A stretch of DNA of 64,000 nt from Alphaproteobacteria bacterium (GTDB lineage Bacteria; Pseudomonadota; Alphaproteobacteria; Thalassobaculales; Thalassobaculaceae): positions 1-64,000 of the forward strand of contig JANSYC010000010.1 in the NCBI GenBank assembly GCA_024742605.1, in the 5' to 3' direction. A model generated the notes under the pieces. It saw only the letters and a list, made by a program, of their open reading frames with translations. It did not search any database and was not told where the DNA came from. The translations under genes and the position numbers were made by a program. Shown here piece by piece: positions 1 through 64,000 of this stretch (within the stretch, counting starts at the first letter, position 1; each line of letters opens with the position of its first letter).

Positions 1-445
1 ACTCGTCCTGGGTGTAGTTATAGGCGATGCCGAGACTGTCGAGGGTGTAGCCCAGAAGGCCGATGTCGACTCGACCGAAGATCTGCCAGATCGTGCCGAC
101 CACGTTCCAGGGGATCAGCAGCGGCAGCGACATCAGCACCAGGCAGAACGAGGCCCAGAATCCGCGCTTCGGCATGTTGAGGGCGACGAAGATGCCGAGC
201 GGCACCTCGATCGCCAGGATGATCGCCGAGAAGACCAGTTGCCGGCCCAGCGCATCCCACATGCGCTGGGAATGCAGCATGTCCGAGAACCATTCCAGCC
301 CGGCCCAGAAGAACTGGTTGTTCCCGAAGGTGTCCTGGACCGAGTAGTTGACCACCGTCATCAGCGGGATCACCGCCGAGAACGCCACCAGCACCAGAAC
401 GGGCAGCACCAGGAACCAGGCTTTCTGATTGACCGTCTTGTTCAT
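1..445 (-). CDS. glpP: Glycerol ABC transporter permease, partial (GlpP-like)
   Basis: Inner-membrane permease of a binding-protein-dependent sugar/glycerol importer. The first 148 residues are present and the reading frame runs off the left window edge. It begins MNKTVNQKAWFLVLP, followed by a hydrophobic first helix, then periplasmic sequence and further helices, as in MalF/UgpA-type permeases. Its ATG overlaps the TGA of the upstream ATPase gene (ATGA), so the two are translationally coupled. The order glpD, two ATPases, permease matches the rhizobial glycerol transporter operon glpSTPQUV, which is why glycerol is preferred over another polyol. The second permease and binding protein should lie outside the window. 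Confidence 0.82.
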   Translation of the reverse strand, partial: MNKTVNQKAWFLVLPVLVLVAFSAVIPLMTVVNYSVQDTFGNNQFFWAGLEWFSDMLHSQRMWDALGRQLVFSAIILAIEVPLGIFVALNMPKRGFWASFCLVLMSLPLLIPWNVVGTIWQIFGRVDIGLLGYTLDSLGIAYNYTQDE

Positions 446-1530
446 GGGGTCGGCTCTCCCGCGGCAGGGACCCGCCAGCCGTCGGCGTAGACGTTGATGC
501 CCTTGGTCTCGAACGCGATGTGGGTCACATCTGCCGAGATATTGGTTGCCTCGTCCGCGATCGCGCTGACCTCACAGCCCGCGACGTCGAGGCGGACGAT
601 CTTGTGCCGGCCGACATCCTCGACCCGGGTGATCCTGGCGGGCACGCCGGCGCCGTCCGCCGAGAGTCTGACGAACTCCGGTCTGACCCCGATCTCCACT
701 TTGCCCGGCCCGGGCTCATAGGCCGCGCCGAGATCGATTTCCGCGCCGGCTAGTCGGGCGCTGGTGCCGCTGATCTCGGCGTCGAACAGGTTCATCCCGG
801 GCGAGCCGATAAAGTACCCGACGAAGGTGTGGGCCGGCCGCTCGAAAAGTTCCTGGGGTGTGCCGATCTGCACCACGCGGCCGTCATACATGACCACTAC
901 CTTGTCGGCGAAGGTCAGCGCCTCGGTCTGGTCATGGGTCACGTAAATCATAGTGTGTCCGAATTCGTGGTGCAGCGACTTGAGCTGGGTCCGTAGCTCC
1001 CATTTCATGTGCGGGTCGATGACCGTCAGCGGTTCGTCGAACAGCAGGGCGTTCACGTCCTCGCGCACCATACCCCGGCCGAGACTGATCTTCTGCTTGG
1101 CATCGGCGGTCAGGCCGCGTGCCTTGCGGTTCAGCTCGGACTCCATGCCGATCATAGCGGCGATCTTGGCGACCCGGTCCGCCACATAGGCCGGATCCGA
1201 GCCCCGATTGCGCAGCGGAAAGGCGAGATTGTCGCGCACGGTCATGGTGTCGTAGACGACCGGAAACTGAAACACCTGGGCGATGTTGCGCTGCGCCGTT
1301 GGGGCGTGGGTCACATCCTTGTCGTCGAACAGAATGCGTCCCTGAGAAGGATTGAGCAGGCCGGAAATGATATTCAGGAGCGTGGACTTGCCGCATCCGG
1401 ACGCCCCCAGAAGCGCGTAGGCCTCGCCGTCTTGCCAGTCGTGGTTCAATTCCTTCAGGGCGAAATCGTCCTCCGATTTCGGGTTGGGCAGATAGGAATG
1501 CGCCAGGTTGTCGAGGGTGATCTTGGCCAT
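442..1530 (-). CDS. glpT: Glycerol ABC transporter ATP-binding protein (GlpT-like)
   Basis: Cytoplasmic ATPase of 362 aa that powers the glycerol importer. The Walker A is GASGCGKST, the Walker B is ALLFDEPLTVID and the switch histidine is present (YVTHDQTEAL). A C-terminal TOBE-like region follows, as in the MalK/UgpC family. The usual LSGGQ signature is replaced by the degenerate ISLGRGM. The start ATG shares a base with the stop of the upstream ATPase gene (TGATG). A longer open frame extends upstream to about 2199, but that part is out-of-frame glpS sequence, not a fusion. Confidence 0.88.
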   Translation of the reverse strand: MAKITLDNLAHSYLPNPKSEDDFALKELNHDWQDGEAYALLGASGCGKSTLLNIISGLLNPSQGRILFDDKDVTHAPTAQRNIAQVFQFPVVYDTMTVRDNLAFPLRNRGSDPAYVADRVAKIAAMIGMESELNRKARGLTADAKQKISLGRGMVREDVNALLFDEPLTVIDPHMKWELRTQLKSLHHEFGHTMIYVTHDQTEALTFADKVVVMYDGRVVQIGTPQELFERPAHTFVGYFIGSPGMNLFDAEISGTSARLAGAEIDLGAAYEPGPGKVEIGVRPEFVRLSADGAGVPARITRVEDVGRHKIVRLDVAGCEVSAIADEATNISADVTHIAFETKGINVYADGWRVPAAGEPTP

Positions 1531-2618
1531 CACGCGGCCTCCGCATAGGGCGCCGCGGATACGAGGTCGCCGTCCGTCGCGAACACGTAGACATGCGCAG
1601 GATCCAGAAAGACCCTCAGCTCCTGTCCGGGCGCCAGACTCTGAACCCCGTGGACCAGACCGACCCAGCGCGCGCCATGATGATCCAGATGAACAAAGGT
1701 CTCCGATCCGGTGATCTCGGTCACGTTCAGCCGGGTGGCGAACGCCATGGCGCCGTCGACTTTGGGGGCGAGCTCCAAGTGGTTCGGCCGAAACCCGGCC
1801 GTATAGGCGCCGTCGGGATGCTCGGCCAAGCCGGCGGGGGCGGGGACCGACTGGCCGTCGCCGAACTCCAGCCGGCCGTCCCGTTTGCGGACGGTCAGGA
1901 AGTTCATCGGCGGATCCGAGAACACACGGGCCGTGGTCGCATCGACTGGACGCCGGTAGACCGATGGGGTGGGGCCGAACTGGGTGACGCGGCCTTCCCA
2001 GAGTGTGGCGGTGTTGCCGCCCAGCAGGAGGGCCTCTTCGGGCTCGGTCGTGGCGTAGACGAAGATCGAGCCCGATCGCTCGAAGATCTTCGGGATCTCG
2101 GCGCGCAGCTCCTCGCGCAGCTTGTAGTCCAGGTTGGCCAGCGGCTCGTCCAGCAGGACCAGCCCGGCATTCTTCACCAGTGCGCGGGCCAGGGCGCAAC
2201 GCTGCTGCTGGCCACCCGAGAGCTCCAGCGGCTTGCGGTCCAGCATCGGCGTCAGCTGCATAAGCTCGGCGGTCTCACGGACGGCCGCGTCGATCTCTGC
2301 CCGGGATTTGCCGACCAGTTTCATCGGGGACGCGATGTTGTCGTAGACGGTCATGGACGGGTAGTTGATGAACTGCTGGTAGACCATGGCGACCTTCCGA
2401 TCCTGCACCCGTCTGCCCGTCACGTCCTCGCCGTCCCAATACACCTGCCCGGACGTGGGCACATCGAGCCCGGCCATCAGACGCATCAGCGAGGTCTTCC
2501 CGGACAGGGTCGGTCCCAGCAGCACGTTCATCGTACCCTTCTGCAGCTCCAGGTCCGTCGGGTGGATGTGGGGCTTCCCCCCAACCACTTTCGAGACGCC
2601 TTTCAAGAGCAACGTCAT
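1530..2618 (-). CDS. glpS: Glycerol ABC transporter ATP-binding protein (GlpS-like)
   Basis: Second ATPase of the importer, 362 aa, beginning MTLLLKGVSKVVGGKPHIHP. The Walker A is unusual (GPTLSGKTS), the signature is canonical (LSGGQQQR) and the Walker B is LVLLDEPLANLD. The residue where the switch histidine should sit is threonine (VYATTEPEEAL). It is complementary to its partner, which keeps the histidine but has lost the signature. A C-terminal MalK-like regulatory region is present. Its start overlaps the end of glpD by 4 bases, so glpD-glpS-glpT-glpP read as one transcript. Confidence 0.88.
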   Translation of the reverse strand: MTLLLKGVSKVVGGKPHIHPTDLELQKGTMNVLLGPTLSGKTSLMRLMAGLDVPTSGQVYWDGEDVTGRRVQDRKVAMVYQQFINYPSMTVYDNIASPMKLVGKSRAEIDAAVRETAELMQLTPMLDRKPLELSGGQQQRCALARALVKNAGLVLLDEPLANLDYKLREELRAEIPKIFERSGSIFVYATTEPEEALLLGGNTATLWEGRVTQFGPTPSVYRRPVDATTARVFSDPPMNFLTVRKRDGRLEFGDGQSVPAPAGLAEHPDGAYTAGFRPNHLELAPKVDGAMAFATRLNVTEITGSETFVHLDHHGARWVGLVHGVQSLAPGQELRVFLDPAHVYVFATDGDLVSAAPYAEAA

Positions 2619-4237
2619 TCGGATCTCACCCCTGTTGTGCCGCCGTCATCGGGCGTGTTTGTCTTCTTGTTCTGCATCCAGGCGTCGAGCCGGTCGATCT
2701 CGTCCCCGGTCAGGCGCAGGCCCAGTTTGGTGCGCCGCCAGACCACATCTTCCGCTGTTCGGGCGTACTCCCGCGTCATCAGCCAGCTCACCTCGCGTTC
2801 GGTCAGTGTAGCTCCGAATGCGGCGCCCAGATCCGCTTCGGATGCGGCGTCGCCCAGAACGTCCCTGCTTTTCGTGCCGTAGGCCCTTACCATCCTGCGC
2901 GCCCAGAACGGTGTGAGAAACCCGTAGTCTTTTGCGAGGCGCTCGATCAGCGTGGTGACCTCGGAGACTGCGAAATCACCGCCCGGCAGCGGTACGCCGG
3001 CTGTCCAGGCACCGGAGGTGCCGGGAAAGAAAGGGACGATCTTGTCCATCGCGTCTTCGGCCAGCTTGCGATAGGTGGTGATCTTGCCGCCGAAGATGTT
3101 CAGAATCGGCGCGCCCTCGGTCGCATCGACCTTCACCGTATAGTCCCGGGTCGCCGCCGTCGCGCTCTTGGCCCCGTCATCATACAGCGGGCGGATGCCG
3201 GAATAGCTCCAGACAATGTCGTCGATACCGATGTCCCGCTTGAAATAGCCGTTCACGAAATTCACCAGATAGCGCTGCTCTTCCGGTGTGCATTCCGGTT
3301 TCACGTGCGGGTCGCGATGCTCGGCATCGGTGGTGCCGATCAGCGTGAAATCGGTTTCGTAGGGGATGGCAAAAATGATTCGCCCGTCGACGCCCTGGAA
3401 GAAATAACACTTGTCGTGATCGTAGAGCCGCCGGGTCACGATGTGGCTGCCCTTGACCAGACGTACGCCCTCGTTCGACTTGATACGTACCTTCTGATGA
3501 ATGACGTCGCCGACCCAGGGACCGCCTGCGTTCACCAGCATCCGCGCCTGGATGGTGCGCGTCTCGCCGCTTTCGGTGTCATGCAGGGTGATATCCCAAT
3601 GATCGCCCACGCGCACCGCCGTCTCGACCTTGGTCCGGACCATGATCTGGGCGCCCCGATCCTCGGCATCCCGGGCATTCAGCACGACCAGCCTGGAGTC
3701 CTCGATCCAGCAGTCTGAATACTCGTAGGCATTCCTGAAGCGGTCATCGAGCGGTGCACCTTCCGGCGTGCCGTGCAGCTTCAGTGTCGCGGTTCCTGGT
3801 AGCAGCTTTCGACCTCCGAGATGGTCGTAGAGAAACAGGCCGAGACGGATCATCCAGGCCGGTCGGCGCCCCTTCATCCATGGCATTGTCCGGTTCACCA
3901 GCCGCGAGACGGGGGTCTCCCCCTCAAACCGCATGTCCGGGCTGTACGGCAGCACGAACCGGAGGGGCCAGCTGATATGCGGCATCGCCCGCAGCAGGGT
4001 CTCACGCTCCTCCAACGCATGTCGGACAAGCTTGAACTCGAAATATTCCAGATATCGCAGGCCGCCATGAAACAGCTTTGTCGAGGCGGAGGAGGTCGCT
4101 GAGGCCAGGTCGTTCATTTCGGCCAACGCGACGCTCAGGCCACGGCCGGCCGCATCCCGCGCGATGCCGCACCCATTGATCCCTCCGCCGATGACGAAGA
4201 GGTCGAACGTTTCCGAGCTGTCGTCGGTCTCCGACAA
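2615..4237 (-). CDS. glpD: Aerobic glycerol-3-phosphate dehydrogenase
   Basis: FAD-dependent, membrane-associated enzyme that oxidises sn-glycerol-3-phosphate to dihydroxyacetone phosphate and passes electrons to quinone. The N terminus has the FAD-binding DLFVIGGGINGCGIARDAAG motif region. Family motifs ATSSASTKLFHGGLRYLE, GGPWVGDVI, IIGTTDAEH, WSYSGIRPLYDD and GGKITTYRKLAE appear in the order seen in E. coli GlpD, and the length (540 aa) is normal. No ATG precedes the FAD motif. A TTG at 4237 is chosen because GGTGAGG lies 5 bases upstream; another TTG at 4252 would add five residues. First gene of the glp operon, divergent from glpR. Confidence 0.93.
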   Translation of the reverse strand: MSETDDSSETFDLFVIGGGINGCGIARDAAGRGLSVALAEMNDLASATSSASTKLFHGGLRYLEYFEFKLVRHALEERETLLRAMPHISWPLRFVLPYSPDMRFEGETPVSRLVNRTMPWMKGRRPAWMIRLGLFLYDHLGGRKLLPGTATLKLHGTPEGAPLDDRFRNAYEYSDCWIEDSRLVVLNARDAEDRGAQIMVRTKVETAVRVGDHWDITLHDTESGETRTIQARMLVNAGGPWVGDVIHQKVRIKSNEGVRLVKGSHIVTRRLYDHDKCYFFQGVDGRIIFAIPYETDFTLIGTTDAEHRDPHVKPECTPEEQRYLVNFVNGYFKRDIGIDDIVWSYSGIRPLYDDGAKSATAATRDYTVKVDATEGAPILNIFGGKITTYRKLAEDAMDKIVPFFPGTSGAWTAGVPLPGGDFAVSEVTTLIERLAKDYGFLTPFWARRMVRAYGTKSRDVLGDAASEADLGAAFGATLTEREVSWLMTREYARTAEDVVWRRTKLGLRLTGDEIDRLDAWMQNKKTNTPDDGGTTGVRSE

Positions 4238-4252
4238 ACGATCCTCACCCAA

Positions 4253-4474
4253 CTGTTTTTTTTAGTATTTGAACGCAATGGTTAAGGGAGGACAGGGGGC
4301 TTCGCAAGGTTTTTTTCGTTTCTGTTCGATTTTTAGGCATGTAGCCGGAAATATCCTTTTGAAACGGTTCTGCGCTGGATAATTTTTCGAAAATTGTTAA
4401 AGCGCGTATAAACGAAAGATGTTATTTGCCTTTTTGTCGGTGATCAGCATGGTTGAGCCACCAGGAGGGTGCAG
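4253..4474. promoter_or_regulatory. Divergent glpD/glpR control region
   Basis: AT-rich spacer between the divergent glp operon and glpR. It holds candidate operator elements. At 4314-4334 two TTCG-centred units (TTCGTTT and TTCGATT) are repeated 10 bases apart. At 4407-4421 a similar unit lies in inverse orientation (AAACGAAAG). A 15-base AT-rich palindrome, AATTTTTCGAAAATT, lies at 4381-4395. DeoR-family GlpR proteins bind TTCG-containing repeats in such spacers. Which element is the operator is inference. Confidence 0.5.
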
Positions 4475-5248
4475 ATGTCGCAATCGTTCCGACACCCGGA
4501 AATTCTTGAGACCGCCCGCAGACAGGGCAAGGTCACGGTTGAGGGCCTCGCCGAGCAGTTCGGCGTCACCCTGCAGACGATCCGGCGGGACCTCACCGAC
4601 CTGGCGGAGGCCGGCAGGCTGGAGCGTGTGCATGGCGGAGCGATCCTTCCGTCCGGCACAACCAATATTCTCTATGAAGAGCGCCGGGTTCTGAATCAGG
4701 CGGCAAAGACCCGGATCGCCCGTGCCTGCGCGGCACATATCCCGGAGGGCAGTTCGGTCTTCCTCAACATCGGCACCAGCACCGAGGCGGTTGCCCATGA
4801 ACTGCTCCATCACCAGGATTTGCTGGTGGTGACCAACAACATGAACGTGGCCAATATCCTGGCGGCCAATCGGGATTGCCAGATCGTACTGACCGGGGGG
4901 ACCCTGCGCAGGCTTGACGGCGGACTTATTGGAACCCTGACGGTGGCCACGATCCGCCAGTTCAAATTCGACATCGCGGTCATCGGCTGTTCGGCGATGG
5001 ACGCCGATGGTGACCTGCTCGATTTCGATATTCAGGAGGTCGGGGTCAGCCAAACCATCATCGCTCAGGCTCGCAAGACGTTTTTGGTCGCCGATCGCTC
5101 CAAGTTCACCCGCAGCGCGCCTGCGCGCATCGCTTCGCTTTCGGAGATCGACGGGTTCTTCACAGACAGCGCCTTGCCGGGCCGACTCGCATCCCGCTGC
5201 CGGGAGTGGAAGACCGATGTGATCTTGGCAACGGGGCCGGACGCCTAG
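4475..5248 (+). CDS. glpR: DeoR-family transcriptional repressor (GlpR)
   Basis: Predicted glycerol-3-phosphate-responsive repressor of 257 aa. The N-terminal DeoR helix-turn-helix is clear (VTVEGLAEQFGVTLQTIRRDL, about residues 20-42, with LERVHGGA after it). The C-terminal DeoRC sugar-phosphate sensor fold contains NIGTSTEAVAHEL, VVTNNMNVANIL, LTGGTLRR and VADRSKFTR. The ATG at 4475 is chosen because AGGAGG lies 6 bases upstream; an in-frame GTG at 4469 would overlap that ribosome site. Divergent from glpD, the usual place for an autoregulated glp repressor. Confidence 0.88.
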   Translation: MSQSFRHPEILETARRQGKVTVEGLAEQFGVTLQTIRRDLTDLAEAGRLERVHGGAILPSGTTNILYEERRVLNQAAKTRIARACAAHIPEGSSVFLNIGTSTEAVAHELLHHQDLLVVTNNMNVANILAANRDCQIVLTGGTLRRLDGGLIGTLTVATIRQFKFDIAVIGCSAMDADGDLLDFDIQEVGVSQTIIAQARKTFLVADRSKFTRSAPARIASLSEIDGFFTDSALPGRLASRCREWKTDVILATGPDA

Positions 5249-5264
5249 CGGGGCCGGTTGCAGT

Positions 5265-5283
5265 CGCCGATCCGGAATCGGCG
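5265..5283. terminator. Short perfect hairpin between glpR and tRNA-Leu
   Basis: A 7-bp perfect stem (CGCCGAT / ATCGGCG) closes a 5-base loop between the convergent glpR and tRNA-Leu genes. No T-run follows on either strand, so it is at best a weak or Rho-assisted bidirectional terminator. The position fits transcription ending for both genes. Confidence 0.35.
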
Positions 5284-5318
5284 TGTCCGGCCGATGGGCG
5301 ACCATGGGCGTTTGAATA

Positions 5319-5404
5319 TGGTGGCCCCGGGGGGACTTGAACCCCCACGCCCAGAGGGCTCGCGATTTTAAGTCGCGTGCGTCTACCGATTCCGCCACGG
5401 GGCC
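5319..5404 (-). tRNA. tRNA-Leu (anticodon UAA)
   Basis: An 86-base tRNA with encoded CCA at 5319-5321. The acceptor stem GGCCCCG pairs with CGGGGCC. The D arm contains GGTAGACGC. The anticodon stem CGCGA/TCGCG encloses loop CTTAAAA, giving anticodon TAA. A long variable arm (GAGCCCTCTGGGCG region), as expected of class II tRNA-Leu, precedes a GGGGG TTCAAGT CCCCC T arm. It is complete. No integrase or direct repeat marks it as an attachment site. Confidence 0.95.
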
Positions 5405-5437
5405 GTGCACTGGACAATCATCCGGCGCCCGTTTGGT

Positions 5438-5692
5438 CTACACAATTCGGGATGCGCCGCCAATCCCGGGGAGAAGGGACCGCTTCAAGTAGAGATGGTC
5501 CCACGGGCAGGCCGGATTCATCTCGCAGGACCAACGGGCTCCGTAAAGGAGCCCGATCAGCCCGGCGACCACCGCGGCGATCAGCAACAGGCGCTTGGCC
5601 TGTCGCCAGGACCATGTACCGAGGGCGGGCCAATCGATCCTGCCGACCGCCTGGTCCAGTAGCCGATCCAGCAGGCGAAGTATGGGAGGCAT
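5438..5692 (-). CDS. Small single-pass membrane protein, unknown function
   Basis: Predicted 84-aa protein beginning MPPILRLLDRLLDQAVG. One hydrophobic helix (LLLIAAVVAGLIGLLYGARW, about residues 35-54) is followed by a Cys-containing stretch (SCEMNPACPW) and a basic tail. It starts 13 bases after the stop of the histidine-phosphatase gene on the same strand, so it is probably co-transcribed with it, and ends just before tRNA-Leu. No clear ribosome site is seen. The family is not recognised. Confidence 0.55.
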   Translation of the reverse strand: MPPILRLLDRLLDQAVGRIDWPALGTWSWRQAKRLLLIAAVVAGLIGLLYGARWSCEMNPACPWDHLYLKRSLLPGIGGASRIV

Positions 5693-5705
5693 CCGGATGG
5701 GGCCG

Positions 5706-6341
5706 TCAGACGGCGTATTCGGCAAGGGGGGACGGGACCGCGTCGACCTCGATCCGGGCCTCGCCGCCCGGATGCAGTCGGAAGAACGCATCCTGTGGCC
5801 GGTCCAGCGCAAAGGTCTGATCCTGAGATAGATTGAGGTGCAGCCCGCGCAGGATCTTGTTCACCACTCCGTGGGCGACGATCACCGAGATGCCGCCGCG
5901 CGCGCGAACCTCTTCGAGCACCGGACCGACCCGGTCCTGAACATCCTGGCTGGACTCGCCATTGGGATACCGGAAATTCCAGCGGTCGGCGTGGTAGCGG
6001 TCCCGGTCTTCCGGCGACAATTGCGCGTTGATCCAGTCCCAGCCGGGCGCGCCGTCGAAATCGCCCAAGGTGATCTCCATCAGGCGCGGGTCGGTCTCGA
6101 TGTGGTCGAAATGCAGCCCGAGATGTTCGGCGACGATCGAGGCGGTCTGGCGGGTGCGCCCCAGAGGGCTGGAGATCAGGTGATCCGGTTGGGTGCCCAG
6201 CACCTCCTTGAGGGTCCGGCCCATGGCGTCGGCCTGACTCAGTCCGAGCCGGGTCAGAGGGACATCGATCTGGCCCTGGAGCCGTCCGATCCGGTTCCAG
6301 ACCGTCTCGCCGTGGCGCAACAGATAGATCGTGCCCGTCAT
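5706..6341 (-). CDS. Histidine phosphatase family protein (phosphoglycerate mutase-like)
   Basis: Cytoplasmic phosphatase of 211 aa. The catalytic RHG motif is at residues 9-11 (LLRHGETVWN), followed by GRLQGQIDVPLT, the SSPLGRTRQTA motif and the second catalytic histidine in VIVAHGVVNKIL, in the normal branch-1 order. Members act as cofactor-dependent mutases or as broad phosphatases such as CobC and GpmB; the substrate cannot be told from sequence. It is followed closely by a small membrane-protein gene. Confidence 0.88.
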   Translation of the reverse strand: MTGTIYLLRHGETVWNRIGRLQGQIDVPLTRLGLSQADAMGRTLKEVLGTQPDHLISSPLGRTRQTASIVAEHLGLHFDHIETDPRLMEITLGDFDGAPGWDWINAQLSPEDRDRYHADRWNFRYPNGESSQDVQDRVGPVLEEVRARGGISVIVAHGVVNKILRGLHLNLSQDQTFALDRPQDAFFRLHPGGEARIEVDAVPSPLAEYAV

Positions 6342-6454
6342 CGCTCTCCAGCCTCCCCTCCAAAGCTTCGAGAAGGGGATACGGGATTGCCGCCGGGTGA
6401 GAAAGTCCTATTGTGCGCGCCAAAGATCCGTCTGCCCCGATTTGGAGTCCCGTG

Positions 6455-7639
6455 ATGGCCGATTTTCCGCTTTCCGCCGACCTGCGCCGCGACGTGGCCG
6501 ATCTGCAGGAAACCTCGATCGTTGATGTCGCGCTGCACGGCTGGGGGCGGCCCGGCCTGGTGCCGTTCTGGTTCGGAGAGGGCGATCTGCCGACCCCGGA
6601 CTTCGTGGCGGATGAGGCGGCGGCGGCCCTGAAGCGGGGCGAGACCTTCTACACCGATCAGCGCGGCATCGCCGATCTCCGTGACGCTCTGGTGGGCTAT
6701 ACCGAATGGACCTTCGGCGTGACCGTGCCGGACACCGCCGTGACCCTCACCACCGGCGGGATGCAGGCGCTCTACCTGGCGATGGATCTGCTGATCGCGC
6801 CGAGTGACGAGGTGGCGGTCGTAGGGCCGGTCTGGCCGAATATCTACTCCACCGTTCTGGTGCATGGCGGCACGGTCACCCACGTTTCTCTCACTTTGGG
6901 CGACGATGGCTGGACCATGGACCTGGACGCCCTGTTCGCGGCGGTGACCGAGAAGACCAAGGCGATCTTCATCAATTCCCCCGGCAATCCGACCGGCTGG
7001 ATGATGGAGATGGAGGACCAGAAGCGGGTGCTCGACTTCGCCCGCTCGAAGGGCATCTGGGTGATTTCCGACGAGGTCTACCATCAGCTCGTGTTCGACC
7101 GGGAGGTGGCCCCGTCCTTCCTGCAGGTCGCCGAGCCTGGGGACCGCTTGATGGTGGTGAACTCGTTCTCGAAATCCTGGATGATGACCGGCTGGCGGCT
7201 CGGTTGGCTGACCCATCCTCCGGAAATGGCGGGGCATCTCGCCAAGCTGATCCAGATCCAGACCTCTGGCGTGCCGCAGTTCCTGCAGCGGGCCGCGATC
7301 ACCGCTCTCGAGCAGGGGGACGAGACCATCAGGGCGCTGAAGGCACAGTGCAAGCGGGGGCGCGACCTGACCTTCGACCGGCTGGAGTCATGGCCGAGCA
7401 TCAAGGCCTCCCGGCCCAAGGCGGCCTTCTACGCGTTCTTCGCGGTGGACGGGATGACCGACAGCGTGGCCGCGGCGAAGGATGTGATCGACCGGGCGAA
7501 TGTCGGCCTGGCACCGGGTTCGGCCTTCGGGCCGGCGGGCGAAGGGTACTTGCGGCTGTGCTTCGCCGCCAGCGAGGACACGCTGATTCGGGGCCTGGAT
7601 GCGCTGGACCGGATCTTCGGGGCCGGGTCCCGCCAGTAG
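6455..7639 (+). CDS. PLP-dependent aminotransferase, class I/II
   Basis: Fold-type I aminotransferase of 394 aa. Recognisable parts are YTDQRGIADLRDAL near the N terminus, TTGGMQALY in the cofactor region, NSPGNPTGW, the SDEVYH loop, and the PLP lysine in NSFSKSWMMTGWRLGW. The C-terminal arginine region is GYLRLCFAAS. The ATG at 6455 has GGAG 7 bases upstream; an in-frame GTG at 6413 would add 14 residues that do not look conserved. Substrate is unknown; relatives transaminate aspartate, aromatic amino acids or alanine. Confidence 0.88.
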   Translation: MADFPLSADLRRDVADLQETSIVDVALHGWGRPGLVPFWFGEGDLPTPDFVADEAAAALKRGETFYTDQRGIADLRDALVGYTEWTFGVTVPDTAVTLTTGGMQALYLAMDLLIAPSDEVAVVGPVWPNIYSTVLVHGGTVTHVSLTLGDDGWTMDLDALFAAVTEKTKAIFINSPGNPTGWMMEMEDQKRVLDFARSKGIWVISDEVYHQLVFDREVAPSFLQVAEPGDRLMVVNSFSKSWMMTGWRLGWLTHPPEMAGHLAKLIQIQTSGVPQFLQRAAITALEQGDETIRALKAQCKRGRDLTFDRLESWPSIKASRPKAAFYAFFAVDGMTDSVAAAKDVIDRANVGLAPGSAFGPAGEGYLRLCFAASEDTLIRGLDALDRIFGAGSRQ

Positions 7640-7719
7640 GGCGCCGATAGACAGGCTCGAATTCGATCCCGGACTCGGATACACTTTAGTCGTTCTGATC
7701 GTTCCCTGGGGAGAGTCAC

Positions 7720-8025
7720 ATGGCATTGCCGCCAACCGGATCCGGGCCGGGAAGTCTGCGGGAGCGGGCCGGGCTTCCCGCGGGCCGGTCGCCTGCGACC
7801 CCGGCCGGACGCGCGGCCCCGCAATCCGCGCCCGCACCGGCCGCGCGCCCGGCGGCGGCACCGGCATCGTCCGATCCGTCGAAGCCGGCCAAGGGTCGTC
7901 GTCTGCGCACCGCCATGACCGATGCGGACATCGACCGGCAGATCCGGCGTCTGATGAGTTTGATCGCGAACGACAATATCGATCCGAATGCGCCACCGGG
8001 CAGTTACCTGAACATCCTGCTTTAG
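7720..8025 (+). CDS. Pro/Ala-rich small hypothetical protein
   Basis: Protein of 101 aa. About 60 residues of low-complexity Pro/Ala/Arg sequence precede a compact C-terminal part (AMTDADIDRQIRRLMSLIANDNIDPNAPPGSYLNILL) that looks like a folded helix pair. A good GGGGAGAG ribosome site precedes the ATG. The stop overlaps the stop of the convergent TauE gene by 4 bases. The family is not recognised. Confidence 0.65.
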   Translation: MALPPTGSGPGSLRERAGLPAGRSPATPAGRAAPQSAPAPAARPAAAPASSDPSKPAKGRRLRTAMTDADIDRQIRRLMSLIANDNIDPNAPPGSYLNILL

Positions 8026-8777
8026 CCGAGCAGCCGGGCGAGGTGCGGGGCCACCAGGGTCAAGCCCGACAGGCCCAGCAGCACCAGCAGAACCCGGGCA
8101 AACGCCTTGTCGTTCACGCGCTTGTAGAGCCGGATCCCGGCCCATCCGCCCAACGCGATTGCCGGCAGGGCCAGCAGCAGTGTCCAGCCGACATCGGCGG
8201 TCAGCCGACCCGCCACGCCGTAACCGGCGAGGGTGGCGATGTGCATTGCCGTGTTGAACAGCTGGAACACGCTGCGCTGCCGGTCCTTCGGCCAGCGGCG
8301 GAGCGAGCACCAGATCGTGGGCAAGACCCCGGACAGGCCCGCGAATCCACCCAGCACGCCGCCTGCGAAGCCGACCGCGCCGTCCGCGAACCGGTTGTCG
8401 GTCCGGACCGTCGGCATCCGGCCCGAGGTCAGCACACTGATGGAATAGATCAGCAGAATCCCGCCCGCCATCAGCCGGAAATCGTCCGGCGACAGGGTCG
8501 AGAGGAGCGTAACGCCGACCGGAACGCCCAGCACACCTGCAAGCACGAAGGGCAGGGCCGTTTTCCAATCGAGGACCTTCCACAGCATCGGGATCGCCAT
8601 AAGCTGAACCGAGAGGGACGCGGCGACGACGACCGGCGTCAGAAGCTCAGGGGGCAGGACATGGGCATACAGACCCAGCGTGGTCGCGGCAAAGGCGAAC
8701 CCCGCCAGCCCGCTCGCCAATCCACCGAGACCGGCGCCGAGCAGGATGACTGTGATGATGAAAGGATCGGTCGGCAC
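8022..8777 (-). CDS. TauE/SafE-family sulfite exporter-like permease
   Basis: Polytopic inner-membrane protein of 251 aa with about eight hydrophobic helices. It opens with GAGLGGLASGLAGFAFA and has the repeated half GFAGGVLGGFAGLSGVLPTIW, both typical of the TSUP (TauE/SafE/YfcA) family. Members export sulfoacetate, sulfite or related organosulfur anions. No sulfur-metabolism gene adjoins it, so the substrate is open. Confidence 0.85.
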   Translation of the reverse strand: MPTDPFIITVILLGAGLGGLASGLAGFAFAATTLGLYAHVLPPELLTPVVVAASLSVQLMAIPMLWKVLDWKTALPFVLAGVLGVPVGVTLLSTLSPDDFRLMAGGILLIYSISVLTSGRMPTVRTDNRFADGAVGFAGGVLGGFAGLSGVLPTIWCSLRRWPKDRQRSVFQLFNTAMHIATLAGYGVAGRLTADVGWTLLLALPAIALGGWAGIRLYKRVNDKAFARVLLVLLGLSGLTLVAPHLARLLG

Positions 8778-8811
8778 GCACGCCCTCCGGTCTGGGCTGG
8801 GCCGGAGCGGT

Positions 8812-9333
8812 CTACTTGGTCGGGTACGCCGTCAGCAGCACACAGCTTCCGTCACCGTTGGCCATCAGGACGGCGACCATGTTGTAGGCGGGGATCGGAG
8901 AGGCATTGCCGCGTTGGACCGTAACCCCGATGGGCTCCTGGAACCCCATGCGCAACTGGGCACGCTCGCCCCGTCCAGCGGTGTCGGCCCAGCCATCCAG
9001 ATCCGTCTCTTCCGGAAGCAGAAGAAGGGACAGGGCGCGGGTTGCGATCTTGCGGTCCTTGAAGCTGCTCGCGGCCGGAATCCGAGGTTCCCGTTTCAGC
9101 CGCTCGTTCAACTCAACCGGCGTTCGGGAGACGTGACGGTCAAGCGTGTGGCCGCCACCGACTTCCATCTCGATCAGCCAGTCTTCGTCGATCTTGCTCG
9201 GAACGCAGTCCCCCGGTTTCGCCGCCTCCGCCGCTTGCACGGAGAGAAGGACGGCGAAACCGGTGATGGCAATGGCCAGACCCCGGGCCCATTTGGCTTT
9301 GAAGATGTTCGGAAAGCGGAGGGTCTGGGACAT
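8812..9333 (-). CDS. Secreted RNase A-like (CdiA-CT type) domain protein
   Basis: Protein of 173 aa with a signal peptide (hydrophobic GLAIAITGFAVLLSVQAAEA, cleavage near residue 37) and then one compact domain. It reads GGGHTLDRHVSRTPVELNERL, RIPAASSFKDRKIATRAL, GVTVQRG and finally VLLTAYPT at the C terminus. This order matches the bacterial RNase A-like toxin domain first seen at the C terminus of CdiA contact-dependent inhibition proteins. Candidate catalytic residues are His62, His67, Thr168 and Tyr170; Cys43 and Cys164 could form a disulfide. The second of two consecutive ATGs is chosen because AAGGAG lies 6 bases upstream. No immunity-like gene adjoins it. Confidence 0.75.
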   Translation of the reverse strand: MSQTLRFPNIFKAKWARGLAIAITGFAVLLSVQAAEAAKPGDCVPSKIDEDWLIEMEVGGGHTLDRHVSRTPVELNERLKREPRIPAASSFKDRKIATRALSLLLLPEETDLDGWADTAGRGERAQLRMGFQEPIGVTVQRGNASPIPAYNMVAVLMANGDGSCVLLTAYPTK

Positions 9334-9358
9334 CATGCACTCCTTGGGCGAAACTCGC

Positions 9359-10573
9359 CTACGCCATCGCTTTCTGCAGGTTCTCGTCCAGTTTGCCGAG
9401 AAACTGTTGCGTGGTCAGCCACGGCTGATCCGGGCTGATCAGCAGCGCCAGATCCTTGGTCATGGCGCCGGCCTCGACCGTATCGACACACACCTTTTCG
9501 AGGGTCTGGGCGAAGGCGGCGACCTCGGGCGTCTCATCGAACTTTGCCCGGAACGCCAACCCACGGGTCCACGCGAAAATCGACGCGATCGGGTTGGTCG
9601 ATGTTTCCTTGCCCTGCTGATGCTGGCGATAGTGACGCGTCACGGTACCGTGTGCCGCCTCCGCCTCGACGGTCTTGCCGTCCGGCGTCATCAGCACCGA
9701 GGTCATCAGACCGAGAGAGCCGAAGCCCTGCGCCACAGTGTCGGACTGCACATCGCCATCGTAGTTCTTGCAGGCCCAGACGAATCCGCCATTCCACTTC
9801 ATCGCGGCGGCCACCATATCGTCGATCAGGCGGTGCTCGTAGATGATCCCCTTGGCCTTGAACTTGTCCTTGAACTCGGCCTCGAACACCTCTTCGAACA
9901 GATCCTTAAAGCGCCCATCATAGGCCTTCAGGATGGTGTTCTTGGTGGACAGGTAGACCGGCCAGCCCAGGTCGAGGCCGTAGTTCATACAGGCCCGTGC
10001 GAAGCCGCGGATCGACTCGTCGTGGTTGTACATCGCCATGGCGACGCCGGAGCCCGGGAAGTCGTGGACCTCGCGGGTAACGGTCTCTCCGCCGTCGGCC
10101 GGCTGGAAGGTGATGGTCAGTTTGCCGGGGCCCGGAACCAGGAAATCGGTGGCGCGGTACTGGTCGCCGAAGGCATGCCGTCCGATCACGATCGGCTGGG
10201 TCCAGCCCGGAACCAGACGCGGGACGTTCTTGCAGATGATCGGCTGCCGGAAGACGGTGCCGCCCAGGATGTTGCGGATTGTCCCATTCGGGCTGCGCCA
10301 CATCTGCTTCAGGCCGAATTCCTCGACCCGCGCCTCATCAGGGGTGATGGTCGCGCACTTGACCCCGACGCCGAACTCCTTGATGGCGTTCGCGCTGTCG
10401 ATGGTGATCTGGTCGTTGGTTTCGTCCCGCTTTTCGACGGAGAGATCGTAGTATTTGAGGTCTACATCCAAATACGGGTTGATGAGTTTGTCCTTGATCA
10501 TCTGCCAGATGATCCGGGTCATCTCATCGCCGTCGAGTTCCACGATCGGTTTGGCAACCTTGATTTTGGCCAT
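9359..10573 (-). CDS. icd: NADP-dependent isocitrate dehydrogenase
   Basis: TCA-cycle enzyme of 404 aa converting isocitrate to 2-oxoglutarate with NADP. It opens [21 protein letters not shown] and carries the substrate motif SPNGTIRN, then [29 protein letters not shown] and the coenzyme motif [12 protein letters not shown]. This is the homodimeric eukaryote-type subfamily common in Alphaproteobacteria, not the E. coli type. Length is normal. It stands alone, with its own upstream spacer of about 90 bases. Confidence 0.96.
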
Positions 10574-10663
10574 GGGTATCCCTCAATCGAGTCAGAATGG
10601 GTGTAAGCGCGCGCACAATATCACTGGACCGCACGAGCGCAAGCAATCCAGCGGGCCGGGCGA

Positions 10664-11341
10664 CTAGATCCACTTCCCGGACGGATCAGACTTCACCTGG
10701 GTCGTTGTGCGAAGGGCTGGAATGATATCCTCGACCTTGTCGACGACCTTGAAGGTCTGCCGGTTCTCCGGGCGGGTGAAACCGGCGGCGATGGTGTGGT
10801 CTATCAGATCCAGCAGCGGCTGCCAGAAACCGTCGAAATTGCAGATTATCACGGGCTTCTGCGAGAGACCGAGCTGTGTCCAGGTCAGCACCTCCAGGGT
10901 TTCGTCGAGCGTTCCGAGGCCGCCCGGCAGGATCACGAAAGCGTCGGAGAGCTCGTACATCCGGCGTTTCCGGTCATGCATCGAGTCTGTGATCTCGAGA
11001 TGGGTGACGCCGGTGTGCGCGACTTCGTGGTCGTGGAGAAAACGCGGTATCACACCCGACACGCGGCCCCCGGCCTGCATCGCCGCATCGGCGACCAGGC
11101 CCATCAGGCCGACGCGTCCGCCCCCATAGACCAGGCCCAGTCCGGCCTTCGCCAACGCGCGGCCGAGTTCCGTCGCCTCGTCCTTCCGGCGCTGATCGAC
11201 CCGGATGGACGATCCGCAGAAGACGCAAACGCTACCGACGACGGTCGCCGGAGTGGAGGAAGCGCTCCCCTCGGGCGGTGTTTCGGCGAGCGAGACCGGC
11301 TGGTCATGGGCTGTTCGGGGCGGTGTCCGGGGCGTGGTCAT
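10664..11341 (-). CDS. LOG-family protein (TIGR00730 Rossmann fold)
   Basis: Predicted nucleoside 5'-monophosphate phosphoribohydrolase of 225 aa. Visible are VCVFCGSS, LVYGGGRVGLMG and the catalytic PGGLGTLDE motif (PGGxGTxxE) of LOG/lysine-decarboxylase-like proteins. An N-terminal Pro/Thr-rich stretch of about 35 residues precedes the fold. The ATG at 11341 has AGGAGG 9 bases upstream; an in-frame start at 11392 is less likely. Family members release cytokinin bases or clean up nucleotides; the role here is inferred only. Confidence 0.87.
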   Translation of the reverse strand: MTTPRTPPRTAHDQPVSLAETPPEGSASSTPATVVGSVCVFCGSSIRVDQRRKDEATELGRALAKAGLGLVYGGGRVGLMGLVADAAMQAGGRVSGVIPRFLHDHEVAHTGVTHLEITDSMHDRKRRMYELSDAFVILPGGLGTLDETLEVLTWTQLGLSQKPVIICNFDGFWQPLLDLIDHTIAAGFTRPENRQTFKVVDKVEDIIPALRTTTQVKSDPSGKWI

Positions 11342-11521
11342 CGTGTTTATCCTCCTGATCAGACTTGTCCCACCGGACCCCAGACGCGTCAATCGCGCTG
11401 AAGACGGCGCATCAGACCGAGGGGGCTGGCGGGAAATATGGCGGCGATAGGCCTGGAGACATTGAGTTTCCGTGAGGTCCGGCGTTAATGTGGGCTAAGA
11501 AAACGGTATAAAGACGACACC

Positions 11522-12874
11522 ATGTCGAGACCCGCGCTCATTGGAATCATCGGTCTTCTTGTCCTGCTGGTCGCGGGGACCCTGAACTTGTGGCTGTTCC
11601 CGCAGGAGGATGAGTTTGTCGAGGCGACCGTAAACACGCCTTCGGCCGTGCCGCAGGGCGGCTCCGAGGTCTCCAAGGACAAGGCGCCCGGAGACACCGC
11701 TGACAAAAGCGGCGGAACGGCGTCTGCGGTATCACCCAATGCGAACACGCCTGAGCAGAGGCCGAAGTCAGAAAATTCCGCGTCGACCGGCACGATCGCC
11801 AGCGGCGCAACGTCACCGGACAAGCCCGAGACGCAGGCGGCCCAATCGGAGACAGGTCCGACTTTCGATATCGTCCGCGTGGACCCGGAAGGGAATGCCG
11901 TGATCGCCGGACGGAGCGCGCCCAACGCGCGCGTCTCTATCCTGGAGGGCGAAACGGAAATCGGAAATGTGACAGCCGACGGCCGCGGCGAATGGGTCTT
12001 CATCCCGAATGAGCGGCTGCCCAGCGGCGAAAGCGTCATCCGTCTGAAGGAGACCGGGGCCGACGGGACCGAACGGGAGTCGGATGCAGCCGTTGTGCTT
12101 GTGGTTCCGGAAGCGGGCAAGGATATCGCCGGAAATGCCAGTTCCAAACCGGCCACACCGCTGGCGGTTCTGGTTCCGAAAGACGAGAAGGGTGCTGTTT
12201 CGGCCACGAAGGTGCTGCAGGCCCCGGAGACCCCAAGTGGGGAGACGCCGGGTGGAGATACAAAGGCCAAGGCTCCGGAGACCCAGCAGCGGAGCGCGCC
12301 CTCGGGGGCCCCGACCACCGATCCAAAATCTGAGGCGCCGGAGCTTGCGGATGCATCGGAGCCGAAGGTCAAGCCTGCTGAAGCTCCGGTGGAGACGGTC
12401 GCGGTTGTCCCGGACAATGTTTCTGTCGATGTGATCGACTACAATGACAAAGGCTCGGTTGTCTTCAGCGGCAAGAGTCAGCCCGGTGCCAAGGTCGAGG
12501 TCTATATCGACGACAAGAGCGTCGGATCGACCGTCACGGACGGGCAGGGAAACTGGAGCATGACGCCGGACGAGCCGGTGTCGCCCGGGAGCTACGATCT
12601 GCGGGTCGAAAAGAAAGCGCCGGATGGGATCGTGCAAGCGCGCGTGCAGTTGCCCTTCGTGCGCGCCAAAGCGATCAGTTCACTGCCGCAGGATCGTTTG
12701 GTGGTGATCCAGCCCGGGAATAACCTTTGGACGATCGCGCTCAAGGTCTACGGCGAGGGCACCCGCTATGTGCAGATCCATCAGGCGAACAGTGATCAGA
12801 TCAGAGACCCGGACATGATCTTCCCGGGGCAGATCTTCGGTCTGCCCTCTTCCGGGCCGACGACGACGAATTGA
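11522..12874 (+). CDS. Membrane-anchored LysM protein with Ig-like repeats
   Basis: Protein of 450 aa anchored by an N-terminal helix (IGIIGLLVLLVAGTLNLWLF), so the bulk should be periplasmic. Long Pro/Ala/Glu/Lys-rich linkers separate two similar Ig-like modules (PEGNAVIAGRSAPNARVSILEG and DKGSVVFSGKSQPGAKVEVYID, each followed by T-A/V-DGxGxW). A C-terminal LysM peptidoglycan-binding domain ends the protein (LVVIQPGNNLWTIALKVYGEG). This layout is common in Alphaproteobacteria, where it is presumed to bind cell wall; enzymatic activity is not apparent. Confidence 0.87.
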   Translation: MSRPALIGIIGLLVLLVAGTLNLWLFPQEDEFVEATVNTPSAVPQGGSEVSKDKAPGDTADKSGGTASAVSPNANTPEQRPKSENSASTGTIASGATSPDKPETQAAQSETGPTFDIVRVDPEGNAVIAGRSAPNARVSILEGETEIGNVTADGRGEWVFIPNERLPSGESVIRLKETGADGTERESDAAVVLVVPEAGKDIAGNASSKPATPLAVLVPKDEKGAVSATKVLQAPETPSGETPGGDTKAKAPETQQRSAPSGAPTTDPKSEAPELADASEPKVKPAEAPVETVAVVPDNVSVDVIDYNDKGSVVFSGKSQPGAKVEVYIDDKSVGSTVTDGQGNWSMTPDEPVSPGSYDLRVEKKAPDGIVQARVQLPFVRAKAISSLPQDRLVVIQPGNNLWTIALKVYGEGTRYVQIHQANSDQIRDPDMIFPGQIFGLPSSGPTTTN

Positions 12875-12927
12875 GCGGGACCGTCCTGTTCTCGATGACC
12901 CCATTCCATTGACCCCATGAGGCCAAG

Positions 12928-13620
12928 GTGTTCGACGCCTATCTCGTTCCAATCGCCCGCGAAGGGCGCCCGTTCATTCTGGCTTTTGCGGTGGCCACGG
13001 CCCTGCTCTGGCTCTGGATTCCCGGATTGGCGATTCCTGGAGGAATACTGACGCTCTGGTGCGTCTACTTTTTCCGCGATCCCAATCGGGTGACGCCGAC
13101 CCGTCCGGGGCTGGTGATCAGCCCGGCCGACGGCCGCGTTGTCGCGGTCGGTCCGGCGCCCTGGCCGAAAGAGCTGGAGATGGGGGAGGATGTGCCGATG
13201 CCGGTCCGGATCGGCGTGTTCATGGACGTTTTCGACTGTCACGTGAACCGCAACCCGATCGACGGCAAGATCGTGAAGCTCGCCTATGTGCCCGGTGCCT
13301 TCGTGAACGCCTCCCTCGACAAGGCAAGCGAGGAGAACGAGCGGCAGATCGTGCTGATGGAAAGCCGGGAGAGCCAGCCGGTCGCCTATGTCCAGATCGC
13401 CGGTCTCGTGGCACGACGGATCGTCTGCAAGCTGACGGAAGGGCAGACGGTGATGGCGGGCGAGCGGATGGGGCTGATCCGTTTCGGGAGCCGGGTGGAT
13501 GTCTATCTCCCGAATGGCTCAGCACCCTTCGTGGTCGAGGGACAGCGCTGCGTGGCTGGAGAGACTGTCCTGGCCGATCTCGCCTCAGATGAGTCGCAGC
13601 GGACCGGGGCGGTTCGATGA
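12928..13620 (+). CDS. psd: Phosphatidylserine decarboxylase
   Basis: Converts phosphatidylserine to phosphatidylethanolamine at the inner membrane. The 230-aa proenzyme is of the short archaeal/alphaproteobacterial type, with two N-terminal hydrophobic segments, FFRDPNR, SPADGRV, VFMDVFDCHVNRNP and a C-terminal FGSRVDVYLP. Self-cleavage is expected between Gly187 and Ser188, leaving the pyruvoyl group on the alpha chain. GTG start. The stop overlaps the pssA start by 4 bases, so the two consecutive steps of PE synthesis are coupled. Confidence 0.95.
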   Translation: MFDAYLVPIAREGRPFILAFAVATALLWLWIPGLAIPGGILTLWCVYFFRDPNRVTPTRPGLVISPADGRVVAVGPAPWPKELEMGEDVPMPVRIGVFMDVFDCHVNRNPIDGKIVKLAYVPGAFVNASLDKASEENERQIVLMESRESQPVAYVQIAGLVARRIVCKLTEGQTVMAGERMGLIRFGSRVDVYLPNGSAPFVVEGQRCVAGETVLADLASDESQRTGAVR

Positions 13621-14444
13621 AGCAGTGGCGCCGCAACCGGCCCCGGCGCAATCGTCTGAAGGGCCTGTCCTTCAACATGCTGGTGCCGAACCTGATCACG
13701 GTGATGGCCCTGTGTTCCGGGTTGTCCGGGCTGCGGTTCGCACTTGCGGAGAAATGGGAGTTCGCGGTCGGTTTCGTTCTGCTTGCGGCCATCTTCGACG
13801 CGCTCGACGGTCGGATGGCGCGGCTGCTGAGGGCACAGTCCAAGTTCGGAGCCGAACTCGACTCGCTGTCGGATTTCGTCTGTTTCGGAGTGGTTCCGGC
13901 CTGCATCCTGTTCCTGTGGTCGATGCAGAACATCCAGAATTTCGGCTGGATGGTGGTGCTGTCGTTCGCGACCTGCGCGGCCCTCCGGTTGGCGCGCTTC
14001 AACGTCAAGCTTGAGGACGACAAGCCCGCCTTCGCCTACAATTATTTCACCGGAGTTCCCGCTCCGGCCGGCGCGGGCGCGGCCTTGCTCCCGATGATCC
14101 TGGATTTTCAATTGGAGCCGGGGCTTCAGGACGTACCCATCCTGATCGCAATCTGGACGGTTGGCATCGGGCTTCTGATGGTCAGCCAGGTTCCGACCTA
14201 TTCCTTCAAGAAGATGCGGATTCCCCAGCGTCTGGTCCTGCCGGTGCTGATCGGATGCGGTCTCCTGGTGGCGGCGCTGGTCAGTGCCCCGTGGATAACC
14301 CTCGCGGTGGTGATTATGGTCTATCTGGCGACCATCCCGTTGTCGTTCTTCTCCTATCGGCGTCTGCTGGCCGCGGCGGAGACCTTGGCGCAGGGACGCG
14401 AAGGCGAGGATACGCCGGGTACGGGCGGCTCCTCCGAGACCTGA
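13617..14444 (+). CDS. pssA: CDP-diacylglycerol-serine O-phosphatidyltransferase
   Basis: Integral membrane enzyme (275 aa) making phosphatidylserine from CDP-diacylglycerol and serine. The CDP-alcohol phosphatidyltransferase signature is intact (DALDGRMARLLRAQSKFGAELDSLSD). Multiple hydrophobic helices follow, with ARFN after the catalytic segment, typical of PssA type II. ATG overlaps the psd stop (ATGA). Confidence 0.93.
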   Translation: MKQWRRNRPRRNRLKGLSFNMLVPNLITVMALCSGLSGLRFALAEKWEFAVGFVLLAAIFDALDGRMARLLRAQSKFGAELDSLSDFVCFGVVPACILFLWSMQNIQNFGWMVVLSFATCAALRLARFNVKLEDDKPAFAYNYFTGVPAPAGAGAALLPMILDFQLEPGLQDVPILIAIWTVGIGLLMVSQVPTYSFKKMRIPQRLVLPVLIGCGLLVAALVSAPWITLAVVIMVYLATIPLSFFSYRRLLAAAETLAQGREGEDTPGTGGSSET

Positions 14445-14447
14445 TAG

Positions 14448-15062
14448 ATGCTGGACGCCACCCTTCGGCCGCTGATCGATGTACCGCTGAACGCGGTCGG
14501 GCGTCGGATGTCGGGGGTCGGGATCTCGGCGAATACGGTGACGGTCGCGGGCTTCGCGATCGGTATCTGTGCCGTGCCGGCCATGGGGTTGGGACTGGGG
14601 TGGATAGCCTTCCTTTGCCTTGTGCTGAACCGGCTGGCCGACGGATTGGACGGCGCGATAGCACGGCAGCGCGGACCCACCGATCTGGGAGGGTATCTGG
14701 ATATTGTGCTGGATTTCATCTTCTACAGCGCGGTCGTCCTCGGGGCCGGTCTGGCCCGGCCGGACCTGGCGATCTGGGCCGCGTTCCTGATCTTCTCGTT
14801 CATCGGCACCGGCGCATCGTTTCTGGGGTTCGCGATCGTCGCCGCGAAACGTAGGATCGAGACCGATGCGCAGGGACGGAAGTCGATCTTCTATATTGGA
14901 GGGCTGGCGGAAGGGACAGAGACGATCATCGCTCTGGCAATTCTGACACTCCGCCCGGACTGGCTGCCGTGGGTCGCCGGGATATTCGGCGCCATGTGCT
15001 GGATCACAACGGCCTTTAGGATCGGCGAGGCTGTGCGGATCTTCTCGGGGGAGCAGACGTGA
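14448..15062 (+). CDS. CDP-alcohol phosphatidyltransferase family protein
   Basis: Second membrane transferase of the same superfamily, 204 aa, starting 3 bases after pssA. The signature is complete (DGLDGAIARQRGPTDLGGYLDIVLDF), followed by five or six hydrophobic segments. The acceptor alcohol cannot be read from sequence; glycerol phosphate, inositol phosphate or choline are possible in the family. Location in the psd-pssA operon supports a phospholipid role. Confidence 0.85.
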   Translation: MLDATLRPLIDVPLNAVGRRMSGVGISANTVTVAGFAIGICAVPAMGLGLGWIAFLCLVLNRLADGLDGAIARQRGPTDLGGYLDIVLDFIFYSAVVLGAGLARPDLAIWAAFLIFSFIGTGASFLGFAIVAAKRRIETDAQGRKSIFYIGGLAEGTETIIALAILTLRPDWLPWVAGIFGAMCWITTAFRIGEAVRIFSGEQT

Positions 15063-15790
15063 AAGGAATGACCGTGGATCGATGGATAGGCGCCGTTACC
15101 GCACTTGTCTTTCTGACGGTGGCGGGACCGGCCGAGGCCGACAGCCCGCCCCCGGAGTGCGACTCCCAAATGACGACACGCGAGATGCTGACCTGTTCGG
15201 ATTGGCATTTGTCGCAGGCCGACGCGTTGCTGAATCTGAGCTACACGGATCTGCGTGGGGAACTGGATGAGGCGGGTAAGACGTTGCTGCAGGACTCCCA
15301 GCGGGCCTGGATCGCGTTCCGCGATGCGGAATGCGCTCGCATCGCCGATTCCGCGCGCGGTGGCTCGCTCGCCGGTGTGCTCCGGACCTCGTGCCTGCAG
15401 TATCTGACGGCCGGACGCGCCCGCGAACTCTTGGACAGCGCGGGCGCGGAGACGACGCATCTTCCGGCTTTCGAGCGACCGGACGCGGTGTCGATCGGCG
15501 ATTTCGACTGCGATGGGGCGCCGGATCTGGCAACCCTGGCCCTGGTTCCGCTGGCCCCGCCGAGCAAGAGTCTGCTGATGGCGCGGCTCACCATCGGAGA
15601 CTGGTCGGTTAACTTTCCGATCGGCGGCGACGACCAGGACGCCCTGTGCACCGGTGAGGTGCTGATGAGCGTGGTTCCGAGCTTCGCCGATCGCTCCTGT
15701 CCGATGGTGCGCATCGACGACGGCGCCTGCGACGGGATGTTCGTGACGTGGGATGCCCAGGCCAAGGGTTTCCAATGGTTCCGGAACTAG
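15059..15790 (+). CDS. Secreted LprI-type (DUF1311) protein
   Basis: Exported protein of 243 aa with a signal peptide (AVTALVFLTVAGPAEA). The next 100 residues match the lysozyme-inhibitor LprI/DUF1311 pattern: CDSQMTTREMLTCSDWHLSQADALLNLSYTDL in outline, then LLQDSQRAWIAFRDAEC, a GGS loop and a Cys before the final helix. A roughly 100-residue extension of unknown type follows (SIGDFDCDGAPDLATLAL). GTG start overlaps the previous stop by 4 bases; an ATG at 15068 is an alternative. Inhibition of lysozyme is known for some relatives only. Confidence 0.75.
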   Translation: MKGMTVDRWIGAVTALVFLTVAGPAEADSPPPECDSQMTTREMLTCSDWHLSQADALLNLSYTDLRGELDEAGKTLLQDSQRAWIAFRDAECARIADSARGGSLAGVLRTSCLQYLTAGRARELLDSAGAETTHLPAFERPDAVSIGDFDCDGAPDLATLALVPLAPPSKSLLMARLTIGDWSVNFPIGGDDQDALCTGEVLMSVVPSFADRSCPMVRIDDGACDGMFVTWDAQAKGFQWFRN

Positions 15791-15799
15791 TCTGGTCGG

Positions 15800-16684
15800 T
15801 TAGGTGTCCGTGCGGTTCGGTTCGGCGCCACCTTGGCGCAGACGCTTGCCGGCATAGGCACCTGCCACACGTTCCACCCGCCAGCGGGTTAGTCCCGCCA
15901 GGTGCAGATCGACCATTTCCGCGCAGATCTCGGCCATCGATGTTTCGATCTGGAACGGCGGATTGATCAGAACCAGCCCGCAGCCGGACATTCCGCGGTC
16001 GATCTCCCGACCCGAGACCTCGACGACCAAGACCCCGTGGCTTGAACCCAGGCGCTCCGCCAAGCGCTTGATCATTGCCGTCTGCGGGTCGTGTCCTATC
16101 AGGATCGGATACCACAGCGCGTAGATTCCGTTGGCCCATCGCCGGACGCAGCGAATGATCATTTCTGGCAGCTTCGCGTAGTCGGTCTTCACCTCATAGG
16201 AAGGGTCGATCAGCACCAGACCGCGGCGGATGAGAGGGGGGACCAGGGCCGGAAGGCCTTCCAGAGCATCCCGTTTGTGGACCGCCACCCGACGATCGCG
16301 CCCGATCCATCTGCTCAACTCGGCATGTTCGGTTGGGTGCAATTCCAGCCCGACCCACCGGTCCTCTGGCCGCAGAACCGACAGGACTAGGGCCGGCGAA
16401 CCGGGGTAGCGGGCAGGACCGGCGGACTGAACCGCGGCGCAAAGCCGGGCCAAGGCCCGTCCCTTGGGACGTGCCTCCAAGAGCCGCCCGATCCCTGCGC
16501 GCCATTCCCCGGTCTTCTCCGCTTCGTGAGCGGACAGATCATAGACGCCGCGCCCGGCGTGGCTGTCCAGAACGCAGAACGGCTTGTCCTTCGATCCGAG
16601 ATGGTCGAGCAGCTCCAGCAGTGTGGCATGCTTCAGAATGTCGGCGAAGTTTCCCGCGTGAAAGCCGTGCTGATAGCTCAGCAT
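15800..16684 (-). CDS. rlmJ: 23S rRNA (adenine(2030)-N6)-methyltransferase RlmJ
   Basis: SAM-dependent methyltransferase of 294 aa acting on A2030 of 23S rRNA. It opens with the family hallmark MLSYQHGFHAGNFADILKH, then VLDSHAGRGVYDL in the SAM site and the catalytic LIDPSYEVKTDY (family DPPY/DPPFE position). A longer open frame to 16942 is only the out-of-frame neighbour. The start overlaps the end of the nitrilase-family gene by 7 bases. Confidence 0.93.
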   Translation of the reverse strand: MLSYQHGFHAGNFADILKHATLLELLDHLGSKDKPFCVLDSHAGRGVYDLSAHEAEKTGEWRAGIGRLLEARPKGRALARLCAAVQSAGPARYPGSPALVLSVLRPEDRWVGLELHPTEHAELSRWIGRDRRVAVHKRDALEGLPALVPPLIRRGLVLIDPSYEVKTDYAKLPEMIIRCVRRWANGIYALWYPILIGHDPQTAMIKRLAERLGSSHGVLVVEVSGREIDRGMSGCGLVLINPPFQIETSMAEICAEMVDLHLAGLTRWRVERVAGAYAGKRLRQGGAEPNRTDT

Positions 16685-17604
16685 GCGCCGAAGCCGAGCC
16701 GGACATGTTCGACCGGCGGCAAGGCGAGGCTGTCCGCCCCCGGCTGTTCCGCCCAATGCCGGAAGGCGAGCACGTTTCCGTCGCTGCGTGTGAGCTCGAT
16801 CAGGCCCAGATCCACAGCGCCGTGGATCCAGCCCGGCACGTCGAATTCGCCCTCGACGAAGGTTCCGGTCTCGTGAAACTTGGTATCGGACGGTCCGTAG
16901 ATGCCGGCCCGGCCGTGATTGGTATCGGCGGAGGGAAGCCACGGGGCGGCTCCCACGGTCGGAGAGACCACGGTGATGATCTGGTTCTCCAGGGCCCGGG
17001 CCAAGGCGCCGGTGCGCACCCGGTAGGCCCCGGCGCGGGTGTCGGTGCAGCTTGGGGCGAGGATGATCTCGGCCCCCGCTTCTCCCAATGCCCGTCCGAT
17101 CAGCGGGAATTCCACGTCATAACAGATGGCGATCCCCAACCGCCCGATCGGGGTATCGAAGACCCGCAGTCCCGGGTTGCCGGCGATCCCCCAGGGGGTC
17201 CGCTCGTACCTGGTCATGATCTGCTTGTCCTGATGGCCGACCTCTCCGGACGGCGCGAAAAGCCGCGCCCGGTTGACCACCCGTCCGTCTTCAAGTCGGA
17301 GGGGCACGGAGGCCGCGAGGATGAAAACCCGATGCTGCTCAGCGAGCCGTTGATGGACGGCATCGATATCGGCCGCGAGTTCTGACAGCACGTCGATCTG
17401 GCGGGTGATGTCTGCCTCGGCCTCAGCGCCTCGCACCGAGACGATCTCGAGCGCGCCGTACTCGGGAAAGACCAGGATCCCGTTCGGCGCCAGCTCGGCA
17501 CCCCGTGCAACCCAGCCGGAAAAGTGGTCGACCCAGTCCTCCCAGCGATCGGGGCGGCCGATCGGGTATTGGCTGGTGGCAATTGTGACGGTGCGTGCGG
17601 TCAT
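16678..17604 (-). CDS. Carbon-nitrogen hydrolase (nitrilase superfamily)
   Basis: Amidase-like enzyme of 308 aa. The Glu-Lys-Cys triad is visible: Glu in VFPEYGALE, Lys in HQDKQIMTRYE and Cys in IAICYDVEFP. The start ATG overlaps the stop of the GNAT gene (ATGA). In B. subtilis YhcX and relatives the same two domains are fused in one chain, so the pair probably works on one substrate. That substrate is unknown. Confidence 0.9.
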   Translation of the reverse strand: MTARTVTIATSQYPIGRPDRWEDWVDHFSGWVARGAELAPNGILVFPEYGALEIVSVRGAEAEADITRQIDVLSELAADIDAVHQRLAEQHRVFILAASVPLRLEDGRVVNRARLFAPSGEVGHQDKQIMTRYERTPWGIAGNPGLRVFDTPIGRLGIAICYDVEFPLIGRALGEAGAEIILAPSCTDTRAGAYRVRTGALARALENQIITVVSPTVGAAPWLPSADTNHGRAGIYGPSDTKFHETGTFVEGEFDVPGWIHGAVDLGLIELTRSDGNVLAFRHWAEQPGADSLALPPVEHVRLGFGAC

Positions 17605-18194
17605 AGCTGTTTGATCCAAAACTGCATGGGCTTCTCGGTCTCGTGCTGCTGGTCGATATCCGTCCAGGCGAACTCTCCCACGAGACCGTCGACCGGAGTA
17701 TAGCCGAAGTGGCGCCAAACCGGGTCGAGCGGCTTGAAACCGGTTGGTTTCAGTGGATGCGTGTCCGGACGAACAACCCCGCAGAAGACCGCGTGGCTGA
17801 AATCGCCGAGATCGCGGGCCCATTGTTCTCGCGCGTCGAAGAATTGGCGATAGACACCGCGTCCCCGGTATTCCGGCAGAAGCACGGATTCGCAGTTGTA
17901 GAAGATCCGGTCGATATCCCAGCCGCCGGCTTTGAAGGGAGACAGGAAGGCCTCGTGCTCATGGATCAGCGGTGCGCCGGTCGCGGCACCGACGATGCGG
18001 TCGCCATCTCGGGCAAGCACGATCACGGCGTTTTCAGCACTGGCAAAGCGGGCTAGATAGCGGCTCTCGTATTCAGGGTCGCCATCGTAAAGATAGGGCC
18101 ATGCTCGGAATACCGTGACGCGGAGATCCGCCAACCGATCCAGATAGGGGGCGATGGCGCCAGGAAGGGTATGGGTCTCGATGATCAGGGACAT
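17601..18194 (-). CDS. GNAT-family N-acetyltransferase
   Basis: Protein of 197 aa with the GNAT core: NAVIVLARDGDRIVGAATG (strand pair) and the acetyl-CoA P-loop LPEYRGRGVYRQFFDARE. First gene of a minus-strand operon with the carbon-nitrogen hydrolase and rlmJ. Its tight coupling to the hydrolase recalls the fused YhcX-type protein, where the acetyltransferase domain is N-terminal. Confidence 0.87.
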   Translation of the reverse strand: MSLIIETHTLPGAIAPYLDRLADLRVTVFRAWPYLYDGDPEYESRYLARFASAENAVIVLARDGDRIVGAATGAPLIHEHEAFLSPFKAGGWDIDRIFYNCESVLLPEYRGRGVYRQFFDAREQWARDLGDFSHAVFCGVVRPDTHPLKPTGFKPLDPVWRHFGYTPVDGLVGEFAWTDIDQQHETEKPMQFWIKQL

Positions 18195-18325
18195 GGGCAG
18201 GGGGGTGTGCTCGAAAGTTTGGAGGACCTGACTTGGCGATGTTTGCGTTGATTGTCAGTGCGGGTTTGGGTGGTAGAGTCTTCTTTGATAACCAGTGTGG
18301 CCCCTAAAGATTTGGTCGGCGATCT

Positions 18326-21300
18326 ATGCCCAATGCGGAATTGCCTGAAGACGAGGACACTCGCCTCGCAGCGTTGAGATCCTTGCGGATCCTGGATACC
18401 GGGCCCGAAGAAGCGTTCGAACAGATCGTGTCGGTCGCGCGCACCGTATTCCAGGTTCCAATCGTTTTCATTTCCCTAGTGGACGAAGATCGCCAGTGGT
18501 TCAAGGCCCGTATCGGTGTCGAGGCCCGAGAAACCCCCAGGGGCCACTCAATATGCGCGCATGCTATTCTCGGCGACGATCCCCTGGTGATTCCGGACAC
18601 AACGCTGGATCCAAGGACCCGGGACAACCCCCTGGTGACAGGCGAGATGGGTATCCGCTTCTATGGCGGTGCTCCGCTGATCGGAGAGTCGGGGCATCGG
18701 TACGGGACATTCTGTGTCATCGACAGAGCGCCGCGTGCCTTTGGAGACGCCCAGATGGCCGAACTGAAAGGCTTTGCTGCGGTCACCGTGCAACTACTCC
18801 ACTATCGCAAGGACGCCCAGTTTATCCAATCGGAGCGCGGCCGGGCGGAGCGCAATGAGCGGCGTCTGAGAGACGCGATCGAAGCCTTGCCGGAGGGCTT
18901 CGCTCTCTATGACAAGGACGACCGTCTGGTGCTTTTCAACCAGACCTATACCGAGCTGTATGCCGACAGCGCGCCGGCCATCCGCCCAGGCGCGACGTTC
19001 GAAGACGTGATCCGCTACGGGGCCGACCGCAATCAGTATCCCGAAGCACTTGATCATCCGGGGGGCGTCGACGGCTGGGTCGCCGACCGGATTGCCGCAC
19101 ATCGGTCGCCCTCCGAGCCGATCGAACAGAAACTCACCGGCGGGCGATGGCTGCGAATTCAGGAAACCAAAACTCATGCTGACGAGATCGTCGGCTTTCG
19201 CGTGGATATCAGTTGGCAGAAACGGGTCTCTGAGAGCTTGCGGCGCCTTCAGCAAATGAGTTCGAGCGACCAACTCTCCTATCGTACGAAACGGATCAGC
19301 CTTCTGGAACTTGGCCGTGAGGTCATGGATTTTGATGTCGGTGTCGTCTGGGACGTGCGGGACGGTGAAATCGAAGTCGCTGCCGTCTTGGGAGATATGG
19401 CTGAACATCTAGAGATCCGGCTGGGGGACCGGTCGTCCTGTGCCAGCAACCCGATTTCCGAATTGGCGATGTCGGGAGAGCCGGTCTCGTATCCAGATCT
19501 AGGGGGCCTGACGACGACATTCGCAGGCAGCGCAAAATCGCTGTTGGCGGCTCCGGTCGTGCTCGATGGAAAGACCATCGCGATCCTCGGGTTTTTTCAG
19601 GTTTCACAGCGGGTGAATCTGAATGCCTCGCATCGGGATCTGATCAGCATCATGGCGGACTGGCTTGGCATCGAGGTGCGCCGGAGCCGAGCCCTTGCAG
19701 CGCTGCGCGAGGCCAAAGAGGAGGCTGAACAGGCTAGCCGGTCGAAGTCGCGTTTCCTTGCGATGATGAGTCATGAGCTCCGCACCCCAATGAATGGGGT
19801 GATCGGGCTTGTGGACCTGATGCTCAATTCGGATGTCAACGAAGAGCAGACGGGAATGCTGGACCTGGCAAAGCATTCGGCCGAAAGCCTGCTGGTGATC
19901 TTGAACGACATTCTGGATTTCTCGAAGTTGGAGGCTGGCCGGCTCGAGCTTGAGGCGGTTACCTTCGATCTGCCCAGCGTAATCAAGGATGTGGTTGGGT
20001 TGCTCGGGACCCAGGCCAGCGCACGGGGACTGCGCGTGTTCACGGTCTTGGAGAAGAATCTTCCAATCGAACGGGTCGGTGATCCGACGCGCCTGCGTCA
20101 GATACTGATGAATTTGGTCGGTAACGCGATCAAGTTCACTAAGACCGGAGGGGTGACCATCAGGGTGGGGACCGCCCCGGACACTTCCGGCGAAAGTCTC
20201 ATGGTACAGGTCACGGACACCGGAATCGGTATTCCAGAGGAGCGACAGGGCGCGCTGTTCCAGGAGTTCAGTCAACTCGACTCGTCTGTTGCACGCCAAT
20301 TCGGAGGAACCGGGCTGGGTCTGGCAATCTGCAAGCGTCTGGTCGAAATGATGGAGGGGGATATCTGGCTGGATCGTACTGGCCCAGATGGAACCTGTTT
20401 CGCTTTCAAGCTGCCTCTGCCTTCAACCCGAGACGGTGGTGCGCCGAAGACCTTGCTGAAGCGCATCGCCGTCGTATCGGACATGTCTGTTTTGGTCGTC
20501 GATGAGTCACCTCTCGCACGTGACACCGTCAGGCGTCAGCTCGAAGTCTGGGGCCTGCAAGCCGTTGCCGTTTCGCCGGCAGCGGTCTTCCAGACACTCA
20601 ATGATCACACCCCGGATACGCTTCTGGTGCTCAGTGGCAATGAACCGGTTCAGGTGGCGGATATGGCGGCACTGGCCCGAACCCAGGGTGTGCGCGTTCT
20701 GGTCGCGCTGACCCGCAGTCTGGGGGAGCGCACGCAGGCACCGGAAAGTGCCGATGCGGTCTTGATCGAACCGCTTGACCCAGTGCGCCTTCTTCTCGCC
20801 TTGGGGGCGGGGCGGGAGGGCTCGGAGCTTCTGGATGCATCCGCTGCGCTCACCGATAAGCCGGCCCCGTCCAATCAACTGTTCCGCAGCGAGCGCCGTC
20901 TGAATGTCTTGGTCGCAGAGGACAATCCGGTCAACCAAGCCCTGATGATCCGAGCCCTGGAGCGGATGGGCCACGGGGTCACCATCGTCTCGAACGGCTT
21001 GGAGGCTTACGACACCTGTCGCGGTGGAAGCTTCGATGTCGTGCTGATGGATATCGAAATGCCCGAGATGGACGGTATGGAGGCCGTTCGCTGGATTCGT
21101 GAGCGGATGGAAGACCAAACGCCCCCGATGATTGCCATGACCGCTCACGCGTTCGAAGGCAGCCGCAAATGGCTCATCGACTCGGGTTTCGATGATTACC
21201 TGTCGAAACCGCTCAAGCTCTCTGAACTGCAGGCTTTGCTGAATGGGATAGCGGATACTCCCGAAGCGCTCGATGCCCCGATCGCCGGGGCTCTGTCGGC

Positions 21301-21661
21301 GGGCGGATCAGACACCGCACCCTTGATCGATGATGCGCGTCTGGGGGAACTGCTGACGGTTCTTCCGAAGGAGGTTTTCGCCGAAATGTCCGAGCAGTTT
21401 CTTGACAGCACCGACGCGTACATTGCGACGCTGGGGGAGGCCATATCGTCAGACAACGCGGAAGCCACCCGGCAGACGGCCCATGCGATAAAGGGTGTAG
21501 CCTTAAATTTCGGCGCGACCGCACTTGCCGATCTCGCTCATTCCATAGAATCGGAAGTGCGGGAGAGCGGCGTCCTCGGGATCCGTGAGACCTTCTCGCA
21601 GCTAAAAGATGCTGCAACCGAAACCAGGGTCCATTTGCTTACCAAGATCCAAAGCCTCTAG
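18326..21661 (+). CDS. Hybrid sensor histidine kinase (GAF-PAS-GAF-HisKA-HATPase-REC-REC-Hpt)
   Basis: Probably cytosolic (no membrane helix) phosphorelay kinase of 1111 aa. GAF about 20-160 (FISLVDEDRQWFK), PAS about 180-300 (ALPEGFALYDKDDRLVLFNQTY), a second GAF-like region about 310-450. The HisKA box SRFLAMMSHELRTPMN gives His483, followed by an ATPase domain (LMNLVGNAIKFT, DTGIGIP, GGTGLGLAI). A first receiver (about 715-840) lacks the acceptor Asp; the second is intact (LVAEDNPVNQ, VVLMDIEMPEMDG, about 865-985). A C-terminal Hpt domain has TAHAIKG near residue 1053. Stop overlaps that of the convergent diguanylate cyclase. Confidence 0.92.
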   Translation: MPNAELPEDEDTRLAALRSLRILDTGPEEAFEQIVSVARTVFQVPIVFISLVDEDRQWFKARIGVEARETPRGHSICAHAILGDDPLVIPDTTLDPRTRDNPLVTGEMGIRFYGGAPLIGESGHRYGTFCVIDRAPRAFGDAQMAELKGFAAVTVQLLHYRKDAQFIQSERGRAERNERRLRDAIEALPEGFALYDKDDRLVLFNQTYTELYADSAPAIRPGATFEDVIRYGADRNQYPEALDHPGGVDGWVADRIAAHRSPSEPIEQKLTGGRWLRIQETKTHADEIVGFRVDISWQKRVSESLRRLQQMSSSDQLSYRTKRISLLELGREVMDFDVGVVWDVRDGEIEVAAVLGDMAEHLEIRLGDRSSCASNPISELAMSGEPVSYPDLGGLTTTFAGSAKSLLAAPVVLDGKTIAILGFFQVSQRVNLNASHRDLISIMADWLGIEVRRSRALAALREAKEEAEQASRSKSRFLAMMSHELRTPMNGVIGLVDLMLNSDVNEEQTGMLDLAKHSAESLLVILNDILDFSKLEAGRLELEAVTFDLPSVIKDVVGLLGTQASARGLRVFTVLEKNLPIERVGDPTRLRQILMNLVGNAIKFTKTGGVTIRVGTAPDTSGESLMVQVTDTGIGIPEERQGALFQEFSQLDSSVARQFGGTGLGLAICKRLVEMMEGDIWLDRTGPDGTCFAFKLPLPSTRDGGAPKTLLKRIAVVSDMSVLVVDESPLARDTVRRQLEVWGLQAVAVSPAAVFQTLNDHTPDTLLVLSGNEPVQVADMAALARTQGVRVLVALTRSLGERTQAPESADAVLIEPLDPVRLLLALGAGREGSELLDASAALTDKPAPSNQLFRSERRLNVLVAEDNPVNQALMIRALERMGHGVTIVSNGLEAYDTCRGGSFDVVLMDIEMPEMDGMEAVRWIRERMEDQTPPMIAMTAHAFEGSRKWLIDSGFDDYLSKPLKLSELQALLNGIADTPEALDAPIAGALSAGGSDTAPLIDDARLGELLTVLPKEVFAEMSEQFLDSTDAYIATLGEAISSDNAEATRQTAHAIKGVALNFGATALADLAHSIESEVRESGVLGIRETFSQLKDAATETRVHLLTKIQSL

Positions 21662-23193
21662 GCCGCGGGCGCGGGGGGGCTTGTGATCGCGCCACGCCGC
21701 TCCGGCCCCGAGTAGTTCGGGTCCTCGAAGGTGCGCCGGTCCGGGCCGACATAGCCCCGGCTTTTGATGAATTTCCGCGGCTCGAACAGCATGGCCCGAA
21801 GAGCGCCTTCCAACCGTTCGAGTGATACGGGCTTGTTGACGAACTCATTGGCGCCTGCGTCGCGTGCGGCGTTCGCCCAGGTCTCTTCCTGACGCGCCGT
21901 GAGCAACATGATCGGCATGTTTGTGGCCGATTGGGCGAAGCCGGTCCGCACCCGAATGGTAAACTCAAGCCCGTCGATGGTCGGCATGACCCCATCACAG
22001 ACCACACAATCGACCGACCGTTGGGCGAGCAAATCCAGGGCGTCGGATCCATTGGCCGCGACGCAGACATCCTTTACGCCGATCTTGCGAAGCATGGCCT
22101 CGGTCAGTTGCGCGGAAATCCGATCATCCTCCACCACCATCACTGAGATTTCCTCGATGTTCTTGGTCTCGGTCAGCTCTGAGTTAGAGACGACACGGTT
22201 CCGACCATTGGCCTTGGCCCGGTATAGGGCCTTGTCGGTCAACTCGATCCAGGATTGCCCGGTACCAGTTCCCGCGATTTCCGCGACTCCAAACGAGGCC
22301 GTTACCGATTTCAGCCCGGCTGCGCGTGCCTTCTCTCCGAGATCCATGACAGCTATTGCCTCACGCAGGCGTTCCGCCATGCGGCGCCCTTCGATCAACT
22401 GGGTGCCGAGTAGGACCGCGGCGAATTCCTCTCCGCCGTAACGGGCCACGTAGTCGCTGTCGCGCGCATGGGTCTCGAGGGTTTGGGCCAGCACTTTCAG
22501 CACCTCGTCACCGATCGCGTGACCATAGGTGTCGTTCACCGATTTGAAGTGATCGATATCCAACAGAACCAATGTGGTCGGGATCGATGACCGCTCCATC
22601 AGCTGTCGGGCTTCCCGAATGCGGCGGTCGAAGGCAGCTCGGTTGCCGAGACCGGTCAAGGGATCGGTCAAGCTCGATCTGGTGGCGACCTCCACCGGGT
22701 CGTTCAGTTCGGTTATCTGGCTATTGGCGGAGGCAAGACTGTCCTTGAGCGCCGCATTCTCCTCAAGCGCTTTCGAGAACTGCTCATTCAATTGAAGAAT
22801 GGCCCGTCGCAGCTGTTCGGCGTTGGGATTCTGCCCCAAGGTGCTCTGGATACGCCTCAGGGCGCCGGTGCGGGCAGCTGCGCTGGCGTCCTGCTGATTG
22901 ACGACCGTTCCCATGGTTTCGAGAATGGACCCCAAGGCTTGTACCAGCATCGCGGCGTCGTCTGCCCCGGTAAAGTACTTCTCGTAGAGTTGGTAGCAGA
23001 AGTCTTCCGAAAAGCCGCCAGGCTTGAAAAAAGCGTCATCCAATTCGTCCTTCAGGCCTTTTGGAGCGCCGGACGCGAAGCTGAAGAACACGGTGAACAG
23101 TTCGGGGGTGGCGGTGAACTCCATCGCATTGATGTTTTCGACCGCCTGAGTCGCGAATTTTCGGGCCTTGGTCTTATCGAAGGGTGACGGCAT
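21658..23193 (-). CDS. Diguanylate cyclase with C-terminal receiver domain
   Basis: Protein of 511 aa. A helical N-terminal region (1-165) is followed by a GGDEF domain (about 172-340) with an intact GGEEF active site at 253-257 and an RxxD inhibitory site (RDSD, 244-247), so it should make c-di-GMP under product feedback. The C-terminal receiver (about 357-478) has VVEDD, acceptor Asp in VVCDGVMPTIDG, and NKPVS. Having REC after GGDEF reverses the usual order. The tail has two GPxRR motifs, one also seen in the degenerate receiver at 25988-26962. Confidence 0.93.
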   Translation of the reverse strand: MPSPFDKTKARKFATQAVENINAMEFTATPELFTVFFSFASGAPKGLKDELDDAFFKPGGFSEDFCYQLYEKYFTGADDAAMLVQALGSILETMGTVVNQQDASAAARTGALRRIQSTLGQNPNAEQLRRAILQLNEQFSKALEENAALKDSLASANSQITELNDPVEVATRSSLTDPLTGLGNRAAFDRRIREARQLMERSSIPTTLVLLDIDHFKSVNDTYGHAIGDEVLKVLAQTLETHARDSDYVARYGGEEFAAVLLGTQLIEGRRMAERLREAIAVMDLGEKARAAGLKSVTASFGVAEIAGTGTGQSWIELTDKALYRAKANGRNRVVSNSELTETKNIEEISVMVVEDDRISAQLTEAMLRKIGVKDVCVAANGSDALDLLAQRSVDCVVCDGVMPTIDGLEFTIRVRTGFAQSATNMPIMLLTARQEETWANAARDAGANEFVNKPVSLERLEGALRAMLFEPRKFIKSRGYVGPDRRTFEDPNYSGPERRGAITSPPAPAA

Positions 23194-23299
23194 TCCAACT
23201 CTCGGGCAATGCGTTGCGGGTGTCAGAGACTAGAATGCGTCTGGCGATTTCACCAAACTGCAATGGCAGACGTCGGTGTCAACACGTGGAGAGCCCATT

Positions 23300-25108
23300 C
23301 TAAGGGACGAGCTGTCTGACGACAGCCACCAGTTCCTTACTTTCGATGGGTTTTCTTAGAAAAGCATTCATCCCCGCCGAAATACAGACATCGCGGTCCG
23401 CGTCCGAGCCGTGTGCGGTCAGTGCTACAACCGGCGTGGCGCGAATCTGGTCGTTGACGTGCTGCCGCAGGCGCTTCGTAGCTTCTATCCCGTCCATGAC
23501 CGGCATCTGTATATCCATCAGGATCAGATCGACCCGGTTGTCGTCAATCTTGTCGAGGGCCTCTTGTCCATTGATCGCAATCGATACCTCGAAGCCGGCA
23601 TTTCGGAGCATGGCCGCAGCGATCTGCGCATTGAGTTCAATATCGTCGACGACCAGAACCCGCCGATCTCCGCTGGCCTTGCTGACTGCGGGCTGAACAT
23701 CCGCGTGTTCGGTACGGGCGGCAGGCTCATCCGCGCGGAACACCCCCTCGAAGGGCTCTCCATTCGCAAGGCCCTCGGGCCCGGACGGTAGATTCACCGG
23801 AACGGTGAACACGACGGTGGTGCCCTGATCCTTGGTGGATGTGACGTTGATCGCTCCGCCCAGGCGTTCGATGGTTTCCCGGCAGATCGTCAGCCCGAGC
23901 CCGGTTCCCGGCACATCATCCCCGTCGCCGGCCGTTCCACGCTCAAACGGAATCCAAATGCGCGAAAGAAATTCAGGCGAGATGCCGTCGCCGGTATCTT
24001 CGATCGTGATCCGGATGCTGTGTGTGGCGGCCCTATCGCCCGGCGTCACATCGGCGCTGAGGACAATTCGGCCAGACCGGGTATGCGCCTTTGCGTTCGC
24101 GACGAGTCGTTCGATCACCTCATCAACCCGCTGCCGATCAATCGAAACCAGCGATGGAACCGCCGATGTCACATGCGCGATGACTTCGAGATTCTTGCCG
24201 GCACTCTCCTTGGCGGCGGTTTCGGCCCGGTCCTTTAGAACCTCACAGAGGTCGGTCGGTACCGGCCGAACCTCGAACTTCCCGGCCGAGAGACGGGCAA
24301 ACGCCAAAGCATCATCCAGAAGCGTAAGAAGTGCGCGCGCCGATGTGATCATCTGTTCGACCCTGCGACGTGCGTCCGAAGGGAGGCTAGTGGACAGGGC
24401 GAGCTGCCCTTCGCCCAGGACCGCGTTGAGCGGCGTCCGAATCTGATGGTTCATCGACGCCATGAACCTGTCCTTGGCCTGGATACCCGCCTGTGCCTCG
24501 GCATTTGCTGTCCGCAGCTCTTCGACCAGCTTGATGCGCCGGACCTCCATGGTCAGCAAGCTGCCCAGAATCAGGACGCCGAAGAAATTTCCAGCCATCA
24601 GGAGATAGAATGCGACCGGTACGATGCGATCAATAATGTCCTGCGGCAGCAAATAGATGACCGGTAGGGACAGCGCGGTCACCGTGGTACCGAAAATCAG
24701 CACATCCGGCAGGCGAGCCTCTTGTTTTCTGCGATCAAGCCAGGCTCGAAACAGGACAGATCCGATTCCGTAGATCGTGAGCGACAGCACGCCGACGGTG
24801 GCTCCGACCCCACCGATCTGGAATCGGGTTGCTGACGCGAGTGCCGTCGCGATAATCGCGGAAAGGGGACCTCCGAATACCGCGGACAGAAGGATTGGGG
24901 CACCTCGGGTATCGAAGATGATGCCCGGGAGGAGGGTGATGGGTATATGCATTACAATCGAAGCGGCTGCTCCGAAGCCAATCCCAAAGAGAACCTGTCG
25001 GTATACGGGGGGAATCCGTCCGGTGCCGGGTTTAAGCGCGACATAAAAAACGAACACGAGAGCCAGAACGCCGAGATTGCTAATCAGTTCGAGTAACGTT
25101 TGTCCCAT
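23300..25108 (-). CDS. Membrane hybrid histidine kinase with 5TMR-LYT sensor
   Basis: Protein of 602 aa. The N-terminal 190 residues form five or six helices with FDTRGAPILLSAVFGGPLSAI and FQIGGVGATVGVLS, typical of the 5TMR-LYT sensor of LytS-like kinases. A HisKA box (FMASMNHQIRTPLN, His221), ATPase domain (DTGDGISP, GTGLGLTI) and receiver (VLVVDDIELNAQ, LILMDIQMPVMDG, RKPIE) follow. Substituting Gln for Glu in the H box (HQIRTP instead of HELRTP) may affect phosphatase or kinase activity. It points the same way as the diguanylate cyclase gene 106 bases downstream. Confidence 0.9.
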   Translation of the reverse strand: MGQTLLELISNLGVLALVFVFYVALKPGTGRIPPVYRQVLFGIGFGAAASIVMHIPITLLPGIIFDTRGAPILLSAVFGGPLSAIIATALASATRFQIGGVGATVGVLSLTIYGIGSVLFRAWLDRRKQEARLPDVLIFGTTVTALSLPVIYLLPQDIIDRIVPVAFYLLMAGNFFGVLILGSLLTMEVRRIKLVEELRTANAEAQAGIQAKDRFMASMNHQIRTPLNAVLGEGQLALSTSLPSDARRRVEQMITSARALLTLLDDALAFARLSAGKFEVRPVPTDLCEVLKDRAETAAKESAGKNLEVIAHVTSAVPSLVSIDRQRVDEVIERLVANAKAHTRSGRIVLSADVTPGDRAATHSIRITIEDTGDGISPEFLSRIWIPFERGTAGDGDDVPGTGLGLTICRETIERLGGAINVTSTKDQGTTVVFTVPVNLPSGPEGLANGEPFEGVFRADEPAARTEHADVQPAVSKASGDRRVLVVDDIELNAQIAAAMLRNAGFEVSIAINGQEALDKIDDNRVDLILMDIQMPVMDGIEATKRLRQHVNDQIRATPVVALTAHGSDADRDVCISAGMNAFLRKPIESKELVAVVRQLVP

Positions 25109-25464
25109 GCGCTTTCGTCCTCGACCCTATCCTGCCAGATGATGCCGCTTGCCGATCGGATCCGGAAAATGGCGATGCCAGTGGGAGTATTACTTGATGC
25201 TGTCAAAATGCGCATATGTGCCTGCCGATAAGACTTATAGGCACAGACATTTGATATTACTAGCTTCCTCGCGTCATGTCCGAATGTCTGTCTTGAGAGT
25301 GACCATATCATAACTAGGCTTGCCCCAAGTCATGGGACAACAGACAGCTTCGGATTATGATTGGCACTTATGAACGATCGATTAACTTCCGGATATGAAA
25401 GAGTATTATGGGCTGACTATCCACAAGATACCGGTAGGAATTTCCACCACGGGGGCTGGGTGAC
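25109..25464. other. Intergenic spacer, no gene seen
   Basis: A 356-base spacer between the divergent histidine kinase and CYTH genes. It is AT-richer than its surroundings and has no coding-like frame. It must hold two divergent promoters, but no strong hairpin, repeat or known operator could be picked out by eye. Confidence 0.6.
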
Positions 25465-25965
25465 ATGGCTGTTGAAATTGAGCGCAGGTTCCTGATGGAT
25501 GCGGCGCGGTTTGATCGCGCCGTTGGAGAGGGCACGGTCACAAGCCGTCGCTCCTTCAGGCAGGCCTATCTCAGCGCCACGGGCCCATCGGCGATCCGGG
25601 TGCGTATCGCGCGGGATCCTGATGGCGAGATGACGGCACGGTTGACGATAAAATCGACCGGCTCCGGGATGACCCGGGGCGAGTTTGAATATGAAATTCC
25701 GGTGCAGGACGCGTCAGAGATGATGGAGACGATCCGGGTGGGGCGGATTATCGAGAAGGAACGTATGGTCGTCGAGTTCGCCGGCTTTGCGTTCGAACTC
25801 GACCGATTCGGTGGCGAACTCGGGGGGCTCTATCTGGCTGAGATTGAGATCCCGTCGGAGGATACCGAGATCCCGAGGCCGGATTGGCTTGGTCCCGAAA
25901 TCACCGGTGACAAGCGATTCTCGAATGCGGCCCTGGCTTTGGCGGATGCGGTCCCGCAGTTGTAA
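25465..25965 (+). CDS. CYTH domain protein (probable inorganic triphosphatase)
   Basis: Protein of 166 aa. The signature EIERRF sits at residues 4-9, followed by alternating charged strands: RVRIAR, ARLTIKS, EFEYEIP, EKERMVVEF, ELDRFGG, AEIEIPSE. These Glu/Arg/Lys pairs line the tunnel of triphosphate tunnel metalloenzymes. Small bacterial members usually hydrolyse tripolyphosphate. It stands beside signalling genes, but a link is not shown. Confidence 0.88.
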   Translation: MAVEIERRFLMDAARFDRAVGEGTVTSRRSFRQAYLSATGPSAIRVRIARDPDGEMTARLTIKSTGSGMTRGEFEYEIPVQDASEMMETIRVGRIIEKERMVVEFAGFAFELDRFGGELGGLYLAEIEIPSEDTEIPRPDWLGPEITGDKRFSNAALALADAVPQL

Positions 25966-25987
25966 TGGCCGTCGGGAACTCTTGCGG

Positions 25988-26962
25988 TCAGTCGGAGCGC
26001 CGCGCATGCGAGGCCCGCTCGCGCGAACGGGTTCGGAAGGTGGCGACGGTCTTCTGGACTTCTGAACTGAGCCCATCGGCGGTTTCATCGTCGCGGATCG
26101 TCAGCGTTATGCCTTGGGCGACCGGTTCCAGCAGATGAATCATCCTGTTCAGAGTGTCCTCGTCGCTGTCTTCGTCGCAGACGGCGATCGTCTCTGTCAT
26201 GGTCTCGATCATGGACGCCAAGCTGTCCGCCTGCTCGGGCGTCGCCCGCAGCAGGATCTGATCGGCCACTGCGGCAATGCGATGGAGACGGCTTTCGAGT
26301 TCTGGGTAGCTCGCTCCATTTTCGTGATCCTCGGCCAGGAGTCGCGCCAGAAATGCCACCTGGAATGCGTCACGACGCATCTTTTCAGCGGACACCTCGC
26401 GCCGTAGTCTGTCAATCGCCTGCCGGGTCTCGGCCCGGTCGATGGGGTCGCCCCGTAGCTTCTGGCCGAGCGTATTCGGCGGCTCGAAATAGGGGATCTC
26501 GGACGTCCGATTGGGATCTTTGCGGCGTTCTGGGCCGATATAGTCGCTCGTGACGATGAAAGGTTTCCGCTTATGCGCGAGCACCTCAACGCGCTTCCGC
26601 AATGTGCCCATGGGAATCGGGAAAATCAGCAGATCGTCAGCGCCGGTGGATAGGGCCGCTCTTACTGGGCCATCGTCGTTGTCCCAACTGGTCATCACCA
26701 CAGGCATGAACGGGTTTGCAAATTCTCCCAGGCGATCCATACGAAGATCCCGGACGATCTTTTCGCCCTCGCCGTTTGAAAAGCGGTAGTTCACGACCAA
26801 CAGGTCGGGCGTTCCGCTGGCAAGTTGCCGGACGAGGTCCTCGCCTTTGGATACGAGGTCCACAGTCTCGACCCCGACGTCTTTGAGGGTCGCCAGAAAC
26901 GCCGTGCGAACCTCGCCGGGTAACTCCGCCAAGATCACATGAGGTGTCTCGGAAATTGCCAA
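25988..26962 (-). CDS. Degenerate receiver-domain protein of the chemotaxis cluster
   Basis: Protein of 324 aa. The first 125 residues fold like a receiver, but the phosphoacceptor position is Asn58 (DLLVVNYRFSNGEG), the acidic pair is reduced to a Glu (ILAELPG) and the conserved Lys is missing (LLIFPIP), while the Thr/Ser (VMTSW) remains. It should not be phosphorylated normally. A linker with IGPERRKDP follows, then about 180 residues of predicted helix of unknown family. It lies 50 bases after cheZ on the same strand, so it likely belongs to the cheR-cheZ operon. Confidence 0.75.
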   Translation of the reverse strand: MAISETPHVILAELPGEVRTAFLATLKDVGVETVDLVSKGEDLVRQLASGTPDLLVVNYRFSNGEGEKIVRDLRMDRLGEFANPFMPVVMTSWDNDDGPVRAALSTGADDLLIFPIPMGTLRKRVEVLAHKRKPFIVTSDYIGPERRKDPNRTSEIPYFEPPNTLGQKLRGDPIDRAETRQAIDRLRREVSAEKMRRDAFQVAFLARLLAEDHENGASYPELESRLHRIAAVADQILLRATPEQADSLASMIETMTETIAVCDEDSDEDTLNRMIHLLEPVAQGITLTIRDDETADGLSSEVQKTVATFRTRSRERASHARRSD

Positions 26963-27012
26963 GAGTTCTAATCCTTAGGGTGATGAGAACTGTAGGAAAA
27001 TATATCTTAGAT

Positions 27013-27675
27013 TTAATCGAACAAGGCGTCGATATCATCTTGGCTCAGACCTTCGCCCTCCATCGCGGGACCTTCAAGAATCTCGCCTGGGTCGATTTCC
27101 TCACCTCCGGCGGTTTCATCCCCGATCACCGGAACATCCTTGAAGGCCTCGACGCCCCATATATCAATCATGCTGGCCAGGCGTTGTTCCAGGAACCTAA
27201 GGGTCTGTATGACTTTTACAATTCTCTGACCGGTCAGGTCCTGGAAACTGCACGCCTCAATGATCCCGATGAGTCGTCCCGAAATATCCTCCAGAACATC
27301 ATTCATCTGGGTGTTTTCGGGCGATCGCATCCGAACCTGCTTGACGATTTCCTCAATCTCGTCCGTCGTCGACATGATGGTGTTGGTCGCCTCCTCGGTG
27401 GAGGAGATGATGGTTTCCAACTGGCGGTTTGCGCCGGACAACATGTCGTCATTCTCGTCGTCAGTCCGTTTGATACTGGCGATCTCACTTTTCACGCGCG
27501 AGATTTGACGGACCATACGTGCGATTTCGACCCGAACCTCTCGTCCAACCGACGGTCCGGTCTCCGGCTTTCGCTCGAACTCAAGCCCGTCCAGGAGCGC
27601 GCGGAGCTGAAGAATCTCTGATCGCATCGCGGCCAGATCGGGTGAGGCGGCGGTGCTTGGGGTGGTATCTGACAT
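27013..27675 (-). CDS. cheZ: Chemotaxis protein phosphatase CheZ (copy 1)
   Basis: Predicted CheY-P phosphatase of 220 aa, mostly long helices. The active-site helix ACSFQDLTGQRIVKV carries Asp146 and Gln150, equivalent to the catalytic Asp143 and Gln147 of E. coli CheZ. The C terminus (GLSQDDIDALFD) resembles the CheY-binding peptide of FliM, fitting a CheY-docking tail. The ATG at 27675 has GGAG 5 bases upstream; the longer open frame to 27828 is not coding-like. A paralogue lies at 36419-37201. Confidence 0.87.
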   Translation of the reverse strand: MSDTTPSTAASPDLAAMRSEILQLRALLDGLEFERKPETGPSVGREVRVEIARMVRQISRVKSEIASIKRTDDENDDMLSGANRQLETIISSTEEATNTIMSTTDEIEEIVKQVRMRSPENTQMNDVLEDISGRLIGIIEACSFQDLTGQRIVKVIQTLRFLEQRLASMIDIWGVEAFKDVPVIGDETAGGEEIDPGEILEGPAMEGEGLSQDDIDALFD

Positions 27676-27793
27676 GCCAACTCCATGGACAAGGCTTCGA
27701 CACGCGTAGCGGATTCGCGTAGCGCTGGTCCTATTATGATGACGGAATCGGAAGGATTTGGTTAACGCCTGAGGCGATAATAGAGTTTCTTCG

Positions 27794-28063
27794 TTATTTG
27801 GATGCAGCCGCCTTTGCCGTCGAAGCATCGCCTCTACGGATGCTGTCCTCCAACTCGCGGACGCGACCCCAAAGTTGGGTCTTCTTTTCGGCAGGGAGGG
27901 AATCCAGAGACTGCTGGCACAGGATCATTCCAAGCTCGTCATCCCGGTCAATCGCCGCCGCCAGATCATGATAGGCCGATGTATTGCGGCCAAGAACCTC
28001 GGCAATTGCGATCAAAACGAGGTTTTTACGGGACACTTCTGCACCCTGGTCTAAAAACGACAC
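27794..28063 (-). CDS. Small hypothetical protein in che operon
   Basis: About 80-89 aa, mostly helical, soluble and charged (AEVLGRNTSAYHDLAAAIDRDDELGMILCQQSLDSLPAEKK in part). Two GTG starts are possible, 28063 and 28036; neither has a strong ribosome site. It lies between cheR and cheZ on the same strand. The family is not recognised. Confidence 0.55.
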   Translation of the reverse strand: MSFLDQGAEVSRKNLVLIAIAEVLGRNTSAYHDLAAAIDRDDELGMILCQQSLDSLPAEKKTQLWGRVRELEDSIRRGDASTAKAAASK

Positions 28064-28248
28064 CTAGTTGAGGATAGGTGATTCGAGCTAGAAAGCGGGT
28101 GGGTAATTCTTGACCATTCGTCCCAGGTGTCCCCAAGCGGGCGAAAATAGTCAGAGGCTCCCAGGCATGAGCGGTCCCAAAGAGAACCCAGCGCCTACAG
28201 AATTCTTTGAGATCCGACGGCTCGATTAAAGGCATGGGGAGGCGGAAA

Positions 28249-29055
28249 TTATGCTGCTCGGCGATAGATTCCGCGACGACCCGGCTCGGACCCGAATCTG
28301 TCGGTCACCCCGATGATCGTCTCGGCGCCGCCAAGATAGAGGATCCCATCGTCCGGCATGGTTTTGGCAATTCCGTCGAGGATCTGGCGCTTGGTCGGCT
28401 GGTCGAAGTAAATCAGAACATTCCGGCAGAACACGATGTCGAATTGGCCCAAGCTCGACGGGCTGTCCAACAGATTGAACTCTCGGAAGTTCGCCATGCT
28501 GCGGACTTGGGGTTTCAGGAACCATTCCTGACCCCGTTGTTCAAAGTACTTCACCAACATGGTGATCGGCAGGCCGCGCTGCACTTCGAACTGGGTGTAG
28601 GCGGCGCGCTTGCATCGGTCGATCATGGTGCGGGAGAGGTCTGTTCCCAGAATCTCAACCGTCCACCCAGCCATTTTAGCGCCCATTTCGGAAAGAAGCA
28701 TGGCGATGGAGTAAGGCTCCTGGCCGCTTGAACACGCCGCGCACCAGATGCGTAAGCGTTTGTTCGTCCGGCGCTCCATCAGGGAGGGAAGGACGAAGTC
28801 CCGCAATTGATCGAACGGATGCTGATCCCGAAAAAACAGCGACTCATTGGTTGTCATGGCGTCGACCACATCGATTTCGAGCGTGCGGTCACCAGATTTG
28901 AGCTTCTTTACGATACCGGAAATGTCATCAAGCTTGTAAGCCCGCGCGACCGCGCCCAACCGGCTTTCCAGCAGATAGGCTTTGTCTTTGGTGATGACGA
29001 TCGCAGACCTGCGCTTGATCAGGTCCGAGAGATAAATGAAATCGTCGTTGTCCAT
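28249..29055 (-). CDS. cheR: Chemoreceptor glutamate methyltransferase CheR
   Basis: SAM-dependent enzyme of 268 aa methylating glutamates of chemoreceptors. An N-terminal helical domain precedes TTNESLFFRDQHPF. The SAM-binding IWCAACSSGQEPYSIAM is clear, and VEILGTDLSRTMI and DIVFCRNVLIYFD follow, all family hallmarks in order. It leads the minus-strand che genes, divergent from cheY. Confidence 0.95.
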   Translation of the reverse strand: MDNDDFIYLSDLIKRRSAIVITKDKAYLLESRLGAVARAYKLDDISGIVKKLKSGDRTLEIDVVDAMTTNESLFFRDQHPFDQLRDFVLPSLMERRTNKRLRIWCAACSSGQEPYSIAMLLSEMGAKMAGWTVEILGTDLSRTMIDRCKRAAYTQFEVQRGLPITMLVKYFEQRGQEWFLKPQVRSMANFREFNLLDSPSSLGQFDIVFCRNVLIYFDQPTKRQILDGIAKTMPDDGILYLGGAETIIGVTDRFGSEPGRRGIYRRAA

Positions 29056-29341
29056 ACCGTTGCCGATCCAGCAAGCTGTTCATGGGTGCCGTCTTGTCCG
29101 GCCTAAAGCGAATACAGGCAATTTGAAAACACTTCGTTAACGCGCGACCAACATATTGCATCTCGCGTCGGAACTTAGTGCGATGGCGATGATGTGATAT
29201 TTCGCCACGATGTTAACCACTTATTTTCATTTGAGCCCTAGGTTTAACGTACAGAACGCGATCCGCAAGCTTCTAATGTATCCAGGGCGACCCCGATACG
29301 GGAGTAAATAGGGTCGCAGTGCGCAGAGTAGGAGAAGAGCG
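29056..29341. promoter_or_regulatory. Divergent cheR/cheY promoter region
   Basis: A 286-base spacer with two GTTAAC boxes (29136-29141 and 29212-29217). Near the cheY end an inverted repeat GCGACCC (29287-29293) / GGGTCGC (29311-29317) could form a hairpin with a 17-base loop in the cheY leader. The GTTAAC boxes resemble half-sites for the alphaproteobacterial regulator CtrA; that reading is inference. Confidence 0.45.
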
Positions 29342-29728
29342 TTGTCAGTTGATAAAAATATGAAGGTCTTGGTCGTCGATGACTACAAGACGATGCAGAA
29401 GATCGTTAGCAACCTGCTCCGCCAGTTGGGCTTCACGAATGTGGAGGTCGCAAGCGATGGGGGCGAGGCGCTGAAGAAACTCCGCTTGGACTCGTTCGGC
29501 ATGGTCATCTCGGATTGGAATATGGAACCGATGACCGGTCTCGAGTTGCTGAAGGAAGTGCGGCAGGACGCGAAGCTGAAGCCGTTGCCGTTCATCATGG
29601 TGACGGCCGAGAGCAAGCCCGAGAACGTGGTGGCCGCCAAGAAGGCCGGCGTGAACAATTACATTGTGAAGCCGTTCAACGCAGCAACCCTGAAGCAGAA
29701 AATGGTCGCCGTGCTTGGGCCGTTCTAG
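29342..29728 (+). CDS. cheY: Chemotaxis response regulator CheY (copy 1)
   Basis: Stand-alone receiver of 128 aa. Acidic pair in VVDDYKTMQKI, acceptor Asp in VISDWNMEPMTG, Thr in IMVTAES and Lys in IVKPFNAAT are all present, so it should be phosphorylated by CheA and act on the flagellar switch. TTG start at 29342 is supported by AGGAG 7 bases upstream; the next ATG (29360) has no ribosome site. Confidence 0.93.
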   Translation: MSVDKNMKVLVVDDYKTMQKIVSNLLRQLGFTNVEVASDGGEALKKLRLDSFGMVISDWNMEPMTGLELLKEVRQDAKLKPLPFIMVTAESKPENVVAAKKAGVNNYIVKPFNAATLKQKMVAVLGPF

Positions 29729-29837
29729 GCAGGGATCTCATCATACGGCTCGAAAGTCTGAAACAAGTGCAGGCGCGTTAACCTCTTGTTTCGTTTTTCG
29801 GGTGTAGATGAGTTGAAGGCAGTTGCAGGAGGCTCGA

Positions 29838-32635
<2,798 letters not shown>

Positions 32636-32639
<4 letters not shown>

Positions 32640-33145
32640 GCACCGAAGTGATGACCCGCGAGGCCAGTGGGCAGGAGATTGACCAGATGGACCACAATGT
32701 GCGCGCTGTCATGGACGGTGGCCACGGCACGACCCAGCTTGTAACCGTGAAGGTTGGGCCACAGTTGTTTGGTATTCCGGTGCTCGACATCGAGGACATC
32801 ATCGGGCCGCAGAATGTGACGTTCATTCCGCGCTCCAGCCCGGTGATCCAGGGAGCGCTGAACCTGCGAGGGCGCATCGTCACCGCGATTGATATGCGGC
32901 GACGCCTCGGTCTTCCGGAACTGACCGAGGAAAAGAACCGCATGAACGTGGTCGTCGAACGGAACGGTGACCTGTACAGTCTGGTTGTGGACGAGGTTGG
33001 CGAGGTTCTCACACTCGAGGATCACGCGCGGGAAGCGCACCCGCCAACGATGCGGTCGTCCGTTCGGGATGTGTCCACCGGCATTCATCGGTTGGACGGT
33101 CATCTGATGGTGGTTTTGGATGTCGGAAAGATTTTGGAATTCTAA
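32636..33145 (+). CDS. cheW: Chemotaxis scaffold CheW
   Basis: Adaptor of 169 aa linking receptors to CheA. After about 30 N-terminal residues the CheW fold is evident: QLVTVKVGPQLFGIPVLDIEDI, FIPRSSPVIQGALNLRGRIVTAIDMRRRLGL, VVVERNGDLYSLVVDEVGEV and LMVVLDVGKILEF. ATG overlaps the cheA stop (ATGA). Confidence 0.95.
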
Positions 33146-33172
33146 GGCTTCGAGTTGAGAGGGTGTCGGGTT

Positions 33173-33538
33173 ATGCGAACCTGTCTGATCGTTGACGATT
33201 CGGGCATTGTGCGGAAAGTGGCGCGCCGTATCATTGAGCCGCTGGATTTCGAGGTGCTGGAAGCTGTGAACGGGCAAGAAGCCTTGGAGCAGTGCTCCAA
33301 GGCTATGCCCGATGCGATCCTGTTGGACTGGAACATGCCGGTGATGAACGGTATCGAGTTTCTGCGCGAACTGCGCGGACTGGATGGTGGTGACGCGCCA
33401 AAGGTGATCTTCTGCACGACCGAGAATGAGATGCCGAAGATCCAGGAGGCCATTATGGCCGGCGCCAACGAATATGTGATGAAGCCTTTCGATGAGGATA
33501 TCATCCAGTCGAAATTTCAGACGGTCGGACTGATCTGA
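33173..33538 (+). CDS. CheY-like response regulator (copy 2)
   Basis: Receiver of 121 aa. LIVDDSGIVRK, acceptor Asp in ILLDWNMPVMNG, Thr in IFCTTENE and Lys in VMKPFDEDII are intact. Sequence differs clearly from the cheY at 29342. Second CheYs in alphaproteobacterial che operons can act as phosphate sinks or as adaptation regulators. ATG at 33173 is preferred over an upstream TTG at 33155. Confidence 0.88.
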   Translation: MRTCLIVDDSGIVRKVARRIIEPLDFEVLEAVNGQEALEQCSKAMPDAILLDWNMPVMNGIEFLRELRGLDGGDAPKVIFCTTENEMPKIQEAIMAGANEYVMKPFDEDIIQSKFQTVGLI

Positions 33539-33539
33539 C

Positions 33540-34661
33540 ATGGCCTCCAGCGGGGCCGGGCCCTTCAGAGTAATGCTGGTCGACGACTCGGCGGTGATCC
33601 GGGGTCTTCTTGCCCGGGCACTGAAGGACGAGCACACAATCGAGGTCACGGCCTCCGTCGGCGACGGTATGGCCGCTGTCGAGCGGGCGAAGCGCGGAGA
33701 TATCGAGGTCGTCGTCCTTGATATCGAAATGCCGCGTATGGACGGGATTGAGGCTCTGCCTCTGCTCCTGGCGATCGACAAGGACCTGCAGATCGTCATG
33801 GCCTCGACCCTGACGCAGCGGAATGCCGAGATATCGATCAAGGCACTGGCGCTCGGTGCGAAGGACTATCTTCCGAAGCCGTCCTCGTCGCGCGAGATGA
33901 TCGGTCCGGCGGATTTCAACAGCGAGTTGATTGCCCGGATCAAAGGCTTCGGACAGCAGCGTCGGCGCCGCAAGTCGGAACCCCTGCCGTCCCAGACCGC
34001 CCGAGCTCAGACCGAAGCGCCAAAGCCGTCTTTCTCCAGACCTGCGCCGGCACCCGTCAGCTTACGCCCTGCGGCGACAGGGGTTCCGGAAGTCATCGCG
34101 ATCGGAAGCTCGACTGGAGGTCCACAAGCGCTGTTCGAGGTGCTGAAGAGTATGGGGCCCAACATCCGGCAGCCGATTTTCATCACCCAGCATATGCCCG
34201 CAACCTTCACCAAAATCCTTGCTGAACACATCAAGACCCGAACCGGATTGAACGCTGCCGAAGCCATCGACGGAGAACCGGTTGTCGGCGGCCGGGTCTA
34301 TGTCGCGCCGGGTAACTATCACATGGTCGTAAAGGTCAAGGACGGGGCAAAATCGGTCGAGTTGAATCAGGCTCCGCCGGAGAACTTTTGCCGACCGTCC
34401 GTCGACCCGATGCTGCGCAGTCTGGTGGAGGTTTATCGGGGTCGGATCACCGTCGCGATTCTGACGGGTATGGGCCACGACGGACGCGACGGCTGCCAAG
34501 GGGTCGTTGCCGCAGGCGGCCAGGTTATCGGTCAGGACGAGGCCAGTTCCGTCGTGTGGGGCATGCCCGGGGCGGTTGCAAATGCCGGGCTTTGCGCTGC
34601 GATCCTGCCGCTCGGGGAAATTGGCGCAAAGCTCAAAAACATCGCCACAACAGGTAGGTAG
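33540..34661 (+). CDS. cheB: Protein-glutamate methylesterase CheB
   Basis: Chemoreceptor methylesterase/deamidase of 373 aa, starting one base after the preceding receiver gene. N-terminal receiver (MLVDDSAVIRG, VVLDIEMPRMDG, PKPSS), a linker of about 60 Pro/Arg-rich residues, then the catalytic domain with Ser in AIGSSTGGPQAL, His in ITQHMPATFT and Asp in ILTGMGHDGRDG. Works opposite CheR. Confidence 0.95.
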   Translation: MASSGAGPFRVMLVDDSAVIRGLLARALKDEHTIEVTASVGDGMAAVERAKRGDIEVVVLDIEMPRMDGIEALPLLLAIDKDLQIVMASTLTQRNAEISIKALALGAKDYLPKPSSSREMIGPADFNSELIARIKGFGQQRRRRKSEPLPSQTARAQTEAPKPSFSRPAPAPVSLRPAATGVPEVIAIGSSTGGPQALFEVLKSMGPNIRQPIFITQHMPATFTKILAEHIKTRTGLNAAEAIDGEPVVGGRVYVAPGNYHMVVKVKDGAKSVELNQAPPENFCRPSVDPMLRSLVEVYRGRITVAILTGMGHDGRDGCQGVVAAGGQVIGQDEASSVVWGMPGAVANAGLCAAILPLGEIGAKLKNIATTGR

Positions 34662-34750
34662 AATGTCGGCAGATGCTTTGGCTTTGGCGGATGTGGTTGT
34701 TTGAGTGTACATTAGCAAAATCGAAGTCGACCCATTGGAGGTGACGGAAG

Positions 34751-35200
34751 ATGACCGGTATAGGGAATGCGGCCACTCTGAAGCTCGCGTTGGAGCGACT
34801 CGACGAGACGGCTTCGGGTACTGCGCTGGAAACCACCGTTCACGCCCTTGCCGACATCCGAAGGCTGATCGCCGAGGTGTTGATGGATCTCGAAACACCA
34901 AAGGAGGGGGATCGACGGCGGGACATGCGGATGGCGCAAACTGCGGTGTCGACATTGCGCAAGGACGGACACGCGTTCGATTGCGTGATCGGTGATCTCT
35001 CGGTTGGAGGAGCATTGATTGATGCGGAGGCCGATCTGGAGATTCAAAGCTTGATTGAAATCGATGTCCCAAGAGCCGGTGCCGTTCGGGCCCGCGTTAT
35101 AGGCCGTTCTCCGGAAGGCCTTCATATCGCTTTCCTGGATCCGACCGAAGCGCAACGCAAGGCGATTCTGGACGGCTTTACCGCACTGCTGTGGAAGTAG
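34751..35200 (+). CDS. PilZ-domain protein
   Basis: Protein of 149 aa. A helical N-terminal half (ATLKLALERLDETASG onward) is followed by a PilZ c-di-GMP-binding domain: RRRDMR (RxxxR) and DLSVGGA (DxSxxG) are both intact. GGAGG lies 9 bases before the ATG. Its position after cheB suggests coupling of c-di-GMP to chemotaxis. Confidence 0.78.
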   Translation: MTGIGNAATLKLALERLDETASGTALETTVHALADIRRLIAEVLMDLETPKEGDRRRDMRMAQTAVSTLRKDGHAFDCVIGDLSVGGALIDAEADLEIQSLIEIDVPRAGAVRARVIGRSPEGLHIAFLDPTEAQRKAILDGFTALLWK

Positions 35201-35275
35201 GATAAGTTAAAAATGCCGGCTGGTGTTTCCTGCGCTGGTCGAGGCTGTTTGTCCGCTTAGCATCAAAGGTCTCGA

Positions 35276-36328
35276 ATGTCCGTTGACAACGCCCAGCCCA
35301 AGAAAGCCAGCAAGAAGTCGCCCGGATATGACGAGGCGATCGACTCTTTGCACACGCTTCCACTCGAAATCATGCCGGTTCTGACACCGGCACTGAAGCG
35401 CGCCCTGATGATCAAGAACGCCCGCCTGTCGAGCGTAATCGAGTTGTTCAAGGGAGAGGGGATCGGCAGTGGCCAGGTCACGCCTGAAGAGCTGCCGGGG
35501 TTCATCAACGGCCACGATCAGACTTTGGCCCATGATATTCGAATGCTGGAGCAGCTGGCCCGGCTCGAGTCATTCGATGTGTATTCGCTGCGTATGCAGC
35601 TGCGCGAAAGCGGCATCGCATTCGACAATTACGAAAGTCTGCAGCTCTCGGAGAGCAAGCGCGCCGAGTTAACGGAGTATATGAAGACCTTCACCCGCCC
35701 GCTGATCCAGCGGATCTATGGCGGCGATCAGACTGATATCACCGACGTTTCTCAAATCATCGCGATGGTTGCCCAGCCCAACCGGGAACGAGCGATCAGC
35801 GAACTTAAGAATCTGGCCCAGGAACTCGGCGTCGAGTTGATCGAAGTACCGGCTTTCTTGGAACGCTATGGCGACGTGTTTCTGTCTTTGTCGTATTTCC
35901 GAAGTTGCCTCGACAATATCATGGAAGATCTGCCCGATCTTATCGCATGGATGGCGGAGGCCTCGGAGAACCATCAGATTAGAAACGACAGAAACAGTTC
36001 GCGGGTGCTTGAGGAGGTCGCGGAAAACCTGAACGCAATCTCGACCTCCATTGTTGGCCGGTTCGAAGTCTTCGATCAGCGTAGCCACCAGTTCTGGAAT
36101 GATATCAACGCGAATTCCTTCCGGGTCTTCCAGGATCTCGTCAATGCGCACCATGTCAGTATCGGTGCCGTTCTGTGCGGGCTGGCTGTGAAAACTGGTC
36201 TTTGGAAGGAACGCTTCCCGACGCGAGAAGGAGGTCCGTTGAAACGGCTGGAATTCGTGCGCTCGGAGATCTATCCGGGGCTCGCCAAGATCGTGAAGAT
36301 TGAGCAGGACGTCGGCTCGGCGATGTAG
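35276..36328 (+). CDS. Hypothetical protein at end of che operon
   Basis: Soluble, mostly helical protein of 350 aa with no membrane segment and no motif I recognise. It begins MSVDNAQPKKASKKSPGYDEAID. A central region (GDVFLSLSYFRSCLDNIMEDLPDLIAWM) and the C-terminal half (EEVAENLNAISTSIVGRFEVFDQRS) look conserved in style rather than low complexity. It follows the PilZ gene by 75 bases on the same strand and is probably part of the cheY-A-W-Y-B transcript. Confidence 0.75.
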   Translation: MSVDNAQPKKASKKSPGYDEAIDSLHTLPLEIMPVLTPALKRALMIKNARLSSVIELFKGEGIGSGQVTPEELPGFINGHDQTLAHDIRMLEQLARLESFDVYSLRMQLRESGIAFDNYESLQLSESKRAELTEYMKTFTRPLIQRIYGGDQTDITDVSQIIAMVAQPNRERAISELKNLAQELGVELIEVPAFLERYGDVFLSLSYFRSCLDNIMEDLPDLIAWMAEASENHQIRNDRNSSRVLEEVAENLNAISTSIVGRFEVFDQRSHQFWNDINANSFRVFQDLVNAHHVSIGAVLCGLAVKTGLWKERFPTREGGPLKRLEFVRSEIYPGLAKIVKIEQDVGSAM

Positions 36329-36418
36329 AGCATGGCAGAGCCGACGATGATCGATTGGTGATGCCCGGCCCGCGACCCAGCGGTTGTGGTTACGGCACGC
36401 CGAGCGAGTTGATCAGGG

Positions 36419-37201
36419 TCAATCGAACAGGGCGTCAATATCCGACTGGCTGAGGCCTTCGCCTTCCATGGCGGGACCTGACAGTTCTTCGCCTTCGGGC
36501 GGTTGGCCCTCACTCTCTTCGAACGGAACCGCCTGAAAAGCCTCGATACCCCAAATGTCGATCATCGCCAGGACGCGCTGTTCGATGAAGCGCAGGGTGC
36601 CGATCACCTTGGTGATGCGCTGGCCCGTCAGATCCTGGAACGAACAGGCTTCAATGATGTTGATCAGCTTATTCGACATGTCATCGAACAGATTCTGAAG
36701 CTCGGTGTCGCCTGGTGCCATGGCCTTGGCCCGGCCGACCATCTCTTCGATCTCGTCTGTGGCGCCCATGATGGAGTTCGTCGCGTCTTCGGTCGCAGAG
36801 ACGATCGTTTCAAGCTGGAGATTCGCGGTGTTGACGGGGTCGTCGGCCGAGAGAGGATGCTTGAGCGATGCCAGTTCGGACTTCGCGCGGCCGATTTCAC
36901 GCACCATGCGGGCGATCTCGATACGGATATCCCGGAGCGCCGCTTCGTCGGTTTCAAACTCGGATGAGGCGGCTTTGTCGACCTGCTCGCGAAGCTCGGC
37001 GATTTCACGGGTAAGCGCCCGAAGCTCTTCGGCCATACTGTCAGGTAGGGCTGCCGCGTTTGGTATCGACGTCGCTGCCACGGCATTGATCGCCGGCGTA
37101 CCGACGGGATCTGCCAAGCTGTGTGTCAAACCTGAACCCGGCAGATCTCCGCGTTCACGCATGCGGCGCTCGACCGTAAACGTGCGACGTTGCTGAGCCA
37201 T
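36419..37201 (-). CDS. Chemotaxis protein phosphatase CheZ (copy 2)
   Basis: CheZ-like protein of 260 aa, paralogous to the one at 27013-27675: shared RIEIARMVREIGRAKSELAS-type helix, ACSFQDLTGQRITKV active site (Asp190, Gln194), MIDIWGIEAF and the C-terminal GPAMEGEGLSQSDIDALFD. It has about 45 extra N-terminal residues. Convergent with the plus-strand che operon, so it is expressed from its own promoter. Confidence 0.85.
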   Translation of the reverse strand: MAQQRRTFTVERRMRERGDLPGSGLTHSLADPVGTPAINAVAATSIPNAAALPDSMAEELRALTREIAELREQVDKAASSEFETDEAALRDIRIEIARMVREIGRAKSELASLKHPLSADDPVNTANLQLETIVSATEDATNSIMGATDEIEEMVGRAKAMAPGDTELQNLFDDMSNKLINIIEACSFQDLTGQRITKVIGTLRFIEQRVLAMIDIWGIEAFQAVPFEESEGQPPEGEELSGPAMEGEGLSQSDIDALFD

Positions 37202-37234
37202 ATGAACCTCGCCCTCTTTCTGTGCAGACCCACA

Positions 37235-37270
37235 GTTAACCCGATCTAGACAACAAAGGGTTAACGCTTG
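37235..37270. promoter_or_regulatory. GTTAAC inverted repeat upstream of cheZ copy 2
   Basis: GTTAACCC (37235-37242) and GGGTTAAC (37258-37265) form a perfect 8-base inverted repeat with a 15-base spacer, 34-64 bases upstream of the cheZ copy 2 start. The right arm extends to GGTTAACGCTTG, nearly identical to GGTTAACGCCTG at 27760-27771 upstream of cheZ copy 1. A shared regulator site is likely; which regulator is inference. Confidence 0.5.
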
Positions 37271-37396
37271 CCCTTAAAAGTGTTCCGTTTTTTCGGGGGG
37301 TACTTTGTCAGGCTGCCTCGGACTGATATCGTCCAGAAGGGTTTCGAGTTGAAGTTAACCCGACAAGACGCGGTTCAACACAGAGGTCCGAACGAC

Positions 37397-37732
37397 GTGA
37401 GCATTGAGAACAAACGCCGGGCCACTCGGCAGAAACTCACCGAAAGCATGGCCGTCTTCGACGACATGTCCTACCGGCTCGACAACTGGAGCCGAGGCGG
37501 AGCCAAGATCCGCGACTATTCGGGGCGCAGAAATACAGGGGACGTGTTCCCCATCGCACTGGAGGTTTCAACGGAAAAGGGCCGGCTTCGTCTGGTGGGT
37601 GAGGGCACGGTCGTTTGGAAAGACGAGAAGGAACTTGGACTGACCTGGGTTCTGTCGGACGCACTCGAGGAGCTCGGCCCAATCCTGAATGTGTTTCTCG
37701 GGGCGTCGGAAGCCAGTTCGAGCAACGTTTAG
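37397..37732 (+). CDS. PilZ-domain protein (copy 2)
   Basis: Protein of 111 aa. RRATR (RxxxR) and NWSRGGA ([D/N]xSxxG) give a PilZ-type c-di-GMP site, followed by beta-rich sequence (GEGTVVWKDEKELGLTWV). GTG at 37397 is chosen because the upstream part of the open frame to 37268 is not protein-like. Divergent from cheZ copy 2. Confidence 0.65.
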   Translation: MSIENKRRATRQKLTESMAVFDDMSYRLDNWSRGGAKIRDYSGRRNTGDVFPIALEVSTEKGRLRLVGEGTVVWKDEKELGLTWVLSDALEELGPILNVFLGASEASSSNV

Positions 37733-38022
37733 GCGTTCACCGCCAGTTTTTCGTCGGTGCCGGTCGCTGCGGGTGATATCGCGTCCACCGAAGACGGGGC
37801 AGCGGCAAGCCGGGCGCCGGCCAGCGGCTGGTTCTCATTTGAGGCATCTGTCTGCCCGTCGACCGACGCAGCGGACTCGACCTGCGCTGCCAAGACCCGT
37901 TCCTTCTCGGCGCGTTTCGCACCCCAGACGCAGAAGATCACGGGACCGATCGCCCCGATCGAAAAAACCAGAAACAGAAAAATCAGAATGATCGGATCCA
38001 CGATTTCGGCTGGCTGATCCAT
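37729..38022 (-). CDS. Small single-pass membrane protein, unknown function
   Basis: Predicted 97-aa protein starting MDQPAEIVDPIILIFLF. One hydrophobic helix (residues 10-32) is followed by a basic patch (GAKRAEKE) and a disordered Ala/Ser-rich tail. GGAG lies 6 bases before the ATG. Stop overlaps that of the convergent PilZ gene by 4 bases. The open frame continues upstream to 38283, but that part is not coding-like. Confidence 0.55.
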   Translation of the reverse strand: MDQPAEIVDPIILIFLFLVFSIGAIGPVIFCVWGAKRAEKERVLAAQVESAASVDGQTDASNENQPLAGARLAAAPSSVDAISPAATGTDEKLAVNA

Positions 38023-38376
38023 GGCGGTCTCCATTCTGGTTCCCGGGCTTCCGATGGCTTCGGAATCCCATGTCGGATCGGGGTCATTTTGACCGAAATA
38101 CGACAGTTTTCGCACTGCAAAAAAGCTTGTGGCGACAGACGCTTCGCGAAACACGAAGCGCAGGCCGCCACTCTTGAGAAAATAGATAGTCGGTAAGGGA
38201 TTACCCCGACCGTCCAAAGACGACACGAGAGGTCGTTTTTTGTCTTTTGCGTTGCCAAAAAAACAGGTAGACGGGCACTTCAATCGGAACCGGGGCGGCC
38301 TCGAGATGTCGGGCCCGGGTCTTCATGCAAATTGGACGCTGCGGCCTGGTCGCGGGGATGTCTTTGGGGGGCAGGG
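38023..38376. other. Intergenic spacer, no gene seen
   Basis: A 354-base divergent spacer with several short A and T runs (for example near 38121 and 38232) and lower GC than its neighbours. No convincing coding frame, repeat or hairpin was seen; it presumably carries promoters for the flanking genes. Confidence 0.55.
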
Positions 38377-38715
38377 ATGCCGATCAGACTGGCGACGGTG
38401 CATGTGGATGACGTTCGGGAATTGACCGGGCTGGCCAGCTATCCCCGCTGGTCGGGTGGTGTGACCGTCGACGATGAGTTGATTGAACTTCATCTGTTGT
38501 GCGAGGAGCTGATCGCGCCCTGTGACGATCGGGACCCGAATGCACCGGTGCCGGCCGAGGAACATGCCGGCCGGGTCGCCTGGCTGATCCGGAATATCGA
38601 GCCGAACGGTTGCACCATCACAGTCAAGGACGGCCGCATTCAGGACGGAAATCACCGGTTCTCCGCCGCGGTCTATCGCGGCGACGATCTGGTGCGCGTC
38701 TGTTTCATGGAGTGA
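38377..38715 (+). CDS. Hypothetical protein with ParB-like DGNHR motif
   Basis: Protein of 112 aa. The C-terminal third, VKDGRIQDGNHRFSAAVYRGDDLVRV, resembles the ParB/sulfiredoxin nucleotide-binding loop (DGxHR). The rest is not recognised, and no HTH follows, so a partition role is not implied. ATG at 38377 follows a GGGGGG-rich ribosome site. Confidence 0.65.
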   Translation: MPIRLATVHVDDVRELTGLASYPRWSGGVTVDDELIELHLLCEELIAPCDDRDPNAPVPAEEHAGRVAWLIRNIEPNGCTITVKDGRIQDGNHRFSAAVYRGDDLVRVCFME

Positions 38716-38788
38716 CCGCGGGCACCCTCTTGGTGGCGATACCAACCCGGCCTAGTCTTTGCCCCAGGAGCTGCACGAAAGGCCGGAT

Positions 38789-38962
38789 GTGACGGACAAG
38801 CCGAAAGTGGAATGGGCTGGCAAGGGGCATGAACTGGGCTGCCTTTTACAGACCGGTGCTTTGCTTGTGGTGAACCTGCTGGTCTGGGGGTTCATCTACA
38901 TCTGGGCCTTGAAGCAATCGCATGTGCAGATCCGCGATGCGGTCTCCTGGTGGCCGTTCTAG
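38789..38962 (+). CDS. Very small membrane protein
   Basis: About 57 aa from a GTG (MTDKPKVEWAGKGHELG), with one hydrophobic helix (LLVVNLLVWGFIYIWAL). An upstream TTG at 38759 would add ten residues. Family not recognised; it is kept because the helix is clean and the frame ends well before the LysR remnant. Confidence 0.45.
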   Translation: MTDKPKVEWAGKGHELGCLLQTGALLVVNLLVWGFIYIWALKQSHVQIRDAVSWWPF

Positions 38963-38995
38963 GACACCGGGTGTCGCTCAGGTCGCTGCGCCTCC

Positions 38996-39610
38996 TCAAT
39001 CAGTCAGGTCCTCAGCGCGACGGTCTTGGGCAGCGCTCAAACCGTCTACAGCGGCGCGAAGGGAATGGGCAGATTGCGAGAACCTCAGGTTTCGCGCGCC
39101 CTTCACTCTGGTCATGTCGATCGCTGTGAGCCAGTCCGACCAACTGATCAATCGCTGATCCGAATGAATGAGGGTGTGGTGGCGGAGATCCTCCGAAGAC
39201 GTCAATGATGCGGAACCGGTGATCAGGCCGGGCGCGCAGAAAACCGTCAGGCGCTCCTCCACAAGAGGCACGGTATCGCATCCGGGCCAGTCCTCGTGGC
39301 CATATCGGATGCTTGCATCGACCGGATCGCGTCGGAGATTGATCGGTCTCGACGTGGCCTCGACCCGCAGATCGATCCCGGGATATGCGGTCAGAAACCG
39401 GGACAGCCATGGAAGCCGCCAGATTTCAGCAAAGCTGGGAGGCGTGGTCAGCACCAGAAAGTCCGAGGCGCCAGGCTCCGTGACCTCCTGGCTCGCCTCC
39501 CGCAGGTCGCGACAGGCGCGGGCGATCCTGTCGCGGTAGATCTCACCGGTATCGGTCAGCAGAAGGCGGCGGGTAGATCGATGAAAGCTATCATTTGTCA
39601 GGTCCTCCAC
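38996..39610 (-). pseudogene. LysR-family regulator remnant
   Basis: The open frame (204 aa) encodes the substrate-binding domain of a GcvA-like LysR regulator: LVLTTPPSFAEIWRLPWLSRFLTAYPGIDLRVE in outline and DASIRYGHEDWPG. The protein starts in the last part of the DNA-binding domain (FHRSTRRLLLTDTGE), so about 50 residues of helix-turn-helix are missing and no upstream frame supplies them. The C terminus stops at AAVDGLSAAQDRRAEDLTD, about 25 residues short of a normal end. It is divergent from the dioxygenase gene it probably once controlled. Confidence 0.72.
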
Positions 39611-39678
39611 TGAGCGCTAGCGTCAGACTTGAGAAACAGCGAATCTCTCCGCAAAGGTGAGAACGACGGGAGGATGTC

Positions 39679-40521
39679 ATGGGTAAGATCTTGAGTGAGG
39701 CACAGATTGCCGCCTATCCGGACACCGGCTATGTGGCGCCGGTTCGGGTGATGAGCGAGGCCGACGCGGCCGCCTATCGCAAGCGGTTCGAGGCTTACGA
39801 ACAGGCCAATGGCGGCTGGTACGAGCTGTCGAAAGGCGCCAAGCTCTATCTCCTGCAGACCTGGGCGGCCGAACTTGTGCTGCACGATAAGGTGCTCGAT
39901 GCCGTGGAGGAGGTCCTGGGACCGGATATCCTGTGCTGGGGCTGCTCGCTGTTCGTCAAGGACGCCAAGAACCCCAGTTTTGTGACCTGGCATCAGGACG
40001 CGACCTATTGGGGCCTGGACAAACCCGATGTGGTGACCGCCTGGATCGCCCTGTCGCCCGCGACCGAGATCAGCGGCTGCATGAAGATCCTGCCCGGCAG
40101 CCAGAAATGGAACCAGGTCGATCACCGGGACACGCTCGCCAAAGAGAACCTGCTGACCCGCGGGCAGGAACTGGCGGTGGAGGTCAATGAGGATGAGGCG
40201 GTGCTGATGCCGCTTCAGCCCGGGGAGCTGTCTTTGCACCACGTGCTGGCGGCCCACGCCTCCGAGCCGAACCGGTCGGATGATCGCCGGATTGGGATCG
40301 CCATCCGCTATGTCGCGCCGCACGTGCGCCAGATCAACGGCGACAAGGATACGGCCCTGCTGTGTCGGGGCGAGGACCGATACGGCAATTTCCTGCCGGA
40401 GCAGGCACCAGCCGTCGACATGGACGCGGCCGCATTGGCCGAGCACGCGCGGATCATGGCCTTCCGGCAGGAGGTTCTCTACAAGGGTGTGAAGGGTAAG
40501 CCGGCCCATACCGACGCCTGA
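39679..40521 (+). CDS. Phytanoyl-CoA dioxygenase (PhyH) family protein
   Basis: Fe(II)/2-oxoglutarate oxygenase of 280 aa. The metal site is visible: His105 and Asp107 (TWHQDATYWG) and a distal His near 193 (AAHASEPNRSDDRR), with Arg 203/204 for 2-oxoglutarate. SGCMKILPGS is typical of the family. A strong GGGAGG site precedes the ATG. It heads an operon with an amidohydrolase and a PhnZ-like HD oxygenase, so hydroxylation of a phosphonate (PhnY or TmpA role) is a reasonable but unproven guess. Confidence 0.85.
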   Translation: MGKILSEAQIAAYPDTGYVAPVRVMSEADAAAYRKRFEAYEQANGGWYELSKGAKLYLLQTWAAELVLHDKVLDAVEEVLGPDILCWGCSLFVKDAKNPSFVTWHQDATYWGLDKPDVVTAWIALSPATEISGCMKILPGSQKWNQVDHRDTLAKENLLTRGQELAVEVNEDEAVLMPLQPGELSLHHVLAAHASEPNRSDDRRIGIAIRYVAPHVRQINGDKDTALLCRGEDRYGNFLPEQAPAVDMDAAALAEHARIMAFRQEVLYKGVKGKPAHTDA

Positions 40522-40535
40522 TCCGAGACCTGCAG

Positions 40536-41321
40536 ATGATCTTGGACGCCCATGTGCACGCTTGGCCGATGGAGGCCAGCTTGCGGACGGACCGGACCTA
40601 TACGCCCAAACGAGCGTTTCCGGTTGGAGATCTGCTGCGGCTGCTGGACGCCAATGAGGTCGCGGGCGCGGTCATCGTGCAACCGAGTTTTCTCGGCACC
40701 GACAACAGATATCTGCTGTCCTGCCTGAGCGCCTATCCCGATCGATTTCGCGGGGTCGCGGTGGTTCCGCCGGAGACCACAGTGGAGGAACTGGACGATC
40801 TTCGGGCCGGCGGCGTGGCGGGTCTGCGGCTGAATCTGCTGCACGGTGAGATCCCGGACCTGCGGTCGCAAGTTTGGCGGACCTTTCTGGACCGAGCCAC
40901 TGGAGCCGGCCTGCACATCCAGGTTTTCGCCGAGGCGAACCGGATGCCCCGCGTACTGCCGTCTTTGGTTGAGGCCGGATGCGCGGTCGTGATCGACCAT
41001 TTTGGACTGCCGGCGGCGGATTGCGGCGTCGACGACCCGAACTGGCGGACGGTGCTCGATCTTGCCGGCGACCCTCGACACCACGTGAAACTGTCGGGCC
41101 CCTACCGTCTCGGCGGGCAGGCGGCCAAGCCTCTGGCGGAACGGCTGCTTGCGGCGTTCGGGCCGGCCCGTCTGGTCTGGGCGAGCGACTGTCCCTGGAC
41201 CCGGTACGAGGATCGTCACGGGTATCGGGACTGTCTTGGATGGCTCGATGGCTGGGTGCCGGAAACGGCGGCGCGCCGCGCGGTTGCCGGCGAAACCGCG
41301 CGGACCCTATACCGATTTTAG
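40536..41321 (+). CDS. Amidohydrolase-family TIM-barrel hydrolase
   Basis: Metal-dependent hydrolase of 261 aa, amidohydrolase_2 type. HxH metal motif at the N terminus (ILDAHVHAW), then GGVAGLRLNLL, VVIDHFGLP, HVKLSGPYRL and the final RLVWASDCPWTRYED, as in the LigI/PDC-lactonase group. It sits 15 bases after the dioxygenase gene. The substrate is unknown. Confidence 0.85.
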   Translation: MILDAHVHAWPMEASLRTDRTYTPKRAFPVGDLLRLLDANEVAGAVIVQPSFLGTDNRYLLSCLSAYPDRFRGVAVVPPETTVEELDDLRAGGVAGLRLNLLHGEIPDLRSQVWRTFLDRATGAGLHIQVFAEANRMPRVLPSLVEAGCAVVIDHFGLPAADCGVDDPNWRTVLDLAGDPRHHVKLSGPYRLGGQAAKPLAERLLAAFGPARLVWASDCPWTRYEDRHGYRDCLGWLDGWVPETAARRAVAGETARTLYRF

Positions 41322-41360
41322 ATGTTTCCCCGCAGGACGCACCCGGATAGGCTCATTCGC

Positions 41361-41891
41361 ATGACGGCATTCATCGATCACCTCGACCGCCTGTTCGCGA
41401 CCAGGGGCAGCGAGCCCTACGGCGAAGACGTGTCCGTGCTGGAGCATTGTCTGCAATGCGCGGCTCTGGCCCGGCACGAAGGGGCGGATGAGGCGCTGGT
41501 CGCGGCGGCCCTTCTGCACGATGTCGGGCATCTGATCGAGGATCCGGATGACGGGTTCGGAGTGCATGCCCACGACAAGGGCGGGGCGGCGTTCCTGACA
41601 CCGCATTTCCCGGACTCCGTGGTCGAGCCCGTGCGCCTGCACGTCGCGGCCAAGCGCTACCGGGTCGCGGTGGAGCCTGCCTACCGCGATCGGCTGTCGA
41701 AGGCTTCGATCCACACGCTTGCTCATCAGGGCGGGCCGATGTCCCAGGACGAAGTGGCGGTGTTCGCCGCAAATCCTCACCATGAGGGGGCCATCCGGGT
41801 GCGGGAATGGGACGACGCGGGCAAGATAGAGGGGCTGGATGTGGCCTCATTCTCAGCCTACCGTGACATGCTGACCCGGCTGGCCCGGTGA
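41361..41891 (+). CDS. HD-domain oxygenase, PhnZ/TmpB-like
   Basis: Protein of 176 aa of the PhnZ/MIOX type of diiron HD oxygenases that cleave the C-P bond of 1-hydroxyphosphonates. Metal ligands: His29 (LEHCLQCA), His53-Asp54 (LLHDVGHL), His71, His94 (VRLHVAAKRY) and Asp151 (REWDDAGK). Substrate-side sequence RLSKASIHTL and QGGPMSQDE closely follows PhnZ. ATG at 41361 is chosen to match PhnZ length. With the PhyH gene upstream it could convert 2-aminoethyl- or trimethylaminoethyl-phosphonate to glycine or glycine betaine plus phosphate. Confidence 0.82.
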   Translation: MTAFIDHLDRLFATRGSEPYGEDVSVLEHCLQCAALARHEGADEALVAAALLHDVGHLIEDPDDGFGVHAHDKGGAAFLTPHFPDSVVEPVRLHVAAKRYRVAVEPAYRDRLSKASIHTLAHQGGPMSQDEVAVFAANPHHEGAIRVREWDDAGKIEGLDVASFSAYRDMLTRLAR

Positions 41892-41960
41892 TCTTGCCGT
41901 TGCCGAGTTTCGACCCTTGGGCTAGTGTGGGAACTCGTTAACCGAACATGGGGTTGACTG

Positions 41961-42506
41961 ATGATGGCCTATAGTTTCGATGCCTTCTGCCGCGACGCGA
42001 ATGCGGCGCTGAGCGCCACGCCGGGCCCTGCCGGGCGCGAAAAGGTGCGGGAACTGCTGGAGGAATTGTTGAAGAATGAAGCCTTCGTGACCGAAGTGTG
42101 CGGTCCGCAGGCTGAAATCGGCACCCACCAGATCTATCGCGACAAGGACCACGACTTCGTGGTCCTGGCCCATGTGAACGGGCCCGCCCGCAAGTCGCCG
42201 CCGCACGATCACGGATCGTCCTGGGCGATTTACGGACAGGCCTCCAAATACACCGACATGAGCGAGTACGACCGGCTCGACGGCAAATCGGGACCCGGTT
42301 CAGCGGAGTTGAAGCACAACACCACATATCGGCTTGAGCCGGGCATGGCCGGGCTTTACGACGTGGGCGCCATTCATGCGATCGACTATCCGGATGGCGC
42401 CCGGTTCGTTCGGGTGACCGGGACAGATCTGGCGGCGGTCGAGCGGTTGAAGTTCGATGTCTCGGCCGGTAAGGCCGAGGTGATCGAAAGTGTCGGTGTG
42501 AACTGA
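41961..42506 (+). CDS. Cupin-fold protein (cysteine dioxygenase-like)
   Basis: Soluble protein of 181 aa. A cupin metal motif is visible (PHDHGSSWAIYG) with a second histidine in GAIHAIDYP, after a helical N-terminal segment. This pattern is shared with cysteine-dioxygenase-like metalloenzymes. It lies 13 bases before the Fur-family gene. GTTAAC occurs just upstream (41937-41942). Substrate unknown. Confidence 0.75.
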   Translation: MMAYSFDAFCRDANAALSATPGPAGREKVRELLEELLKNEAFVTEVCGPQAEIGTHQIYRDKDHDFVVLAHVNGPARKSPPHDHGSSWAIYGQASKYTDMSEYDRLDGKSGPGSAELKHNTTYRLEPGMAGLYDVGAIHAIDYPDGARFVRVTGTDLAAVERLKFDVSAGKAEVIESVGVN

Positions 42507-42519
42507 GGGACGAACGCGC

Positions 42520-42996
42520 GTGAGCGATATCTTGCAAGACCCGGGGACGGATGGAGCGGCGACCGACAGTGTCACGTCTCGGATCGAACGGATCTGTGTC
42601 GAGAAGGGGCTTCGGATGACCGAGCCGCGCAGGGTGATCGCTCGGGTGCTGTCCAGCACCGACGATCATCCCGACGCTGAAGAGCTCTACGAGCGGGTGA
42701 AGGTGATTGATTCGTCGATTTCGATGGCAACCATCTACCGGACCATGAAGCTGTTCGAGGAGGTCTCGATCGTCTCCAAGCGGGATTTTGGGGACGGACG
42801 CGCGCGGTACGAGAAGGTCAGCGGGCCGGAAGATCACCACCATCACATGATCGACGTGGAATCCGGCGAGGTGCTGGAGTTCTACAATCAGGAACTCGAG
42901 GATCTGAAAATCCGGATCGCTAAGGACCTGGGCTTCAAACTGGTGGACCATCATTTGGAGCTGTTCGGCGTCCGGATCTCCGAGAAAAAACACTGA
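42520..42996 (+). CDS. Fur-family metal-responsive regulator
   Basis: Regulator of 158 aa from a GTG start. The winged helix is LRMTEPRRVIARVL and SMATIYRTMKLFEE; the metal region is EDHHHHMIDVESGEVLEF followed by KLVDHHLELFGV, typical of alphaproteobacterial Fur/Mur proteins that respond to iron or manganese. Irr and Zur are less likely from this pattern but cannot be excluded. Confidence 0.9.
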   Translation: MSDILQDPGTDGAATDSVTSRIERICVEKGLRMTEPRRVIARVLSSTDDHPDAEELYERVKVIDSSISMATIYRTMKLFEEVSIVSKRDFGDGRARYEKVSGPEDHHHHMIDVESGEVLEFYNQELEDLKIRIAKDLGFKLVDHHLELFGVRISEKKH

Positions 42997-43054
42997 CACA
43001 GGTCGGGGAGCCGTCCCGGAGGGGCGGGCCCTTGGCTCCAGAAGGAAATGCGCA

Positions 43055-43288
43055 ATGGACCGGTTCGACCGAACCCCCAAGACCAATTCCGAGGATGAAA
43101 TCGTCATTGTCCCTTGTATGGAGACGGCGGCCTGCAGGGTCGCGGTGACCCGCGCCTACGATCACCTGATCAGCAGCGGCGCTGATGACCGGGTAGCCTT
43201 CGAGGCGGCCGGAAAGGTCTATGCCTGGCATCATCCGGAAGTGCCGAGCAGCCGTGTCCCATATGTGATTGCGGAATGGCTGCCCTGA
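43055..43288 (+). CDS. Small hypothetical protein
   Basis: Protein of 77 aa (MDRFDRTPKTNSEDEIVIVPCM...). AAGGAA precedes the ATG at a good distance. Soluble, alpha/beta in look, with a YAWHHPE segment. Follows the Fur gene by 58 bases on the same strand. Family not recognised. Confidence 0.6.
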   Translation: MDRFDRTPKTNSEDEIVIVPCMETAACRVAVTRAYDHLISSGADDRVAFEAAGKVYAWHHPEVPSSRVPYVIAEWLP

Positions 43289-43320
43289 TTTCGGCGCGAT
43301 AGGTTCGATTTCGGCACGAT
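43287..43320. repeat. Direct repeat of GATTTCGGCRCGAT
   Basis: Two 14-base copies, GATTTCGGCGCGAT and GATTTCGGCACGAT, lie exactly 20 bases apart, about 80-110 bases before the next small gene. TGCCCTGAT also flanks both ends (43281 and 43321). Two helical turns of spacing suits a protein-binding site or a small duplication. Confidence 0.6.
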
Positions 43321-43397
43321 TGCCCTGATGGAATCCGGAATTCCATTCCGGGTGATTCGGCTCCACATGCCTTTCAAGTGAAAGCATGGAGGGTCCA

Positions 43398-43592
43398 ATG
43401 GCCGCCTATCAAAGTGACTTCCGAGTGAAATACCAAGATGAGTTTCAGGTCCGCTGGTCTGTTGAGAACGCCAAGGCGGCATCCGAGCTGACTGGGCGGC
43501 CGGTTCGCGACCGCGTCGGGACCACCAGCACGGTCGGAGCCGTCTACGGCGGAACGATCCTCGGCGAAGACGGCGGCGCCGAACGCCACTGA
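43398..43592 (+). CDS. Small hypothetical protein
   Basis: Predicted 64-aa protein starting MAAYQSDFRVKYQDEFQVRW and ending in a Gly-rich tail. GGAGG lies 5-6 bases upstream of the ATG. Soluble, beta-like in the first half. Family not recognised. Confidence 0.55.
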   Translation: MAAYQSDFRVKYQDEFQVRWSVENAKAASELTGRPVRDRVGTTSTVGAVYGGTILGEDGGAERH

Positions 43593-43627
43593 GGTACGAA
43601 CAGCCTCGTTCCGGCTTAGAAATGAAT

Positions 43628-43664
43628 AACCCTGATCGCAGTTTCACAACTCCGATTGGGGTTT
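43628..43664. terminator. Possible bidirectional hairpin
   Basis: AACCCTGATCG and CGATTGGGGTT can pair (9 bp with a TG/TG internal mismatch) around a 14-base loop, between the convergent small gene and betB. No strong T-run follows. Confidence 0.3.
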
Positions 43665-43677
43665 CGGCTGGCTGGGA

Positions 43678-45138
43678 TCAATACGGGGAGTCAACGTTTC
43701 CCATCTCCACGTAGACCGCCTTCATCTGGGTATAGTGCTGGATCGCCGCATGGCCGTTCTCGCGGCCGATACCCGAGTGTTTTACCCCGCCGAACGGCAT
43801 CTCGATCGGTGTCAGGTTGTAGGCGTTGATCCAGCAGGTTCCGGCTTCCAGACGTCCGACCACCCGGTGACCGCGTGACAGATCCTTGGTGAAGACACCG
43901 GCGGCCAGCCCGAACTGGGTGGCGTTGGCCCGGGCGACGACCTCGTCCTCCTCCTCGAAATCCAACACGCACATGACCGGCCCGAAGATCTCCTCTTGGG
44001 CGATGGTCATGCCGTCGGTGACGTCGGCAAACACGGTCGGCTGCACGAACAATCCGTCACCCGAAGCTGCGCCGCCGGTGACCAGCCGGCCGCCCTCGGA
44101 ACTTCCGGTCTCTATGTACCCGAGCACCTTGTCGAACTGGGCCCGGGTCACGACCGGGCCCATCTGGGTGTTCTCGTCCATCGGGTCGCCCAGGATGATC
44201 GTCTCGGTCCGCTGTTTCAGACGCTCAAGGAACCGCTCCTTGATCGCCCGGTGGACGAACACCCGTGTGCCATTCGAGCAGATCTGTCCCGAGGAATAGA
44301 AGTTCCCCAGCATGGCGCCACCGATCGCGTTCTCAATATCGGCATCCTCGAACACAATGATTGGCGACTTACCACCCAATTCCAGGGTGACGTGCTTAAG
44401 TCCGTCGGAGGCTGCGGCCATGACCTTGCGGCCGGTCGGCACGGATCCCGTGACCGAAACCTTGTCGACGCCCGGATGGCCGGTCAACAGGGCCCCGGTC
44501 GCGCCAGCCCCCTGCACGACATTGAAGACGCCCTTCGGCAGGCCCGCTTCGATCAGGATCTCGGCGAGCTTGAGGGCGGTCAGGGGCGTGGTTTCCGAGG
44601 GCTTGAAGATCATCGCAGTGCCGCAGGCGAGTGCGGGGGCCGCCTTCCAGGAGGCGACCTGGATCGGATAGTTCCACGCACCGATCCCGGCGCAGACCCC
44701 CAGTGGCTCCCGCCGTGTATAGGCGAAGGAACCTCCAGGTCCACCGCCCAGATCGATGTGCTCGCCGGTCAGGCCGGCTGCCAGCGCGCCGAAGTACTCA
44801 AGGCAATCCGCTCCCGACGCCGCATCGGCCACCAGGGTCTCCTGTAGCGGCTTTCCGGTGTCCAGGGTTTCCAGCTCCGAAAGCTCCCGGTTCCGCGCGC
44901 GCATCAGATCGGCGGCCCGGCGCAGGATGCGACCGCGCTCGGCGGGAGAGGTGGCGGCCCAGCCCGGTTGAGCGGCGCGGGCCGCCGCGACCGCCTTGTC
45001 GACCGTCGCGGCGCTTGCGGCGGTGAGGCGAGCGATCACGGCACCTGTGGCCGGATAGCTGCTCTCGAAATCCTGGCCCTCTGGATCCTCCAGGAAGGTG
45101 CCGTCGATGAAGTGCGAGGCGGTCGGTTGCGTTTCCAT
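43678..45138 (-). CDS. betB: Betaine aldehyde dehydrogenase
   Basis: NAD(P)-dependent enzyme of 486 aa oxidising betaine aldehyde to glycine betaine. Motifs: [32 protein letters not shown], catalytic Glu in [10 protein letters not shown], catalytic Cys in [12 protein letters not shown] and [11 protein letters not shown]. It starts at [13 protein letters not shown], 8 bases after betA; the longer frame to 45264 is not protein-like. Confidence 0.93.
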
Positions 45139-45145
45139 AAAATCT

Positions 45146-46798
45146 CTATCTGTCAGATGTTTGCCAGTTCGGATTAATCCAGGGCGGCAGGTTGGCGGGT
45201 GCCAGCGGTTGGCGGCCCAGAATGTGATCTGCGGCCTTTTCCCCCACCATGATCGAGGGTCCATTCAGGTTGCCGTTGGGGATGCGGGGAAAGATCGAAC
45301 TGTCCGCCAGCCGGAGCCCCTCAACCCCGATCACCCGGCATTCCGGATCGACCACCGCCATCGGATCGTCGGCCCTGCCCATCCGGGCGGTGCCGCAGGG
45401 ATGGTAGGCGCTCTCGACCTCGTCGCGGATCACGTCGTTCAACTCGTCATCGGTTTGTGCCTGATCGCCCGGCGAGATTTCGCGGCCCTTGAACGGTTTG
45501 AACGCGGATTGGCTAAAGATCTCGCGGGTCAGTCGGATGCAGTGCCGGAAGTCCGCCCAGTCCTGCTCCTGACTCATGTAGTTGAACAGGATCGAGGGCA
45601 GAGCCTTCGGGTCGCTTGAGGTCAGCTTCACCCGTCCGCGCGACGGTGACCGCATCGGGCCGACATGGGCCTGGAAGCCGTGGGCCTTGGCCGGGGCCTT
45701 GCCGTCATAGCGGATCGCAACCGGCAGGAAGTGATACTGGATGTCCGGATACTCGACGCCGGCCTTCGAGCGGAGGAAGGCGGCGGATTCGAAATGGTTG
45801 GTGGTGCCGTCGCCGCTCTTGAACAGCAGCCATTCCAGCCCGATCAGACCCTTTGAGATCAGGTTCAGCTTGGAGTAGAGCGTGATCGGCTGCAGGCATT
45901 CCTGTTGGACATACAGCTCCAGATGATCCTGCAGATTGGCGCCGACCCCCGGCCGGTCGGCCACCACCTCGATCCCATGCTCCGCCAGATGCGCGCCCGG
46001 TCCGATGCCGGACAGCATCAGCAGTTTGGGTGAGTTGATGGAGGAGGCGGCCAGAATCACTTCGCGCCGGGCGCGCACGGTCTCGATACGGCCGCCGCGC
46101 TCGACCTCAACGCCGACGGCACGGCCGTTCTCGATCACCACCTTTCGGGCCAGACAGCGGATCATATTCAGGTTGGAGCGTTTCAGCGCCGGTTTCAGAT
46201 AGGCGTTGGCGCTGGACCAGCGGCGGCCTCGCCAGACCGTCTGCTCCATCGGCCCGAAGCCTTCCTGTTTCTCGCCGTTGTAGTCTTCGGTCAGTTCGAA
46301 GCCCGCCTGCGCGCCGGCCTCGACAAAGGCGTGATACAGCGGGTTGGCGCGCCGGCCCCTGGTAACGTGGAGCGGGCCCTGGGTGCCGCGCCAGCCGGTC
46401 TGCCCGCCATGGCTGGTTTCCATGCGCTGGAAATAGGGCAGCACGTCGGCATAACCCCAGCCGTCCGCACCCTGGTCGGCCCAGTGATCGAAATCTCTGG
46501 CATGGCCGCGCACATAGACCATCCCGTTGATCGACGACGAACCGCCGACCACCTTGCCACGTGGACAGACCAATTGACGGCCGCCGAGATGGGGTTCCGG
46601 CTCGGACCGGTAGCCCCAGTCGTAGTGCGCCATGTTCATCGGATAGGACAGGGCGGCCGGCATCTGGATCAGCGGCCCCATATCCGTGCCCCCGTACTCC
46701 AGCACCAGCACCGAATGGGTGCCGTCCTCGCTCAGGCGGGCGGCCATCGCGGCTCCCGCGGAGCCGGATCCGACGATGACGAAATCAGCTTCGGCCAT
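45146..46798 (-). CDS. betA: Choline dehydrogenase
   Basis: FAD-dependent GMC oxidoreductase of 550 aa converting choline to betaine aldehyde. FAD motif [21 protein letters not shown] signatures [21 protein letters not shown] and [19 protein letters not shown], and the active-site region [12 protein letters not shown] with the C-terminal [15 protein letters not shown]. Start overlaps the betI stop by 14 bases. Middle gene of betI-betA-betB. Confidence 0.95.
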
Positions 46799-47399
46799 TG
46801 GAGATCTCGCGGATGGGTTGGGCTTGCGCCAACATTGCGTCGACAAAATGCTCGACCACCTGGATCGCGGATTCCGGGTCCGGTGAACCGCTCTTCAGCG
46901 CGCGGCGGATATAGAGCCCGTCGATCAAGGCGCCGGCCCCCTCGGCGATCGCATGGGCGCGGCGGCCGTCGGTGATTTGGGTGAGGGCGTGGGCCAGATT
47001 GCTGTGCAGGCGTCCGGCATAGACCCGCAGCAGGCGCCGCGCTTCTGCCGAGCTTTGGGCGCGGACGTAGAAGACAAGCCAGGCGGAGACCACGGCGGGA
47101 TCGAACTGGGACGGCGTGAAGTTCGCCCGTATCACCTTCGAGATCCGTTCCCGCGGCGTTCGGGCGGCGGCCAGGGTGGCGCGCAGATCGGTGGTCAGTT
47201 CGGTCAGCAGATAGCGCATGGTGGACAGGATCAACGCGTCCTTGCTGCCGAAATAATGATGGGCGAGGGCGGAAGACACGCCGGCGCGTTTGGCGATCTG
47301 ACCGACCGTCACCTCAAGCGATCCCCGCTCGTGGATCGTCTGGATCGCCGCGTCGATCAAAGCCTGGCGGCGGATGGGCTGCATCCCGATCTTGGGCAT
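46785..47399 (-). CDS. betI: Choline-responsive TetR repressor BetI
   Basis: Repressor of 204 aa. The start [17 protein letters not shown] is the conserved BetI opening, and the HTH is [25 protein letters not shown]. Upstream frame sequence to 47459 overlaps the operator and is not included. Expected to repress bet genes until choline binds. Confidence 0.92.
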
Positions 47400-47443
47400 A
47401 AGAGGCGTGGTCTCCAGTGTGACGCTCGTTATCCAACTTATTT

Positions 47444-47463
47444 TTGATTGACTGATCAATCAA
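47444..47463. promoter_or_regulatory. BetI operator between betI and choX
   Basis: Perfect inverted repeat TTGATTGA-CTGA-TCAATCAA, with 8-base arms and a 4-base centre. It matches the TTnATTGA-type arms described for BetI sites. Placed 45 bases before the betI start and 51 before choX, so one site can control both operons. Confidence 0.78.
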
Positions 47464-47513
47464 TAAAAACTTCAATGGCTCCAACGAAAACATCATAAGA
47501 CGGGAGCTTGACG

Positions 47514-48479
47514 ATGGATGGCCATATGAAACCGCTTCTCTGCGCTGCTCTGGGCGTGACAGCACTTGGTGCGCTGGCACTGACAGCCGCAACACCGGCC
47601 CTTGCGGTCGATGAGGCCTGCGACGAAGTGACCTTCTCCGATGTGGGCTGGACCGACATCACGGCGACCACCGCCGCCACCACCGAAGTTCTGAAGGCGT
47701 TGGGCTACGAGACCGATATCAAGGTTCTGTCGGTGCCGGTGACCTATGCCTCGATGGCGAACGGCGATATCGACGTGTTCCTCGGCAACTGGATGCCGAC
47801 CATGGAAGGTGATATCGCGAAGTACCGGGACGAGGGTACGGTCGAGGTGGTCGGCGCCAATCTGGAAGGGGCGAAGTATACGCTCGCCGTTCCGAAATAC
47901 ACCTTTGAGGCCGGTCTGAAGAGCTTCGCGGATATCGCCAAATTCCGTGTCGGCCTGGATGACAAGATCTACGGCATCGAGCCGGGCAATGACGGTAACC
48001 GTCTGATCCTCGACATGGTCGACAAGGACGCGTTCGGCCTCAAGGGGTTCAAGGTCGTCGAAAGCTCGGAGCAGGGCATGCTCGCCCAGGTCGCCCGTGC
48101 GGTACAGCGCAAGGAGCCGGTCGTCTTTCTGGGATGGGCCCCGCATCCCATGAATTCGAACTTCGAACTGGAGTATCTGTCCGGTGGTGACGACTATTTC
48201 GGCCCCAACTATGGCGGTGCGACGGTCTATACAAACGTCCGCAAGGGCTTGGAGCAGGAATGTCCGAACCTGGGCCAGTTCCTGCGTAACCTGAAGTTCA
48301 CGCTGTCCATGGAGAACGAGATCATGGGCGCAATCCTGAACGACGGGGAAGAGGCCGATGATGCTGCGGAGGCGTGGCTCAAGAAAAACCCCGGCGTGCT
48401 CGATGCATGGCTTGCCGGTGTGACGACGCTTGACGGCAAGCCGGGTCTGCCTGCCGTCAAGGACAGCCTTGGTCTCTGA
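47514..48479 (+). CDS. choX: Choline ABC transporter substrate-binding protein
   Basis: Periplasmic binding protein of 321 aa with a signal peptide (LLCAALGVTALGALALTAATPALA). Mature start DEACDEVTFSDVGWTDITATTA matches rhizobial ChoX, and FLGNWMPTM, the aromatic-rich VVFLGWAPHPMN and QECPNLGQFLRNLKF follow. Aromatic residues in these motifs should cage the trimethylammonium group. ATG at 47514 has GGGAG 7 bases upstream. Confidence 0.92.
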   Translation: MDGHMKPLLCAALGVTALGALALTAATPALAVDEACDEVTFSDVGWTDITATTAATTEVLKALGYETDIKVLSVPVTYASMANGDIDVFLGNWMPTMEGDIAKYRDEGTVEVVGANLEGAKYTLAVPKYTFEAGLKSFADIAKFRVGLDDKIYGIEPGNDGNRLILDMVDKDAFGLKGFKVVESSEQGMLAQVARAVQRKEPVVFLGWAPHPMNSNFELEYLSGGDDYFGPNYGGATVYTNVRKGLEQECPNLGQFLRNLKFTLSMENEIMGAILNDGEEADDAAEAWLKKNPGVLDAWLAGVTTLDGKPGLPAVKDSLGL

Positions 48480-48495
48480 GCCGGTCCAAATATTA

Positions 48496-48525
48496 ACCGC
48501 CCTCGGCAGCCTTACCGAGGGCGGT
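48496..48525 (+). terminator. Intercistronic attenuator hairpin choX-choW
   Basis: ACCGCCCTCGG / CCGAGGGCGGT, an 11-bp perfect stem with an 8-base loop, followed by short T-rich clusters. It lies between choX and choW in one operon, where partial termination or 3' protection would give more binding protein than permease. Confidence 0.72.
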
Positions 48526-48561
48526 GCGCGTTTTGGTCTTTGGCTTTTGGGGGAGCGGGGT

Positions 48562-49404
48562 ATGGACTGGCTGACGGAGTACAAACTGCCGATCGGCGAT
48601 GGGGCCGAAGCGGTGGTTGATTGGCTGACCCTGAACGGGGCCTGGTTCTTCGACGGGCTGGCGGCCGGACTCGAGACCATGATCGACGGCATGCTCTGGG
48701 TGCTGCAGTTTCCGCCGCCGATTGTGCTGATCGCCCTTGTGGTCATCGTGGCCTGGTTTGCGAAACGTTCCGCTTGGTTCTGCCTGTTCGTGGCGGCCGG
48801 CCTGTTGCTGATCGTCAATCAGGGGTACTGGGAGGAGACCACCGAGACCCTCGCTCTCGTTCTCGCCTCCGCCGTCGTCTGCATGGGGGTCGGCGTCCCG
48901 ATCGGGATCGCGGCCGCCCGCCGGCCGTGGTTGTTCACGGCCATCCGGCCGATCCTGGATCTGATGCAGACCATTCCGACCTTCGTCTATCTGATCCCGG
49001 CCCTTGTTCTGTTCGGGCTCGGCATGGTGCCCGGCTTGATCGCGACGGTGATCTTCGCGATCCCGGCTCCGATCCGGCTGACCCATCTGGGGATTTCCTC
49101 GACACCGACCTCGCTGATTGAGGCCGGGCGCGCGTTCGGTGCCACCAAATGGCAGCTTCTGGTCAAGGTGGAACTGCCCTATGCGATGCCGCAGATCATG
49201 GCGGGTCTGACCCAGACCATCATGCTGTCTCTGTCGATGGTGGTGATCGCCGCCCTGGTGGGGGCCGACGGGCTGGGCGTGCCGACCCTTCGCGCCCTCA
49301 ACCAGGTCAACATCTCCCGTGGTTTCGAGGTCGGGGTGGCGATCGTCCTGATCGCGATCATTCTCGACCGGTTGTTCCGGGTTGAGCGGGAGAACGACCG
49401 ATGA
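48562..49404 (+). CDS. choW: Choline ABC transporter permease
   Basis: Inner-membrane permease of 280 aa, ProW/OpuAB type. Several helices with PILDLMQTIPTFVYLIPALVLFGLG and the cytoplasmic loop EAGRAFGATKWQLLVKVELPYAMPQIMAGL (EAA loop) before QTIMLSLSMVVIAALVGADGLG. ATG at 48562 follows GGGGGAG. Overlaps choV by 4 bases. Confidence 0.93.
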   Translation: MDWLTEYKLPIGDGAEAVVDWLTLNGAWFFDGLAAGLETMIDGMLWVLQFPPPIVLIALVVIVAWFAKRSAWFCLFVAAGLLLIVNQGYWEETTETLALVLASAVVCMGVGVPIGIAAARRPWLFTAIRPILDLMQTIPTFVYLIPALVLFGLGMVPGLIATVIFAIPAPIRLTHLGISSTPTSLIEAGRAFGATKWQLLVKVELPYAMPQIMAGLTQTIMLSLSMVVIAALVGADGLGVPTLRALNQVNISRGFEVGVAIVLIAIILDRLFRVERENDR

Positions 49405-50504
49405 CCGTCGTCACCGAGACCAGACCTGCCGTCCGGTTCGAGGATGTGTGCATCGTCTTCGGAGATAAACCGGACCAGGCCCTGCCGCTGATGGATGCGG
49501 GACAGAGCCGGGAGGAGATCCAGGACGCGACCGGCCAGGTCCTGGGGGTACACGCCTGTTCCCTCGATGTGATGGAAGGTGAGATCGTGGTCCTGATGGG
49601 CCTGTCCGGCTCCGGCAAGTCGACCTTGCTGCGGGCGGTCAACGGGCTCAATCCGGTTGCCCGGGGCGCCGTGATGGTCGATGGTGGGGCGCAGGGGGTC
49701 GTCGATGTGGCGACCGCCGATGCGGCGATGCTGCGCCGGCTGCGCACCCAGCGGGTCGCCATGGTGTTCCAGCATTTCGGCCTGTTGCCTTGGCGCACGG
49801 TCGCTGAGAATGTGGGTCTCGGGCTTGAGCTGTCCGGTGTGCCGCTCGCGGAGCGCAAGCAGCGGGTGGCCAAACAGTTGGACCTGGTGCGGCTTGGCCA
49901 ATGGGCCGACCGGCAGGTGCAGGAACTGTCCGGAGGCATGCAGCAGCGCGTCGGTCTTGCCCGGGCATTCGCCACCGAGGCCCCAATTCTGCTGATGGAT
50001 GAGCCGTTCTCAGCACTTGATCCCCTGATCCGGGACAAGCTGCAGGACGAGTTGCTGGACCTCCAGCAGAGCCTGAAGCGGACCATCATCTTCGTGAGCC
50101 ACGATCTGGACGAGGCGATGAAGATCGGCACCAAGATCGCCATCATGGAGGGCGGTCGGGTCGTGCAGTTCGGCACCCCGCAGGAGATCGTGCTCAACCC
50201 CGCAAACGCCTATGTGGCCGAGTTCGTGGCCCATATGAATCCGATGAACGTGCTGCGGGCGGTGGAGATCATGCGTCCGGTCTCGGAGACCGGGCTGCCC
50301 GCCAATCCGAAACCGTTTGACGCCCCAGATCTGGCGCTGGGCGAGGTGAGCTGGGCGATCGGGACGGTGCCATTGCGGGCGTTGATGGAGACCCGGCTGC
50401 GCACCGGCGCGACCATCCTGATCTGCGACCGCGAGCGGGTTGTCGGACAGGTGGACGAGCGGGCGATCCTGGACGCAATTCTCGGCACACACCGTAACAG
50501 CTAG
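49401..50504 (+). CDS. choV: Choline ABC transporter ATP-binding protein
   Basis: ATPase of 367 aa, ProV/OpuAA type. N-terminal FEDVCIVFGDKPDQAL, Walker A LMGLSGSGKSTLLRAVN, signature LSGGMQQRVGLARA, Walker B ILLMDEPFSALDPL and switch His in FVSHDLDEAMKIG. A C-terminal CBS-like tail is short. Starts inside the choW stop; stop overlaps that of the convergent pbpC. Confidence 0.94.
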   Translation: MTVVTETRPAVRFEDVCIVFGDKPDQALPLMDAGQSREEIQDATGQVLGVHACSLDVMEGEIVVLMGLSGSGKSTLLRAVNGLNPVARGAVMVDGGAQGVVDVATADAAMLRRLRTQRVAMVFQHFGLLPWRTVAENVGLGLELSGVPLAERKQRVAKQLDLVRLGQWADRQVQELSGGMQQRVGLARAFATEAPILLMDEPFSALDPLIRDKLQDELLDLQQSLKRTIIFVSHDLDEAMKIGTKIAIMEGGRVVQFGTPQEIVLNPANAYVAEFVAHMNPMNVLRAVEIMRPVSETGLPANPKPFDAPDLALGEVSWAIGTVPLRALMETRLRTGATILICDRERVVGQVDERAILDAILGTHRNS

Positions 50505-52576
50505 CGCAGGCGGATGTCGGCTGTATCGCTGCGGCCCTCGGCATCGAGCACGGTGATCCGGGCGAAGCCGGGCCCGTCCGGACGCCAGGTGACGGCGCGG
50601 CGATGGGCTGGGCTGTCGAGCGGTGCGCCATTGACCAGCCAGGTCAGGGGGCGGGTGCCGCCCTGCGCGCTCAAGGTCAGCAGGCTGGTCCGGCCCAGTT
50701 CGATCTCGCTGCCGGGCATCGGGAAGGCGAGCCGCAGGACACTGTTGGGTTCCGACACCGATCCGGGCCGCAGATCGAAATGACGCAAGGTGTCGGGCAA
50801 AGGCCGATCTGCGAGTGCGGTGTCCGGCGTGACGGGAGGGAGACCGGGATCGCGCAGGCTTTTGAGATGCTGGAACACCTCGAACATCGCAGGGGCCGCC
50901 GTGTTGCGTCCATAGCGGCCCGGGTTGGGTGTGCCGTCGGGGCGTCCGACCCAGATTCCCACCACGTGCTGTCCGTCACTGCCGATCGCCCAGGCGTCGC
51001 GGAATCCATAGGAGGTGCCGGTCTTCCAGGCGATCGGACGGGCGTCGGCCAGATAGGGAAGGCCGAGCGGGCGGGGCGCGGTTTGCAGGATATGTGCGAT
51101 GTCCCGTGCGGAGCGGAGAGACATAAGACGCTGCGGCCCGATACTGGCAGTTTCCGCCACCTCCTGCAGCGGCCGTACCTCGCCATCCGTCCCGACCGCG
51201 GTGAACAGTGACACCAGCCCCTCCAACGAGACACCGGCGCCGCCCAGGATAACCGCGAGGCCTGGGGCGGTATCCGGGTTCGGCAGGACAACCGGGACAC
51301 CTGCGTCTCGGATCCGTCCGATGAACCGGCCGGGGCCGTAGCGCTCCAGAACCCGCACGGCCGGCACGTTCAGGGAGTGTCGCAGGGCGTCGGCGATTGA
51401 GACCTCACCCAGATAGGCATGGGCGAAATTGGCGGGTGCATAGCCTGACACCGGCATCGGCGCGTCGGTGATCAGGGTGCGCGGATCGACCAGGCGGTCG
51501 TCAAAGGCAAGCCCATACAGGACCGGTTTGAGGGTCGATCCGGGCGACCGGATCGCCCGGGTCATGTCGACGGCCCCGTCCCGTGTGCGGTCGAAATAGT
51601 CCGGCGCGCCGATCCGCGCCCGTACCGCACCGGTGGCGGATTCCACGACCAGGACGGCCAAGCCCACCTGATCTCCAAGCTCCTCCATCCGGCGCCGGGC
51701 GGACGCCTCCAGGGTCGCCTGCAGATCCAGATCAAGTGTGGTCGGGATGCGGGCAGCCGAACGCCGGGAGTGGCGTATCCGTTCGGCCAGATGGGGCGCC
51801 AGGAAGGGCAGGGCGCGGCGGGCGGCGGGGACCGGATCGCCTATGGCCTCTTCGGCGGTCTCGGCGGACAGGATCCCAAGCGCCGCCGCTCGGGTCAGAA
51901 TCCGGTCTCGGGCGCGTTTCGCGGCGTCAGGATACCGGTCCGGCCGCAGCCGCTCCGGCGCTTGCGGCAATGCCACCAGCAGGGCCGCCTCCGCCGGGGT
52001 CAGACGGTTGGGGGATTTGCCGAGATAGCGCAGGCCGGCCGCGACGATACCTTCGATGTTGCCGCCATAAGGGGCCAGGGTCAGGTAAAGTGACAGGATC
52101 TCATCCTTGTCGAGCTCGCCTTCCAGCCGGACAGCCCGGACCATCTCCAACAGTTTGGCGGACAGTGTCCGGGGGCGCGGGTCCAGCAAACGCACGGTCT
52201 GCATGGTGATGGTGGAGGCCCCGGACACGACCCGTCCGGACGCCACACGTTGTCCGACAGCACGCAGCAGGGCCAGCGGATCGACGCCCGGATGATTCCG
52301 GAATCGCTTGTCCTCGATCGCCAGCAGAAGCCTGAGAAACAGCGGGTCGATCGCCGAGAGATCGGCGGGCAACCGGTGCCGGTCGTCGGAGGCGAGGAAG
52401 ATCCGCAGCGGACGGTCGTGCCGGTCCGTGACCGTCACCGACAGATCCGTCGCTTTGAGCCGAGACGCATCGAGCGACGGGATCAGGCCCAGAGGTATCG
52501 CAAGCCGGAGCGCCAGGGCGCCGAACAGCGCGGCCCCCAATACCCCAAAGCCGATATGTCTGAGCCGAAACCCCAT
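50501..52576 (-). CDS. pbpC: Penicillin-binding protein 1C
   Basis: Bifunctional peptidoglycan synthase of 691 aa. N-terminal membrane anchor, GT51 glycosyltransferase (AIEDKRFRNHPGVDP, GASTITMQ), transpeptidase with SPGSTLKP (SxxK), a SLN motif (HSLNVPAV) and KTGTS, and a C-terminal BiPBP_C domain (LAFPMPGSEIEL to the end). It starts 10 bases after the alpha-2-macroglobulin gene, the classic pairing. Confidence 0.95.
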   Translation of the reverse strand: MGFRLRHIGFGVLGAALFGALALRLAIPLGLIPSLDASRLKATDLSVTVTDRHDRPLRIFLASDDRHRLPADLSAIDPLFLRLLLAIEDKRFRNHPGVDPLALLRAVGQRVASGRVVSGASTITMQTVRLLDPRPRTLSAKLLEMVRAVRLEGELDKDEILSLYLTLAPYGGNIEGIVAAGLRYLGKSPNRLTPAEAALLVALPQAPERLRPDRYPDAAKRARDRILTRAAALGILSAETAEEAIGDPVPAARRALPFLAPHLAERIRHSRRSAARIPTTLDLDLQATLEASARRRMEELGDQVGLAVLVVESATGAVRARIGAPDYFDRTRDGAVDMTRAIRSPGSTLKPVLYGLAFDDRLVDPRTLITDAPMPVSGYAPANFAHAYLGEVSIADALRHSLNVPAVRVLERYGPGRFIGRIRDAGVPVVLPNPDTAPGLAVILGGAGVSLEGLVSLFTAVGTDGEVRPLQEVAETASIGPQRLMSLRSARDIAHILQTAPRPLGLPYLADARPIAWKTGTSYGFRDAWAIGSDGQHVVGIWVGRPDGTPNPGRYGRNTAAPAMFEVFQHLKSLRDPGLPPVTPDTALADRPLPDTLRHFDLRPGSVSEPNSVLRLAFPMPGSEIELGRTSLLTLSAQGGTRPLTWLVNGAPLDSPAHRRAVTWRPDGPGFARITVLDAEGRSDTADIRLR

Positions 52577-52586
52577 CGCGCGCGCC

Positions 52587-57434
<4,848 letters not shown>

Positions 57435-57597
57435 CGCATTGCATCCCTGGTCATAGGTCTTTGGTGAAGCGTAGCGCATCTGAGGCATACTTTGGTCCGA
57501 AGAACTTTGCTGACAGCCTGCTGAAGGATTGGGGCATTGATCGGGCGCGGTGACAGTTCGATCCGGCGCCGGCTTAAATTTTCGAAGGGAAACGAGG

Positions 57598-57972
57598 ATG
57601 ACGCGTTCCGCAGGCTGCGATTGTGGGGCACTCCGCGTGACCTGTTCAGCAGAGCCGAACCTGGTCTCTCTCTGCCATTGCCTCGCCTGTCAGCGGCGAA
57701 CCGGGTCGCCGTTCGGAATAGCCGCCTTCTTCAATCGCACGGATGTCCTGGTGGTGGGGTCTTGCACCGCCTATGAGCGTCCCTCCGATAGCGGTTTTCC
57801 GGTGCGGTTTCATTTTTGCCCACACTGCGCCTCTACGGTGTTTTGGGAGCCGCAGCGCAAACCGGATATGATCGCCGTTGCCGTGGGCTGCTTCGCCGAT
57901 CCGAACTTCCCTCGGCCCACGCAGTCGGTGAATGCGCAGTCCAGATATCATTGGGTCCAGGACGGGTTTTGA
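57598..57972 (+). CDS. GFA-family protein
   Basis: Zinc protein of 124 aa of the glutathione-dependent formaldehyde-activating family. Cys ligands in CDCGA, LCHCLACQRRTGSPFG and FCPHCAS are intact, and VGCFADPNFPRPTQSV is typical. ATG at 57598 has AAGGGA upstream. Real formaldehyde activity is doubtful for most members. Confidence 0.88.
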   Translation: MTRSAGCDCGALRVTCSAEPNLVSLCHCLACQRRTGSPFGIAAFFNRTDVLVVGSCTAYERPSDSGFPVRFHFCPHCASTVFWEPQRKPDMIAVAVGCFADPNFPRPTQSVNAQSRYHWVQDGF

Positions 57973-58153
57973 GGCCGCATTCCGGACCCTGGTTCAGGGT
58001 GAGGCGGGTCAATGCGAGGGACGGCGGCAGTCCCTGCTTGTGTTGTCACCAGCGACTCATCACGAAGGGACTTCGACGGAGCGGGTTGTCACGTCCGCCG
58101 AAATCGCCACATTGGGATCAGTCAAACCGAAAACGCGTTATGCGGAGAGCCGA

Positions 58154-58597
58154 ATGCAATATCTTCATACCATGGTCCGAATCTCGGACGTCGATGCCAG
58201 CCTCAAGTTCTATTGCGATCTGCTGGGGATGGAGGAGATCCGTCGCTATGACAGCGAAGGCGGCCGGTTCACCAATATCTTTCTGTCGGCGCCGGAAGAT
58301 AAGGAAAGAGCCACTTCGGACAAGAAGGCGCCGTTGCTGGAACTGACCTACAACTGGGATCCCGAGGAGCTGAAGACCGCGCGGGCCTGGGGCCATCTGG
58401 CCTTTGCGGTCGATGATATCTATGCCACCTGCGAGAAGCTGCAGTCGAACGGCGTGACGATCAACCGTCCGCCGCGGGACGGCTACATGGCCTTCGTGAA
58501 GTCGCCCGACGGTGTCTCGATCGAACTGCTCCAGAAGGGCGGCGCGAAGGACAAGGCCGAGCCCTGGGCCTCGATGGAAAACACCGGCTCCTGGTAG
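58154..58597 (+). CDS. gloA: Glyoxalase I (lactoylglutathione lyase)
   Basis: VOC-family enzyme of 147 aa detoxifying methylglyoxal with glutathione. HTMVRISDVDASLKFYCDLLGM, ELTYNWDPE, HLAFAVDDIYATCEKL and GYMAFVKSPDGVSIELLQ give the metal-ligand pattern His/Glu/His/Glu. ATG at 58154 has GGAG 6 bases upstream; the longer open frame to 57932 overlaps the GFA gene and is rejected. Confidence 0.92.
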   Translation: MQYLHTMVRISDVDASLKFYCDLLGMEEIRRYDSEGGRFTNIFLSAPEDKERATSDKKAPLLELTYNWDPEELKTARAWGHLAFAVDDIYATCEKLQSNGVTINRPPRDGYMAFVKSPDGVSIELLQKGGAKDKAEPWASMENTGSW

Positions 58598-58621
58598 GCT
58601 GAACTGCATGAGCTACGGAAG

Positions 58622-58647
58622 AACCCGCCCTCTGAGGCGGGTTTTTT
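58622..58647 (+). terminator. Rho-independent terminator after gloA
   Basis: AACCCGCC / GGCGGGTT stem (8 bp) with a 6-base loop and six Ts at 58642-58647, 25 bases after the gloA stop. Confidence 0.92.
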
Positions 58648-58693
58648 CGTGGGTGGGACTGGACCTTTCTGGCGGACCGGCCATGTCAGGTCC

Positions 58694-59671
58694 ATGCTGA
58701 CAAAACACCCCTCCATCTCAGGTTCGCCCGGTGCGACCGTCGCGATCATCGGCGCCGGTGCCGCCGGGCTGATCGCCGCCCGAACCCTGCACGGGGCCGG
58801 CCTGTCCGTCACCCTGATCGACAAGAGCCGGGGCCTGGGCGGCCGGCTCGCGACCCGGCGCGTCGAGACCTTGGCGTTCGATCACGGCTGTCCGTCGGTC
58901 GCGGTGTCGGATCCGGCCGATCTCGATCTGATGGCGGAACTGGCGGCGGCGGGGTCGACCTCGGTTCAGCCCGACGGTGTCTACCTGGGATGTCCCGGCA
59001 TGTCGTCGCTGCTTAAGCCCCTGGCCGAGGGTCTGGAGCTGCTTCGCGGGGTGCGCATCGCGCAGGTCCGTCGGAAGCATGAGGTATGGTATCTGCGGTC
59101 CGATGAGTCAGACGCACCGGAACTCGGACCGTTCGACTGGCTCCTGGTCGCCGCCCCCGCGCCACAGGCGGCGGATCTTCTGGCGGACTATACCGAAGTC
59201 TCAGCACAGATTGCGCAAGCCCGGATGGCACCACGCTGGACCTTGATGGTGGTTCCGGACGGAGATCTCGAACAGGCGTCCGACCGGATCTGGTTCGAAG
59301 ACGAGGTCCTGGACTTCGCGGTCCGGAACGACATCAAACCGGGCCGGAGCGGGCCGGAAAGCTGGGTGGTGCACGCCCGTCAGGATTGGTCCACGGCCAA
59401 TCTGGAGATCGGACCCGACACCGCGCGCGACAGATTGCTGGCCGGGTTTCGTGCGTATGTCCCCCAGGGCCATCCGAGATACGTGGCGGCGCATCGCTGG
59501 CGTTTCGCGGAAGTGGTATCCCCGCTGGGGGTCGATTGCGTGCCGGACCCGGATCTCCGACTTGCCGCCGGTGGGGACTGGTGTTTGGGACCGCATGTGA
59601 CCGACGCGCTGGCCAGCGGCCGGGCGATGGCTGCGCAGGTGCTGGCCTTTTACGAACCCGCGCTGGGGTAA
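58694..59671 (+). CDS. FAD-dependent oxidoreductase (renalase-like)
   Basis: Flavoprotein of 325 aa. The FAD motif is IIGAGAAGLIAARTLHGAGLSVTLIDKSRGLGGRLATRR, and a C-terminal GDWCLGPHVTDALASGRAMA closes the fold; both are typical of renalase/COG3380 oxidases. Substrate unknown. The SDR gene begins 7 bases later, so the pair is likely co-transcribed. Confidence 0.87.
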   Translation: MLTKHPSISGSPGATVAIIGAGAAGLIAARTLHGAGLSVTLIDKSRGLGGRLATRRVETLAFDHGCPSVAVSDPADLDLMAELAAAGSTSVQPDGVYLGCPGMSSLLKPLAEGLELLRGVRIAQVRRKHEVWYLRSDESDAPELGPFDWLLVAAPAPQAADLLADYTEVSAQIAQARMAPRWTLMVVPDGDLEQASDRIWFEDEVLDFAVRNDIKPGRSGPESWVVHARQDWSTANLEIGPDTARDRLLAGFRAYVPQGHPRYVAAHRWRFAEVVSPLGVDCVPDPDLRLAAGGDWCLGPHVTDALASGRAMAAQVLAFYEPALG

Positions 59672-59678
59672 CGCACCC

Positions 59679-60374
59679 ATGACATCCAAGGATCTAGCGG
59701 TTGTGATCGGGGCGTCCGGCGGGATCGGCTCGGCGCTGTCCGATGCCCTGGAAAAAGGCGGACGGTTCGCGCAGGTGGTCAGGCTGTCCCGGTCGTCGAC
59801 TCCGCCGATCGATCTGATCGACGAAGACAGTATCGCGGCCGCCGCCCGGCATCTTGACGAGCTGGACGGAGCGCCTCGGCTGGTGATCGATGCGACCGGG
59901 ATGTTGCACGGTGCGGGGGTCGAGCCGGAAAAGAGTTGGCGCAGCCTCGACCCGGCGCAAATGGCGCAGTCTTTCGCGGTCAACGCGACCGGCCCGGCGC
60001 TGCTGATGAAACATCTGCTGCCGTTGCTGAAACGCGACCACACGTCAGTTTTCGCCACCCTGTCCGCCAAGGTCGGAAGCATCGGCGACAACAAGATCGG
60101 CGGATGGTGGTCCTATCGGGCATCCAAGGCGGCGCTGAATCAGTTCGTGCGGACCGCTGCGGTCGAGCTTGCCCGCAAGAACAAGGCCGCAATCTGCGTG
60201 GCCCTGCATCCGGGCACCGTCGATACCGGGCTGAGCGGAAAATTCGTCAAGACGGGGCTCGATGTCCGATCGCCCGAACAGGCGGCACTGGATCTGCTGG
60301 CGGTGATCGAACGCCTTGGCCCGGACGATAGCGGCGGGTTCTTCGATTATCGCGGGGACAAACTTCCCTGGTGA
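59679..60374 (+). CDS. Short-chain dehydrogenase/reductase
   Basis: SDR of 231 aa. Nucleotide motif VVIGASGGIGSALSDAL, NATG-type loop (FAVNATGPALL), catalytic Ser in ATLSAKVGS and Tyr-Lys in WWSYRASKAAL, then HPGTVDTGLS. Resembles the C-factor/CsgA-type SDRs. Substrate unknown. Confidence 0.9.
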   Translation: MTSKDLAVVIGASGGIGSALSDALEKGGRFAQVVRLSRSSTPPIDLIDEDSIAAAARHLDELDGAPRLVIDATGMLHGAGVEPEKSWRSLDPAQMAQSFAVNATGPALLMKHLLPLLKRDHTSVFATLSAKVGSIGDNKIGGWWSYRASKAALNQFVRTAAVELARKNKAAICVALHPGTVDTGLSGKFVKTGLDVRSPEQAALDLLAVIERLGPDDSGGFFDYRGDKLPW

Positions 60375-60384
60375 CCGGGCCGCG

Positions 60385-61194
60385 TCAGGGCGCGATCATG
60401 CGGTTCTGGATATAGCTCTCGTCGTAGCGGAAGACGATGTCCGGGTTCGAGCGCAACACCTCATTCACCTTACCGTCGTAATCCAGTCGCATCAGCAGAT
60501 CCCGGATCAGATTGAGCCGCGCCAGCCATTTATCGTCGCCACGCACCACGGTCCATGGCGAGACCGGATTGTGGGTGCGCGCCAGCATGTCGTTTCGGGC
60601 GACGCTGTAGTCGTCCCACAGCTTGGTCGCTTGCGCATCGATCGGGCTGATCTTCCACTGTTTGAGCGGGTTGTCCCGGCGGTCCTTCAGCCGGGCCTTC
60701 TGCTCGCCCTTGGTGATGTCGATATAGTATTTCACCAGCTTGATCCCCGAGCGCACCAGCATGTGCTCGAAATCCAGAACCGTCTCCATGAACTCGTCGT
60801 ACTCTGCCTGATCGCAGAACCCCATGACCCGTTCGACTCCGGCACGATTGTACCAACTGCGGTTCATCAGAACGAACTCGCCGGCTGCGGGCAGGTGCGG
60901 GATATAGCGTTGAAAATACCAGGTCGAGCGGTCCCGGTCGGACGGGCGGCCGAGCGCGACAACCCGCGTTTCGCGAGGGCTGAGATGTCGGGTGATGCGT
61001 TTGATCACGCCATCCTTGCCGGCGGCATCCCGACCCTCCAGCAGCACCAGGATCTTGTCGTCCTTTGCCAGGAAATGCTTCTGAAGTTTCACCAGTTCGA
61101 TCTGCAACGCATGCATGTCCGCCTTGTAGGTGGCCTTGTCGATCGCGTGATCGGTCAGGGCGTGGGGGTCGCCTGAGGTGGATTTCTTGGCCAT
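60385..61194 (-). CDS. ppk2: Polyphosphate kinase 2
   Basis: Nucleotide phosphorylating enzyme of 269 aa using polyphosphate. Walker A EGRDAAGKDG, then VALGRPSDRDRSTWYFQRY, MNRSWYNRAGVERVMGF and KRFKD-type region KARLKDRRDNPLKQWKISPID are the PPK2 hallmarks. Class I single-domain length. Convergent with the SDR gene. Confidence 0.95.
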   Translation of the reverse strand: MAKKSTSGDPHALTDHAIDKATYKADMHALQIELVKLQKHFLAKDDKILVLLEGRDAAGKDGVIKRITRHLSPRETRVVALGRPSDRDRSTWYFQRYIPHLPAAGEFVLMNRSWYNRAGVERVMGFCDQAEYDEFMETVLDFEHMLVRSGIKLVKYYIDITKGEQKARLKDRRDNPLKQWKISPIDAQATKLWDDYSVARNDMLARTHNPVSPWTVVRGDDKWLARLNLIRDLLMRLDYDGKVNEVLRSNPDIVFRYDESYIQNRMIAP

Positions 61195-61301
61195 GGGTTC
61201 TTCGGACGAGGTGGTTTCGGATGTCTCGCCATCCTATCGCCTCGCGTGGCCCGGGTCTCGCATGCTATGGACCGGGTTTGCATAAGGATATCGGTGCCCA
61301 G

Positions 61302-62027
61302 ATGAGCCTGCTTTTCGAGGAATTGGATTTCCGCTCCACGCCGATCGGCGATGTCAGCCTGCGACGACGGCGGGATCTCGCCAGCGGCGCGGATGTTTTC
61401 GAGATCAAGCTGGGCGAAGAGTTTCTCATGTCAAGCCTGTTCACCACCTCGGAGGTCGAACTGGCACGTCTGGGCCTGGAGGCGCTGGACGGTGACGGGT
61501 TGGAGGTCGTGGTGGGCGGCCTCGGGCTCGGCTATACCGCGCAATCGGTGTTGGAACGGGAGCAGGTGTCCGATCTGCTGGTCGTCGACGCACTGGAGCC
61601 GGTGATCGCCTGGCACCAGAATGCGCTGCTGCCGCTGGGCGCCAGCCTGTCGGCGGACCCGCGCTGCCGGTTCGTGCTCGGGGATTTCTTCGCCATGTCC
61701 GCGTCGACCGCCGGGTTCGATCCGCAGAAACCACGCCGGAAGTTCGATGCGATCCTGGTCGATATCGATCATTCACCGGAGGCGCTTCTGAACGAGCGCA
61801 ATGCAGCCTTCTACCAACCCAAGGGGCTGGCCGCCCTGACCGCCCATCTCAAGCCGGGCGGGGTGTTCGGGCTGTGGTCGAACGAGCGGCCGGACGCGAA
61901 TTTCACGGCACGTCTGGCCGATGTGTTTTCAGAGGCCTGGGTCGAGGAGGTGGCGTTCCACAACCCGCTTCAGAACAATACCTTCGTGCAATCGGTCTAT
62001 CTCGCCCGCACCGATCGCGGAGTGTGA
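61302..62027 (+). CDS. Spermidine synthase-like methyltransferase-fold protein
   Basis: Rossmann-fold protein of 241 aa with GLGLGYTAQSVL (SAM/dcSAM loop), VVDALEPVIAWH, and ILVDIDHSP, then LKPGGVFGLWSN. This matches spermine/spermidine synthase-like proteins, but the key aminopropyl-acceptor residues cannot be checked by eye. ATG at 61302 is taken; the open frame upstream is antisense to ppk2. The next gene follows after 4 bases. Confidence 0.8.
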   Translation: MSLLFEELDFRSTPIGDVSLRRRRDLASGADVFEIKLGEEFLMSSLFTTSEVELARLGLEALDGDGLEVVVGGLGLGYTAQSVLEREQVSDLLVVDALEPVIAWHQNALLPLGASLSADPRCRFVLGDFFAMSASTAGFDPQKPRRKFDAILVDIDHSPEALLNERNAAFYQPKGLAALTAHLKPGGVFGLWSNERPDANFTARLADVFSEAWVEEVAFHNPLQNNTFVQSVYLARTDRGV

Positions 62028-62031
62028 GCGC

Positions 62032-62673
62032 GTGACCCGTCGGTGTCCGGTCTGCAGATCCGAGGACATCGCGGGATTCGCCGAGGTTGAGGGCACGACC
62101 TACTCCTGGTGCGCCCGTTGCCAGGCCCGTTTCATGAATCCCGAACATCATCCGTCACGCGCGGCGGAGCATGCGCATTACGCCCATCACAGAAATGACC
62201 CGTACGACCCGGGTTATCGCAGGTTTCTCGCCAAACTGTCGGTGCCGATGTTGGCGCGGCTGCCGGCGGGCGTGGAAGGTTTGGATTTCGGCTGCGGTGC
62301 CGGTTCGGCCCTGGCGGCGGTATTCGAGGAAGCCGGGCACCCGATGGCGCTCTACGATCCGGCCTTTGCGGCCGATGTTTCCGTTCTCCAGCGCACCTAC
62401 GATGTCATCACATGCACCGAGGTGATCGAGCATCTGCATGAACCGGCCGCGATCTTCGAACAGCTGGACCATCTGCTGCGCCCCGGCGGATGGTTGGGGC
62501 TGATGACACGGTTTCAGGATGACGATTCCAGATTCCCGACCTGGCACTACCGCCGTGATCCCACCCATGTGGTGTTCTATCGTCCGGAGACGCTGTACTG
62601 GATTGCCGACGCTTTCGGGTGGAGCTGCGAGATACCGGAGCCCCATGTCGCCCTGATGCAAAAACCGGTCTAG
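62032..62673 (+). CDS. Class I SAM-dependent methyltransferase with Zn-ribbon
   Basis: Protein of 213 aa from a GTG. The N terminus has two CxxC pairs (RRCPVCRSEDI and SWCARCQARF), and the SAM domain has GLDFGCGAGSAL and ITCTEVIEHLHEP with LLRPGGWLGLMTR. This is the common small-molecule or tRNA-like methyltransferase layout; target unknown. Stop overlaps the convergent hydratase gene by 4 bases. Confidence 0.85.
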   Translation: MTRRCPVCRSEDIAGFAEVEGTTYSWCARCQARFMNPEHHPSRAAEHAHYAHHRNDPYDPGYRRFLAKLSVPMLARLPAGVEGLDFGCGAGSALAAVFEEAGHPMALYDPAFAADVSVLQRTYDVITCTEVIEHLHEPAAIFEQLDHLLRPGGWLGLMTRFQDDDSRFPTWHYRRDPTHVVFYRPETLYWIADAFGWSCEIPEPHVALMQKPV

Positions 62674-63461
62674 CTGTCGGCGAAGCGGACGGTCACCTTG
62701 CCCAAGATGCCGAAATCGGCGCTGACCCGGTCTCCGGGGGCGATCGGGGCCGGCACGATGCAGGTACCCGTGGTCACGATCTGGCCAGCTTGAAGGGTCA
62801 GGCCGATGCCGGAAACCTCGTTCACCAGCCAGGTCAGGGCAATCCTGGGATCGCCCAGGACATTGGCGCCGATGCCGGGGTGGCGGTCGCTATCGTTCAG
62901 CGTAAGGGTCACGTCATGGCTCGCCAGATCGAGCCCGCGCCAGAGCTCGGGCGCGACCGGGCCGAGGACGAAATCATGGGCGCAGGCATTGTCCGCGATC
63001 AGGTTGGGACCGCCCATCCGTGCGAAGTCTGTGAAGCGGGAATCCGGGATCTCCAGGGCCAGATGCAGCCGGTCGACAGCGGCCAGCACCTCGCCCTGGG
63101 TATACGGTGCGGCCCTTGGGAGCAGAGTGGCGGCCATCACGAAGGCGAATTCGGCCTCGATCACCCGCATCGCATTGCCCCCGAATGGAAGGGTGGCGCC
63201 ATCTTCGAAACAGTGATCGGCGAGCAGCCGGCCGCCCAGCGGACCGTCGACACCGATATGCTTCTGTCCCGCGGAACTGGTCGCCGCGATTTTCCAGCCG
63301 ATCACATTCTGACCGCTCAGTTCGGCCAGATCCGCCTGGATCGCGTAGCCGTCGGCGCGGCTTCGCGGCGTCGCATCGACCGGAAGCGCGTCGATACGGG
63401 TTCCGTTTCGCCAATGCTCGAGGATCAACTCAGCGGTCTGTCGGAAGACGGGGAGGGTCAT
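62670..63461 (-). CDS. 2-keto-4-pentenoate hydratase/FAH-family protein
   Basis: Protein of 263 aa of the MhpD/fumarylacetoacetate hydrolase fold. YAIQADLAELSGQNVIGWKIAATS, VEAEFAFVMA, LEIPDSRF and AGQIVTTGTC are visible, and acidic metal ligands fall in EAEFAF. Usually involved in aromatic ring-cleavage pathways; no such genes are in the window. Confidence 0.87.
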   Translation of the reverse strand: MTLPVFRQTAELILEHWRNGTRIDALPVDATPRSRADGYAIQADLAELSGQNVIGWKIAATSSAGQKHIGVDGPLGGRLLADHCFEDGATLPFGGNAMRVIEAEFAFVMAATLLPRAAPYTQGEVLAAVDRLHLALEIPDSRFTDFARMGGPNLIADNACAHDFVLGPVAPELWRGLDLASHDVTLTLNDSDRHPGIGANVLGDPRIALTWLVNEVSGIGLTLQAGQIVTTGTCIVPAPIAPGDRVSADFGILGKVTVRFADS

Positions 63462-63506
63462 GGATACATGTTCGATCGGGAGGACGGTGCGGTCATAACC
63501 CCGACA

Positions 63507-63851
63507 TCAGCTCCAGACATGGGCGCGGATGTTCGGGTCCTTCTTGTTCTTATTCTTTTTCTCTGCTTCCAGCGCGGCCCGATTGGCGCGCTCCCGCTCC
63601 TGTTCGATCTCCCTGAGCCGCTCGGCAGCCGCCCGTCGGTCTTGCTCTGCGCCTATCGTGGCGCGGTCGCTGATCTCGGAGCGTTGACTGCCATCCTGTA
63701 CATCGAAGGCAAGTCGCGCCTCATCGTAGTCTTCCGGCTTCTTGGTCGTCGCGACACGCATTACCTTGCGGTAAACCGCACCACGCCCCGTCACTTCGGC
63801 TGTGGCCCTGGCGAGGACGTTCAGCGCGCGTGTTTCGGTATCTTTGACCAT
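63507..63851 (-). CDS. Hypothetical coiled-coil protein
   Basis: Protein of 114 aa. The C-terminal half (about 65-105) is strongly charged and heptad-like (RRAAAERLREIEQERERANRAALEAEKK), and the last residues are KDPNIRAHVWS. No signal peptide. Family not recognised. The region after it to the window end (63852-64000) is AT-rich with no gene seen. Confidence 0.6.
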   Translation of the reverse strand: MVKDTETRALNVLARATAEVTGRGAVYRKVMRVATTKKPEDYDEARLAFDVQDGSQRSEISDRATIGAEQDRRAAAERLREIEQERERANRAALEAEKKNKNKKDPNIRAHVWS

Positions 63852-64000
63852 GACTGCCTAGAATAAAGAGTAATTCTCGGGAAAGATCATATCCAAAAGA
63901 TTAAGAATCACCAAACCCCTGGTGCAGATTGCCAAGTATGGACTCTGAGAGGGGGGATTGATTACTATGTTATGCAGTAGAATTATAATGTTATCAATTT

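What the first reader, a model, noticed from the sequence alone, without database searches (positions are those of the whole stretch)
8812..9333. Stand-alone secreted RNase A-like domain without an obvious immunity gene
The sequence shows a signal peptide followed directly by a domain with the GGHT...HV, ASSF.DR and C-terminal LTAYPT pattern of CdiA C-terminal RNase A-like toxins. In CDI systems this domain is carried on a giant CdiA and paired with a CdiI immunity protein. Here it is a 173-aa free protein between a TauE permease and icd, with no immunity-like neighbour. It could be an exported antibacterial or nutritional RNase, or a domesticated enzyme held inactive in the cytoplasm by lack of a disulfide (Cys43-Cys164).
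Basis: partly seen in the sequence, partly recalled or inferred. Interest (0 to 1): 0.75.

Follow-up and report, generated by a model that had tools for sequence, protein, structure and literature searches.

The report
Exported RNase A-like enzyme lacking immunity gene
A marine alphaproteobacterium exports a small RNA-cutting enzyme whose closest known relatives are bacterial warfare toxins, but here it stands alone, has no antidote gene, carries a conserved cysteine pair suited to the cell envelope, and has been inherited next to a core metabolic gene, so it looks like a toxin domain turned into a resident enzyme.

Summary
Window 9333..8812 (-) encodes a 173-aa protein: a signal peptide, then one bacterial RNase A domain (PF18431, E 7.8e-25). 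Its predicted fold matches the Y. kristensenii CdiA toxin domain (5e3e, E 1.7e-9, TM 0.83). All four published active-site residues are kept (His67, Arg78, Thr168, Tyr170). It is the only copy in the genome.

Orthologues occur in 11 of 36 genomes of the family (Thalassobaculaceae), 10 of them directly after icd. The mature domain is under strong purifying selection (dN/dS 0.04-0.10). Cys43 and Cys164 are invariant in all 10 intact orthologues and absent at those positions in the nine other relatives aligned.

The main new result is a contrast. Every other small envelope-targeted relative examined (Acidobacteria, Planctomycetia, another alphaproteobacterial family) has a CdiI_2-type immunity gene directly downstream. 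This clade has none, beside the gene or convincingly elsewhere in the genome.

Best reading: a former toxin domain fixed as a resident periplasmic or secreted RNase, kept apart from cytoplasmic RNA by export and probably needing a disulfide. Enzyme activity and role are inferred, not shown. Ribocin of P. aeruginosa (2026) is a published precedent for an exported RNase A-fold enzyme, which lowers the novelty.

The parts
8812..9333 (-). Exported bacterial RNase A-like protein, 173 aa (alternative start ATG at 9336)
   Evidence: PF18431 E 7.8e-25; Foldseek to 5e3e_B E 1.7e-9, TMt 0.83; orthologues in 11 of 36 family genomes
9208..9333 (-). Signal peptide and short linker (residues 1-42); AXA-type cleavage site just before the first Cys, no lipobox in this clade
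   Evidence: Read from sequence and alignment A1; low pLDDT in residues 1-40; dN/dS 0.27-0.57 against 0.04-0.10 in the mature part
8815..9153 (-). RNase A-like catalytic domain (residues 61-173) with His67, Arg78, Thr168, Tyr170
   Evidence: Alignment to 5e3e_B gives one constant offset for Ykris H175/R186/T276/Y278 as listed in PMC9086364
9205..9207 (-). Cys43 codon, predicted disulfide partner 1
   Evidence: Invariant in 10 of 10 clade members, absent at this position in 9 of 9 other relatives
8842..8844 (-). Cys164 codon, predicted disulfide partner 2, first residue of the last strand
   Evidence: Same calls; secondary structure
9359..10573 (-). icd (NADP-dependent isocitrate dehydrogenase), directly upstream and probably co-transcribed
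   Evidence: NF006156 770.8 bits; conserved icd-RNase order in 10 genomes
8022..8777 (-). TauE/SafE permease, directly downstream
   Evidence: PF01925 E 4.1e-28; downstream of the RNase gene in 8 of 10 icd-linked loci

Best explanation
This is a resident periplasmic or secreted ribonuclease derived from a polymorphic-toxin RNase A domain. A Sec-type signal peptide exports it. Outside the cytoplasm Cys43 and Cys164 probably form a disulfide that ties the N-terminal end to the catalytic C-terminal strand. The His/Arg/Thr/Tyr site then cuts RNA without metal. Export keeps it away from the cell's own RNA, so the immunity gene that its relatives need could be lost. The likely job is to degrade RNA in the periplasm or surroundings, for nutrient recovery or clean-up. 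Shown: fold family, conserved active site, signal-peptide-like N-terminus, Cys co-occurrence, absence of linked immunity, purifying selection, inheritance next to icd. Inferred: RNase activity, disulfide formation, location and role.
For: PF18431 match. Fold match to 5e3e, with the domain at pLDDT about 97. Active-site residues aligned: His, Arg and Thr invariant in the clade, Tyr or Phe at the fourth position. Both Cys in 10/10 clade members and neither at those positions in 9/9 others. DsbB present in the genome. Same place after icd in 10 genomes of four genera. dN/dS 0.04-0.10 in the mature domain. No CdiI_2 in 36 family genomes and no convincing hit with a wider immunity profile, whereas comparable envelope-targeted relatives have one next door. 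The icd-linked proteins form one clade (96/97), placed with moderate support among toxin-immunity pairs.
Against: No activity data. The gene is patchy: 25 of 36 family genomes lack it, including complete ones, so the job is dispensable. RNase T2, the usual periplasmic RNase family, occurs only in one genus that also has this gene, so there is no sign that one replaces the other. The signal peptide was judged by eye. Ribocin shows that an exported RNase A-fold protein can instead be an offensive effector (PMC13189344).
Confidence: 0.55

Rival explanations
1. It is a secreted attack or defence enzyme, like Ribocin: exported to the periplasm, released, and acting on RNA or ribosomes of other cells such as protist grazers or competing bacteria. 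Its own cell is safe because the enzyme never meets cytoplasmic RNA.
For: Ribocin is an exported stand-alone RNase A-fold enzyme with the same kind of active site (H60, K75, T159, Y161). Its relatives here are toxins. The patchy distribution suits an accessory weapon.
Against: Steady vertical inheritance beside icd and strong purifying selection. No secretion or delivery gene at the locus. Target unknown.
Confidence: 0.25
2. It is still a toxin with an immunity partner that is unlinked or unrelated to CdiI_2.
For: All other envelope-targeted relatives examined keep an immunity gene. Immunity proteins diverge fast, so a distant one could be missed; some neighbours read here as immunity proteins score only E 8e-4 to 4e-3 against CdiI_2.
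Against: No CdiI_2 hit in 36 genomes and only a weak 0.55 hit, of 32 residues with a stop inside, in this genome with the wider profile. The genes directly downstream differ between genomes; the DUF6614 gene there in some is also present where the RNase is absent.
Confidence: 0.12
3. It has lost RNase activity and now serves as an RNA-binding, cyclic-nucleotide-hydrolysing or structural envelope protein.
For: One genus has GGD in place of GGH and AFPT in place of AYPT.
Against: His67, Arg78 and Thr168 are invariant in the clade. Phe at the Tyr position also occurs in a Pantoea toxin that still has its immunity gene, so it does not mark decay.
Confidence: 0.08

Closest known systems
CdiA-CT of Yersinia kristensenii (PDB 5E3E; Pfam PF18431 RNAse_A_bac)
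   Same: Same domain family and fold, and the same four active-site residues
   Different: That one is the tip of a giant CdiA, has no disulfide, and has a CdiI partner. This one is a free exported protein with a conserved Cys pair and no immunity gene
Ribocin (RbcN, PA14_21120) of Pseudomonas aeruginosa (PMC13189344)
   Same: Stand-alone protein with a signal peptide and RNase A fold; His and a Thr-x-Tyr pair at the active site
   Different: Ribocin carries no annotated domain and is only 15% identical to Ykris, with Lys in place of Arg. It is an offensive enzyme against animal ribosomes; nothing of the kind is known here
RNase A-like domain-containing lipoprotein (NCBIfam NF041883)
   Same: Small exported protein of the same domain type by name; weak match, 40.5 bits
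   Different: Far below its cut-off of 200. The window protein has no lipobox
Stand-alone envelope-targeted PF18431 proteins with CdiI_2-type neighbour (Acidobacteria L030/L031, Planctomycetia L035, alphaproteobacteria L041/L043)
   Same: Small single-domain proteins with an N-terminal signal or anchor
   Different: They lack the Cys pair and have an immunity gene directly downstream
RNase I / RNase T2 family
   Same: Would do the same job: an exported general RNase without an immunity gene
   Different: Unrelated family; none in this genome

Membership tests
PF18431 bacterial RNase A-like domain | Profile match above the curated cut-off | tested here: met
   88.4 bits against 27, full length
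PF18431 bacterial RNase A-like domain | RNase A-like fold of CdiA-CT Ykris | tested here: met
   Foldseek E 1.7e-9, TMt 0.83, 28% identity. No vertebrate RNase A among the 50 best matches listed, so 'RNase A-like' rests on the published classification of 5E3E
PF18431 bacterial RNase A-like domain | Active site His/Arg/Thr/Tyr | tested here: met
   H67, R78, T168, Y170 by alignment
PF18431 bacterial RNase A-like domain | Metal-independent RNase activity | not testable with these tools
   Needs purified protein
CDI toxin system (CdiBAI) | Domain carried at the end of a large CdiA | tested here: not met
   173-aa free ORF
CDI toxin system (CdiBAI) | Cognate CdiI gene directly downstream | tested here: not met
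   34 bp to TauE; no CdiI_2 in the genome; wider profile has no convincing hit
CDI toxin system (CdiBAI) | TPS (haemagglutination activity) domain protein in the genome | tested here: inconclusive
   No match, but no control genome rang either
Ribocin | Signal peptide, RNase A fold, His and Thr-x-Tyr active site | tested here: met
   Compared with published residue numbers only
Ribocin | Sequence orthology to RbcN | not tested
   Ribocin sequence not fetched, see referred steps
Ribocin | Cleavage of eukaryotic rRNA helix 69 | not testable with these tools
   Needs biochemistry
RNase T2 (RNase I) | PF00445 match | tested here: not met
   The protein matches only PF18431 in Pfam, and no PF00445 in the genome

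The most novel reading that the evidence does not exclude
A lineage of bacteria turned a polymorphic-toxin RNase A domain into an immunity-free, disulfide-gated housekeeping RNase of the cell envelope. This would be a bacterial parallel to the digestive and secreted RNases of vertebrates, with safety provided by compartment and redox state instead of an immunity protein.
Probability: 0.4. Interest if true: 0.65.

Novelty: new variant of a known kind. Interest (0 to 1): 0.48.

Why it matters
[quoted passage not shown] This clade is an exception with a clear genomic contrast, and Ribocin is another published stand-alone exported case. It offers a simple test of how a toxin domain can become safe without an antidote: by export, and perhaps by needing a disulfide that cannot form in the cytoplasm.

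Tried and rejected
RNase T2 replacement: this genome lacks RNase T2, but so do nearly all relatives, and the only family genus with it also has the RNase A-like gene, so the distribution does not support replacement.

The AFPT variant as decay: rejected, because a Pantoea toxin with an intact immunity neighbour has the same Phe.

The 116-aa gene between the RNase and TauE in some relatives as immunity: it is DUF6614 and is also present where the RNase is absent.

The split gene in G022 as a pseudogene: icd is split in the same contig too, so sequencing error is as likely.

NF041883 lipoprotein family: match far below cut-off and no lipobox.

Promoter and terminator scan: nothing above chance between icd and the RNase gene.

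Full report
OBSERVATION. The ORF on the minus strand, 9333 to 8812, encodes 173 aa. The second ATG (9333) fits an AAGGAG motif 6 nt upstream and is conserved in the closest relative. Pfam gives one match, PF18431 RNAse_A_bac, E 7.8e-25, over the whole 113-position profile. The only solved relative by sequence is 5e3e_B, the CdiA-CT toxin of Yersinia kristensenii (E 2.4e-8). It is the only such domain in the genome.

FOLD AND ACTIVE SITE. A model from 19 related sequences has pLDDT about 97 in the domain. Foldseek finds 5e3e_B at E 1.7e-9, TM 0.83 on the target, 28% identity; beyond the two chains of 5e3e nothing reaches E 0.001. No vertebrate RNase A is among the 50 best matches listed, so the name 'RNase A-like' rests on the published classification of 5E3E. 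A review lists the Ykris catalytic residues as His175, Arg186, Thr276 and Tyr278. The alignment fits all four with one constant offset and gives His67, Arg78, Thr168 and Tyr170 here. His67, Arg78 and Thr168 are invariant in the clade; the fourth position is Tyr or Phe.

EXPORT AND CYSTEINES. The N-terminus has a basic start, a hydrophobic stretch and an AXA-like cleavage site just before Cys43, as do most orthologues; the divergent G006 copy (L020) has a hydrophobic start without a clear AXA site (judged by eye, no signal-peptide program was available). Cys43 and Cys164 are the only cysteines in the mature protein. Both are present in all 10 intact clade members and neither is present at those positions in nine other relatives, toxins and stand-alone proteins alike. 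DsbB is present in the genome. A disulfide is therefore likely but not shown. Ykris CdiA-CT has none.

DISTRIBUTION AND SELECTION. Named relatives are Thalassobaculum litoreum, T. fulvum, strain BAL199 and related MAGs. Eleven of 36 family genomes have the gene. Ten have it directly after icd, usually followed by TauE; in the eleventh (G006) a divergent copy lies near the LOG gene without icd. In the PF18431 search of 385 genomes sampled across the class only 8 match. The mature domain has dN/dS 0.04-0.10, the signal part 0.27-0.57. This is the pattern of a maintained exported enzyme. The gene is dispensable at family level: complete genomes of genus g2 lack it.

THE IMMUNITY CONTRAST. The other small envelope-targeted PF18431 proteins I found (lipoprotein L030 and L031 of Acidobacteria, L035 of Planctomycetia, TM-anchored L041 and L043 of another alphaproteobacterial family) each have a CdiI_2-like gene directly downstream (and for L041). 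Pfam confirms L030 (1.3e-7) and L035 (1.9e-18), with weak matches for L043 (7.7e-4) and L031 (4.4e-3). A profile from six immunity proteins then finds those of L041 and L104, neither used to build it, at about E 1e-14 or better, and L039 at 6e-9. The hits to the six proteins that built the profile are circular and are not counted as evidence. The Pantoea plasmid toxins also have annotated CDI immunity genes next door. In the window, 34 bp separate the RNase gene from TauE. CdiI_2 has no match in any of 36 family genomes, and the wider profile gives only a 0.55 hit in this genome, 32 residues with a stop inside. A tree places the nine icd-linked proteins in one clade (96/97), grouped with moderate support (89/91) with the G006 copy and the TM-anchored, immunity-bearing proteins. 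Loss of immunity is the simplest reading, though deep branches are weak.

HOW IT LIKELY WORKS. Exported RNase, cutting RNA outside the cytoplasm by the His/Arg/Thr/Tyr site, safe because it is exported and probably because its disulfide forms only outside. Whether it feeds the cell, cleans up RNA or attacks others is open. Ribocin shows that an exported RNase A-fold protein can be offensive. Icd linkage and purifying selection favour a resident role, but only moderately.

COMPARISON AND NOVELTY. It is a member of PF18431. It is not a CDI system: two defining features were tested and not met. It resembles Ribocin in architecture; orthology was not tested. I rate it a new variant of a known kind: an immunity-free, cysteine-paired, vertically inherited branch of a toxin-domain family.

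LIMITS. Genomes are partly MAGs, so absences are provisional. The immunity search cannot exclude an unrelated inhibitor. No activity, location or redox data exist. The TPS search was uninformative because no control genome rang.

Noticed in passing
window 7720-8025 (+): Small ORF between the aminotransferase and TauE with a Pro/Ala-rich start and a strongly conserved end (RQI.RLMSLIANDNIDP.APPGSYLN.L). Similar ORFs lie at the same place in relatives (L013 9467-9718, L018 9203-9499). No Pfam match.
   Followed up: partly
L013 8365-8715, L019 1072-1422, L096 5592-5942: DUF6614 protein between icd/RNase and TauE in some relatives, also where the RNase gene is missing; absent from this place in the window.
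   Followed up: partly
L044 and L105: PF18431 domain fused behind a region that looks like a phage minor head (MuF-type) protein, in two alphaproteobacterial genomes; the MuF reading is by eye only.
   Followed up: no
L020 8585-9955: A 456-aa protein with no Pfam match sits beside the divergent RNase copy in G006, where icd is absent; by eye it resembles a fructose-bisphosphatase.
   Followed up: no
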